The notes below the pieces were generated by a model that had not been told where the DNA came from, made no database searches, and worked only from the letters and a program-made list of their open reading frames with translations. Positions 1 to 39,827 of a stretch of DNA of 39,827 nucleotides are shown piece after piece. Positions within the stretch are counted from its first letter, which is position 1. Each line of letters opens with the position of its first letter. Origin of the DNA: Bacteroidaceae bacterium (lineage in GTDB: Bacteria; Bacteroidota; Bacteroidia; Bacteroidales; Bacteroidaceae); NCBI GenBank assembly GCA_017471185.1, contig JAFUVZ010000008.1:1-39827 (forward strand). Direction: 5' to 3'. The translations under genes and the position numbers were made by a program.

Positions 1-133
1 CTTGTCTTTGATCTTCGCTTTTTCATTATCGATATAATTTAAATTAAAAAAATGAAGGCGAAGATAATACTTTTTGCGGATATGTATCATATTTTTATTG
101 GAGACACATAAAAAAAATTGTAGTGGATGAGAG
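1..133. other. Intergenic, AT-rich, no gene seen
   Basis: No convincing coding frame is visible here. A loose inverted repeat is present: ATCTTCGC near position 11 and its complement GCGAAGAT near 58-65, separated by AT-rich sequence. It could be a weak terminator of a gene outside the window or part of the palindromic repeat cluster that follows. Nothing else is supported. Confidence 0.4.
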
Positions 134-136
134 TTG

Positions 137-194
137 CGCCCTGAAGAGGCAAAAGCATTATTATATGTAAGAGGGCTTTTGCCCTTACAGGGCG
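137..194. repeat. Long imperfect palindrome (REP-like), element A
   Basis: A left arm at 137-156 (starts CGCCCTGAAGAGGC, ends AAAAGC) pairs with a right arm at 174-194 (GGCTTTTGCCC then TTACAGGGCG) around an AT-rich loop. The arms differ at only a few positions, so a long stable hairpin can form in RNA or single-stranded DNA. Palindromes of this CGCCCTG...CAGGGCG type are dispersed intergenic elements in Bacteroidales genomes. No transposase is encoded nearby, so this would be a non-autonomous copy. Confidence 0.7.
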
Positions 195-214
195 AACAAG
201 AACCGTACTTATCA

Positions 215-393
215 CCCAGGGCGATGCCCTGGGCTATGTGCTTCCTGCCCCTTCGGGGCGCAATACCCGCCATCCACACACCCAGGGCGATCCCTGGGCT
301 ATGTGCTTCCTGCCCCTTCGGGGCGCAATACCCGCCATCCACACACCCAGGGCGATGCCCTGGGCTATGTGCTTCCTGCCCCTTCGGGGCGCA
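215..393. repeat. Three tandem copies of a 65-66 bp palindromic repeat (REP-like), element B
   Basis: Copy 1 is 215-280, copy 2 is 281-345 (one base shorter in the first hairpin), and copy 3 is 346-393 (cut short after GGGGCGCAA). Each unit has two small palindromes: CCCAGGGCGATGCCCTGGG, and CTGCCCCTTCGGGGCGCA with the hairpin CCCCTTCGGGG. The copies are almost identical, so the duplication is recent or kept by homogenisation. The overlapping short open frames across these units are by-products of the repeat and are not genes. They lie downstream of the phosphotransferase gene that ends at 459. Confidence 0.85.
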
Positions 394-458
394 ACAATGA
401 AAGAACCGTTCCTTTTGTGCAAGAGAATGAACGGAGGAAGTACGAACGTAGTACGGAG

Positions 459-1454
459 CTATAATATATTTTGAGCTATCCTTTTACATAAAGACTCATG
501 CCTGCGGTTGACATACCAAGCCAGCAATGACATCGCCACTATCTCGAACAAGAAGTTAAAGACTGGCACATCCAAAAGGCACATCAGGAAGAATACAGCA
601 GAGCGGAAATTAAAAGTCAGCAGACCGTTCCATTTTATAATGGCTAAAGACTCATCATGAAAATCCTTACGAACAGACTCCGGCACATTTTCTATACCTC
701 CGAATTTCTGGCGTATTATATCCATCAGTTTTTGAAAGTGCGGAGTTGCCTTCTCTTGTTTCCGAGTATATCCGACATAAGTCTTCAAGAAAGTCTTCCA
801 TGCGAGATTTCCCTTCCAAGGGGTCTGATCATATATCTCCTGCTGCCGCAATGAAGTATCCAGTTCACTACCTTTTTCACCTTTTAAGAAGAAAAGATGA
901 ACCTGTATATAGTAATCAGCCAGTCTCGTCTGCCCTCCCATACACCAGACACCGGAGATAATAGCCAGAACAACAGCTGTCAAACCTGCTATCATGGAAT
1001 TTTCGGGAGTATTGTCTATGCCCAACCAGTCGAATTCCAGATCATGATGGAGATAGAAACGATATGCAATGGCAGAATAAATGGCTATGAACCACACGAA
1101 GCCAGCCGTTCCATCCAGAATTCGTCCTAACCTGCTCTTCTGACCAGTCAGTCTGGCCAGCTGTCCGTCAGTACAATCGAACAGATCTGCCCAAATCAGC
1201 AGAAAGACGGCTATCAGGTTATACACAAAGCCCTTCCATCCTTCATAATAGAAGCTTCCATGCGCAAAAAAGTAGCAACTGCCTGCCCCTATAATCATCG
1301 ACCAGATGGTTATCGTATTAGGATGGATGCCAAACTTGGCAAAAAAACGAGCCAATTGGTAACAGAATGGCCTCACTACATGAAAATCCAGCCAGTCTTC
1401 AGTCTCAGTTGATTTCAGAGATGCAATATAACCTTCTTTCTCCATTTCTTTCAA
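459..1454 (-). CDS. CDP-alcohol phosphotransferase family membrane protein, fourth motif Asp replaced by Gly
   Basis: This 331-residue protein has several membrane segments and carries the CDP-alcohol phosphotransferase signature DxxDGxxAR(8x)GxxxDxxxD in an altered form. D93, D96, G97, A100, R101, G110 and D114 are present, but the fourth Asp position (118) is Gly; the codon is GGC where GAC would give Asp. Family members transfer a phospho-alcohol from a CDP-activated donor to a lipid or polyol acceptor at the membrane, and the fourth Asp is regarded as the catalytic base. The roughly 200-residue tail holds more membrane segments. The gene is last in a three-gene minus-strand unit, 10 bp after the aminotransferase. 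The family call is firm; substrate and activity are open. Confidence 0.8.
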   Translation of the reverse strand: MKEMEKEGYIASLKSTETEDWLDFHVVRPFCYQLARFFAKFGIHPNTITIWSMIIGAGSCYFFAHGSFYYEGWKGFVYNLIAVFLLIWADLFDCTDGQLARLTGQKSRLGRILDGTAGFVWFIAIYSAIAYRFYLHHDLEFDWLGIDNTPENSMIAGLTAVVLAIISGVWCMGGQTRLADYYIQVHLFFLKGEKGSELDTSLRQQEIYDQTPWKGNLAWKTFLKTYVGYTRKQEKATPHFQKLMDIIRQKFGGIENVPESVRKDFHDESLAIIKWNGLLTFNFRSAVFFLMCLLDVPVFNFLFEIVAMSLLAWYVNRRHESLCKRIAQNIL

Positions 1455-1464
1455 TCGATGGCAT

Positions 1465-2502
1465 TCATTTCTTTAAGAAAACTCTCTTTATGGTATCACA
1501 AACAGCCTGGGTCTGTTCCCTGCGCCCTAAAGTGATGCGTACGCAAGACTCCAGTCCCTTGTCTGTCATAAACTTAATCTTATAATCATTAAGAGCCAAC
1601 GCTTTCTTTAATTCATCAGAAATTTCAAGCGGATACTTAATGAGGATGAAATTAGCCACAGATTTATACACCTTAAATCCAGGAAGCATGTCAAGTTCCC
1701 TCTTATAAAGCTGCCTTCCCCACTCCATATCATCAGCCACCTTTCTATAATGCTCATCGCTATCCAAGGCTGCAAGAGCCACTGCCTCAGAGAACCTGTT
1801 AAATCCCAGATACTTGTTGATAAAGCTTATAAACTGGTCATGCCCTTTGCCAATAAAGCCGAAGCCTACGCGCAAGCCCGGGAGTCCGTAGAATTTAGAA
1901 AGAGTCCTTGAAATAATCAGGTTGTCGTATTTATCAACCAGCGGAGCGATATAGGCCGTATCAGTAGAGATAAAGCTGGCATACGCCTCGTCAATCAGCA
2001 CCATCGTGTCATCGGGTATATTCTCCATGATACGTCCTATTTCAGCAGGTGTCAGTCCGTTTCCAGTAGGATTATTAGGAGAAGCCAGCAGCAGCATACG
2101 CGGATGAATGCGATTGGTATATTCTATAACCTCGTCAACATCATAAGCGAACGTATCTTCTGTTTCATGAAGCGGATACATTTCAAAATTCCCGCCACAT
2201 TCGCCGGCGATACGGTTATAATACCACCAGGAGAACTCTGGAATCAAGATAGTCTTACGTTCTCCAACCATGAGGAAATAATGAACCACATTCTTCAAGA
2301 TGTCTTCGCCACCATACCCCAGAAGGATCCTTTCCTCAGGCACGTTGTAAATCTCACTGAGCCTGACGGAAATCACGCTCTTTTTCCCCTGGTCGTAAAT
2401 GCGGGTATAGAAACAAAGGTCTTTAGGGTCAAAATTCCTGATGGCATCCACCACCTTCTGGCTTGGTTCAAAATTGAACTCATTTCTATCTAAGAAATTC
2501 AT
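1465..2502 (-). CDS. HisC/CobD-like class I/II PLP-dependent enzyme
   Basis: This 345-residue protein is a fold-type I PLP enzyme of the histidinol-phosphate aminotransferase group. Visible marks are SPNNPTG (141-147), DEAY (171-174, with D171 for the pyridine nitrogen), SRTLSK with the Schiff-base lysine K203, LPGLRVGFG, and a C-terminal VRITLG stretch with the carboxylate-binding Arg. The same fold includes threonine-phosphate decarboxylase (CobD). No histidine or cobalamin genes are nearby. It lies between a nucleotidyltransferase and a CDP-alcohol phosphotransferase, spaced 28 and 10 bp. This suggests it makes an amino-alcohol phosphate or amino-sugar head group rather than histidine; that role is inference. 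Confidence 0.8.
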   Translation of the reverse strand: MNFLDRNEFNFEPSQKVVDAIRNFDPKDLCFYTRIYDQGKKSVISVRLSEIYNVPEERILLGYGGEDILKNVVHYFLMVGERKTILIPEFSWWYYNRIAGECGGNFEMYPLHETEDTFAYDVDEVIEYTNRIHPRMLLLASPNNPTGNGLTPAEIGRIMENIPDDTMVLIDEAYASFISTDTAYIAPLVDKYDNLIISRTLSKFYGLPGLRVGFGFIGKGHDQFISFINKYLGFNRFSEAVALAALDSDEHYRKVADDMEWGRQLYKRELDMLPGFKVYKSVANFILIKYPLEISDELKKALALNDYKIKFMTDKGLESCVRITLGRREQTQAVCDTIKRVFLKK

Positions 2503-2530
2503 TATTCTTCTATATTAAAAATTAAACTAT

Positions 2531-3259
2531 TCAAAACAATTCTTCCGGAATCAGTCTTTTCGCATTTTCAAAATCCTCAACGGTATCAAGTTCAATTGAG
2601 AAAAAGTCAGTTGTATCAACGATGCGGAAAGTATATCCTTGAGGAATCAGACGTTCAAAAGCACGCTCATAGAAAACGTCAACCAATCCCTCTTTCTCAA
2701 TCATTTGCTGCAATTCCTTAAACAAAGCACTGCTGAATGAGGCAGCTATCTTCTCGATTCCCACGCTTTCACCCACAGCCATGCTGATATCACACACCTT
2801 GCTGATTTCCTTCACCAAACAAGATTCATCAACAATCACTTTGATTTCTTCTTCTCCAAGTTCATGACGGTTTAAAGCCAGCACGCTACCCTTCTCTTTC
2901 AGCAGGGCAGGCAGAATTGCCGGATCAAACAAGATGTCACTGTCAAGCATCAAGAAATCTTTCCCCTCAGTGAAAGGCCTGGTGAGCCACAGGGAGAAGA
3001 TATTATTATTGTGCGCGTAGTCCTGATTATTAATGAAATGAATGTCAAGTGAAGGATAATGTTCTGACAGGAAATCGCGAATCATCTGCTCTTTATAGCC
3101 CGTTACCACGACAAGTTCTGATATGCCTGCCGCTATAACAGCGTCCACCGTACGTTGCAGCAACGTACGGTCTCCCACTTTCAAAAGACATTTAGGCCGG
3201 TCGTCCGTCAGCGGGCGCAACCGTTTCGCCATTCCTGCGGCGAGAATAACACCAATCAT
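2531..3259 (-). CDS. LicC-like phospho-sugar/phospho-alcohol nucleotidyltransferase
   Basis: This is a Rossmann-like nucleotidyltransferase of about 242 residues. It opens with GVILAAGMAKRLRPLT and then DRPKCLLKVGDRTLLQR, the nucleotide-binding loop and PK motif of the LicC/GlmU/RmlA superfamily. LDSDILFDP is the metal-binding Asp segment. The frame also opens at a TTG at 3286, but that codon lies in the -7 promoter element (3284-3291), so the ATG at 3259 is the likely start. It is first in a unit with the PLP enzyme and the CDP-alcohol phosphotransferase. By family and context it probably activates a phospho-alcohol as its CDP derivative, which is not proven. A general sugar-phosphate nucleotidyltransferase remains possible. 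Confidence 0.8.
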   Translation of the reverse strand: MIGVILAAGMAKRLRPLTDDRPKCLLKVGDRTLLQRTVDAVIAAGISELVVVTGYKEQMIRDFLSEHYPSLDIHFINNQDYAHNNNIFSLWLTRPFTEGKDFLMLDSDILFDPAILPALLKEKGSVLALNRHELGEEEIKVIVDESCLVKEISKVCDISMAVGESVGIEKIAASFSSALFKELQQMIEKEGLVDVFYERAFERLIPQGYTFRIVDTTDFFSIELDTVEDFENAKRLIPEELF

Positions 3260-3283
3260 ATCTATTCGTTTATAATCTGTCCG

Positions 3284-3291
3284 CAAAGTTA
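3284..3291 (-). promoter_or_regulatory. Bacteroidetes -7 promoter element for the head-group operon
   Basis: On the minus strand the sequence reads TAACTTTG, matching TAnnTTTG, 25 bp upstream of the ATG at 3259. It excludes the upstream TTG as a start. No clear -33 TTG was found. Confidence 0.55.
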
Positions 3292-3328
3292 AGCAATAAA
3301 TTCGAGAAATAGAACACTATCCATGCAA

Positions 3329-3889
3329 TTATTTATTCTCTTCCGTTTCCGACACGAAGCAAGCCACAAGGCCATAGGTGATGGTGGGTCGAATCCAGAT
3401 TTCCGTAAGCAGATAATCGGTATATTCATTGACAGGATTCAGGTAAATGACGTAATTGTAAAGTGCGGCAATAACCATATCAATGACACAGATCATCCAC
3501 AGGTTGCGCTTGGAGTAGCTCTTCCATTTCTTGCGGGCATAGAAGAAGGTAAGCATGAGAAGCAGCAAAACAGATAATGTCAGACACACCAGATGGAGAG
3601 GATAACTTGCCAACGGGGGCGGAAAGAGGATGTCGCGCAACAATACCGTGACGCCTACGCATACGGAACACCAGTAATTAAAGCGTTGCGTATCAAGTTG
3701 ATTAAAGAAATACAACCACATCATCACCAGACAGGCGATGTAGAACACATTAAGCACTAACTCGGGCCATGCCTCAACCAGGCCGAAATGACTGACTCCA
3801 TAAAGCATGATGCCCACAGAGAGCATTCCTGCCACAGCTGTAATCACAACGTCTAAGACTTTCGCTTTCTTCTTGTATCTTGTCTCCAT
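3329..3889 (-). CDS. Unknown polytopic membrane protein
   Basis: This 186-residue protein has about five or six hydrophobic segments (near residues 10-30, 40-60, 70-90, 98-116, 128-148 and the C-terminal part) and a short positively charged N-terminus (METRYKKKAK). I recognise no family motif. It has its own -7 element at 3935-3942 and ends about 70 bp before the nucleotidyltransferase start. That gene has a separate promoter, so a functional link is possible but not shown. Confidence 0.7.
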   Translation of the reverse strand: METRYKKKAKVLDVVITAVAGMLSVGIMLYGVSHFGLVEAWPELVLNVFYIACLVMMWLYFFNQLDTQRFNYWCSVCVGVTVLLRDILFPPPLASYPLHLVCLTLSVLLLLMLTFFYARKKWKSYSKRNLWMICVIDMVIAALYNYVIYLNPVNEYTDYLLTEIWIRPTITYGLVACFVSETEENK

Positions 3890-3934
3890 ATACTATTGAA
3901 GTTACAAAAAAACAAACATACGTTATTTCGGCTA

Positions 3935-3942
3935 CAAAGATA
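3935..3942 (-). promoter_or_regulatory. Bacteroidetes -7 promoter element
   Basis: The minus strand reads TATCTTTG, an exact TAnnTTTG match, about 45 bp upstream of the ATG at 3889. It would drive the membrane protein gene. Confidence 0.55.
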
Positions 3943-4031
3943 CACATTTATTATGATAATCTCACAAAATTTTCAGACCACACTTGCAGAATAAGAGACC
4001 GCACGGAACGAATCGTCACTGCTGCGTCTTG

Positions 4032-4062
4032 GAATAAGGCTGCAAAACACGCAGCCTCATTC
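4032..4062 (-). terminator. Stem-loop at the 3' end of mltF
   Basis: GAATAAGGCTGC (4032-4043) pairs with GCAGCCTCATTC (4051-4062) across a 7-nt loop, with one mismatch. The stem overlaps the mltF stop codon at 4057-4059. No strong T-run follows in the minus direction, so this is a weak intrinsic terminator or a 3'-end-protecting hairpin. Confidence 0.5.
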
Positions 4063-5448
4063 TTTTATCACTTCTTTATAACGGTCAAAGCGTTCTAATA
4101 TATCACGCACGAAATTAAAGGTCTCGATACCACGGAAATAGCCGTGCTTGCAGACCGGATCTGAGAAATATTGCTCATTGCTCTTCAGCAACATATATTT
4201 CTCCACATTATCTTCCCACACATACTTGTCAGCGCCATATTTCTCTGCCAAAGCCATCGCATCCTGCACATGTCCTGTGCCAGAGTTATAGGCAGCGAGG
4301 ACGAATTTCAGGCGCTCATGCTGAGGTACACTGCCGAACGACTTGGCTGTCAGCCCAATATACTTTACTGCGCCCTTGATGCTTTCTTCCGGGTTCTGCT
4401 CCTTTCCTGCAGGAACGCCCATTGCCTTAGCGGTGTTTGGCATCAGCTGCATAAGTCCTTTAGCTCCTGCCCAAGAAACCGCCGTAGTATCAAAATTTGA
4501 TTCCGTATAGGCGAGTGAAGCCAACAACCTCCAGTCCCAACCTATCTCTCGGGCGTATTGTCTGAACAGATTGTCATAAGGAGAGATCTTTCCTTGAGAG
4601 ACAGACATGATGGGGAAGAAAACCTTCATCTTGCTCTCTTCAAAATAACGCTTCATGCTGGCGGAATAATTAGGAGAGGTAACATTCTTCTGATGCCACT
4701 CATCAACTGAAGCCGCCAGTTCTCTACATTCCTTCCTGACCGCCCATGAGGCACGCTGGTCGTGGCTCACGGCGAGGTTAATGTCCAGATTAGGATAATA
4801 AGTGAGGTTCAGCTTCGCCACATCATCATCAGCCACCGTATAACTGATCTTTCCTTGTGCCACCTGGGTGATCAGGTCTTCCAGCGACAGACTATCGCTC
4901 TCAACATTCCGGATAATGATTCCCCCACCCAATTCTTTATTGAGGTTTTGCATGCGCTGGAAATACCTGCCCGGTTTCGTATAGACCTCCTTCCCCAAAA
5001 GTTCTGTCACATCCTTCAGAGGTCCGGGCTTCCAGGTATTGCGTTGCACCAGCACCTGATGGGTGACGGCCTCTTCTCCACAATACTCTATGCTGTCTTT
5101 CAGTTCGTTAGTAACAGGAAGATTATATGCGATTAAGTCGGCCTCTCCCTTCAGGAGTTTCCTTGACAGTTCCTGGACATTATTTGCCACCACAACCTCA
5201 AGTTTCACTCCCAGGTAATCGGCGAACTGCCGGGCCAGTTCGTACTGAAAACCCATTTCCTCGCCACGGTACTGAAAATAGCTCGTGGAGCTATAGAGCG
5301 TGAGTACCCTCAGCACTCCGCTATCCTGTATCTGTTGCAAGTCATACTGCTGTACCACAGGCTCTTTGTGCCGCAGGTTCAAACAGCCCGCAACGACAGA
5401 CAACACTATCACCACGGCCAGTGTCCAAACTGCTCTTCTTCCTCTCAT
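4057..5448 (-). CDS. mltF: Membrane-bound lytic murein transglycosylase F-like lipoprotein
   Basis: This 463-residue protein has a lipoprotein signal (lipobox VAGC, Cys22), so it should be lipid-anchored in the periplasm. Residues about 40-270 form a periplasmic solute-binding (SBP type 3) domain starting at GVLRVLTLYSS. Residues about 285-460 form a lytic transglycosylase (SLT) domain with YTESNFD holding the catalytic Glu316, followed by AKGLMQLMPNTA and the LAAYNSGTGHV motif. The enzyme cleaves the MurNAc-GlcNAc bond with 1,6-anhydro formation. It follows udk by 15 bp and is probably co-transcribed with it; pairing with a uridine kinase has no obvious functional logic. The length agrees with the MltF family. 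Confidence 0.92.
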   Translation of the reverse strand: MRGRRAVWTLAVVIVLSVVAGCLNLRHKEPVVQQYDLQQIQDSGVLRVLTLYSSTSYFQYRGEEMGFQYELARQFADYLGVKLEVVVANNVQELSRKLLKGEADLIAYNLPVTNELKDSIEYCGEEAVTHQVLVQRNTWKPGPLKDVTELLGKEVYTKPGRYFQRMQNLNKELGGGIIIRNVESDSLSLEDLITQVAQGKISYTVADDDVAKLNLTYYPNLDINLAVSHDQRASWAVRKECRELAASVDEWHQKNVTSPNYSASMKRYFEESKMKVFFPIMSVSQGKISPYDNLFRQYAREIGWDWRLLASLAYTESNFDTTAVSWAGAKGLMQLMPNTAKAMGVPAGKEQNPEESIKGAVKYIGLTAKSFGSVPQHERLKFVLAAYNSGTGHVQDAMALAEKYGADKYVWEDNVEKYMLLKSNEQYFSDPVCKHGYFRGIETFNFVRDILERFDRYKEVIKE

Positions 5449-5463
5449 GGCTACACCTTATTA

Positions 5464-6072
5464 TTACTTCAGATGCTTCTCTATGAACATGGTCAGGATC
5501 TTGATAGCCATCTTGTTTTTTCCACCCTGAGGCACAATCAAATCGGCATATCGCTTGGTAGGTTCAATGAACTGTTCATGCATAGGCTTAAGAATCCTGA
5601 CATAGCGTTCCATCACATTCTGATAGGTCCTGCCACGCGAAACCACATCACGTTCTACGTTGCGAATCAGGCGCACATCCGGATCTGCATCGACGAAAAT
5701 CTTCAAATCCATCATATCCCGGATTTCCTTGTCATAGAGCGACATGATACCCTCAAAGATTATCACCTCTTTAGGCTCGATATGGATGGTCTCCGGCAGG
5801 CGGTTGCATTCCAGATAGGAATAGGTAGGCTGCTCAATGCACTTACCTTCCTTCAGCAAAGCAATATGCTCACGCAAGAGTTCCCAGTCGAAAGCATTCG
5901 GGTGATCGAAATTCATGTTGAACCTTTTCTCTAAAGGTATATCACTCAAATCCTTGTAATAAGAATCCAGAGGCAAGAGCACAACTTCGTCTTTGCCCAG
6001 CTTCTCAACGATTTTCTTCACGACGGTGGTTTTTCCCGAACCTGTGCCGCCAGCAATGCCAATAATTAACAT
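5464..6072 (-). CDS. udk: Uridine kinase
   Basis: This 202-residue P-loop kinase starts MLIIGIAGGTGSGKTT, with the Walker A motif at about 8-16. Other family marks are the LPLDSYYKDL loop, NFDHPNAFDWELL, and IIFEGIMSLYD in the NMP-binding region. Uridine kinase phosphorylates uridine or cytidine to the monophosphate in the cytosolic pyrimidine salvage pathway. The length is typical of Udk. It is the first gene of a unit with mltF (15-bp gap). The upstream region to 6287 is shared with a divergently transcribed Dabb-domain gene. Confidence 0.92.
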   Translation of the reverse strand: MLIIGIAGGTGSGKTTVVKKIVEKLGKDEVVLLPLDSYYKDLSDIPLEKRFNMNFDHPNAFDWELLREHIALLKEGKCIEQPTYSYLECNRLPETIHIEPKEVIIFEGIMSLYDKEIRDMMDLKIFVDADPDVRLIRNVERDVVSRGRTYQNVMERYVRILKPMHEQFIEPTKRYADLIVPQGGKNKMAIKILTMFIEKHLK

Positions 6073-6137
6073 CTTCCAAATATGATATTAAAAAAAATTC
6101 ATTATCTTTAAATAAGATAAGCTGCATTTCAGGATAA

Positions 6138-6157
6138 AAAATAAGCCAGCTTATTTT
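6138..6157. promoter_or_regulatory. Short perfect palindrome in the udk/Dabb divergent region
   Basis: AAAATAAGC and GCTTATTTT form a 9-bp perfect inverted repeat around CA. On the minus strand it is followed by a T-rich run, but no minus-strand gene ends here. It is therefore more likely an operator or 5'-UTR hairpin than a terminator. Confidence 0.35.
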
Positions 6158-6174
6158 GTTCTCCATTCAATTTA

Positions 6175-6214
6175 AATAAAATTCTCACGCTCGGAAATGA
6201 TAATAAAATTCTCA
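6175..6214. repeat. Two direct copies of AATAAAATTCTCA upstream of the Dabb gene promoter
   Basis: The 13-mer occurs at 6175-6187 and 6202-6214, 27 bp apart start to start. The second copy ends 29 bp before the -7 element at 6243. The spacing suits tandem regulator sites, but this could also be a chance AT-rich duplication. Confidence 0.35.
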
Positions 6215-6242
6215 TTTCACTCACTAAATCGAATTTTTGCAT

Positions 6243-6250
6243 TATCTTTG
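6243..6250 (+). promoter_or_regulatory. Bacteroidetes -7 promoter element
   Basis: TATCTTTG followed by C matches TAnnTTTG and lies 38 bp upstream of the Dabb-domain ATG at 6288. Confidence 0.6.
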
Positions 6251-6287
6251 CAGCAAATATAAATAAAAACATTAAACTAACAAAGTT

Positions 6288-6584
6288 ATGGTTAAACACA
6301 TTGTGCTTTTTAAGCTGAAAAATGAGATTTCGGCAGCTGAAAAGGAGTCTGCAGCCTTGAAATTCAAGTCAGCTATCGAGGCTCTGCCTTCCGTTATACC
6401 TTCTATAATTAAAGTGGAGGTTGGTATAAACATCAATCCAGACGAGCAGTGGAACATAGCGCTCTACAGCGAGTTCAACACCTTAGAGGAGGTAAAGGCT
6501 TACGCCGTTCATCCTGCTCATGTTGCAGCAGCCAAACTGCTTGCTGATGTGAAAGAAAGCAGAGCCTGCGTGGATTATGAGTAG
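6288..6584 (+). CDS. Dabb (stress-responsive A/B barrel) domain protein
   Basis: This 98-residue single-domain protein begins MVKHIVLFKLK, the usual Dabb start with a conserved early His. It continues with the amphipathic helix (EKESAALKFKSAIEALP), the strand IKVEVGININ, and the HPAHVAAAKLLADV helix near the C-terminus. Dabb proteins are small ferredoxin-like dimers, and the role of most bacterial members is unknown. It has its own -7 element and is followed 52 bp later by dsbD. The family is clear from the motifs; no function is claimed. Confidence 0.88.
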   Translation: MVKHIVLFKLKNEISAAEKESAALKFKSAIEALPSVIPSIIKVEVGININPDEQWNIALYSEFNTLEEVKAYAVHPAHVAAAKLLADVKESRACVDYE

Positions 6585-6636
6585 ATACGGGTTTCGAGCT
6601 ACAAGTAGAATGTTATTGCTTGGCAAATAAGATTAT

Positions 6637-8640
6637 ATGAAGAAACTACTATCCTTCTTAGGGCTGATATTGACAGCCGTAGTGGTTCAGGCTCAGATTC
6701 TGGATCCTGTTTCTTTCCGCACTGAATTCAATAAGGTGTCTGATGATGTGGCAGAGATTGTGTTTACTGCCACTATTGATCCGGGCTGGCACATTTATTC
6801 CACCGACCTGGATGAGGGTGGTCCTATCGCCGCGACTTTCAATGTTGAGAAAGCAACAGGCATACACGAAGACGGGAAGCTGCTGCCCGTGGGCAATGAA
6901 CAAGCTGTATATGACAAACTGTTTGAGATGCAGGTGCGTTATTTTGAGAATACCGCCAAGTTTGTGCAACGTGTCAAACTGGAAGGAGGCGCTTACCGCA
7001 TAGAGGGCTATTTAGAGTATGCTGCCTGCAATGATGAGAACTGCCTGCCTCCGAACGAGGTGCCATTTATGTTTACCGGCACTGCAGAGGTAACAGATGA
7101 CGGGCAAACAGACTCTACCCTTGAAGAGGTGAGTGACAAAACAGATAACACAGAAGAGGAGAAAACATCAGTTCTGGATTCTGCCGACGACCAGCAATCA
7201 GTGGCTAATAACCTTTGGGCGCCTGTCGTTGATGAGCTTCGCTCTTTCGGAGAGTCAGCTGGCACTGTTGACCGCTCATGGATATACATTTTCTTCACTG
7301 GTTTCTTAGGAGGACTTTTGGCATTGTTCACCCCATGCGTATGGCCTATCATCCCGATGACCGTCAGCTTTTTCCTGAAACGCAGCAAAGACAAGAGCAA
7401 GGGAATACGTGACGCAATGACATACGGCCTCGCTATTGTGGTCATCTATGTAGGTCTGGGCCTGCTGGTTACGTTGTTGTTTGGTGCCAGTGCACTGAAC
7501 GCTTTATCCACCAACGCTATCTTCAACATCCTGTTCTTCCTGATGCTGGTAGTCTTTGCAGCTTCTTTCTTCGGGGCATTTGAAATCACGTTGCCCTCAA
7601 GCTGGAGCAACGCCGTTGACAGCAAGGCCGAACAGACCACAGGCCTGCTGAGCATCTTCCTGATGGCTTTCACCTTGGCACTGGTATCCTTCTCCTGCAC
7701 AGGTCCTATCATAGGGTTCCTGCTGGTGGAGGTTTCCACTTCAGGCAGCATTGCCGCTCCTGCAATCGGCATGTTGGGATTTGCCATCGCATTGGCTCTT
7801 CCGTTCACACTCTTCGCCTTATTCCCTACCTGGCTCAAGCAAGTACCTAAGTCGGGCGGCTGGATGAATGTCATTAAAGTATCCTTAGGTTTCATAGAGC
7901 TGGCTTTTGCCTTGAAGTTCCTTTCAGTAGCCGATTTGGCTTATGGATGGCATATTCTTGACCGCGAGACCTTCCTGGCATTGTGGATTGTAATCTTCGC
8001 CTTGCTGGGGGTCTATTTGTTAGGCAAGATCAAGTTCCCGCATGATGACGATGATAATCGCGTCAGTGTGCCACGTTTCTTCTTGGCATTAGCATCTTTA
8101 GCTTTCGCCGTCTATATGGTGCCAGGCCTGTGGGGTGCGCCACTGAAAGCGGTCAGTGCCTTCGCTCCCCCGCTTCACACGCAGGATTTCAACCTGTATA
8201 AGAATGAAGTCCGTGCCCAGTTTGACGATTATGACTTGGGTATGGAATACGCAAAACGAGTGGGCAAGCCCGTCATGCTCGACTTCACAGGTTATGGTTG
8301 TGTAAACTGCCGTAAGATGGAGCTGGCGGTATGGACAGACCCAACGGTGGGGAATCTCATGAACAATGAGTATGTGCTTATTACCCTGTATGTGGATAAC
8401 AAGACCAAGTTGCCTGAACCTATCAAGGTAACGGAAAATGGCAAGGAGCGCACTTTGCGAACCTTAGGCGACAAGTGGAGCTACCTGCAGAGGGTGAAGT
8501 TCGGAGCCAATGCGCAGCCTTTCTACATACTGATTGATAATGATGGCAAACCACTGAATAAGTCGTATTCCTACGACGAAGAAATTTCAAAATACGTAGA
8601 TTTCTTACAGACGGGATTACGGAATTATCAACAAAAATAG
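6637..8640 (+). CDS. dsbD: DsbD-type thiol:disulfide interchange protein
   Basis: This 667-residue protein has an N-terminal signal peptide ending near residue 20 and a periplasmic DsbD-N-like domain with C131 and C136. A low-complexity acidic linker (about 155-190) follows, then a membrane domain with about eight segments containing TPCVWP (C234) and SFSCTGP (C354), the electron-carrying Cys pair. The C-terminal thioredoxin-like domain carries CVNC (C555, C558). DsbD moves electrons from cytosolic thioredoxin across the inner membrane to periplasmic thiol proteins. All three redox pairs are intact. It is followed 35 bp later by the PurF-like gene, which has its own -7 element. Confidence 0.9.
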   Translation: MKKLLSFLGLILTAVVVQAQILDPVSFRTEFNKVSDDVAEIVFTATIDPGWHIYSTDLDEGGPIAATFNVEKATGIHEDGKLLPVGNEQAVYDKLFEMQVRYFENTAKFVQRVKLEGGAYRIEGYLEYAACNDENCLPPNEVPFMFTGTAEVTDDGQTDSTLEEVSDKTDNTEEEKTSVLDSADDQQSVANNLWAPVVDELRSFGESAGTVDRSWIYIFFTGFLGGLLALFTPCVWPIIPMTVSFFLKRSKDKSKGIRDAMTYGLAIVVIYVGLGLLVTLLFGASALNALSTNAIFNILFFLMLVVFAASFFGAFEITLPSSWSNAVDSKAEQTTGLLSIFLMAFTLALVSFSCTGPIIGFLLVEVSTSGSIAAPAIGMLGFAIALALPFTLFALFPTWLKQVPKSGGWMNVIKVSLGFIELAFALKFLSVADLAYGWHILDRETFLALWIVIFALLGVYLLGKIKFPHDDDDNRVSVPRFFLALASLAFAVYMVPGLWGAPLKAVSAFAPPLHTQDFNLYKNEVRAQFDDYDLGMEYAKRVGKPVMLDFTGYGCVNCRKMELAVWTDPTVGNLMNNEYVLITLYVDNKTKLPEPIKVTENGKERTLRTLGDKWSYLQRVKFGANAQPFYILIDNDGKPLNKSYSYDEEISKYVDFLQTGLRNYQQK

Positions 8641-8641
8641 C

Positions 8642-8649
8642 TATCTTTG
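8642..8649 (+). promoter_or_regulatory. Bacteroidetes -7 promoter element
   Basis: TATCTTTG followed by C starts 2 bp after the dsbD stop codon and 34 bp before the ATG of the PurF-like gene. Confidence 0.55.
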
Positions 8650-8675
8650 CAACCTAATTATTAAACGCTACATTT

Positions 8676-10085
8676 ATGGGAGGTTTTTTTGGCACCATCG
8701 CTAAGCATCGTTGTACAGCCGATTTGTTCTACGGTACAGATTACAATTCACACCTTGGTACCCGCAGCGGTGGTTTGGTGACCTATAATCAGGATGACGG
8801 CTCTTTCGCCCGTTCTATCCATAAGCTGGACAGTGATTATTTCCGCAGTAAGTTTGAAAATGAATTAGACAAATTCAGGGGTAACTCAGGTATCGGCATT
8901 ATCAGTGATACCGACCCCCAACCTATTATATTCAACTCACATCTGGGCAGGTTTGCCATCGTAACAGTGGCAAAGCTCTTTAACCTGGCAGAACTGGAGC
9001 AGGAGATGCTTGACCAGAACATGCATTTCGCGGAACTTAACTCGGGCAAGACCAACCAGACAGAACTGATAGCCTTACTCATTATACAAGGCAAGAACTG
9101 GGTGGAGGGTATCGAATACATGTTCAGTAAGATCAAGGGGTCTTGCTCATTGCTTATCCTCACAGAGGATGGTATCATAGCCGCGCGTGACAGGCTTGGG
9201 CGTACACCAGTCATTATAGGAAAGAAAGAAGATGCTTTTGCCGTTTCCAGTGAAACAAGCAGTTTCCCTAATCTCGACTACCGCCGTGATCACTATATGG
9301 GTCCTGGCGAAATTATACGGGTACGAGCTGATGGCTGGGAACAGATGCGCAAGCCTAACGAAGAGATGCAGATATGTTCGTTCCTGTGGATTTACTATGG
9401 TTTCCCAACCTCCAGCTACGAAGGAATCAACACAGAATCAGTACGATTTAGCTTAGGCATGCAGATGGGGCAGCAAGATGACACCAACGTGGATTGCGTG
9501 TGCGGCATCCCGTCATCAGGTGTCGGCATGGCATTGGGTTATGCCGAGGGCAAGGGCGTGCCTTATCATCGCGCCATCTCCAAATACACACCAACCTGGC
9601 CCCGCAGCTTCACTCCTGCCAATCAGGAGATGCGTAACCTTGTGGCTAAGATGAAGCTGATACCTAACCGTAGTATGCTGAAAGACCGTAAAATGGTATT
9701 CTGCGACGACTCTATCGTGAGAGGCACCCAGCTGCACGACAACGTGAAGACGTTCTACGAGTATGGTGCCAAAGAAGTGCATATCCGCATCAGTTGCCCA
9801 CCGTTAATCTACTCTTGTCCTTTCGTCGGCTATACAGCGTCAAAAGGCGATTTGGAGTTGCTGACCCGTCGCATTATCAAGGATGTAGAAGGCGACCCTA
9901 ATGTCAAACTTGACAAATATGCTACAGCTAATACACCAGAGTACAATAAGATGGTGGAGATTATGCGTCAGAAGTTTGGACTTACCACTTTGAAATTCAA
10001 CACGGTTGATATGGTGGTTAAGGCCATCGGCCTGCCCAAGTGCAAGATCTGCACTCATTGCTTTGACGGCAGCAGCCACTTTTGA
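8676..10085 (+). CDS. PurF-like amidophosphoribosyltransferase paralogue lacking the N-terminal catalytic Cys
   Basis: This 469-residue protein has the two-domain PurF layout. Residues 1-230 form an Ntn glutamine amidotransferase-like domain, and about 235-450 a phosphoribosyltransferase domain with the PRPP loop [13 protein letters not shown] (341-353). True PurF starts MCGI, with Cys1 as the glutaminase nucleophile; here the start is MGGFFG, so glutaminase chemistry should be lost. Four Cys positions match the Fe-S cluster ligands of Bacillus-type PurF: C234 ([10 protein letters not shown]), C381 (YSCPFVG), C459 and C462 (CTHCFDG). It may use free ammonia, or be regulatory or structural. 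A second, normal PurF is expected elsewhere in the genome, which I cannot check. Confidence 0.85.
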
Positions 10086-10110
10086 GAATGAATAATGACT
10101 TTCTGGAGCA

Positions 10111-10152
10111 GCGAGAGCAGAGCCAAAGCTTGCTTGGGCTATGCCGAGTCGC
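10111..10152. repeat. Nested 42-bp imperfect palindrome
   Basis: Four stacked stems can be read outward-in: GCGA/TCGC, GCA/TGC, AGCC/GGCT and AAGC/GCTT around a TT loop, separated by small internal bulges. It lies between the PurF-like stop (10085) and the pepT start (10190). No T-run follows, so it is not a typical terminator. It could be a dispersed REP-type element or an RNA structure in the pepT leader. Only one copy is in the window. Confidence 0.6.
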
Positions 10153-10189
10153 GACAGAATTGATGCGAAGCATAATAATAAATAATACC

Positions 10190-11413
10190 ATGAAACTTGT
10201 AGATAGATTTTTGAAGTATGTCAGCTTTGAGACGACTTCTGATGAAGAGTCTGGTGTAACACCTTCAACACCAGGGCAGATGACACTTGCCAAGTATCTT
10301 AAGGAGGAACTTGAGTCCTTAGGCTTGCAGGAGGTCTTTCTGGATGATAACGGCTACCTCTATGCCACCTTGCCTGCCAATACCGACAAACAGGTGCCAG
10401 TGGTAGGCTTCATTGCCCACATGGACACGGCTCCAGACATGAGTGGCAAGGATGTAAAGCCTCGCATTGTGAAGAATTATGACGGGACTGACATCGTATT
10501 GAATGAAGCTGCCCATATCATTATGACAACTGCACAATTCCCTGAACTTAAGAGTCATGTGGGAGAAGACATTATCGTTACTGACGGCAACACCTTACTG
10601 GGAGCTGACGACAAGGCTGGCATCGCAGAGATTATCTCGGGTGTGGAATACCTCATGCAACATCCTGAGATCAAGCACGGGAAAGTCCGCATAGCCTTCA
10701 ATCCTGATGAAGAGATAGGCTTGGGCGCGCACAAATTTGACGTGGAACGTTTCGGTTGTGATTTCGCCTATACATTTGATGGCGGAGAGGTTGGCGAACT
10801 GGAGTTTGAGAATTTCAACGCCGCAGCAGCCAAGCTAACTTTTACCGGCCGCAATGTTCATCCCGGAACTGCCAAAAACAAGATGATTAACTCTATCCGT
10901 GTGGCAAACCATTTCATGTCTATGCTTCCAAGCCACGAAACACCGGAACATACTGAAGGCTATGAAGGATTCTATCATGTGGTAGGCATCAGCGGATCTG
11001 TTGAGAAAACTGTGGTGAACTATATCATACGTGACCATAGCCACGACCGTTTTGAAAGTCGCAAACGAGAGTTCCAGCACCTGACCAATAAGATAAACGC
11101 TGAATACGGTGATGGCACTCTGCAACTTGAACTGCGAGACCAGTATTATAATATGCGAGAGAAGATAGAGCCTGTAATGTATGTCATCGATATCGCCAAA
11201 GAAGCAATGCTGGCGGCAGGAGTAGAGCCTGTAGTCAAAGCAATACGAGGTGGCACTGATGGCGCACAGCTTTCTTTCAAAGGCTTACCTTGCCCTAATA
11301 TCTTCGCTGGCGGCATGAACATGCATGGGCGCTATGAATACGTGCCTATTCCAAGTATGGAGAAAGCCATGTGCGTAATGGTGAAGATCGTTGAGCTAAC
11401 AGCAAACAGATAA
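10190..11413 (+). CDS. pepT: Peptidase T (tripeptide aminopeptidase)
   Basis: This 407-residue cytosolic M20 metallopeptidase removes the N-terminal residue from tripeptides. Visible motifs are HMDTAPD (H77, D79), GADDKAG with bridging D140, NPDEEIG (E174, E175) and the PepT-specific [18 protein letters not shown]. The C-terminal part contains [10 protein letters not shown] with a zinc ligand region. The open frame extends upstream to 10082, but the extra residues derive from the nested palindrome; [19 protein letters not shown] is the typical PepT N-terminus, so the ATG at 10190 is used. The length matches the family. It is followed 33 bp later by an M48 peptidase gene. Confidence 0.94.
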
Positions 11414-11423
11414 ACAATAACCA

Positions 11424-11447
11424 ACATTGTACATTGTTCAATTATTA
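11424..11447. repeat. Short heptanucleotide tandem run before the M48 gene
   Basis: ACATTGT occurs twice in tandem (11424-11430, 11431-11437), followed by TCAATTA and TTATGAA in the same 7-bp register, running into the ATG at 11447. It resembles the longer heptamer arrays at 29620, 30352 and 32075. Confidence 0.5.
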
Positions 11448-12310
11448 TGAAAAAGCAGATTATCTCAATCATGGCAGCCGCATTGCTGCTGACCAGCTGT
11501 GGATCTGTACCTATTACAGGTCGCAAGCAACTGAACCTGGTATCTGATTCTGAGGTTCTGGCATCCAGCTTGAGCCAGTATAACTCTTACATGCAGGGAG
11601 CCAAGAGAAGTGGCAATACCACTCAAAGCGCGATGGTTACCCGTGTGGGTAAGAAGATAGCCGCAGCTACAGAAGCTTACCTGAATGCAAACGGCCTGGC
11701 TGACGAAGTGAAAAACTTCTCATGGGAATTCAACCTCGTGCAAGACGACCAGCTGAACGCATTCTGTATGCCTGGCGGTAAAATTGTAGTATATGAAGGA
11801 CTGATGAAGATTATTTCTTCTGATGATGAGCTGGCTGTGGTTTTAGGTCATGAAGTGGCGCACGCTGTAGCCAAGCACAGTAACGAGCGTATGAGCCAGC
11901 AAATGCTGGCACAGTATGGTGCCCAGGTATTGAGCGGAGCCTTGTCAAACAAGAGCGCAGCTGTAAAAACCATCGCCGGACAAGTTTATGGAATAGGCGC
12001 ACAATATGGCATGATGTTGCCATTCTCACGTAAACATGAGTCTGAAGCTGATTATATGGGCTTGATCCTGATGACCATGGCAGGATATACGCCAGATGTT
12101 GCCGTTGGGTTCTGGCAGAAGATGTCAGCTGGTGGCTCTTCATCAACTCCAGAGTTTATGAGTACTCACCCAAGTGATAAGACCCGTATCAGCGATATAC
12201 AGAAGAACCTGCCTGATATCAAGGAAAAGTATGGCAAGACAACGGCTAACGCCTCAACAACTAAGTCAACGACGAAGGCTGTCAGCTCTGCTAACAAGGT
12301 CAGAAAGTAA
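11447..12310 (+). CDS. M48 family zinc metalloprotease, lipoprotein
   Basis: This 287-residue protein has a lipoprotein signal (LLTSC, Cys18) followed by PITGRKQLNLV, a typical start of M48C-type periplasmic proteases such as LoiP and YcaL. The zinc site is HEVAH (H135, E136, H139), with the third ligand in HESEADYMG (E198) and D202. These enzymes degrade misfolded outer-membrane or periplasmic proteins. The C-terminal 35 residues are a Ser/Thr/Lys-rich tail (ANASTTKSTTKAV). The protein should be membrane-anchored in the periplasm. It follows pepT by 33 bp, probably in the same transcript. Confidence 0.92.
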   Translation: MKKQIISIMAAALLLTSCGSVPITGRKQLNLVSDSEVLASSLSQYNSYMQGAKRSGNTTQSAMVTRVGKKIAAATEAYLNANGLADEVKNFSWEFNLVQDDQLNAFCMPGGKIVVYEGLMKIISSDDELAVVLGHEVAHAVAKHSNERMSQQMLAQYGAQVLSGALSNKSAAVKTIAGQVYGIGAQYGMMLPFSRKHESEADYMGLILMTMAGYTPDVAVGFWQKMSAGGSSSTPEFMSTHPSDKTRISDIQKNLPDIKEKYGKTTANASTTKSTTKAVSSANKVRK

Positions 12311-12314
12311 AAAA

Positions 12315-13112
12315 ATGGCAGACAATTTCTTAGAGAAGCACTATGCCGAATATGAGGCGAAACGTGATGCCTTGCATAAAGCTAACAAGCAAGGCAGAAC
12401 ACAGTTAAGTCGCTTACACCGGTTCAGTGTACCTACTGAAGGAATTGAACTTCCGACCGTTTTTACCGATCCATTTAACTACACGCCTCATCCGCTTTGT
12501 CGCTTGGCAGCGGATGAGGTGATGCGTTTTATAGACTGCCACTCCGAATGGCATGAAGAGTTGCAACAAGGCAAGATGTTCGGGGTATTGGTAGTGAAAA
12601 CCATTATGGGACAGTTAGGGTTCCTGGCTGCTTATTCCGGCTTACTTCATAAAGAGAATGACATACCCTATTTTGTCCCTGCCATATATGATATGCTTAA
12701 CCCTAACGGTTTCTTCAAGACAGAGGAGAGAGAAATAAGCATGATAAATAAAAAGATAGGAGAAGATACTGAGGGGACTGACATTGAAGGATTAAAAAAG
12801 GAGCGGAAGTTGCGTTCCGAAGCTTTGCAGAAACGGCTGTTCGAGCATTTTGTAATCATTAACAGCAAAGGGGAACGAAAGAACTTGATTGAGATTTTTC
12901 AAGAAAAAGAGCAGCACATGCCCCCCGGCGGTGCGGGAGAATGTGCAGCTCCAAAACTGTTACAATATGCTTTTCGTAACCACCTGCAGCCATTGGCTAT
13001 GGCTGAATTCTGGTGGGGTAACTCTCCTAAGTCAGAAAAGCGTATTCATGGGCACTTTTATCCAGCCTGCGAACACAAGTGCAGACCGATACTCAACTTT
13101 ATGCTCAAGTAA
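12315..13112 (+). CDS. RluA-type protein reduced to its N-terminal extension (catalytic domain absent)
   Basis: This 265-residue protein starts at the ATG 4 bp after the M48 gene stop; an upstream extension of the frame overlaps M48 and is rejected. Residues about 45-265 match, from memory, the N-terminal half of the large (about 550 residue) Bacteroidales RluA-family pseudouridine synthases: DPFNYTPHPLCRLAADEV, KMFGVLVVKT, IPYFVPAIYDMLNPNGFF, PPGGAGECAAPKLLQYAF, MAEFWWGNSP and HGHFYPACEHKCRPIL. In those enzymes the RluA catalytic domain follows. Here the frame stops right after LNFMLK, and only 31 bp separate it from the convergent MaoC gene, so the catalytic domain is lost. The first 30 residues (MADNFLEKHYAEYEAKRD) look unlike that family and may be a separate graft. 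Confidence 0.7.
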   Translation: MADNFLEKHYAEYEAKRDALHKANKQGRTQLSRLHRFSVPTEGIELPTVFTDPFNYTPHPLCRLAADEVMRFIDCHSEWHEELQQGKMFGVLVVKTIMGQLGFLAAYSGLLHKENDIPYFVPAIYDMLNPNGFFKTEEREISMINKKIGEDTEGTDIEGLKKERKLRSEALQKRLFEHFVIINSKGERKNLIEIFQEKEQHMPPGGAGECAAPKLLQYAFRNHLQPLAMAEFWWGNSPKSEKRIHGHFYPACEHKCRPILNFMLK

Positions 13113-13143
13113 TGATTCCAACGTCCTACTCTGTACGTTCCAA

Positions 13144-13614
13144 TCACTTATTGAAATAATACAAGAAAGTAGCGATGCCATCCAGGGCATGTTTCTTTTC
13201 TCCTTCTATTTCAATATAGAAATTGATTTCTGCCTTAGCGATACCACGCAGATTGAGCACAGACTTCATATCTGCCACGAGACGGATACGCTGACCTGAC
13301 AACACTGGCTGGCCAAACTTCATCTTGTCCATTCCGTAATTAACCATCATCTTCAGATTATTCACCTCAATAATCTGTCCCCAAAGATAAGGCAGCACTG
13401 ACAAGGTGAAATAGCCATGAACGATGGTAGTCTTGTAAGGGCTCTCCATCTTAGCCCGTTCCGGATCCACATGAATCCACTGATGATCAAGTGTAGCGTC
13501 TGCAAACATATTGATGCGTTCCTGCGTCATTTCCAAAAAATCAGACTCACCGATACGGTGGCCTTCTAAAGCCTGGAATTCCTCCAGATTATTTACAACA
13601 ACTTTTGTACTCAT
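13144..13614 (-). CDS. MaoC-like (R)-specific enoyl-CoA hydratase family protein
   Basis: This 156-residue single hot-dog domain protein carries the MaoC/R-hydratase motif FADATLDHQWIHVDPERA, with the catalytic Asp and His, and the following IVHGYFTLSVLPYL. Such proteins hydrate trans-2-enoyl-CoA or related thioesters; many bacterial paralogues have unassigned substrates. It is monocistronic, convergent with the truncated RluA-type gene and divergent from the AlbA_2 gene, with its own -7 element at 13647-13654. I see no fatty-acid or polyhydroxyalkanoate genes nearby, so the substrate stays unknown. Confidence 0.88.
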   Translation of the reverse strand: MSTKVVVNNLEEFQALEGHRIGESDFLEMTQERINMFADATLDHQWIHVDPERAKMESPYKTTIVHGYFTLSVLPYLWGQIIEVNNLKMMVNYGMDKMKFGQPVLSGQRIRLVADMKSVLNLRGIAKAEINFYIEIEGEKKHALDGIATFLYYFNK

Positions 13615-13646
13615 GTCCTTAATTGCATAAAATAATGTTCATTGTG

Positions 13647-13654
13647 CAAAATTA
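13647..13654 (-). promoter_or_regulatory. Bacteroidetes -7 promoter element
   Basis: The minus strand reads TAATTTTG followed by C, matching TAnnTTTG, 33 bp upstream of the MaoC ATG. Confidence 0.55.
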
Positions 13655-13697
13655 CATTAATTTTCAGAATAAACATATATGCAACGCTTATTTTTTG

Positions 13698-13705
13698 TAC
13701 TTTTG
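13698..13705 (+). promoter_or_regulatory. -7 promoter element placing transcription start at or next to the ATG
   Basis: TACTTTTG followed by C matches TAnnTTTG and ends only 5 bp before the ATG at 13711. The expected transcription start coincides with that ATG, so the mRNA would be leaderless. Confidence 0.55.
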
Positions 13706-13710
13706 CACCC

Positions 13711-14367
13711 ATGAAAGTGATAACAGGCGAAGCCTACATACAGGAACTGATCAAGGAAGGCGAACATCAGCAGCAGGATTTCAAATTCGAAATCTCAGAT
13801 GTGTGTAAGATCGCTAAATCGCTGTCAGCCTTTGCGAATACTGACGGTGGGAGATTGCTGATTGGTGTCAAGGATAATGGCAAGATTGCCGGCATACGTT
13901 CTGAAGAAGAGCAGTATATGATACAGGCAGCAGCAGAAATATACTGCGCTCCAGCTATTGATTATGAGTTGCATACCTATCTGGTAGAAGGCAAGCAGGT
14001 ACTGCTGGCTGAAATCAAGCCCAGTCAGCAACGTCCTGTATTCTCCAAAGATTCCGAAGGGAAGCTATTGGCATACGTGAGAGTAGCAGATGAGAATATC
14101 TTAGCTACGCCTGTACACCTCAGATTATGGCATCAGGATGGCGACCAACGAGGTGAACTGACGGAATTTACAGAGAAAGAGCAACATCTGCTGAATCTTC
14201 TCGACACTCACGAACGCCTGACGCTCAACAGATGCTGCAAACTTGCCGGTCTTCCACGCCACACTACCATCAAACTACTGGCCCGTTTTATCCGTTATGG
14301 CATAGTGGAAGCCGTATATCAGGAACAAAAGTTCTTTTTTACTCAAAAATGGCAAAAAGACAAATAA
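13711..14367 (+). CDS. AlbA_2 (Schlafen-type) putative DNA-binding domain protein
   Basis: This protein of about 218 residues begins MKVITGEAYIQELI. Residues about 18-120 form an AlbA_2 domain: QQDFKFEISD, then IAKSLSAFANTDGGRLLIGVKDNGKIAGI. The C-terminal third looks like a winged-helix segment (LLNLLDTHERLTLNRCCKLAGLPRHTTIKLLARFIRYGIVEA). Proteins of this type are often annotated as ATP-binding or transcriptional regulators. The open frame extends to 13642, but the -7 element at 13698-13705 lies inside that extension, so 13711 is the start and the transcript is probably leaderless. It is monocistronic, followed by a gene with its own promoter. The domain is clear; the target is unknown. Confidence 0.82.
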   Translation: MKVITGEAYIQELIKEGEHQQQDFKFEISDVCKIAKSLSAFANTDGGRLLIGVKDNGKIAGIRSEEEQYMIQAAAEIYCAPAIDYELHTYLVEGKQVLLAEIKPSQQRPVFSKDSEGKLLAYVRVADENILATPVHLRLWHQDGDQRGELTEFTEKEQHLLNLLDTHERLTLNRCCKLAGLPRHTTIKLLARFIRYGIVEAVYQEQKFFFTQKWQKDK

Positions 14368-14373
14368 AATCAC

Positions 14374-14381
14374 TACCTTTG
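14374..14381 (+). promoter_or_regulatory. Bacteroidetes -7 promoter element
   Basis: TACCTTTG matches TAnnTTTG, 7 bp after the AlbA_2 stop and 31 bp before the ATG at 14412. Confidence 0.5.
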
Positions 14382-14411
14382 TCACGCATAAATTAAACAT
14401 ACCTATTTTAT

Positions 14412-15050
14412 ATGAGTATATTTTCTAAACTTTTCGGTAAGAAAGAGGAAAGTTCCCCTAAAAGCGCAGAAGACTTCATGTCGCTGGTACGAGTCTATTT
14501 TCAGTCGGTACTGGCTGTGAACCTGGGCATTACTAATATTAGAGCCATTCCTGACGTGGCCAACTTCAAGCGTCTGTTTAAGATTCCTACCACAGGTGGG
14601 AAACTGGGTACGGGCGAGAAATCCGCTTCCAAGAAGATGCTGATGCAGGACTACGGCTTGAGTGAGAATTTCTTCAAAGAGATAGACAACTCTATCAAGA
14701 AACATGTGCGCAACCAACAGCAAGTACAGTCTTATATGTTTATGTACCAAGGCTTCACAAGCGATTTGATGATGATGATCAGCAACCTGATGCAATGGAA
14801 GTTGCGTGTGCCATCCATGTTTGCCAGCGTTATCAAGACTTCAGTGCAGGATACGATACATGACATCTGTACCAAACCTGTATTCAAGAAAGATGATGAG
14901 CAAAAGACTGCTATGTCTATACGTGCTTACAAGGAAAAACTGGGTTATTCAGAAGACTGGATGAGCGAGTTCGTTTATAATGTGGTGATGCTCGCAAAGA
15001 AGGAAAAGCGTAACAACAAAGACGAGAAGACTGAGGATACTAAAAAATAA
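14412..15050 (+). CDS. Unknown soluble protein, probably conserved
   Basis: This 212-residue protein has no family motif I recognise. It starts MSIFSKLFGKKEE, a pattern shared by many small cytosolic Bacteroidetes proteins. It is mostly helical by eye, with a Met-rich patch (SYMFMYQGFTSDLMMMISNLM, about 112-132) and a Lys/Glu-rich, probably disordered C-terminus (KKEKRNNKDEKTEDTKK). It has no signal peptide or membrane segment. Its stop codon overlaps the start of the next gene (TAATG), so it is translationally coupled to the uracil-DNA glycosylase-like protein, which hints at a shared role. Confidence 0.75.
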   Translation: MSIFSKLFGKKEESSPKSAEDFMSLVRVYFQSVLAVNLGITNIRAIPDVANFKRLFKIPTTGGKLGTGEKSASKKMLMQDYGLSENFFKEIDNSIKKHVRNQQQVQSYMFMYQGFTSDLMMMISNLMQWKLRVPSMFASVIKTSVQDTIHDICTKPVFKKDDEQKTAMSIRAYKEKLGYSEDWMSEFVYNVVMLAKKEKRNNKDEKTEDTKK

Positions 15051-15670
15051 TGGACAATCATTCTCATCAGCATACGGAAGGGATGGCTGGCAGCGGAATA
15101 CCCGTTGAGCGTCATCCCTTCCAACCTTTCTTACCTTCAAACTCACGTCTGCTGATGTTAGGTAGTTTTCCACCGCAATCCAAGCGATGGGATATGGAAT
15201 TTTATTACCCAAACAGACAGAATGACTTCTGGCGCATCATGGGTCTTATATTCTTTAATGACAAAAAGCACTTCATTGACGGAGAGGGGCATTTCATTCA
15301 GCAAGACATTATGGATTTCCTGTGTACACAAGGGATTGCGTTGTTTGATACAGCCACAGCCGTAAGACGCTTGCAAGACAATGCTTCAGATAAGTATCTG
15401 GAAGTGGTAGAGCCTACTGACATTGACAATATTTTGAAACAGATTCCTCACTGCAAAGCCATCATTACCACAGGCGAGAAAGCCACCCAGATTATCTGTG
15501 AACGTTATGGTATAACGATGCCGAAAGTCGGCAGTTTTGAGCCATTCAGCACTTTGGAACGAGAGATACGCCTATATCGCATGCCCTCTACCTCCAGAGC
15601 CTATCCGCTGGCCATTGAGAAAAAAGCACTCTCATATTCAGAAATGTTCAGACAAAATGGCTATTTCTAA
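15050..15670 (+). CDS. Uracil-DNA glycosylase superfamily protein (MUG/deoxyinosine glycosylase-like)
   Basis: This 206-residue protein has LMLGSFPPQSKRWDMEFYYPNRQNDFWRIMG, the active-site segment of the small UDG-fold enzymes related to mismatch or deoxyinosine glycosylases. Further marks are GIALFDTATAVRR, a central AIITTGEKATQII strand-loop, and the C-terminal MPSTSRAY loop, which fits the DNA minor-groove intercalation motif. These enzymes excise uracil or deaminated purines in base-excision repair. The start overlaps the stop of the upstream unknown gene. The superfamily call is firm; base specificity is not readable from the sequence. Confidence 0.82.
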   Translation: MDNHSHQHTEGMAGSGIPVERHPFQPFLPSNSRLLMLGSFPPQSKRWDMEFYYPNRQNDFWRIMGLIFFNDKKHFIDGEGHFIQQDIMDFLCTQGIALFDTATAVRRLQDNASDKYLEVVEPTDIDNILKQIPHCKAIITTGEKATQIICERYGITMPKVGSFEPFSTLEREIRLYRMPSTSRAYPLAIEKKALSYSEMFRQNGYF

Positions 15671-15680
15671 ATATTTTCAC

Positions 15681-15688
15681 TAAATTTG
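15681..15688 (+). promoter_or_regulatory. Bacteroidetes -7 promoter element for lctP
   Basis: TAAATTTG followed by C matches TAnnTTTG and lies 52 bp upstream of the lctP ATG, giving a leader of roughly 45-50 nt. Confidence 0.55.
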
Positions 15689-15740
15689 CATCTGACATAA
15701 CAGTAAAAAAACTAACCTTAATTTATACCAAGAAAGCATT

Positions 15741-17294
15741 ATGGCAGTATTACTTTCCATAATACCTATCATCTTACTATTTGTATTGATGTTAGGATTC
15801 AAGATGGCAGGGCATAAGAGTGCCTTCATTACTTTTGTAGTGACAGCCATTATCGCGCTATTCGCTCAACAAGCAGGTATCTCTACCCCCGATTATTACA
15901 GTCAGACAGCCGTAGGATGGGCATTTGTGGAAGGTGTACTCAAGGCTATTTTCCCAATCCTGATAATAATCCTTATGGCAATCTTCAGCTATAACGTACT
16001 GGTAGATAGCAAGAAGATTGAAGTTATCAAGAGTCAGTTCACCACCTTTACAGACGACAAGGGTATTATGGTGTTGATGCTGGTTTGGGGGTTCGGAGGC
16101 CTTCTTGAAGGTATGGCAGGCTTTGGAACAGCTGTGGCTATTCCCGCTGCCATCTTGATATCATTGGGATTCAAGCCCATGTTTAGCGCACTGGTAGCAT
16201 TAATAGCCAACACCGTGGCTACAGGGTTCGGTGCCGTGGGCGTACCAGTAATCACCCTCTGCAAGGAAGCCTTGGGCAGTGACGTTTCTCAGGAAGCCAT
16301 ATGCGACATCGCCGCTAAGGCTGTACTTCAGCTTTCTCCCTTGTTCTTCATACTGCCATTTATCATTCTGATGCTGACCGACCACAGCAAGAAGGCGTTA
16401 TTGAAGAACGTTCTTCTCTCCATTTGGGTGGGTGCCATCAGCGTAGGCGTGCAATATATAGTTGCCAAATATTTAGGTGCAGAGACTCCCGCTATACTGG
16501 GTAGTGTGGCAGCTATCATCGCTATCATCATTTACGCCAAGCTGTTTACCCCGAAGCGTGACCAGAAGGCTGACGAGAAGCATTTCACTGCTTACGAAAC
16601 CTTCCAAGCTTGGAGCGTCTATCTGTTCATCCTTATTTTTATTTTGCTGTCTGGTCCGATGGTTCCTCCTGTTCGCGGGTTCCTCACTACCCACCTGGTT
16701 ACGAAACTCCAGATTCCTGAGATTGGCACCACTTTCTCTTTCGGTTGGATTTCTAATGCAGGCCTTATGCTCTTCCTCGGTACGATTATCGGTGGATTGA
16801 TACAGGGTGTCAGCTTCAAGCGACTGATGGTTCTGCTTGCCAAGACAACGATAAATCTGAACAAGACAATGGTGACCATCATCAGCCTCATCTGTTTAGC
16901 TTCCATTATGAACCATGCGGGCATGATCACGGAGATTGCCAATGCCCTGGCGGGTGCTACAGGGGGCCTGTACCCACTGTTTGCTCCACTGATTGGTGCT
17001 ATCGGTACTTTTGTAACGGGTAGCGATACATCATCCAACATCCTGTTTGCCAAGCTGCAAGCCAATGTGGGCGCACAGATGGGCTTCCCATTGGGCACAA
17101 GCGAGAGCAACTGGCTGGTTGCTGCCAATACCACAGGTGCTACAGGTGGTAAGATGATATCTCCTCAGAGTATCGCCATTGCCACTGCTTCTTGTGATAT
17201 GCAGGGTAAAGACGGTGAAATTATGAAGTCGGCCATTCCTTACGCATTACTTTATATCATCATCGGAGGATTGATGGTTTACTTCGGTATGTAA
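15741..17294 (+). CDS. lctP: L-lactate permease (LctP family)
   Basis: This 517-residue inner-membrane protein has about twelve or more hydrophobic segments and family-typical stretches: GGLLEGMAGFGTAVAIPAAIL, NTVATGFGAVGVPVITL, GAIGTFVTGSDTSSNILFA and NTTGATGGKMISPQSIAIA. LctP proteins are proton-coupled carriers for L-lactate, D-lactate and glycolate. It converges on lutCBA, which encode the L-lactate oxidation complex, across a shared 13-bp-stem terminator. The block therefore couples uptake of lactate to its oxidation to pyruvate. The length is near the family norm of about 500-560 residues. Confidence 0.93.
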   Translation: MAVLLSIIPIILLFVLMLGFKMAGHKSAFITFVVTAIIALFAQQAGISTPDYYSQTAVGWAFVEGVLKAIFPILIIILMAIFSYNVLVDSKKIEVIKSQFTTFTDDKGIMVLMLVWGFGGLLEGMAGFGTAVAIPAAILISLGFKPMFSALVALIANTVATGFGAVGVPVITLCKEALGSDVSQEAICDIAAKAVLQLSPLFFILPFIILMLTDHSKKALLKNVLLSIWVGAISVGVQYIVAKYLGAETPAILGSVAAIIAIIIYAKLFTPKRDQKADEKHFTAYETFQAWSVYLFILIFILLSGPMVPPVRGFLTTHLVTKLQIPEIGTTFSFGWISNAGLMLFLGTIIGGLIQGVSFKRLMVLLAKTTINLNKTMVTIISLICLASIMNHAGMITEIANALAGATGGLYPLFAPLIGAIGTFVTGSDTSSNILFAKLQANVGAQMGFPLGTSESNWLVAANTTGATGGKMISPQSIAIATASCDMQGKDGEIMKSAIPYALLYIIIGGLMVYFGM

Positions 17295-17313
17295 CATCTT
17301 CATATAGAATGAC

Positions 17314-17343
17314 AAAGGGGAGGCTCTGTTGAGCCTCCCCTTT
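17314..17343. terminator. Bidirectional intrinsic terminator between lctP and lutC
   Basis: AAAGGGGAGGCTC (17314-17326) pairs perfectly with GAGCCTCCCCTTT (17331-17343) across a TGTT loop. It is bounded by A-rich sequence on the left and T-rich sequence on the right, and lies 19 bp after the lctP stop and 21 bp beyond the lutC stop, serving both convergent units. Confidence 0.85.
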
Positions 17344-17364
17344 CATTTTACATTACTGATGAAA

Positions 17365-17946
17365 TCAGACCAGGATAACCAACGCTTCCATAGCTCCATG
17401 AGCGCCCTTCACCAAAGTCTGCTCGATATCAGCAGTCTTGGAAGGTCCAGAGATGAAGGTGGCAAAGTTATATTTCGGCATCTGCTGGATTTTAGCGTAA
17501 GCCTCTGCCATATTGTTCACCAAATTCTTCTTCTCCAGAATGATTACCAGGCGTTCAGCGATGAAATAGATTATCTTGTGCTTCACCGTCTGTGGAATCC
17601 ACACACATCCGTTTTCAGCCACGCCAATCTCACCCTTTACCACAGCCAGGTCTGTGCCGTTCAGGTCCTGAGCCACCTCCACATCATCAGGATTCAAGGT
17701 AGAACAGGTAATCTCAGGCATATTGCTTGCTATAGCGTTCATGTTGGGATAACGTTCCAGTATAAACTCATTCAAGTCCTTACCTTCCGGCAGTTCCACT
17801 GCCTCGCCCCCCACAGCAGCACTGATGCTGATAAACTGACTTACGAGGTCTGGATACTGAATGGCATTGACCTTCCATGCAGGATAGTCAAATTTCTGCA
17901 ATGTATTCTTCTTAATCGCAGCCAAAATTTCGTCTTTGCTACTCAT
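17365..17946 (-). CDS. lutC: LutC/YkgG-type lactate utilisation protein
   Basis: This 193-residue LUD-domain protein starts MSSKDEILAAIKKN, like other LutC proteins. It contains GEIGVAENGCVWIP and the C-terminal ATFISGPSKTADIEQTLVKGAHGAMEALVILV, the signature end of the family. LutC is the third component of the LutABC L-lactate oxidation complex. It starts 1 bp after the lutB stop on the minus strand and is last in the operon. The length is close to the typical 200-240 residues. Confidence 0.92.
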   Translation of the reverse strand: MSSKDEILAAIKKNTLQKFDYPAWKVNAIQYPDLVSQFISISAAVGGEAVELPEGKDLNEFILERYPNMNAIASNMPEITCSTLNPDDVEVAQDLNGTDLAVVKGEIGVAENGCVWIPQTVKHKIIYFIAERLVIILEKKNLVNNMAEAYAKIQQMPKYNFATFISGPSKTADIEQTLVKGAHGAMEALVILV

Positions 17947-17947
17947 A

Positions 17948-19330
17948 CTACTTGTCCTCCTTTCCTTGAACTTCGTGTTTCTTCCACATCTTGTTAAACG
18001 ATTCCTTCGGGAATTTCATCATCTCGTGTCCCTTACCCCAGGCGTTCAGGCCGTTGTAGAGCATGAAGCGAGGCATTCCGTTAGCAATAGGAGCCATCGA
18101 GAGAGCGGACTCATAAAGTCCCTGATGCTCGAAGATGAACTTCATGCCCTTAGCCATGACTTTCTTCTCCTTGTTGGCATGACCCAATGAATCAAGCTTC
18201 TGACGCCACATATAAATCTGTTCGCCCAGGTCAATCTTCATGGGACAAACGTTGGAGCAGCTGAGGCATAGTGAGCAAGCTGACACATTGTCGTAATACT
18301 TGTCTGGATTATGCGCCATACCCAGATTGATACCTACGGGACCTGGTATGAAATAGGTATAAGAATAACCGCCCGTTCTGCGATAAACAGGGCAAGTGTT
18401 CATACAAGCTCCGCAACGCAGGCAGTTCAACAACTTATAATGCTCAGGCTGCCCCAGAATCTTGCTTCTGCCATTATCCACGATAATAATGTGATATTCC
18501 CCACCCTCACGCGGTCCACGGAAGTGAGAAGTGTAGGTGGTGGTAGGCTGACCTGTTCCGCAGCGAGCCAGCAAGCGGGTCATTACGCCCATTGCCTCCT
18601 GGTTAGCCACAATCTTATCGATGCCGAAAGCCGTGATGTTGAGCTTCGGACTTGACATACCCATATCGGCATTACCCTCGTTGGTACAAACCACGCAGTC
18701 TCCTGTAGAAGCGATGGCGAAGTTAGCGCCTGTCATAGCTGCATCCGCATGAAGGAAGAGGTTACGCAGGTTTCGACGAGCCACATGCGTCAGATAAGTA
18801 GGATCATTATTGCCAGGCTCAGCATCCATTTTCTCCCTGAATGTCTCGCCCACCTGCTCCTTAGTAATATGGATAGCTGGCATAACGATATGAGATGGAG
18901 GCAGTTTCATGAGCTGCAGGATACGTTCGCCCAAGTCGGTCTCAATGGTATCGATACCTTTCGATATCAAAAATGGATCAAGCTCGCATTCTTCAGAAAG
19001 CATAGACTTGCTCTTCACGAAGCTTTTCACATCGTGACTCTTGAGAATACTAAAGATGATGTCGCGATATTCCTCAGCATCTTTCGCCCAATGTACGATA
19101 GCGCCATTCGCAGTAGCGTTCTTCTCAAACTCCACCAGCAGTTCATCCAGATGGCTGTTGGAATAGAGCTTCAGCTGGCTGGCCATCTCACGCAGCTCTT
19201 CCCATTCAGGAACATCATCCCTCATCTTATCTCGTTTCACACGCACCGACCAGAATGTCTGGTTGTGGTGGTTCACCTTGTCGCGGTCTTTCAGAAACTG
19301 AGCCGCTGCTATAGAATGTCTCGTACTCAT
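17948..19330 (-). CDS. lutB: LutB/YkgF-type iron-sulfur lactate oxidation protein
   Basis: This 460-residue protein has an N-terminal LUD domain (about 60-290) and a C-terminal ferredoxin-like region with two 4Fe-4S motifs, CLRCGACMNTCPVYR and CSLCLSCSNVCPMKIDL. It is the iron-sulfur subunit that moves electrons during oxidation of L-lactate to pyruvate. The ATG overlaps the lutA stop (ATGA), consistent with translational coupling, and lutC follows 1 bp after the stop. All eight cluster cysteines are present. Confidence 0.94.
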   Translation of the reverse strand: MSTRHSIAAAQFLKDRDKVNHHNQTFWSVRVKRDKMRDDVPEWEELREMASQLKLYSNSHLDELLVEFEKNATANGAIVHWAKDAEEYRDIIFSILKSHDVKSFVKSKSMLSEECELDPFLISKGIDTIETDLGERILQLMKLPPSHIVMPAIHITKEQVGETFREKMDAEPGNNDPTYLTHVARRNLRNLFLHADAAMTGANFAIASTGDCVVCTNEGNADMGMSSPKLNITAFGIDKIVANQEAMGVMTRLLARCGTGQPTTTYTSHFRGPREGGEYHIIIVDNGRSKILGQPEHYKLLNCLRCGACMNTCPVYRRTGGYSYTYFIPGPVGINLGMAHNPDKYYDNVSACSLCLSCSNVCPMKIDLGEQIYMWRQKLDSLGHANKEKKVMAKGMKFIFEHQGLYESALSMAPIANGMPRFMLYNGLNAWGKGHEMMKFPKESFNKMWKKHEVQGKEDK

Positions 19331-20067
19331 AATCCGTTAGCTAAGATTTGAACAATGTGAATAGTCTTGATAGGCAGGTGCTCACGGTCAATGATGCCCT
19401 GCATGTGCATCAGGCAGGAACTGTCGGCACCGGTAATGTATTCAGCGCCAGTATTCATATGGTGGCGCACCTTGTCCTGTCCCATGCAGATGGAGACCTC
19501 TGGCTCCTCTACAGCGAACATACCTCCGAATCCGCAGCATTCATCCGGATGCTCCGGTTCAAACACCTCTACACCCTCTACCAGCTGAAGCAAGTCGCGC
19601 AACTTGTTATAGTAAGGCAGTCCCACTTCACTTGGCCTTGACAAACCCAGTTCACGAACCCCGTGGCAGCTGTTGTGAATGCTCACCTTGTGAGGGAAAG
19701 AAGCATTCAGTTTCTCAGGCTTAACCACATCATGGATAAACTCGCAGATGTCATAAATCTTGCCTGCGCTCTCACATTTATGGCCTGTAGGTTTCAGGAT
19801 GTTGGGATAATTACATTTTACAAATGCCACGCAGCTGGCAGAAGGACCCACCACTACGTCATAATCCTTGAACTTCTCTTCAAATGTCAACGCCAGCTTT
19901 CGCGAATCTTTCTCGTATCCCGCATTAGCCATAGGCTGCCCGCAGCAAGTCTGGTCTTCAGGATAATCCACATCCAAGTTCAAGCTTTTCAGCAGCTTAT
20001 ATGAAGCCACACCCACTTCCGGATAAACCGCGTTGATGTAACAGGGTATAAACAATCCTATTTTCAT
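19327..20067 (-). CDS. lutA: LutA/YkgE-type CCG-domain lactate oxidation protein
   Basis: This 246-residue protein starts MKIGLFIPCYINAVYPEVG and has two CCG cysteine-rich domains: TCCGQPMANAGY near residue 40 and PDECCGFGGMFAVEEPEVS near 185. These motifs bind non-cubane Fe-S clusters in heterodisulfide-reductase-like subunits, and LutA is probably the catalytic oxidation subunit. It is the first gene of lutABC, with a -7 element at 20115-20122. No dedicated regulator is encoded nearby. Confidence 0.94.
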   Translation of the reverse strand: MKIGLFIPCYINAVYPEVGVASYKLLKSLNLDVDYPEDQTCCGQPMANAGYEKDSRKLALTFEEKFKDYDVVVGPSASCVAFVKCNYPNILKPTGHKCESAGKIYDICEFIHDVVKPEKLNASFPHKVSIHNSCHGVRELGLSRPSEVGLPYYNKLRDLLQLVEGVEVFEPEHPDECCGFGGMFAVEEPEVSICMGQDKVRHHMNTGAEYITGADSSCLMHMQGIIDREHLPIKTIHIVQILANGL

Positions 20068-20114
20068 GTGTATTAGAAATTAGTTAGTACTTAAAATAAC
20101 TTTGTCATCATAGG

Positions 20115-20122
20115 CAAATTTA
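20115..20122 (-). promoter_or_regulatory. Bacteroidetes -7 promoter element for lutABC
   Basis: The minus strand reads TAAATTTG followed by C, an exact TAnnTTTG match, 48 bp upstream of the lutA ATG. Confidence 0.6.
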
Positions 20123-20236
20123 CGAAATTAAAGAATTTCCACAAACAATTCTACTTTAAAATATTGATTAGGTCTAAAAAAAACAATCACTATTCATTTT
20201 TATCGGAAATTAATTTGCCATAATGATAGAAAATTG

Positions 20237-20244
20237 TAATTTTG
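20237..20244 (+). promoter_or_regulatory. Bacteroidetes -7 promoter element for the zapB-like/zapA unit
   Basis: TAATTTTG matches TAnnTTTG and lies 21 bp upstream of the ATG at 20266. It is divergent from the lutABC promoter. Confidence 0.5.
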
Positions 20245-20265
20245 TAGTCAAATTAGGTGTAATAA

Positions 20266-20562
20266 ATGACAGACGAAGAGAAAAAACAGCTCAGCGACTT
20301 TGAAACGGGCCTGCGTCATCTGATTTATCTGTATGATAAGCTGAGACGCGACCATGCTGACCTGGAGCGACTTCTACAGGAGAAAGAGGAAGCAATGGGC
20401 AAGTTGCGGGCTGAATATGACTCCCTCAACGAGTCATACAATCATCTGAAGTCTGGATTGGCAGTCAGTCTGGATGGCGGTGATGTTCGCCAAACCAAGC
20501 AAAGATTGTCAAAATTAGTGCGTGAAGTCGATAAATGCATCGCTATGTTGAACCAATCATAA
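20266..20562 (+). CDS. Small coiled-coil protein, ZapB-like by context
   Basis: This 98-residue protein is an almost continuous coiled coil with heptad spacing (LIYLYDKLRRDHADLERLLQ, then MGKLRAEYDSLNESYNHL), ending in KLVREVDKCIAMLNQS. It has no membrane segment. The zapA gene follows 12 bp after its stop. In Bacteroidales a small coiled-coil gene commonly precedes zapA, and a role at the division ring alongside ZapA is plausible. Sequence similarity to ZapB cannot be judged from a coiled coil alone. Confidence 0.75.
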   Translation: MTDEEKKQLSDFETGLRHLIYLYDKLRRDHADLERLLQEKEEAMGKLRAEYDSLNESYNHLKSGLAVSLDGGDVRQTKQRLSKLVREVDKCIAMLNQS

Positions 20563-20574
20563 CACTTGAGATGT

Positions 20575-20865
20575 ATGGACGATGATATGATAAGAATACG
20601 GTTGACCATTGGCAGCACCCCGTTCCCTATGACCATTCGCAGATCGGAGGAAGAGACGGTGCGTAAGGCTGCCAGGCAGGTTGACAACTTGACAAACGCT
20701 TATAAGGAGCATTATCCGGGACTGCCGGAAGTGCGTATCCTTCAGATGGTGGCTTACCAGCTGTCACTTGAAGGATTGAAAGAGAAAGGACGCAATGAGA
20801 CAGGTCCTTATAACGCAAAGATTCAGGAGTTTACCAAACTGTTGGAAGAATGTCTGGACAAATGA
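20575..20865 (+). CDS. zapA: Cell division protein ZapA
   Basis: This protein of about 96 residues contains IRIRLTIGSTPFPMTIRRSEEETVRKAARQVD, the ZapA N-terminal domain (beta strands, then the KAA..VN helix), followed by RILQMVAYQLSLEGL and a coiled-coil tail. ZapA is a cytosolic tetramer that bundles FtsZ filaments at the division site. The frame extends to a TTG at 20566, but the ATG at 20575 is preferred; the ATG at 20587 is also possible. It is second in the unit after the coiled-coil gene and is followed by a structured RNA element and rny. Confidence 0.9.
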   Translation: MDDDMIRIRLTIGSTPFPMTIRRSEEETVRKAARQVDNLTNAYKEHYPGLPEVRILQMVAYQLSLEGLKEKGRNETGPYNAKIQEFTKLLEECLDK

Positions 20866-20891
20866 CTCCAGCATTTTTTTAGAGAAAATCC

Positions 20892-20945
20892 ACGCACTGC
20901 TGACCAACTTGAATGCCTATGTCTTCAAGTTAGTTCCCAGTGCGT
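20892..20945 (+). ncRNA. Structured hairpin between zapA and rny; candidate small RNA or attenuator
   Basis: ACGCACTG (20892-20899) pairs with CAGTGCGT (20938-20945). AACTTGAA (20906-20913) pairs with TTCAAGTT (20924-20931), with an internal bulge of about 6 nt on each side and a T-rich tract (TTTTATTT) after the outer stem. A bulge between two stems recalls a miniature 6S RNA, and in other bacteria the 6S RNA gene follows zapA. At 54 nt it is much shorter than known 6S RNA, so it may only be the zapA terminator or an rny leader attenuator. Confidence 0.45.
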
Positions 20946-20973
20946 TTTATTTATATATTTTATTTTAACGACT

Positions 20974-22509
20974 ATGGTAGTAAATATAGTATTCTGTGTG
21001 ATCGGCCTGCTGGTAGGCTTGGCCATCATGTACTTCGTTCAGAAAACCATTCTGAAATCGAAGGCCGATACCATTCTGAAAGAGGCTGCCGCCGAAGCAG
21101 AGGTTATCAAGAAAAACAAATTGCTGGAGGTAAAGGAGAAATTCCTCAACAAGAAAGCAGAACTGGAAAAAGAGGTGGCTCAACGCAACCAGAAAATCCA
21201 GCAGGTGGAAAACAAACTGAAACAGCGTGAGATGGTATTGAACCAGCGTCAGGAAGACCTGCAGCACAAGAAGGCTGAGAATGACGCGATTCGTGACAAC
21301 CTCAACAACCAACTGGGCATCATCGAGAAGAAGAAAGATGAACTGGACAAGCTGCAGCAGCAGGAAATCGTCAAACTGGAGGCTATCTCAGGCCTGTCTG
21401 CCGAGGAAGCGAAAGACCGCATGATTGAATCTCTGAAAGAGGAGGCTAAGATGCAGGCGCAGTCATACATCAACGAGATTATGGATGATGCGAAAATGAA
21501 TGCCAACAAGGAGGCAAAACGCATCGTGGTACAGACCATTCAGCGTGTGGCTACTGAAACAGCGGTAGAGAATTCCGTAACGGTATTCCATATTGACTCT
21601 GATGAAATCAAGGGGCGTATCATCGGACGTGAAGGACGAAACATCCGTGCGCTGGAAGCAGCTACGGGCGTTGAGATTATCGTGGATGACACGCCAGAGT
21701 CTATCGTGCTCTCAGCATTCGACCCTGTTCGTCGTGAAATCGCACGCCTGGCTCTGCATCAGCTCGTTACTGACGGACGTATCCACCCTGCCCGCATTGA
21801 GGAAGTGGTTGCCAAGGTTCGCAAACAGGTAGAAGACGAGATTGTGGAGACGGGTAAGCGTACTACTATCGACTTAGGTATTCACGGGCTGCATCCCGAA
21901 ATGATACGTATCATCGGTAAGATGAAATACCGTTCATCATACGGCCAAAACCTGTTACAGCACGCTCGCGAAACGGCTAACCTGTGCGCCGTGATGGCTA
22001 CAGAGCTGGGTTTGAACCCGAAGAAAGCACGTCGTGCAGGTCTGTTGCATGATATAGGCAAGGTGCCTGATGATGAGCCGGAATTGCCACACGCAATACT
22101 GGGTATGAAACTGGCTGAGAAATATAAGGAGAAGCCAGATATCTGCAACGCCATCGGCGCTCACCATGATGAGGTGGAGATGACTACATTGCTGGCTCCT
22201 ATCGTACAGGTTTGCGATGCCATCTCAGGCGCTCGTCCTGGTGCACGTCGTGAAATCGTAGAGGCCTACATCAAGCGTCTGAACGACCTGGAAGCATTGG
22301 CAGCTTCTTATCCTGGCGTAACCAAGACTTACGCTATCCAGGCTGGCCGCGAATTGCGTGTCATCGTGGGTGCTGACAAGATTGACGATAAGCAGACGGA
22401 AAGCCTGTCAACTGAAATCGCAAAGAAGATTCAGGATGAGATGACTTATCCAGGACAGGTGAAGATTACCGTCATCCGTGAAACCCGTGCCGTGAGCTAC
22501 GCGAAGTAA
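20974..22509 (+). CDS. rny: Ribonuclease Y
   Basis: This 511-residue protein has one N-terminal membrane anchor (about 5-24), a long Lys/Glu-rich coiled coil (about 30-200), a KH domain with [10 protein letters not shown] (214-223) and an HD domain (about 320-430) with [10 protein letters not shown], where H359 and D360 bind metal. RNase Y is the membrane-attached endoribonuclease that starts mRNA turnover. The length matches the family at about 510-520 residues. No exact -7 element lies just upstream, so it may be transcribed by read-through of the 20892-20945 hairpin, with an intrinsic terminator at 22532-22562. Confidence 0.95.
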
Positions 22510-22531
22510 TCAACAAACTTAAAACTACAAG

Positions 22532-22562
22532 AAAAGAGAAGAGCAATAGTCTCTTCTCTTTT
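22532..22562 (+). terminator. Intrinsic terminator after rny
   Basis: AAAAGAGAAGAG (22532-22543) pairs perfectly with CTCTTCTCTTTT (22551-22562) across the loop CAATAGT, followed by CTTTTTG, 22 bp after the rny stop. Confidence 0.85.
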
Positions 22563-22615
22563 CTTTTTGAGTGCTGAAAGAGCTATTTTCTCCCCATTCA
22601 TCTCCCCAAGAAATA

Positions 22616-22853
22616 CTACAACCTGTTCTTCATGTCATTACCGGCACCAGTGCCCTTATACTTGGTTCTGCCTATAATCAACAAATCGGCATTAAAGTCT
22701 ATGCTCCACTTGCCAAACTTGCCTAAGTAATACACATTACCCAAATGACGGTTATAGCGGTTGCCACTCAAAGGTATGCAGGCTCATGTCCTCATAAAGG
22801 ATGCGAACCACAACCCTTACATCAGCTGCATACCTGGCATAAGAAAAAAATTT
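22616..22853 (-). pseudogene. Decayed C-terminal coding fragment, possibly of an outer-membrane receptor
   Basis: Read on the minus strand, one frame (22783 down to 22616) gives SGNRYNRHLGNVYYLGKFGK and continues WSIDFNADLLIIGRTKYKGT to a TAG stop. A second frame just upstream gives SYARYAADVRVVVRILYEDM and SLHTFEW. The two join with one frameshift near 22785. Alternating aromatic and polar residues resemble the last beta strands of TonB-dependent receptors, but I cannot name the family. No start codon or promoter fits an intact gene, so it is a remnant if real. Confidence 0.35.
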
Positions 22854-22879
22854 ATCACATCCCAAAGTCTTCAAATTAG

Positions 22880-23120
22880 CGAAATATGAAATTAGTCATC
22901 ACTCTTCATAAATACATCATAACACACTGAATTACTGCATATTAACCACATGAAGTGTTACTTCAACTCTTCATGAGTCTTCATAGGTCTTCATGACATG
23001 TGCCTGCTGGTTTTGGTGAGGAGTCATGAAGAGGTATGAAGAGGCAAATAAGCACTTCATGTACTTAATTGCATTAATATCAACACTTTAAGTACATTCC
23101 ATGAAGAGTGAAGACTTTTT
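22880..23120. repeat. CTTCAT-rich inverted-repeat zone
   Basis: CTTCAT appears repeatedly on the plus strand (for example at about 22908, 22970, 22978 and 22987) and its complement ATGAAG repeatedly around 23027-23110. The two halves face each other, for instance TCTTCATGAC near 22985 against AGTCATGAAGAGG near 23026. Near the left end AAAGTCTTCA (about 22864) mirrors TGAAGACTTTT near 23110. This could be a small non-autonomous inverted-repeat element. No coding sequence lies inside. Confidence 0.4.
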
Positions 23121-23175
23121 TGCAAAATGGTGTGTTTAGACGGATTGCATATAGAGCAAATTCTCACGAGAATCA

Positions 23176-23350
23176 GGTCGCTAAGTACGGGTAAGCGGGG
23201 CGTTTAGTTCAGGTAAAAGGGTCGCTTACTTCAACTAATAGGCTTGATACTATCCAACCATAGGTTTGATACTTGCTAACATATGACTTACTTCCGCTAA
23301 TGCATAGGGTTACTTCCGCTAAACCTGGCATCAGGTACCGCTAATCGATG
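23176..23350. repeat. About eight degenerate tandem units of ~21 bp
   Basis: Units begin near 23176, 23198, 23219, 23241, 23263, 23284, 23307 and 23327. Typical units contain TTACTTCCGCTAA or variants: GGTCGCTTACTTCAACTAAT, GGTTTGATACTTGCTAACAT, GACTTACTTCCGCTAATGCA, GGGTTACTTCCGCTAAACCT. The period is 20-23 bp, with conserved GG, TACTT and CTAA positions and drifting spacers. It ends 50 bp before the -7 element of the next gene. It is not coding in any consistent frame. Possible roles are a protein-binding array or a decayed repeat. Confidence 0.6.
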
Positions 23351-23399
23351 CTTCGTTTTTATTTTCACTAATCATAAACGATTTGTCAGTTTTTATCAC

Positions 23400-23407
23400 T
23401 ATATTTG
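23400..23407 (+). promoter_or_regulatory. Bacteroidetes -7 promoter element
   Basis: TATATTTG matches TAnnTTTG and lies 29 bp upstream of the ATG at 23437, the start of the frameshifted secreted-protein gene. Confidence 0.5.
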
Positions 23408-23436
23408 TGAATTACAAATTATAAAAGACTGGTATC

Positions 23437-24031
23437 ATGAGAAACAAAACGGTTTTAGTATGCTTCATGTTGCTGTTCATAGCATGGGTGCCGATGGTCC
23501 ATGCACAGTATGAAACAGAAGAGATTCGCGAGCATTATTATAAGGTGAAACAACGGATAGCGGAAATGGAGCAACAAGCCATTCCTGCAGAATATTATCA
23601 GGTTACAGTAATGAAAAACCTGCCAGGGTCTGGACCTCACAAGGAGACGGTGAACATGTATTACACTGATAGAGAGGATCATGAGATCTGGCCATCACAT
23701 TGTTTGGAACTGGTGACCAGCAGCTATAACTATGCCGTCTGGCAGTTTTACGAGGAATATCTCTATCGGCCTAATCTACCTCGCATTCATTTATGTCCGC
23801 AACCAAGACAACTTTGAGACAAACACGGAATATGAATTCCGCTTCTATTTTAAAGATGGCTTGCAGAGGGTGATTGTGAAACAACGGGAGCAGGGAAACG
23901 GAGAGTTTACGACTGCTTATGACGGTGACGAGATTCCGCAACCTTATCTGCCATATTATTATCAGTATTTGAATAGCGCTAACAAATACCGTCACATGTT
24001 TTCGGTTATTGACTTGGCGTCAAGAGAGTGA
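23437..24031 (+). pseudogene. Secreted protein gene with a frameshift
   Basis: The first frame (23437-23817) starts MRNKTVLVCFMLLFIAWVPM with a signal peptide ending at VHAQ, followed by YYQVTVMKNLPGSGPHKETVNMYYTD and reaching VWQFYEEYLY. It then degrades into RPNLPRIHLCPQPRQL and stops. A second frame (open from 23732, stop at 24031) picks up the thread with LAFIYVRNQDNFETNTEYEF and continues to SVIDLASRE. Codon quality switches between frames around 23765-23785, so one indel (+1, or -2) broke a gene of about 195 residues. The family is unknown. A sequencing error is the main alternative. The promoter looks intact. Confidence 0.75.
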
Positions 24032-24163
24032 AAAGGAGAAGAGGCGGGTGGGCAATCTTACTATATCGCAACGCTACAACCTGCTGCTGCGGTCGAGCCC
24101 CGGCAGTAAAAATGTTTAGCGGACAGCAATAATATCAAATACATATGCACACAGAGGACTTTT

Positions 24164-24188
24164 GACAAGGGGGCAAAGCCCCCTTGTC
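24164..24188. repeat. GC-rich 11-bp perfect hairpin
   Basis: GACAAGGGGGC (24164-24174) pairs with GCCCCCTTGTC (24178-24188) around AAA. It lies 28 bp beyond the S41 protease stop. No T-run follows in the minus direction, so it is an atypical terminator, a 3'-end stabiliser or a REP-type element. Confidence 0.55.
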
Positions 24189-24215
24189 TGACACACCGAG
24201 CGTATAGTAGCAAGA

Positions 24216-27200
24216 TTATTTCACTTCCTTCATCATTTCCTTGACTGCTGTTTCCAACTGACGGTCATAACCGTTCATTACATCCTCTGGGGTGTTATAG
24301 ACAGTGATGTCTGGCTTCAGTTCGGTATTCTCCTGATATACACCATTCATATCCACACATCCTACCTGAGGAATACCGAATACCAATGAGCGGTCCATCA
24401 GCGTCTCCCACCAAACGGCAGTCATGGTACCAGCCACAGGTGATCCGACAAGCTTGCCGATGCCGAGTGTCTTATATACCCAAGGGAATCCATGACCGTT
24501 ACTATAGTCGTTCTCACAAATCAGCACACATGAAGGCTTAGTCCACTTGTTGTATGGATCATAACCGATGTACTGATTGCGAGGAACGAAATGCTGATAC
24601 TCCTTGCCAGCCAACAGGGTACAGAGGTCATCATGCAGCCAGCCACCGCCATTATTGCGTTCATCCACAATCACGGCTTGCTTCTGGCGGTTCTCATCTG
24701 ACAGCAGGTCAGCATAAACCTGACGGAAAGAAGGACTGTCCATAGCACGCACATGCACATAAGCTACCTTGCCACCGGAAAGTTTCTCCACCAGTTTCTT
24801 GTTGCGGTCAACCCAGCGCTTATAAAGCAAATCGGAGAGCTGTTCTGCAGACACAGGCTTCACAGTCACATCAAAGCGTTTGCCTGTCTGTGGGTTATAT
24901 ACGCTTACGCGTACATTCTTGCCCGCCTTGCCATCCAGCATAGGATAATAGTCAGTATTCTTAAGGATAGGCTGTCCGTCAATCTTCTCAATGATACTGC
25001 CCTCTCCCACTTCCGTATTCTTCACGGCAAACGGGCCTTTGGCAATCACTTCCTTCACCTTGAGGCCATCACCTGTATAGCTCCAGTCGTAGAACAGGCC
25101 CAATGAAGCCGTAGAGAGTTCTGGGCCGGCAGGGCTGTATCGTGTACCTGTATGGGAAGCGTTGAGCTCACCCAGCATCTCACTGGTCATCTCAGCGAAG
25201 TCAAAGTTGTTATTAATATAAGGTAAGAAGCGACGGTAGTTCTCACGCATTTTCTGCCAGTCGGTGCCATGCAGGTTTACGTTGTAGAACTTATCCAACA
25301 CCTGTTGCCAGATATGGTCGAACAGATACGCACGCTCATCAGCAGGACGATAGTTGAAGTTAGCCTCAAATCCTATGTTCTTGCTGCTCTTCTTATCCAG
25401 ATCCACTTCCTTGATGCCACCCTGTGCAGCGAGGTAGAGCTTCTTGAAATCCTTATCAGGCAGCAGTTCGGCACGGCCTACATTCTTCAGGATGATAGAT
25501 GTGCTTCCTTCCTTGAGGTCATGCATCCAGAGGTCTGCGCCTGCTTCAAATGAAGCGGTGTAATACAACTTATCACCCTTAGGACTCAGAATGGCATCAG
25601 CCAGATGAGAAGAGTTGACAGTGAGACGAACCACACGGTCACGGCAGTTATCCAAATCAAACTTCAGAGGCTCAACCTCATCTTTAGACTGGTCCTTTTT
25701 GCTATTCTTTTCTTCAGAACCTTTATCCTTATCCTTGTCTTTTTCTTTCTCAGCGTCTTCACGCAAGGCTGTCTCTTCCTTGCTCTGCTGGAACTTCTCG
25801 TATGCATCCAGGTCGAAGAACATGATGTAGATATCATCCTCAGCCCCCCAGCTGCCATGACTGCGGTAGCCGGCACGGTCGGAAGCATAGATCATAGCCT
25901 TGCCGCCCAATACCCATTTGGCATTCACGTCGTTGTAGCCGCTCTGCGTAAGGTTATGGATTTCACCGTTGCCGGAAGCGTTTACCAACGCCACATCCTT
26001 GTTGTTCCAGCCACCATAGCCGATATAATTGGTGAGCAGCCAACGGCTGTCGGGGCTCCACTGGAACCACTGGTCGCCATCGCTGTAGCTATACTCATAC
26101 TTACCGTCCATCGCAGTCACCACCTTCTTAGTAGCCAGGTCAATGACACGCAAAGTTGTACGGTTTTCCAGGAAAGCTACCTTCTTGCCATCAGGGCTGT
26201 AGAACGGCTGGAATGAGGTCACTTTCGTATTAGTCAGCTTCTCCTCCTTGATGTCCGTAGCGTATGTAAACAGTTTCTCATCATCCTTACCCAACTTTGA
26301 CTGATAGACCTGCCAATAGCCATCACGCTCAGCGGCATACACGATAGCGCGTCCATCAGGCGCAAAGTCGATGTTACGCTCCTGCTGAGGAGTGTCAGTG
26401 ATTTGTTTGGTAGTAGTATATTCCGTTGAAGTGACATATACATCACCATGCATCACGAATGCAACCTCCTTGCCATTGGGTGAAACAGAAATCTCAGTAG
26501 CTCCACGCTGCTGTACCTGACGGATGAGGTCCTTATCATTTCTGTCTGCCACCACCGTGACATTCACCTTCTGAGGCTGGCTGCCTTCCTTCAATGTGTA
26601 GAGTTCTCCATTGTAGCCGAAGCACAATGTACCATCACCAGCCACACTGAGGAATCTCACCGGGTGGTCTTTCATGGAAGTAAGCTGCACATCAGTGCCA
26701 CCGTCAATGCTGCGTTTGAACACGTTGAATGTACCTTTCTGCTCACTCAGGTAATAGAAAGACTTACCATCGGAAGCCCAAACAGGGTTACGGTCTTCAC
26801 CGTAATAAGTGGTGAGCTGTTTGTAGTCATACCCGCTGCCCTTAGGGGTAGCCATCCACACGTCACGCGTCACGGAAGATTCATGATGTTTGCGCCACTG
26901 GTCTTCCATACCCTTACGGTCATGATAGAGCAACACGCCGTTCTTTCCCACGTTCACATCCTCCAGTGTCACTGAAGAAAACAGATGCGGACGTCCACCT
27001 TCCGTGCTGACTGTATAGACCTGCTGGTAACGGGCAGGGAAAATAACCGACTGAGCATCGGGCATCAGATTTGCCTGAAACAGGATGGTCTTGCTGTCAA
27101 GGAAAGCCATCGGTATCTCAGAGCCGGAATGGGTGGTCAGGCGTTTGGGCGCGCCACCGTCACGGTTCATGATATAAATGTCATACCCTCCCTCACGACT

Positions 27201-27452
27201 GGAGGCAAAAGCTATCTGCCTGCCGTCAGGACTCCATACGGGATAAGAATCTTGCGCGGCATTAGTGGTGAGCTGGGTGGCCTTGCCACCTTTTACTGGA
27301 ACGGTAAAGATATCGCCTTTATAAGAGAAAGCGATTACAGAACCGTCGGGGGAGATGGCGTTGTGGCGCATCCACAACGGGTTCTCCTGAGCAGAGGCAC
27401 CCATCACACCGATGAGGGCCAGGATTGATAATATCGTTTTTTTCATCTTCAT
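24216..27452 (-). CDS. Tricorn-like S41 family protease with PD40 beta-propeller and PDZ domains
   Basis: This protein of about 1078 residues has a signal peptide (MKMKKTILSILALIGVMGASA). Repeated PD40/WD40-like blades fill much of the first 650 residues (ISPDGSVIAFSYKGDI, YPVWSPDGRQIAFAS, NPVWASDGKSFYYL, WSPDSRWLL). A Lys/Asp/Glu-rich linker (about 550-590) interrupts them. A PDZ domain lies near 770-850, and a C-terminal S41 catalytic domain holds the probable nucleophile Ser984 in ENDYSNGHGFPW. Tricorn proteases cut oligopeptides; this one should act in the periplasm. The longer frame to 27710 overlaps bcp out of frame, so the start at 27452 (or 27446) is chosen. It follows bcp by 13 bp. 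Confidence 0.9.
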   Translation of the reverse strand: MKMKKTILSILALIGVMGASAQENPLWMRHNAISPDGSVIAFSYKGDIFTVPVKGGKATQLTTNAAQDSYPVWSPDGRQIAFASSREGGYDIYIMNRDGGAPKRLTTHSGSEIPMAFLDSKTILFQANLMPDAQSVIFPARYQQVYTVSTEGGRPHLFSSVTLEDVNVGKNGVLLYHDRKGMEDQWRKHHESSVTRDVWMATPKGSGYDYKQLTTYYGEDRNPVWASDGKSFYYLSEQKGTFNVFKRSIDGGTDVQLTSMKDHPVRFLSVAGDGTLCFGYNGELYTLKEGSQPQKVNVTVVADRNDKDLIRQVQQRGATEISVSPNGKEVAFVMHGDVYVTSTEYTTTKQITDTPQQERNIDFAPDGRAIVYAAERDGYWQVYQSKLGKDDEKLFTYATDIKEEKLTNTKVTSFQPFYSPDGKKVAFLENRTTLRVIDLATKKVVTAMDGKYEYSYSDGDQWFQWSPDSRWLLTNYIGYGGWNNKDVALVNASGNGEIHNLTQSGYNDVNAKWVLGGKAMIYASDRAGYRSHGSWGAEDDIYIMFFDLDAYEKFQQSKEETALREDAEKEKDKDKDKGSEEKNSKKDQSKDEVEPLKFDLDNCRDRVVRLTVNSSHLADAILSPKGDKLYYTASFEAGADLWMHDLKEGSTSIILKNVGRAELLPDKDFKKLYLAAQGGIKEVDLDKKSSKNIGFEANFNYRPADERAYLFDHIWQQVLDKFYNVNLHGTDWQKMRENYRRFLPYINNNFDFAEMTSEMLGELNASHTGTRYSPAGPELSTASLGLFYDWSYTGDGLKVKEVIAKGPFAVKNTEVGEGSIIEKIDGQPILKNTDYYPMLDGKAGKNVRVSVYNPQTGKRFDVTVKPVSAEQLSDLLYKRWVDRNKKLVEKLSGGKVAYVHVRAMDSPSFRQVYADLLSDENRQKQAVIVDERNNGGGWLHDDLCTLLAGKEYQHFVPRNQYIGYDPYNKWTKPSCVLICENDYSNGHGFPWVYKTLGIGKLVGSPVAGTMTAVWWETLMDRSLVFGIPQVGCVDMNGVYQENTELKPDITVYNTPEDVMNGYDRQLETAVKEMMKEVK

Positions 27453-27465
27453 ACATTTTATTATG

Positions 27466-27918
27466 TTAAAGGGATAATATCTGACCAGCATGATTCTTCG
27501 TCTTAATTTCCTTCGGTTGCATGATTCGCTCAATGATACCTTCTTCATTGATGATGAAGGTAGTGCGTAGCGTACCCATGTACTTACGTCCGTACATGCT
27601 CTTCTCAGCCCACACTCCCATTTGCTGCACCAGGGTTTTGTCTGTGTCAGCAATGAGGGAGAAAGGCAGTTCATGCTTTTCGATGAACTTCTGGTGTTTC
27701 TGCGCGTCATCCACGCTCACACCCAGCACCTCGTAACCCTGCTTGCGCAGTTCGGCATAATTGTCACGTAGGCTGCAAGCCTCAGCTGTACATCCAGCCG
27801 TCATGTCTTTCGGATAGAAGTACAATACCAGTTTCTTACCTGCGAAATCACTTAATTTGATCTCGCGTCCGTTCTCATCGTGCCCCAGAATTTCGGGAGC
27901 TCTGTCTCCTACTTTCAT
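27466..27918 (-). CDS. bcp: Thioredoxin-dependent peroxiredoxin (BCP/PrxQ)
   Basis: This 150-residue peroxiredoxin has YFYPKDMTAGCTAEACSLRD, with peroxidatic Cys43 and resolving Cys48 in the CxxxxC spacing of the PrxQ/BCP group. It reduces hydroperoxides using thioredoxin in the cytosol. It lies 26 bp after the Sua5/YciO gene and 13 bp before the S41 protease gene, within a long co-directional minus-strand series. The length is typical. Confidence 0.94.
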   Translation of the reverse strand: MKVGDRAPEILGHDENGREIKLSDFAGKKLVLYFYPKDMTAGCTAEACSLRDNYAELRKQGYEVLGVSVDDAQKHQKFIEKHELPFSLIADTDKTLVQQMGVWAEKSMYGRKYMGTLRTTFIINEEGIIERIMQPKEIKTKNHAGQILSL

Positions 27919-27944
27919 TATGTTTAAGTTTTTAGTTTGTAAAG

Positions 27945-28556
27945 TCAGTCTGCTATGGGCATAGGTCCTTCACGGATTACCTCTGGTTCACCAGCGGTAC
28001 AGTCAATCACGGCAGAGCCGACGGTATCGCCAAAGCCCCCGTCAATTACCAAATCCACCTGATTGCCCAGGCGTTCATCCATCAGTTCGGGGTTGACCAG
28101 GTAATCCACTTCATGCTCCTCATCAAACGGTACGGAAGAAACCATCAAAGGCGCATCCAACTTACTGCAGATTTCCCTAACAATGCCATTGTCTGGCATA
28201 CGGAATCCTACTTCCTTACGGTTCCTGAAGATGCGAGGCAAGCGGCTTGTGGCATTCAGGATAAAGGTGAATGGGCCAGGCAGGTTGCGTTTCATCAATT
28301 TGAACGAATTGTTGTCCACCTTGGCATACTCACTGATGGTGCTCATGTCATAGCAGATTACCGACAGACGGTTTTTCTTGGGATCAATGTTCTTCATGCG
28401 GCACACCTGCTCTACGGCACGCTCCTTCAAGGCATTACAAGCCAGGGCATACTTGGTGTCGGTAGGCATCACGATGATGCCACCGTCGTTCAGGATATCT
28501 ACTACCTGCTGGATGTCAGCAGGGTTGTTGTTTTTCTCATAGAGTTTCAGTATCAT
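27945..28556 (-). CDS. Sua5/YciO/YrdC family protein
   Basis: This protein of about 203 residues has the YrdC fold. Visible segments are GGIIVMPTDTKYALACNAL, KNIDPKKNRLSVIC, NLPGPFTFILNATSRLP, RKEVGFRMPDN and VSSVPFDEEHEVD. YrdC/Sua5 makes threonylcarbamoyl-AMP for tRNA t6A modification; YciO paralogues share the fold, and the YciO branch fits this length. The frame extends to 28592, overlapping the helicase stop (ATGA). The ATG at 28556 is preferred because GAGGA lies 8 bp upstream and MILKLYEKNNNP fits the family start; the 28592 start cannot be excluded. Translational coupling with the helicase is likely. Confidence 0.85.
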   Translation of the reverse strand: MILKLYEKNNNPADIQQVVDILNDGGIIVMPTDTKYALACNALKERAVEQVCRMKNIDPKKNRLSVICYDMSTISEYAKVDNNSFKLMKRNLPGPFTFILNATSRLPRIFRNRKEVGFRMPDNGIVREICSKLDAPLMVSSVPFDEEHEVDYLVNPELMDERLGNQVDLVIDGGFGDTVGSAVIDCTAGEPEVIREGPMPIAD

Positions 28557-28588
28557 AATCTTGTCCTCATGGAGAGATGAAGCGAGCC

Positions 28589-30418
28589 TCATCCCTTTTT
28601 ATTCTTAATCATTTTCTCCGTTTTCTTGATTTTCTTCCAGGCTTCCTTATACTGCGGGCATAGCGCTACAGCCTTGTCATAATTGCGCAAGGCAGCCTCC
28701 AGCATCTCGTGTCTGACACACTCATCGCCCATCTGCACATACTCGCGGGCATATTTCATCAAAGCCTTTTCTTTGTCCTGTGCCTCCTGCTTGAGTTGCG
28801 CCACCTCGTTCTTCAGCGTATTAATGACAGAGAGCTTACGCCTCAGCAATCTCTTTACCAATGGTTTCTCGATATCATAGCGGGCATGGATGGCCTTGAA
28901 GAATGAATCGAGGAACTGCTGGAAGTCCCCTTTGTCGAAGGCTGTTGCAGCGGCAGCATACTCTATGTCGGCACGGGCTTCCTTGAGTGCCTTGTCCACC
29001 GCCTGCTGGTTGTTGAATCTTTTGGCAAACTGTGTGATTTCTGGTCGCACGAAGATATCGCTCCGGCTCAAAGGATTGGTAAGTTGGATACCATCCAAAG
29101 AGGTGCATCGACTTAATGCCACGTATGCCTGACCACCGGCAAAGACACCACCTGTGAAATCTATCACTACACGGCTGAAGGTCAGACCCTGACTTTTATG
29201 TACAGTGATGGCCCATGCCAGACGGATGGGGAACTGCGTGAATGTACCCAGTTCCTCCTCTTCTATTTCTTTCTTTTCTTCGTTGTATGTGTATCTGATG
29301 TTACGCCAGGATTCCGTCTTGACATCCACCTCACTGCCATTGTCGGTCACCACATACAGGGTTTCCTCCTCCGGGTCAAACCCTGTGACGGTGCCTATTG
29401 TGCCGTTCACCCAGCGTTTATCAAAGTCATTCTTGACGAATATCACTTGCGCCCCAGGCTTCAAGACCAGTTCTAATGAGGTGGGCAAGCTGTTTTCGGG
29501 GAAGTCACCATGAATCTCTCCCATGAAAGTAAACGGATCTCCAGGCAGTTCATTCAGTTTCTTCTCATTGATGAAATCTACCTGATCCCTGCGGGTAACA
29601 AGGGTAATATACATGGGAGATTGAACATTGAGCGTTGAACATTGAACATTAGACTCTGAAGGCTGGCTTTCTTTCAAAGATGTGATGTATCTTGTATTGA
29701 GCAACTGCAAGTCCTTGCCACTGATATCATTGTTACGAATACGGTCGAGTACCCCGACGAACACGGGATCACTCTGTCGATAGACATGGGTAAGTTCGAT
29801 AGCCACCAGTTCTATCTGGCTGAACACCCTGGCAGAAAAGAAGTAAGGGTTAGGATAAAAGCGGTTTAATATCTCACGTTCGTCAGCCTTCACCACAGGC
29901 TCCAGCTGGAAGGCATCACCCACCAGCAGCAACTGTTTACCTCCGAAAGGTTCTCTCAGGTTATGGGAATAGACACGCAAGATGCGGTCAACGGCATCAA
30001 TGATGTCAGCCCTGACCATTGAGATCTCGTCAATAATGACTAATTCCAGTTCTTCTATAAGCTTGCGATGCGGTTTGCTGTATTTCAGGAACTCATGGAT
30101 GCGGCCTTTCTGTAGGGAGAGATTGGGATCATCGGGCAGCAGAGGGTGAAATGGCAACTTGAAGAAACTGTGCAGCGTACTTCCTTCTGCATTGATGGCA
30201 GCGATGCCGGTAGGTGCCAAAACCACATGCTTCTTCTTGGTCTCCTGGCATACTTGCTTAAGAAAGGTGGATTTACCCGTACCCGCCTTCCCCGTCAGGA
30301 AAACCGACTGGTGGGTATATTTCACCAGATTCATAGCGTTCTGCCATTCAGCGTTGACCGCTAAACGTTGACCGTTGACCGTTGAACTCTGACCGTTTTC
30401 CATCACCTCATTATCCAC
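28589..30418 (-). CDS. PIF1/RecD-like superfamily 1B DNA helicase with a TPR-like tail
   Basis: This 609-residue protein has Walker A GKAGTGKST (43-51), Walker B IIDEIS (128-133), GDAFQLEPV (168-176), and the C-terminal UvrD_C_2/RecD motifs TVHKSQGLTFSRVVIDF and YVALSRCTSL. These ATPases unwind DNA 5' to 3'. Residues about 540-600 form a coiled coil and one TPR-like repeat (EMLEAALRNYDKAVALCPQY). Residues 9-24 (GQSSTVNGQRLAVN) and about 254-268 (SESNVQCSTLNVQSPM) are encoded by tandem heptanucleotide arrays and look like insertions; a core start near residue 24-29 is possible. The Sua5/YciO gene overlaps or closely follows its stop. Confidence 0.9.
   Translation of the reverse strand: MDNEVMENGQSSTVNGQRLAVNAEWQNAMNLVKYTHQSVFLTGKAGTGKSTFLKQVCQETKKKHVVLAPTGIAAINAEGSTLHSFFKLPFHPLLPDDPNLSLQKGRIHEFLKYSKPHRKLIEELELVIIDEISMVRADIIDAVDRILRVYSHNLREPFGGKQLLLVGDAFQLEPVVKADEREILNRFYPNPYFFSARVFSQIELVAIELTHVYRQSDPVFVGVLDRIRNNDISGKDLQLLNTRYITSLKESQPSESNVQCSTLNVQSPMYITLVTRRDQVDFINEKKLNELPGDPFTFMGEIHGDFPENSLPTSLELVLKPGAQVIFVKNDFDKRWVNGTIGTVTGFDPEEETLYVVTDNGSEVDVKTESWRNIRYTYNEEKKEIEEEELGTFTQFPIRLAWAITVHKSQGLTFSRVVIDFTGGVFAGGQAYVALSRCTSLDGIQLTNPLSRSDIFVRPEITQFAKRFNNQQAVDKALKEARADIEYAAAATAFDKGDFQQFLDSFFKAIHARYDIEKPLVKRLLRRKLSVINTLKNEVAQLKQEAQDKEKALMKYAREYVQMGDECVRHEMLEAALRNYDKAVALCPQYKEAWKKIKKTEKMIKNKKG
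29620..29661. repeat. Heptanucleotide tandem array inside the helicase gene
   Basis: Six consecutive 7-bp units in one register are ATTGAAC, ATTGAGC, GTTGAAC, ATTGAAC, ATTAGAC and TCTGAAG. It encodes helicase residues near 254-267, outside the conserved motifs. Because 7 is not a multiple of 3, gaining or losing one unit would shift the reading frame. Confidence 0.75.
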
Positions 30419-30450
30419 TATCCTTTATTAATTATCCATTCTCCATTACC
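30352..30450. repeat. Heptanucleotide tandem array spanning the helicase start and the HAD gene end
   Basis: Units of 7 bp run almost without a break: CGTTGAC, CGCTAAA, CGTTGAC, CGTTGAC, CGTTGAA, CTCTGAC, CGTTTTC, CATCACC, then after a 1-bp slip CATTATC, CACTATC, CTTTATT, AATTATC, CATTCTC and CATTACC. It covers the helicase start codon (30418), its first ~22 codons, the 27-bp gap and the last codons of the HAD gene (stop at 30446). Confidence 0.7.
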
Positions 30451-31243
30451 CAATTATGTGATAGTGTTTCAGTGCTTTAGCTACGCCATCATTATCCACT
30501 GAATCGGTAATAAAATCAGAAACGGCTTTGACACTGTCGAGGGCATTGCCCATTGCCACACCTACTGCGGCATGACGCAGCATTGGGATGTCATTGCCTC
30601 CATCGCCAAACGCCATAGTCTCCTCCAGACTGATGCCAAAAAAGTTGATAATCTCGTCAATGCCCTGTTGCTTGGTGCAGCCTTTGGTAGTGATATCCAC
30701 AAAAGCTGGATGCCATCGTCCCATCTCGCAGTCGGCTACAAGAGGCTGCAGTTCCGCCTCCTGCTTATCGTCTATGAAAGTAGTCAGCTGGAAGATGTCT
30801 TTTCCTTCAGCAATCGCTTCTTCCACTGTCTTTTCATCCACAACCACATCTACTTCCAACTGTCTGTAGAACAACTCTTCGAAGATATCTGCTTTATCAC
30901 AGATGCAGATGTCATGCTCTCCCACCACAATATTGGGAATACTCCTATCCTTAGCATAACGGGTGATGATATCCACGCTCTCAGAAGATATGGAATGTTT
31001 GCTGATAACAGTATCACCGGCAAAGCAATAAGCCCCATTCATGGTGATGTAACCATCTATGAGGTTCCTCTTTTCCAGTTCTTTCAGATTAGTAATAATG
31101 ACTTTGGGTCTGCCTGTAGCAATAAAAATCTGCACACCACGGGCTTTCGCCTCCTGGAGTGCAGCGACGGTAGAAACGGGTATCTGGTGAGTCTTGAAAC
31201 TCACCAGTGTCCCGTCAATATCGAAAAACAAAGCCTTTATCAC
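30446..31243 (-). CDS. Cof-type HAD-IIB family phosphatase
   Basis: This 265-residue HAD hydrolase starts [16 protein letters not shown], with nucleophile Asp8 and acid/base Asp10 in [13 protein letters not shown] (motif II) and [12 protein letters not shown] (motif IV) follow, with a C2B cap in between. Cof-type enzymes dephosphorylate sugar phosphates, nucleotides or flavin precursors. It begins with GTG, overlapping the nagB stop codon (GTGA), so it is translationally coupled to nagB and may act on a sugar phosphate. The substrate is not deducible from the sequence. Confidence 0.9.
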
Positions 31244-32034
31244 AACAGGTTACCAGCTTCAATATCTTTGAAATAACGGTAAGTACCCACCTTCAGCTCG
31301 TCGCAAGCGGCATCGTCACAAACGATGATGCCTTTCGGATGCAGCTGCAGAGCACTTACAGTCCACATGTGTGTAACGCCACCCTCAACGGCATGACGCA
31401 AAGCGCGTGCCTTGTTGTGGCCGTTCACAATGATCATCACTTCCTTGGCATCCATCACAGTACCTACACCCACAGTCAGCGCAGTCTTAGGCACCTTGTT
31501 CACGTCATTGTCGAAGAAACGAGAGTTGGCGATGATGGTGTCTGTCGTCAGTGTTTTCTGGCGGGTACGTGAAGTCAGTGAAGATCCAGGCTCGTTGAAA
31601 GCGATGTGTCCGTCAGGACCGATACCCCCCATGAAGAGGTCAACGCCACCGTAAGACTTAATCTTTGCCTCAAAACGAGCGCACTCAGCATCCAGGTCAG
31701 GTGCGTTACCGTTCAAGATGTTAGTATTCTCTGCCTTAATGTTGATATGGCCAAAGAAATTGTTCCACATAAACGAATAGTAGCTCTCAGGGTGCTCTTT
31801 AGGCAAGCCCACATACTCATCCATGTTGAATGTAACGACATTCTCAAAAGAAACTTTTCCTTGTTTGTTCAGCTCAATCAGCTCATGATACATGCCCAGA
31901 GGTGAAGACCCTGTAGGACAACCCAGTACGAATGGCTTCTCTGCCGTTGGTTTAGCGGCGTTAATCTTGAAAGCCACATAGTTGGCAGCCCATTTGGATA
32001 CCAACTGATAATCCGGTTCAATAATTACTCTCAT
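31240..32034 (-). CDS. nagB: Glucosamine-6-phosphate deaminase
   Basis: This 264-residue enzyme converts glucosamine 6-phosphate to fructose 6-phosphate and ammonia in amino-sugar catabolism. It shows [12 protein letters not shown] for phosphate binding, FNMDEYVGL with D72, and [15 protein letters not shown] with D141, H143 and E148, at the same positions as in the E. coli enzyme. SLTSRTR follows. It is translationally coupled to a HAD phosphatase and lies 90 bp after the flavodiiron gene. No exact -7 motif lies directly upstream, so it may share that transcript. Confidence 0.96.
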
Positions 32035-32074
32035 TTTCGTTCATTTTATTTTGTTAATAACACTGTTTTACATC

Positions 32075-32123
32075 CGTTGAACGTTGAACGTTATTCATTA
32101 TTCATTCTCCATTCTCCATTAGC
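32075..32123. repeat. Heptanucleotide tandem array between fprA and nagB
   Basis: Seven consecutive 7-bp units are CGTTGAA, CGTTGAA, CGTTATT, CATTATT, CATTCTC, CATTCTC and CATTAGC. They end 1 bp before the flavodiiron gene stop (32125-32127) and occupy most of the 90-bp gap to nagB. Unit sequences overlap those at 30352-30450. Confidence 0.75.
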
Positions 32124-32124
32124 C

Positions 32125-33315
32125 CTACGCCATTACCTCCTTCGCCATTGCCTCTGCCAAAGCCGCACACTGCTCTTCAACGCTTGCCAGCATACCCTGC
32201 TTCATCTCCACAGGCTCGCCTACCAAGGTGAAGTGACTTTTCTCGGCAAATTCTCCCAACAGGCCTACAGCCTTGCCTGCCCAACTGAATGAGCCGAACC
32301 ATCCTAAGAACCTGTCCTTGATGTCGCGCATCAGAATCTTGCTCAGGATAGCCTCAATCTCAGGATAGAGCTGGGTATTATAAGTGGGACTGCCGACAAT
32401 CAGTCCGTTATACTTGAAGATATCTGCCAGGATATAAGACGGATGGCTCTTGCTCACATTGTGCATCACTACATTCTTTACTCCTCTCGCCGTCAGTTCC
32501 TTGGCTATCTGTTCAGCCATCTGCTCGGTATGACCATACATGCTGCCATATACAATCACCACACCCTTGTCGGTGTCATAACGGCTCAGCCGGTCGTAGA
32601 TGCCAATCACCTTATTAATATTCTCAGTCCATACAGGGCCATGGGTAGAGCAAATCATCTGGATAGGCAGAGCACCTAATTTCTGCAATGCTTTCTGAAC
32701 AGGCGTGCCGTATTTGCCAACGATGTTGGCATAGTAGCGTATCATCTCATCCCAATACTTGTCGAGGTTGATCTGTGTGTCGAGCGGACCGCCGTCAACT
32801 GCTCCATAAGTTCCGAAAGCATCGGCAGAGAACAGCACCTGCTCAGTAGCGTCATAGGTCACCATCACCTCTGGCCAGTGCACCATCGGAGCCATATAGA
32901 ACGCCAGCTTGTGATGTCCCAGGTCAAGTGTGTCACCCTCCTTCACCACCAGTCGGTTGCTCTGCAGGTTATAATATCCGTCAATCATGCTGAAGGTCTT
33001 GGCATTGCCTACCACGGTCACTTCAGGATAATACTGTTTAATGAGTGCGATAGAACTGGAGTGATCAGGCTCCATGTGGTTCACAATCAAATAGTCTATC
33101 GGCTTTTCGCCCAAGATAGCCTGTATTTTCTGGAGGAAGATGTCGAAGAAACCGATTTCCACGGTATCCACCAGCGCTACCTTGTCATCATTTATGAGGT
33201 AAGAATTATAAGAAACGCCGTAAGGAATAGGCCACATGCCTTCGAAAAGATGGGTGCTACGGTCGTTTACACCCACATAATGAATCTTGCCTTTCAGCAG
33301 TGAGATATCTTTCAT
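32125..33315 (-). CDS. fprA: Flavodiiron protein (FprA family A-type flavoprotein)
   Basis: This 396-residue protein has an N-terminal metallo-beta-lactamase-like di-iron domain with NHMEPDHSS (H80, E82, D84, H85), VHWPEVMVTYD, SADAFGTYG and STHGPVW supplying the rest of the iron ligands. A C-terminal flavodoxin domain (about 255-396) contains VVIYGSMYGHTEQMAEQIA for FMN binding. These proteins reduce O2 to water or NO to N2O in anaerobes. It is first in the minus-strand series and has a -7 element at 33343-33350. Substrate preference cannot be read here. Confidence 0.93.
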   Translation of the reverse strand: MKDISLLKGKIHYVGVNDRSTHLFEGMWPIPYGVSYNSYLINDDKVALVDTVEIGFFDIFLQKIQAILGEKPIDYLIVNHMEPDHSSSIALIKQYYPEVTVVGNAKTFSMIDGYYNLQSNRLVVKEGDTLDLGHHKLAFYMAPMVHWPEVMVTYDATEQVLFSADAFGTYGAVDGGPLDTQINLDKYWDEMIRYYANIVGKYGTPVQKALQKLGALPIQMICSTHGPVWTENINKVIGIYDRLSRYDTDKGVVIVYGSMYGHTEQMAEQIAKELTARGVKNVVMHNVSKSHPSYILADIFKYNGLIVGSPTYNTQLYPEIEAILSKILMRDIKDRFLGWFGSFSWAGKAVGLLGEFAEKSHFTLVGEPVEMKQGMLASVEEQCAALAEAMAKEVMA

Positions 33316-33342
33316 ATTCTGTCAATTTTAGTTTCCAAACTA

Positions 33343-33350
33343 CAAAAGTA
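33343..33350 (-). promoter_or_regulatory. Bacteroidetes -7 promoter element for fprA
   Basis: The minus strand reads TACTTTTG, matching TAnnTTTG, 28 bp upstream of the fprA ATG. It may drive the long downstream series. Confidence 0.55.
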
Positions 33351-33421
33351 ATAAAATTATTCGTTTTACTTATCCTTTCTGCTTATTTTTGTTAGAACAA
33401 CGTAAAAATTATGGCTGCCTC

Positions 33422-33595
33422 TTAATGACAGGCAACTGGAATCAGGGAAAGACTATTGCAACCCACCCAGTAGAACTCCTTCCGGAAGTTCTGGCGGAAG
33501 CGGCTCTCACAGGAGACTCCGAAACGTGACATCTGCGTGAAGTTATGCATTTTGGAAATGAGGGGCAAGTGCTCAGTCAAATATGCGCTATATAG
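33422..33595 (-). pseudogene. Transposase N-terminal fragment
   Basis: The minus strand is open over about 58 codons and reads LISKMHNFTQMSRFGVSCES followed by RFRQNFRKEFYWVGCNSLSL, then stops. This matches, from memory, the N-terminal region of a Bacteroidetes DDE transposase family with 'INF.QL.RY...SE..FR..F...FDW..FN.' patterns. The catalytic domain is absent, no terminal inverted repeats are clear, and no start codon fits an intact protein. It occupies the gap between fprA and the MmcQ gene and marks an old insertion. Confidence 0.6.
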
Positions 33596-33620
33596 TTACT
33601 AAGCATTGTAAACATGAATA

Positions 33621-33965
33621 TCACTTCTTTTTGTATTTCGCTTTAACTATCTCGTAAGAGTTGCGCGTCAATTCTTGAAGAAGAAGGACTGGCGTGGTTT
33701 TTGGATTGACACCTATCCAATATTTAGAAGACATATTAAATGGCTTAGCAATGCAATCGTGCTCTGCCCGGAGTTCTTCTATTCGTTCCGGCTGGCATTT
33801 TAAAGTAATGACACTAAAATCATTGCAATCAAAAAAAGAGAACATGTGGCCATGAACATAGAAAACCAGTACATCACCGGCATAACGGAAAGCCGTGAAA
33901 GGCAATTTCTCTTCCACATCTTCACCTAAAGAAAGGCAGAAATCACGATAATCCTCAATGTTCAT
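33621..33965 (-). CDS. MmcQ/YjbR family small DNA-binding-like protein
   Basis: This 114-residue protein begins MNIEDYRDFCLSLGEDVEEKLPF, continues FRYAGDVLVFYVHGHMFSFF and TLKCQPERIEELRAEHDCI, and has NMSSKYWIGVNP before the C-terminal helix LLLQELTRNSYEIVKAKYKKK. This is the full MmcQ/YjbR (CyaY-like fold) pattern, for which no firm function is known. It is third in a minus-strand unit, 18 bp after the YCII-like gene, which itself follows a nitroreductase. Confidence 0.88.
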   Translation of the reverse strand: MNIEDYRDFCLSLGEDVEEKLPFTAFRYAGDVLVFYVHGHMFSFFDCNDFSVITLKCQPERIEELRAEHDCIAKPFNMSSKYWIGVNPKTTPVLLLQELTRNSYEIVKAKYKKK

Positions 33966-33983
33966 AGCATCATCTCATCCTGG

Positions 33984-34298
33984 CTAATTGAAAGACATCT
34001 GGTTACTCCTCAACTCCCCGTTATCAATCACCACATTCATCCGTTCTATTTCAATCTTTTCCCACACGTGCTCCAACATATAAGGCTCTTGGGCGAGATA
34101 CTCGTCAAGTTCCTCACGGCCTTGAAACTCCATCACAAGCAAAGATCCTTTCATCTTGCAATCCTTGTCAAGCAAGCCTCCTGCACAAATGACATGCTTG
34201 CTCATTTTTATCATACATTCCAAATGGCGGGGGCGTACTTCCATCCTTTTAGCGAGCATCCCCTCTCCATCATAGGCTTTTATAACAAATTGCATCAT
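33984..34298 (-). CDS. YCII-related (YciI-like) small protein
   Basis: This 104-residue ferredoxin-like protein starts MMQFVIKAYDGEGMLAKRMEVRPRHLECM and has GSLLVMEFQGREELDEYLAQEPY, the YciI pattern (strand, then helix with the DP/EP turn). YCII-domain proteins are small dimers of mostly unknown activity. It lies between a nitroreductase gene (39-bp gap) and a MmcQ/YjbR gene (18-bp gap). Confidence 0.82.
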   Translation of the reverse strand: MMQFVIKAYDGEGMLAKRMEVRPRHLECMIKMSKHVICAGGLLDKDCKMKGSLLVMEFQGREELDEYLAQEPYMLEHVWEKIEIERMNVVIDNGELRSNQMSFN

Positions 34299-34337
34299 AA
34301 TAATTCTATTATGAATTTCGATTAATCATCCAAATCC

Positions 34338-35024
34338 TTATGCCCACTCGAAATTGTCCTTGCCTGCACCTATTTCAAAATGATATTTGGCAATTCCCAA
34401 ATCCAAATGCGTATAACCGACCAAAGAGAAAGTCCTTTTAGCAAGCACTTTATGTTTGCCATCTTCCATACCAAGATACTCAAACGAGAACTTCTGCTGA
34501 TTCACGGCTGTCGGAGCCAACAAAGCTGCCTCGACACCTTTTCTAAACCATGAGGGGGTATTGTCACTGACATTACTGACTTGCCCAATAGCCTTGATTT
34601 TATGACTTATTCCTTGTGTTTCGCCATAACCAAGAGCAATATACGCCTGAATGGTTTCGTCCTCATTAAGCACATAAGTTCCAGGCACTTTCGTATAGCT
34701 GAGCCCTACCCAGCAAGTATTTAAACCAAGTGTTTGAGCAAACAATACCAAACGTTCTCCATAGTAACCAATACGTTCATCCAGATCATTTGCTTTTTTC
34801 CCTGCCATTACGAAATAGCTCTGCACATTGCGGAACTTACCATATTTAGCCAGCGTACCCTGAAAAGCCTTTGGCTCATGCTGTATCAGTTGAATATGCA
34901 GCTTCCCTTCATGGTTCAGCACTTCAATCTCATGCTCAAGCGCTTTAGCGACATCTTCTTTTAATGCTAAATCCTTATATGCCCTGACACTGTGACGGGC
35001 TTTAATCGCTTCCTGTATAGTCAT
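34338..35024 (-). CDS. Nitroreductase family protein
   Basis: This FMN-dependent oxidoreductase of about 228 residues starts MTIQEAIKARHSVRAYKD, the usual N-terminal FMN/phosphate Arg segment (RHSVR). LGLNTCWVGLSYTK lies in the middle, and PSWFRKGVEAALLAPTAVNQQKF carries the Ala-Pro-(S/T) flavin-binding turn. The frame reaches 35090, but the -7 element at 35088-35095 lies there. AGGAA sits 7 bp before the ATG at 35024, so that start is chosen over 35051. It is first in the unit with the YCII-like and MmcQ genes. The electron acceptor is unknown. Confidence 0.88.
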   Translation of the reverse strand: MTIQEAIKARHSVRAYKDLALKEDVAKALEHEIEVLNHEGKLHIQLIQHEPKAFQGTLAKYGKFRNVQSYFVMAGKKANDLDERIGYYGERLVLFAQTLGLNTCWVGLSYTKVPGTYVLNEDETIQAYIALGYGETQGISHKIKAIGQVSNVSDNTPSWFRKGVEAALLAPTAVNQQKFSFEYLGMEDGKHKVLAKRTFSLVGYTHLDLGIAKYHFEIGAGKDNFEWA

Positions 35025-35087
35025 ATCTGTTTCCTTATTGTATCTATTCATTATTCTACTAATAAAAACTGCTAATAATCTGTCGGG

Positions 35088-35095
35088 CAAAATTA
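35088..35095 (-). promoter_or_regulatory. Bacteroidetes -7 promoter element for the nitroreductase unit
   Basis: The minus strand reads TAATTTTG followed by C, an exact TAnnTTTG match. It implies a leader of about 60 nt before the ATG at 35024 and rules out the ORF start at 35090. Confidence 0.55.
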
Positions 35096-35173
35096 CATCT
35101 TTTTATCTACACACACAAATATTCAAAAAGGTTTTATATCTTGCAACAGATATACTTTAAAAAACATCATGCC

Positions 35174-36439
35174 ATGAAAAGACTCGTCAGTGTTATTAGT
35201 TTCGTATTGATTGCGCTTGCCACATGGGCACAGGGTGCCTCGGCTCTTGACCAGCTCAAGGCTGATCCCAAGAAAGCATACGGCAACGATTATCCTTATC
35301 AGCAAGTAAACAGGAAGCTCACCAAGGCTCCTAAAGGTTACAAGCCTTTCTACATCAGCCACTATGCCCGGCATGGATCACGTTATTACTGGAGCGACCA
35401 GCTATATAAAGATTTGGACACCTTACTGACGGTAGCTCACCAGAAGCATCAGCTTACACAAGAAGGCGAAGCATTCTACAGTAGGTTTATGGCTGCAAAA
35501 GACGAACTGATGACCGGAATCAGCGAACTCACCCAACTGGGTTGGGAACAACACCAGTTTATAGCACGAACCATGTATAACAACTTCCCTGAAGTTTATA
35601 AAAAAGGTGGAAACGTACTGGCTATCTCTTCACTTTCCGGTCGCTGCGTCATCAGTATGTCGGCTTTCTGCCAGGAATTGGTGCAATGTAATCCAAAGAT
35701 TGAGATTCGGGAGCAGTCATCCCGTTTTACACTCGATGGCGTCGTTCCTACAGATGGACAGAACCCTGTGAAACACAATTTTCCCAAGCCAAACAAGCCA
35801 CGCTACGAGAGTAACCGTGATAAGTTCCGGTCAGACAACTCTCTGGCAGACAGAATTGTTTCTCGTGTTTTCACGAGTACAGAAGGTTTACCAGGCAGAC
35901 CTGAATCTTTAGGCAATAACCTAATCAACCTCTACACCTCTCTGCCAAGCATTAACCACGAAGGTATGATGGGCAACATCATTACCGACCAGGAGATTGT
36001 GGACCGTTGGGAGGCATCAAACTTAGGTTCTTATTCCTGGGTATTCTCAGGCCAATACAATATGATCCCTATTCTGGAAGACATCCTCAAGAAGGCTGAC
36101 GCTGTGGTCAATGGCAGCAGTGACCGCATATCCGACCTGCGATTCGGACATGACACCTGCATCGGTCCTCTGACAGTCTTGATGGGTATTAACGGGGCAG
36201 ACCTTGACCCAGAAGATCCCTACGAGGTGAAGAATATTTATCAGAACTGGGAGACTTGCAAAGCCTCCAATATCCAACTCGTTTTCTATCGCAACAAGAA
36301 GAATTCCAAAGACGTTCTGGTAAAATGTCTCCTCAACGGAGAAGAAGCCAAGTTGCCAGTACCTACCGAAAGCTACCCCTATTACAAATGGTCAGACTTC
36401 AAGCGGTTCTATCAGGACAGATGTGATAGCGTGAAATAA
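35174..36439 (+). CDS. Secreted histidine acid phosphatase, MINPP/phytase-like
   Basis: This 421-residue protein has a signal peptide (MKRLVSVISFVLIALATWAQ). The branch-2 histidine phosphatase motif is ISHYARHGSRYY (R66, H67, R70), and the C-terminal proton-donor motif is RFGHDTCIG (H326, D327). Spacing and the YARHGSR context fit multiple inositol-polyphosphate phosphatases of Bacteroides, enzymes that remove phosphates from phytate in the periplasm or on secreted vesicles. The frame opens at 35141, but the ATG at 35174 gives a proper signal peptide. It is monocistronic and ends 32 bp from a convergent symporter gene. The exact substrate is inferred. Confidence 0.88.
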   Translation: MKRLVSVISFVLIALATWAQGASALDQLKADPKKAYGNDYPYQQVNRKLTKAPKGYKPFYISHYARHGSRYYWSDQLYKDLDTLLTVAHQKHQLTQEGEAFYSRFMAAKDELMTGISELTQLGWEQHQFIARTMYNNFPEVYKKGGNVLAISSLSGRCVISMSAFCQELVQCNPKIEIREQSSRFTLDGVVPTDGQNPVKHNFPKPNKPRYESNRDKFRSDNSLADRIVSRVFTSTEGLPGRPESLGNNLINLYTSLPSINHEGMMGNIITDQEIVDRWEASNLGSYSWVFSGQYNMIPILEDILKKADAVVNGSSDRISDLRFGHDTCIGPLTVLMGINGADLDPEDPYEVKNIYQNWETCKASNIQLVFYRNKKNSKDVLVKCLLNGEEAKLPVPTESYPYYKWSDFKRFYQDRCDSVK

Positions 36440-36471
36440 AAACTATGTAATCTCGCTATACCATTCAAACC

Positions 36472-38001
36472 TTATTTCTTGATTGCATAACACTCAAAGA
36501 TAGCGTCCACCATGCCTTTGGGCAACTTCTTTGTGAAAAGGCTTACTATCCATACAACGGGGAAACCACCTACCATAGCAATGGCACCGCAATTGATTGG
36601 GTTGATAGGATTCCCCATCAACATATTGACTACGGTAAGTCCAACACCCCAAATGAAGCAAGCCCATACTGATGCTGTTGTCACGTTACGTGAGTAAAGC
36701 CCCAACATGAAAGGAGCTAAAAATGCTCCCGCCAATGCACCCCAAGAGATTCCCATCAGTTGGGCGATAAAAGTTGGCGGATTAAGAGCAATCAGCAGTG
36801 AAATTGCTATAAAGAACATAATTAACACACGCATTACCACCACTTTACGGCGTTCTATCTTTTCTGATACAATATCATCGATAGCCCCCTCTTCTACTTC
36901 ACCGGGCAATGATTTCTTATCTCGATAGATTAGATCGAGCGTCATCGTACTGGATGAGGTAAGCACCAATGAAGCAAGTGTTGACATCGAAGCTGAGAGC
37001 ACCAAGAGCACTACAAGGGCAATCAGCACATCAGGCAAAGTGACAAGCATGGCAGGCACAATCGAGTCAAAGGCAATCTTGCCATTCTCAACCACAGGTT
37101 CATAGAGGCGACCAAATCCGCCTAAGAAATAACAACCGCCTGCCACGATAAGAGCGAAGACAGTAGAGATAACGGTACCACGCTTGATGGCATTCTCATC
37201 GGTGATAGAGTAGAATTTACCTACCATCTGGGGTAATCCCATGGTACCCAAGGAGGTAAGCACTACCACACCTAAGAGTCCCCATGGATCAGGTCCAAAG
37301 AGCGAGGTAAAGCCACCAGAACCTGGTTCTGTACTGCCATCAGCAGGCAACACAGCTAATTTAGAGACAGCCTCAGAGAGTCCTCCTTGAGCGGCTATCA
37401 CTGCCACAATCACTGCCACAATGCCAAAAAGCATGATGATTCCCTGTATGAAATCGTTCATCGCCGTCGCTTTATACCCACCCAGAATCACATAAACGGC
37501 AGTAAGGATAGCCATGATGATAACACAATATTCGTAAGGAATACCAAAGCCCATCTCAAAAAGGGTAGAGATACCTTTATATACACCTGCCGTATAAGGG
37601 ATAAGGAATACGAAGGCAATGATGGATGCAGCCACACGTAAACCTTGGTCAGCAAAGCGGGTACCGAAAAAATCGGGCATCGTTCGGCTTTCAATGTGTT
37701 GTGTCATTAACTTGGTGCGCCTGCCTAACAAGAGCCAAGCCAGCAGCGAGCCAATCACAGCGTTGCCTATGCCTATCCATGCTGAAGACAAGCCATATTT
37801 CCATCCGAACTGTCCAGCATAGCCAACAAAAACGACAGCGGAAAAATAACTTGTTCCAAAAGCGAAAGCCGTCAACCAAGGACCAACGGCACGACCACCT
37901 AATACGAAACCTTCTACACTACTGGCCTGCTTGCGGGTATAAACACCCACACCAATCATTACAGCCAGAAAAACAATCGTCAATAAAACCTTTATTACCA
38001 T
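36472..38001 (-). CDS. Sodium:solute symporter (SSS/PutP family)
   Basis: This 509-residue inner-membrane protein has about thirteen hydrophobic segments. Family marks are SSVEGFVLGGRAVGPWLTAFAFGTSYFSAVVFVGYAG near the N-terminus, ILGGYKATAMNDFIQGIIML, and the C-terminal SASMSTLASLVLTSSSTMTLDL sodium-site region. These carriers use the sodium gradient for uptake of amino acids, sugars, vitamins or organic acids. The gene starts 4 bp after the porin stop, so outer- and inner-membrane transport of the same solute is likely. The substrate cannot be deduced; a link to the nearby phosphatase is not supported. Confidence 0.9.
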   Translation of the reverse strand: MVIKVLLTIVFLAVMIGVGVYTRKQASSVEGFVLGGRAVGPWLTAFAFGTSYFSAVVFVGYAGQFGWKYGLSSAWIGIGNAVIGSLLAWLLLGRRTKLMTQHIESRTMPDFFGTRFADQGLRVAASIIAFVFLIPYTAGVYKGISTLFEMGFGIPYEYCVIIMAILTAVYVILGGYKATAMNDFIQGIIMLFGIVAVIVAVIAAQGGLSEAVSKLAVLPADGSTEPGSGGFTSLFGPDPWGLLGVVVLTSLGTMGLPQMVGKFYSITDENAIKRGTVISTVFALIVAGGCYFLGGFGRLYEPVVENGKIAFDSIVPAMLVTLPDVLIALVVLLVLSASMSTLASLVLTSSSTMTLDLIYRDKKSLPGEVEEGAIDDIVSEKIERRKVVVMRVLIMFFIAISLLIALNPPTFIAQLMGISWGALAGAFLAPFMLGLYSRNVTTASVWACFIWGVGLTVVNMLMGNPINPINCGAIAMVGGFPVVWIVSLFTKKLPKGMVDAIFECYAIKK

Positions 38002-38005
38002 AACT

Positions 38006-39091
38006 TTAGAATGCTACTTGTACTTGTGCTTGAAGCCAGTTATAATCTTTTCCTAATTGTTCACCTAAAAGACAACGCGTGTATTGCAACTGCAAACGGC
38101 ACTTCTTATAAAACCAGTATTGCAGTCCAAGCGTAAGATTGGTTTGAGCCCATCCATCTACCTGAGTATTTCGGTCGTAGATCTCTGCACTTGCCACCAC
38201 ATCAAGAGCATCCACCACAGGAATACTGGAAGTGATGTATCCGCCACGCGAACCTACCTTGCCGTCTTCGCCCCCCAACCACTCGGCACGTATAGAAGCT
38301 GGGCGTGCTTCTTTGTATTTACTACCAGTGTAAGCATGAGTCTTATATTCTGCACCTACACTATAGCGGTTTCTTTTATAGTTGTCGCCCACTTGGATAT
38401 CGGGATTCCAAGCAGCTGTACCTACGGCACAACCAGTACCCAAGTAGCTTGAAGCTACAAGTCGGAGTCCCTCAATAGGCCGCAGTTCCAACTTAGCGAT
38501 AAAGTCTTTCTGATTATTCTGGTCTTTTCTGTTGACGCCTTGACCACTCATTAGGGCGAGTTCATAGTGTAACTTGCCATCTATCAAGTCACCAAACACT
38601 TCAATACCCATATCGCGACCATAGTTCACACCGTTCAATGGATCAGGGCCTTCACCTGCGAGATAGAGCACTGCTTGTGAATATACATCTATTAACTCCA
38701 ATTGAGTAGGCGACAAAGGATTCTCCATAGAGAACGAATGCTTGAACTGGCCCAGACGGATCGTCATTTCATTACCTTTTGTCACCCGGAAGTCGGTATA
38801 GAACTCCTGAACCACACTTGAAAAGTCGTGCATGAACAGAAACGACCACCTGTCAGTGATTCTTGCTTTCGCCCAAAGCAGAGTTCGCTTCAGGTTGAAA
38901 GCATTCTGGTCTTTTCCATTTGGGTTTTGATAGCTCCATCCAGCTTGAGCATAACCGTTCAGGGTGATGCGTGAGGTAAAATCCTTCAACCAATCGGGGC
39001 CGTCTTGCTTCTGCTGAGCCATAGCACTGATGCATAAAGTTACCGCTATCGCCACAGCCAGCAATCTCCAGCCGCTTACCTTACATTTCAT
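38006..39091 (-). CDS. Outer-membrane porin (phosphate-selective O/P-like beta barrel)
   Basis: This 361-residue protein has a signal peptide ending near ISAMAQ (about residue 26). Its beta-barrel pattern has alternating aromatic strands: RITLNGYAQAGWSYQN, FLFMHDFSSVVQEFYTDFRV, MTIRLGQFKHSFSMENP and LTLGLQYWFYKKCRLQLQYTR. It ends in a terminal Phe, typical of Bam-assembled porins. It is first in a two-gene unit with the SSS symporter and has a -7 element at 39131-39138. Such porins pass small anions or solutes across the outer membrane; the substrate is unknown. Confidence 0.87.
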   Translation of the reverse strand: MKCKVSGWRLLAVAIAVTLCISAMAQQKQDGPDWLKDFTSRITLNGYAQAGWSYQNPNGKDQNAFNLKRTLLWAKARITDRWSFLFMHDFSSVVQEFYTDFRVTKGNEMTIRLGQFKHSFSMENPLSPTQLELIDVYSQAVLYLAGEGPDPLNGVNYGRDMGIEVFGDLIDGKLHYELALMSGQGVNRKDQNNQKDFIAKLELRPIEGLRLVASSYLGTGCAVGTAAWNPDIQVGDNYKRNRYSVGAEYKTHAYTGSKYKEARPASIRAEWLGGEDGKVGSRGGYITSSIPVVDALDVVASAEIYDRNTQVDGWAQTNLTLGLQYWFYKKCRLQLQYTRCLLGEQLGKDYNWLQAQVQVAF

Positions 39092-39130
39092 TTTGTCATA
39101 ATTTTTGAATTAACACAATACATTCGGCAG

Positions 39131-39138
39131 CAAATGTA
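39131..39138 (-). promoter_or_regulatory. Bacteroidetes -7 promoter element for the porin-symporter unit
   Basis: The minus strand reads TACATTTG followed by C, matching TAnnTTTG, 40 bp upstream of the porin ATG at 39091. Confidence 0.6.
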
Positions 39139-39222
39139 GTATAATTCTATCAGTTAGACAAAACAAATGGCAAAAAACTTATTACTAATCACTCATCATT
39201 TAGAAGTCTTATTGATGGAACC

Positions 39223-39639
39223 TCACATGAAAGACAGTCTCATGTCCTGGTATTTATATTCTTTGTCTTTGAAGCCTAATCTTTTATAAAGAGAGTAAGC
39301 TTTGTCTGTGGCACTCAGGTCGACACACCCCAGTCCTATAGATTTGGCATAATCGATGATATTTCTCAACAACTTGGTGCACAATCCCTTGCCACGATAT
39401 TCCTTATTAGTATAGACATTCAGAATCTCCCCATAAAAGCCGTTGGGAAGTCTCAGCTCGTCTATATCCTCATAATCAGCCACATCAAAGAACTCTCTTT
39501 CCTCTACACGCGCTCCAAAAGTACTCACCAAACCCAGACTTTTCAGAGGAGTCCTTTTGTCTAAATCAGGATATACAACCAATTCCGCATCATCACACAC
39601 ATAAGCCAATATCCCGACATTCGACTTAATTGCCCACAT
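39223..39639 (-). CDS. GNAT family N-acetyltransferase
   Basis: This 138-residue protein has a GNAT core in its second half: GFYGEILNVYTNKEYRGKGLCTKLLRNIIDYAKSIGLG includes the acetyl-CoA motif (Q/R)xxGxG/A as EYRGKGL, and ATDKAYSLYKRLGF is the closing segment. The first 60 residues do not show the usual GNAT beta1-alpha1 start, so the N-terminus may be shortened or divergent. The ATG at 39639 has a strong GGAGG 7 bp upstream, which fixes the start. The acceptor is unknown. Confidence 0.78.
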   Translation of the reverse strand: MWAIKSNVGILAYVCDDAELVVYPDLDKRTPLKSLGLVSTFGARVEEREFFDVADYEDIDELRLPNGFYGEILNVYTNKEYRGKGLCTKLLRNIIDYAKSIGLGCVDLSATDKAYSLYKRLGFKDKEYKYQDMRLSFM

Positions 39640-39776
39640 GGCATGTCCTCCAGTGTAAGGAATTTGCCATTCATTACCACATCCTCCATGTGGAAGTGTT
39701 TGAGAACTTTATAAGTATCTGTAACACAGGTAGAAACGAATATGCCCTGAAGTTGAAAGGTACAAAAAAGTGCAAT
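39561..39776 (-). other. Second open frame overlapping the GNAT start
   Basis: In another minus-strand frame the region upstream of and across the GNAT start reads FQLQGIFVSTCVTDTYKVLK, continuing HFHMEDVVMNGKFLTLEDMP and CGQLS before decaying and stopping at 39561. This looks protein-like over about 45 residues. It may be a remnant of, or an alternative 5' part of, the GNAT gene. Its first in-frame ATG is at the MEDVVMNG segment. No family is recognised. Confidence 0.35.
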
Positions 39777-39827
39777 TTACAATTTGCCGTTTTTGGTGCC
39801 AAAGCAAGCAGTTTTTCTATCATTAGA

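Follow-up and report, generated by a model that had tools for sequence, protein, structure and literature searches.

Degenerate heptanucleotide arrays within and between genes of a rumen Bacteroidaceae bacterium: words, turnover between species and candidate origins

Arrays in the window and their host genes

The 39,827-nucleotide stretch of DNA analyzed here (the window) raises the question of what kind of repeat its degenerate 7-bp units represent, and how such units come to lie across stop and start codons. The sequence-only reading had named four places in 7-bp register. Three of them, 29620-29661, 30352-30450 and 32075-32123, were recovered by TRF; the fourth, 11424-11447, has about 2.4 units, is absent from the TRF list at score 30 and is too short for array status. 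In sliding tests over periods 2-30 of the window sequence, period 7 was the sole period among 2-11 to give windows, and Rfam returned no matches within the window at the gathering threshold. Two word families occur in this genome, RTTGANN (A) and ATTNTYC (B), and the relevant features are:

11424..11447, plus strand: short run ACATTGT ACATTGT TCAATTA, 5' of a peptidase M48 gene (read from sequence)
28589..30418, minus strand: PIF1-like helicase gene (PIF1 domain), host of two arrays
29620..29661, minus strand: A-word array (ATTGAAC/GTTGAAC) within the helicase gene (TRF)
30352..30397, minus strand: A-word array (GTTGACC/GTTGAAC) coding for the helicase N-terminus (TRF, 6.6 copies)
30409..30457, minus strand: B-word array (ATTATCC/ATTCTCC) at the HAD-helicase junction (TRF, 6.9 copies)
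30446..31243, minus strand: HAD-family hydrolase (PF08282, profile match), its stop codon inside an array
31240..32034, minus strand: glucosamine-6-phosphate isomerase family gene (nagB-like, PF01182)
32075..32124, minus strand: composite A-to-B array in the 'fprA'-nagB interval (TRF, 32075-32092 and 32091-32121)
32125..33315, minus strand: ODP metallo-beta-lactamase and flavodoxin protein (flavo-diiron-like, 'fprA')

Within the helicase gene, the period-7 array has 4.4 copies over 29620-29650 and is degenerate to about 29661; on the sense strand its units are of the GTTCAAT type and encode the peptide ...SNVQCSTLNVQ.... Comparison with the eight nearest relatives identifies it as a lineage-specific insertion within a variable loop, which six of them lack and two carry in a shorter, different version, so that conservation as ordinary coding sequence, the contrary outcome raised by the sequence-only reading, does not describe it. 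Arrays thus add peptide such as NVQCSTLNVQ to proteins, and gene calling in such genomes is affected.

The interval 30352-30450, previously read as a single run of about fourteen units, does consist of period-7 repeats but resolves into two adjoining arrays with different words. The helicase ORF opens at GTG 30418, although by-eye comparison with relative L089 makes ATG 30403 the more likely start. Directly after this likely ATG (30403-30401), the A-word array encodes an N-terminus that is unconserved, with matched helicase residues starting at 1-22 in relatives L085-L091 and at 22 or later in most farther relatives. The sense unit of the B-word array, TAATGGA, includes the HAD stop codon TAA (30448-30446). 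At the matching place of this junction no array is present in L086, L087, L089 and L091, and L088 carries an AATTGAT-type array instead.

The composite array, some 40 bp 5' of the nagB start, reads GTTGAAC GTTGAAC GTTATTC ATTATTC ATTCTCC ATTCTCC ATTAG. This is a single RTTNNNC family that drifts along the array (GTTGAAC to ATTATTC to ATTCTCC), and its shared register bears out the earlier suggestion of one drifting family of overlapping units. In other species the 'fprA'-nagB junction has no array or different words.

Abundance in the genome and resemblance to known systems

The excess of period-7 repeats that the sequence-only reading had anticipated is found throughout the 2.76 Mb genome of this rumen bacterium, the assembly of which is 80% complete. 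A degenerate three-unit pattern matches 193 places (reversed control 0), GTTGAACGTTGAAC with at most one mismatch occurs at 51 places versus 1 for its reversed control, and CATTMTCCATTMTCCATT with at most two mismatches at 313 versus 0, overlapping places being counted in both. In 424 kb we found 34 arrays with at least 17 of 21 lag-7 matches; a single first-order Markov resample gave 0. The period spectrum of an 824 kb sample has 72 arrays at period 7, 23 at the next basic period (22) and 0-8 at each of the other basic periods from 3 to 13. Chance low-complexity sequence or assembly artefact is therefore hardly credible as an explanation, even if the fourth run in the window is only marginally repetitive: the four controls are near zero, and mean array length is 46-51 bp in three genomes from separate assemblies, which together refute this alternative for the three main arrays.

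The arrays show the features of heptanucleotide simple-sequence arrays of the LSSR/STRR kind: 7-nt units joined head to tail more often than chance allows, many dispersed loci in one genome, and variation in copy number or presence among relatives. This last comparison is one between species, as the closest DNA match in our genus search was 83%. The STRR of heterocystous cyanobacteria are degenerate 7-bp tandem units with many intergenic loci per genome, and are strain-specific. By this general description the earlier comparison with STRR stands, since both systems comprise degenerate tandem 7-bp units at many loci; the arrays studied here belong to a TT-core word family in Bacteroidaceae and often span stop or start codons or lie within genes. 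Paludibacter belongs to the Bacteroidales.

The accompanying statement that the Bacteroidales have no equivalent proves too strong: one report describes TAACTGA direct repeats in Beggiatoaceae, cyanobacteria and five Bacteroidetes including Paludibacter (PMC4679880), and our pattern family is patchily distributed across the phylum, with at least one match in 114 of 395 genomes. As described there, the TAACTGA repeats are likewise heptamers, mostly intergenic, often near start codons and phylogenetically patchy, and in several cases close relatives show shorter, repeat-free junctions (PMC4679880). TAACTGA is, however, one fixed word, related heptamers being rarely repeated in the genome surveyed (PMC4679880), whereas the arrays here use several related words side by side, and these differ from species to species; neither TAACTGA nor any rotation or complement of it appears in the lists of commonest words, which hold up to 25 words for each genome.

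Other published systems share some of these properties. Three tandem heptanucleotides are recorded in Calothrix, and degenerate GGGAATC / GGGGA(C/T)T arrays in Xanthomonas and Nostoc, with 186 and 183 arrays in two Xanthomonas genomes, mostly at the same gene pairs, different in length and sequence between the two genomes, and with some inverted pairs (PMC4692102); those words are G-rich and quadruplex-forming, and ours are AT-rich. The tandem repeats of Borgs likewise evolve rapidly, arise independently and alter proteins (PMC9879509), although Borgs are extrachromosomal archaeal elements, unlike the arrays here.

Turnover between species, placement and reading frame

We made 125 comparisons of conserved junctions, covering 72 distinct junctions of this genome as delimited by a simple custom gene caller: 19 show an array in this genome only, 4 in the relative only, 9 in both and 93 in neither. 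Of the 19, 17 have a longer gap here than in the relative (median 23 bp), and at all 9 shared-array junctions the commonest word differs between species. Several genomes were apparently reached twice, as judged by identical junction sequence (G012/G104, G177/G105, G026/G102, G157/G103, G147/G101, G164/G106), and one genome per pair was kept for the junction comparisons and frame-rule counts; a fuzzy locus search across species failed to recover 6 of 20 loci, among them the one in this genome itself. Because relatives can carry different words at the same places, this is a fast-evolving repeat system of known general kind.

Arrays lie mostly at gene boundaries, at the end of one gene or the start of the next, and 13 of 70 lie inside genes. 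Among 155 arrays in total, 24 of the 26 over gene 3' ends are closed in all three frames, and 20 of the 25 over gene 5' ends are open in at least one. This frame rule is partly circular because any array covering a stop or lying within a gene has to obey it, and the sole independent set is that of wholly intergenic arrays. Co-directional arrays of this set are closed in 19 of 24 cases nearer a stop and in 4 of 19 nearer a start (Fisher p = 2e-4), in a post hoc test that relies on the simple custom gene caller. In four other genomes of the phylum with few arrays, co-directional arrays are 5 closed to 1 open near stops and 3 open to 0 closed near starts; one of the four (G289) has no arrays, and N runs polluted the spectrum in two (G244 and G365), and one N run may be among those counted.

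Since 3 does not divide 7, a stop-containing unit puts stops in all three frames at any copy number, and this orientation would be tolerated over gene ends; its reverse complement, with no stop in any frame, would be tolerated over gene starts and inside genes. Reading frames would in this way filter which arrays survive, by both site and orientation. Such frame arithmetic offers a simple account of survival over stop and start codons, and CAATGTT-type words in reverse-complement orientation moreover give ATG in every frame. The order of words, A to B at 28 places versus 3 in reverse, can be accommodated by the frame rule (closed then open, in the transcription sense), although the polarity does not require coding constraint in arrays that end before reaching the start codon, such as the one at 32075.

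Proximity to stops versus starts had no effect on array number (35 versus 36). By gap type, arrays occur in 14 of 149 convergent, 65 of 811 co-directional and 5 of 145 divergent gaps (each versus divergent, p ~0.056), a difference we do not claim; nor do we claim a replication-strand effect from the 21 versus 39 arrays relative to GC skew, which is confounded with gene strand. One convergent junction (C8:8577-8664) has inverted arrays with an MFE of -38.6 with flanks. At such junctions G101 and G104 have, by eye, other hairpin-like sequence. A role as bidirectional terminators was rejected: inverted arrays occur at some convergent junctions, but most listed convergent arrays are single.

Word-biased duplication and competing origins

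The account we favor, at even confidence, is that these are heptanucleotide simple-sequence arrays of the STRR/LSSR kind that arise through a slippage-like process biased toward certain words and are filtered by coding constraint. Arrays would arise locally by repeated 7-nt duplication, through slippage or unequal exchange, and duplication would favor RTTGANN/ATTNTYC-type seeds, giving each genome its own dialect; a dedicated function would not be required, although the word constraint leaves room for one. As local duplication predicts, neighboring units are more alike than distant ones, unit similarity falling from 0.80 at lag 7 to 0.71 at lag 49 in this genome and from 0.81 to 0.66 in G104; the nearly flat profile in G100 (0.82 and 0.79) counts against it.

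In one survey, heptamers outnumbered every other class of long simple repeats in most bacterial genomes, and Mrazek et al. (2007) proposed slippage and a 7-nt polymerase contact for heptanucleotide LSSRs (both as relayed in PMC4679880). The present clade bears on the cause of this abundance: its sister species include array-rich and array-poor ones, different words occupy the same sites, and the words are restricted to a core. Taken together, these features can tell generic slippage apart from a cause specific to the word. By definition, LSSRs are repeat series of statistically notable length; the arrays here, by contrast, are degenerate and specific in their words, a property not predicted by generic polymerase slippage. 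Of exact lag-7 runs of at least 10 in this genome, 78 of 80 carry the dialect core, an expression written post hoc after the words were seen, where random heptamers would give 10-15%. Generic 7-nt slippage, which we ourselves read as implying no strong word preference, is therefore insufficient alone, so the earlier suggestion of replication slippage survives only in a word-biased form. Mismatch-repair loss was also rejected, as MutS_I presence does not fit array load: matches are strong in G028, G101, G102, G104, G105, G106 and G107, none was found in G100 or G103, and the only one in G000 is weak and lies in the diversity-generating-retroelement-like locus described below.

A mobile or REP/STRR-like element that copies ready-made arrays to new sites is improbable. 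It would account for the shared dialect, for the inverted pairs of arrays that flank short cores at some sites (such as C8:8577-8664) and for similar CCTACGCC flanks at three arrays. Yet across 70 arrays no flanking 8-mer dominates, the commonest occurring at 4-6 flank positions and a few of these exceeding expectation, and A-to-B boundaries are diverse. Strings shared between loci do not exceed the range given by eight order-7 Markov simulations, and this speaks against the copying of arrays, although this null is conservative because it was trained on the same arrays. With neither conserved ends or core nor copies sharing long strings beyond that null found, the mobile-seed origin suggested earlier for the arrays is not supported.

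One point against word-biased duplication is the core itself. In non-coding A arrays of this genome, within-array mismatch is 2-3% at the TT core, 13-14% at positions 1, 4 and 5 and 20-26% at positions 6-7 (sign tests 31:2, 22:1 and 8:0, with ties 5, 3 and 1). Such near-invariance is not expected of unselected slippage, although positions with T are the least variable in general. The genome-wide uniformity of words is a further point against slippage plus filter.

A trans-acting factor that binds DNA or RNA at clustered sites could account for these properties, with selection holding the TT core and 7-bp spacing while the dialect drifts with the factor, a possibility we take seriously but regard as unlikely. 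For the TAACTGA repeats that precede start codons in Beggiatoaceae, binders of the S1, Csp or Csr type have been suggested (PMC4679880). A near-invariant core with variable positions at fixed unit sites, the word specificity of the runs and the different commonest words at all shared junctions are what such a factor would leave, and in four genomes B and AB arrays at co-directional junctions place AATGGAG-type words on the sense strand in 17 cases versus 4. A-words at co-directional junctions, however, have no clear orientation preference (19 same-sense, 27 antisense), which argues against an RNA-level signal; moreover, the relative has no array in 19 of 28 comparisons, and arrays also occur within genes.

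Arrays might instead be templated, a telomerase-like or other reverse transcriptase or similar enzyme writing the word and its products being captured at chromosome breaks. DRT10 makes ncRNA-templated tandem-repeat cDNA, with templates that vary between systems (PMC12632851). Related words genome-wide that differ between species at the same sites are the expected outcome of a species-specific template, and arrays without shared strings beyond the Markov null also fit. A search for RVT_1 covered 12 genomes, two of them seemingly one and the same, and found it in just 2; among the genomes with at least 30 pattern matches, G028 alone had it. In these incomplete assemblies it was found neither in this genome nor in most array-rich ones. 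Contig C6 here, however, holds a diversity-generating-retroelement-like locus that ends at the contig edge, and the reverse transcriptase of this locus may lie beyond that edge. The locus comprises a bAvd-like gene, a gene resembling MutS_I that falls slightly below the Pfam cut-off, and a large protein whose Lcl_C end is sub-threshold. We consider templating very improbable, and a telomerase-like reverse transcriptase is not supported in these assemblies.

More broadly, we entertain as a tentative minority view that a species-specific trans-acting factor, either an enzyme writing or a protein binding a TT-cored heptamer, might impose one dialect on hundreds of independent arrays, those at the same junction being rewritten when the dialect changes and yielding frame-independent stop/start cassettes where genes meet.

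Heptamer arrays in the window and across the genome

The sequence-only reading had claimed four places of related heptamer repeats in the window, and three of these are genuine array sites; the run at 11424-11447 is too short to count as one.

Heptamer sites in the window, with the evidence for each
29620-29661: period-7 array inside a PIF1-like helicase gene (TRF, sequence, domain search)
30352-30457: two adjoining period-7 arrays spanning the junction of the HAD and helicase genes and the N-terminal end of the helicase (TRF, sequence)
32075-32124: period-7 array between a flavo-diiron-like gene (fprA) and nagB (TRF, sequence)
11424-11447: short run of ~2.4 units (absent from the TRF list)

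Units share the register RTTNNNC, with an A word (RTTGANN) and a B word (ATTNTYC). Within 32075-32124 the sequence shifts gradually from A units (GTTGAAC) via ATTATTC to B units (ATTCTCC). At the HAD-helicase junction, one array unit includes the stop codon of the HAD gene. In the whole source assembly (2.76 Mb, 85 contigs, 80% complete), a pattern of three consecutive RTTNWMC units occurs at 193 places and its reversed control at none; two-word searches, counting overlapping places, gave 51 versus 1 and 313 versus 0. An 824 kb sample contains 72 period-7 arrays (at least 17 of 21 lag-7 matches) with echoes at 14, 21 and 28, a density that is approximate because the contigs were non-randomly picked from those listed in earlier searches. 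Other basic periods from 3 to 13 yielded 0 to 8 arrays each and period 22 yielded 23, and one first-order Markov resample of a 424 kb sub-sample contained no period-7 array.

Similarity between units falls with the distance between them in the source genome and in the related genome G104, and hardly at all in a second relative, G100. Strings common to different loci do not call for recent copying of multi-unit arrays: in three genomes the longest of them lie inside the spread of eight order-7 Markov simulations, with shared strings of 18-32 bases somewhat over the simulation mean in the source genome. In the source genome, the core of its word set, or dialect, is present in 78 of 80 exact lag-7 runs of at least 10, compared with 10-15% for random heptamers, a somewhat generous contrast because the expression was written post hoc from words already seen. 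Within arrays, TT at unit positions 2-3 is near-fixed and the remaining positions vary (sign tests in three genomes 31:2, 22:1 and 8:0): mismatch in non-coding A arrays of the source genome is 2-3% at TT, 13-14% at positions 1, 4 and 5, and 20-26% at positions 6-7. Overall, T varies less than any other base, so part of this fixity could be mutational.

Placement, reading frames and polarity

Gene calls from a simple script of our own cover 89% of the sample, yet 57 of its 70 merged arrays lie at gene junctions and only 13 within genes. As 7 and 3 have no common factor, a repeated unit that bears a stop places stops in every frame, and a stop-free unit in none. Eight genomes of the clade yielded 155 arrays (17 between convergent or divergent genes, 5 at contig edges): 24 of 26 over gene 3' ends are closed in all three frames, and 20 of 25 over gene 5' ends are open in at least one, as are all N-terminal (10/10) and interior (29/29) arrays, within-gene arrays being necessarily so. 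Wholly intergenic arrays between co-directional genes are closed in 19 of 24 cases nearer the upstream stop versus 4 of 19 nearer the downstream start (p = 2e-4), in a post hoc comparison that rests on our gene calls. On one strand, composite arrays run A then B at 28 places versus B then A at 3, the two search patterns being alike in form, not equal; this polarity agrees with a 'closed then open' order whichever way the genes run.

Turnover and dialects among relatives

The nearest named loci (L085-L092) come from rumen or omasum MAGs of Bacteroidaceae/Bacteroidales with helicase identity of 83-87%. In the helicase, the array sits in a variable loop as an insertion that six of these eight lack; L085 and L090 carry shorter inserts in the same loop (AQLSIVNGE and GQSLIVNRQ), which by eye appear to resemble other heptamer words. 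Conserved junctions gave 125 comparisons (72 distinct source junctions, 13 of them with an array), in which arrays were found in the source genome only in 19, the relative only in 4, both in 9 and neither in 93. The commonest word differs in all nine shared cases, and in one of the nine a word covering at least 4 windows is common to both species. The fprA-nagB junction carries AATGGAG/AATGAAT/GTTCAAC in the source genome, ATTATTC/ATTGTTC-type units in G104 and ATTGACG in G105; under the same test G100, G101, G102, G103 and G106 have no array there. Dominant words genome-wide are AACATTG (TTGAACA), AATAATG and AATGGAG in the source genome, AATGGTC (ATTGACC) in G100, and AATCGTC/AATTGAC/AATGGTC in G104.

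Whole-genome counts of the pattern, which is tailored to the source genome's words so that low values elsewhere partly reflect other words, are 193 in the source and, in the genomes that hold these loci, 133 (L085), 50 (L089), 10 (L090), 8 (L091), 6 (L088), 2 each (L087, L092) and 1 (L086). No match occurs in seven genomes that are more distant (Bacteroides, another Bacteroidaceae, Phocaeicola, Dysgonomonas, Parabacteroides), of which three have 1-3 control matches. In a helicase tree with weakly supported deeper forks, the array-poor L086, L087, L088, L091 and L092 form one supported clade (96/95) nested among the others, which makes loss or decay of arrays there a plausible reading. The pattern matches at least once in 114 of 395 genomes of the phylum, and the rich genomes are scattered. 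A search of 158 genomes of the genus found no second strain of the source species (nearest other DNA match 83%). In G048, of the same genus, control matches outnumber pattern matches (86 against 53), which suggests another heptamer dialect.

We place these arrays among heptanucleotide simple-sequence arrays of the STRR/LSSR kind, as a word-restricted Bacteroidaceae form. Duplication of 7-nt units in place, together with a coding filter, would account for the turnover, the gradients and the placement, but for neither the dialect seen genome-wide nor the fixed core. Those could come from a binding factor or from a word-specific generator. The most relevant papers found describe TAACTGA heptamers with five Bacteroidetes among the hosts (PMC4679880), GGGAATC heptamers (PMC4692102) and DRT10 (PMC12632851). 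Among the matches listed, in the part of the literature covered, there was no earlier account of the source genome's words in Prevotella, Bacteroides or Bacteroidetes.

Other repeats and neighbouring loci

Repeats of 22-bp period occupy window 23176-23322, a stretch without called genes. Period 22 is the second commonest basic period in the source genome (23 arrays under a looser test, 15 under a stricter one), with several different words, some palindromic (CCCTCATGAGGG), and is present in some relatives. Window 213-394 holds 2.8 copies of a 65-bp unit with CAGGGC...GCCCTG and CCCC-TTCG-GGGG palindromes. CAGGGC-N0-6-GCCCTG is enriched in the source species, given 24 occurrences in 824 kb against a single one in G100 (308 kb) and none in the G101 and G104 samples. 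Three arrays end next to a similar CCTACGCC flank (window 32120-32132, and C80:27505-27517 and C80:90820-90832 elsewhere in the source genome); in a flank scan no such 8-mer was prominent.

Heptamer arrays also adjoin genes of a diversity-generating-retroelement-like locus on contig C6 of the source genome (375-773, 812-1351, 3755-7006), which encodes a bAvd-like protein, a small MutS_I-like protein just below cut-off, and a large protein whose C-terminus resembles Lcl_C below threshold; a reverse transcriptase may lie past the contig end. An ORF at 1518-1964 on the minus strand of this contig appears PIN-domain-like by eye. On contig C8, A-word arrays in inverted orientation lie between convergent genes (8577-8664) and fold into a strong hairpin (MFE -38.6, flanks included); the matching site in G101 and G104 holds other hairpin-like sequence by eye, and a terminator replaced by an array is possible. 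Arrays also lie near the 5' ends of genes whose starts are signal-peptide-like by eye (C13:55277-55318; contig C20, 7060-7098 and 19378-19416), and for two of these three the corresponding site in G100 also carries an array, in G100's own word.
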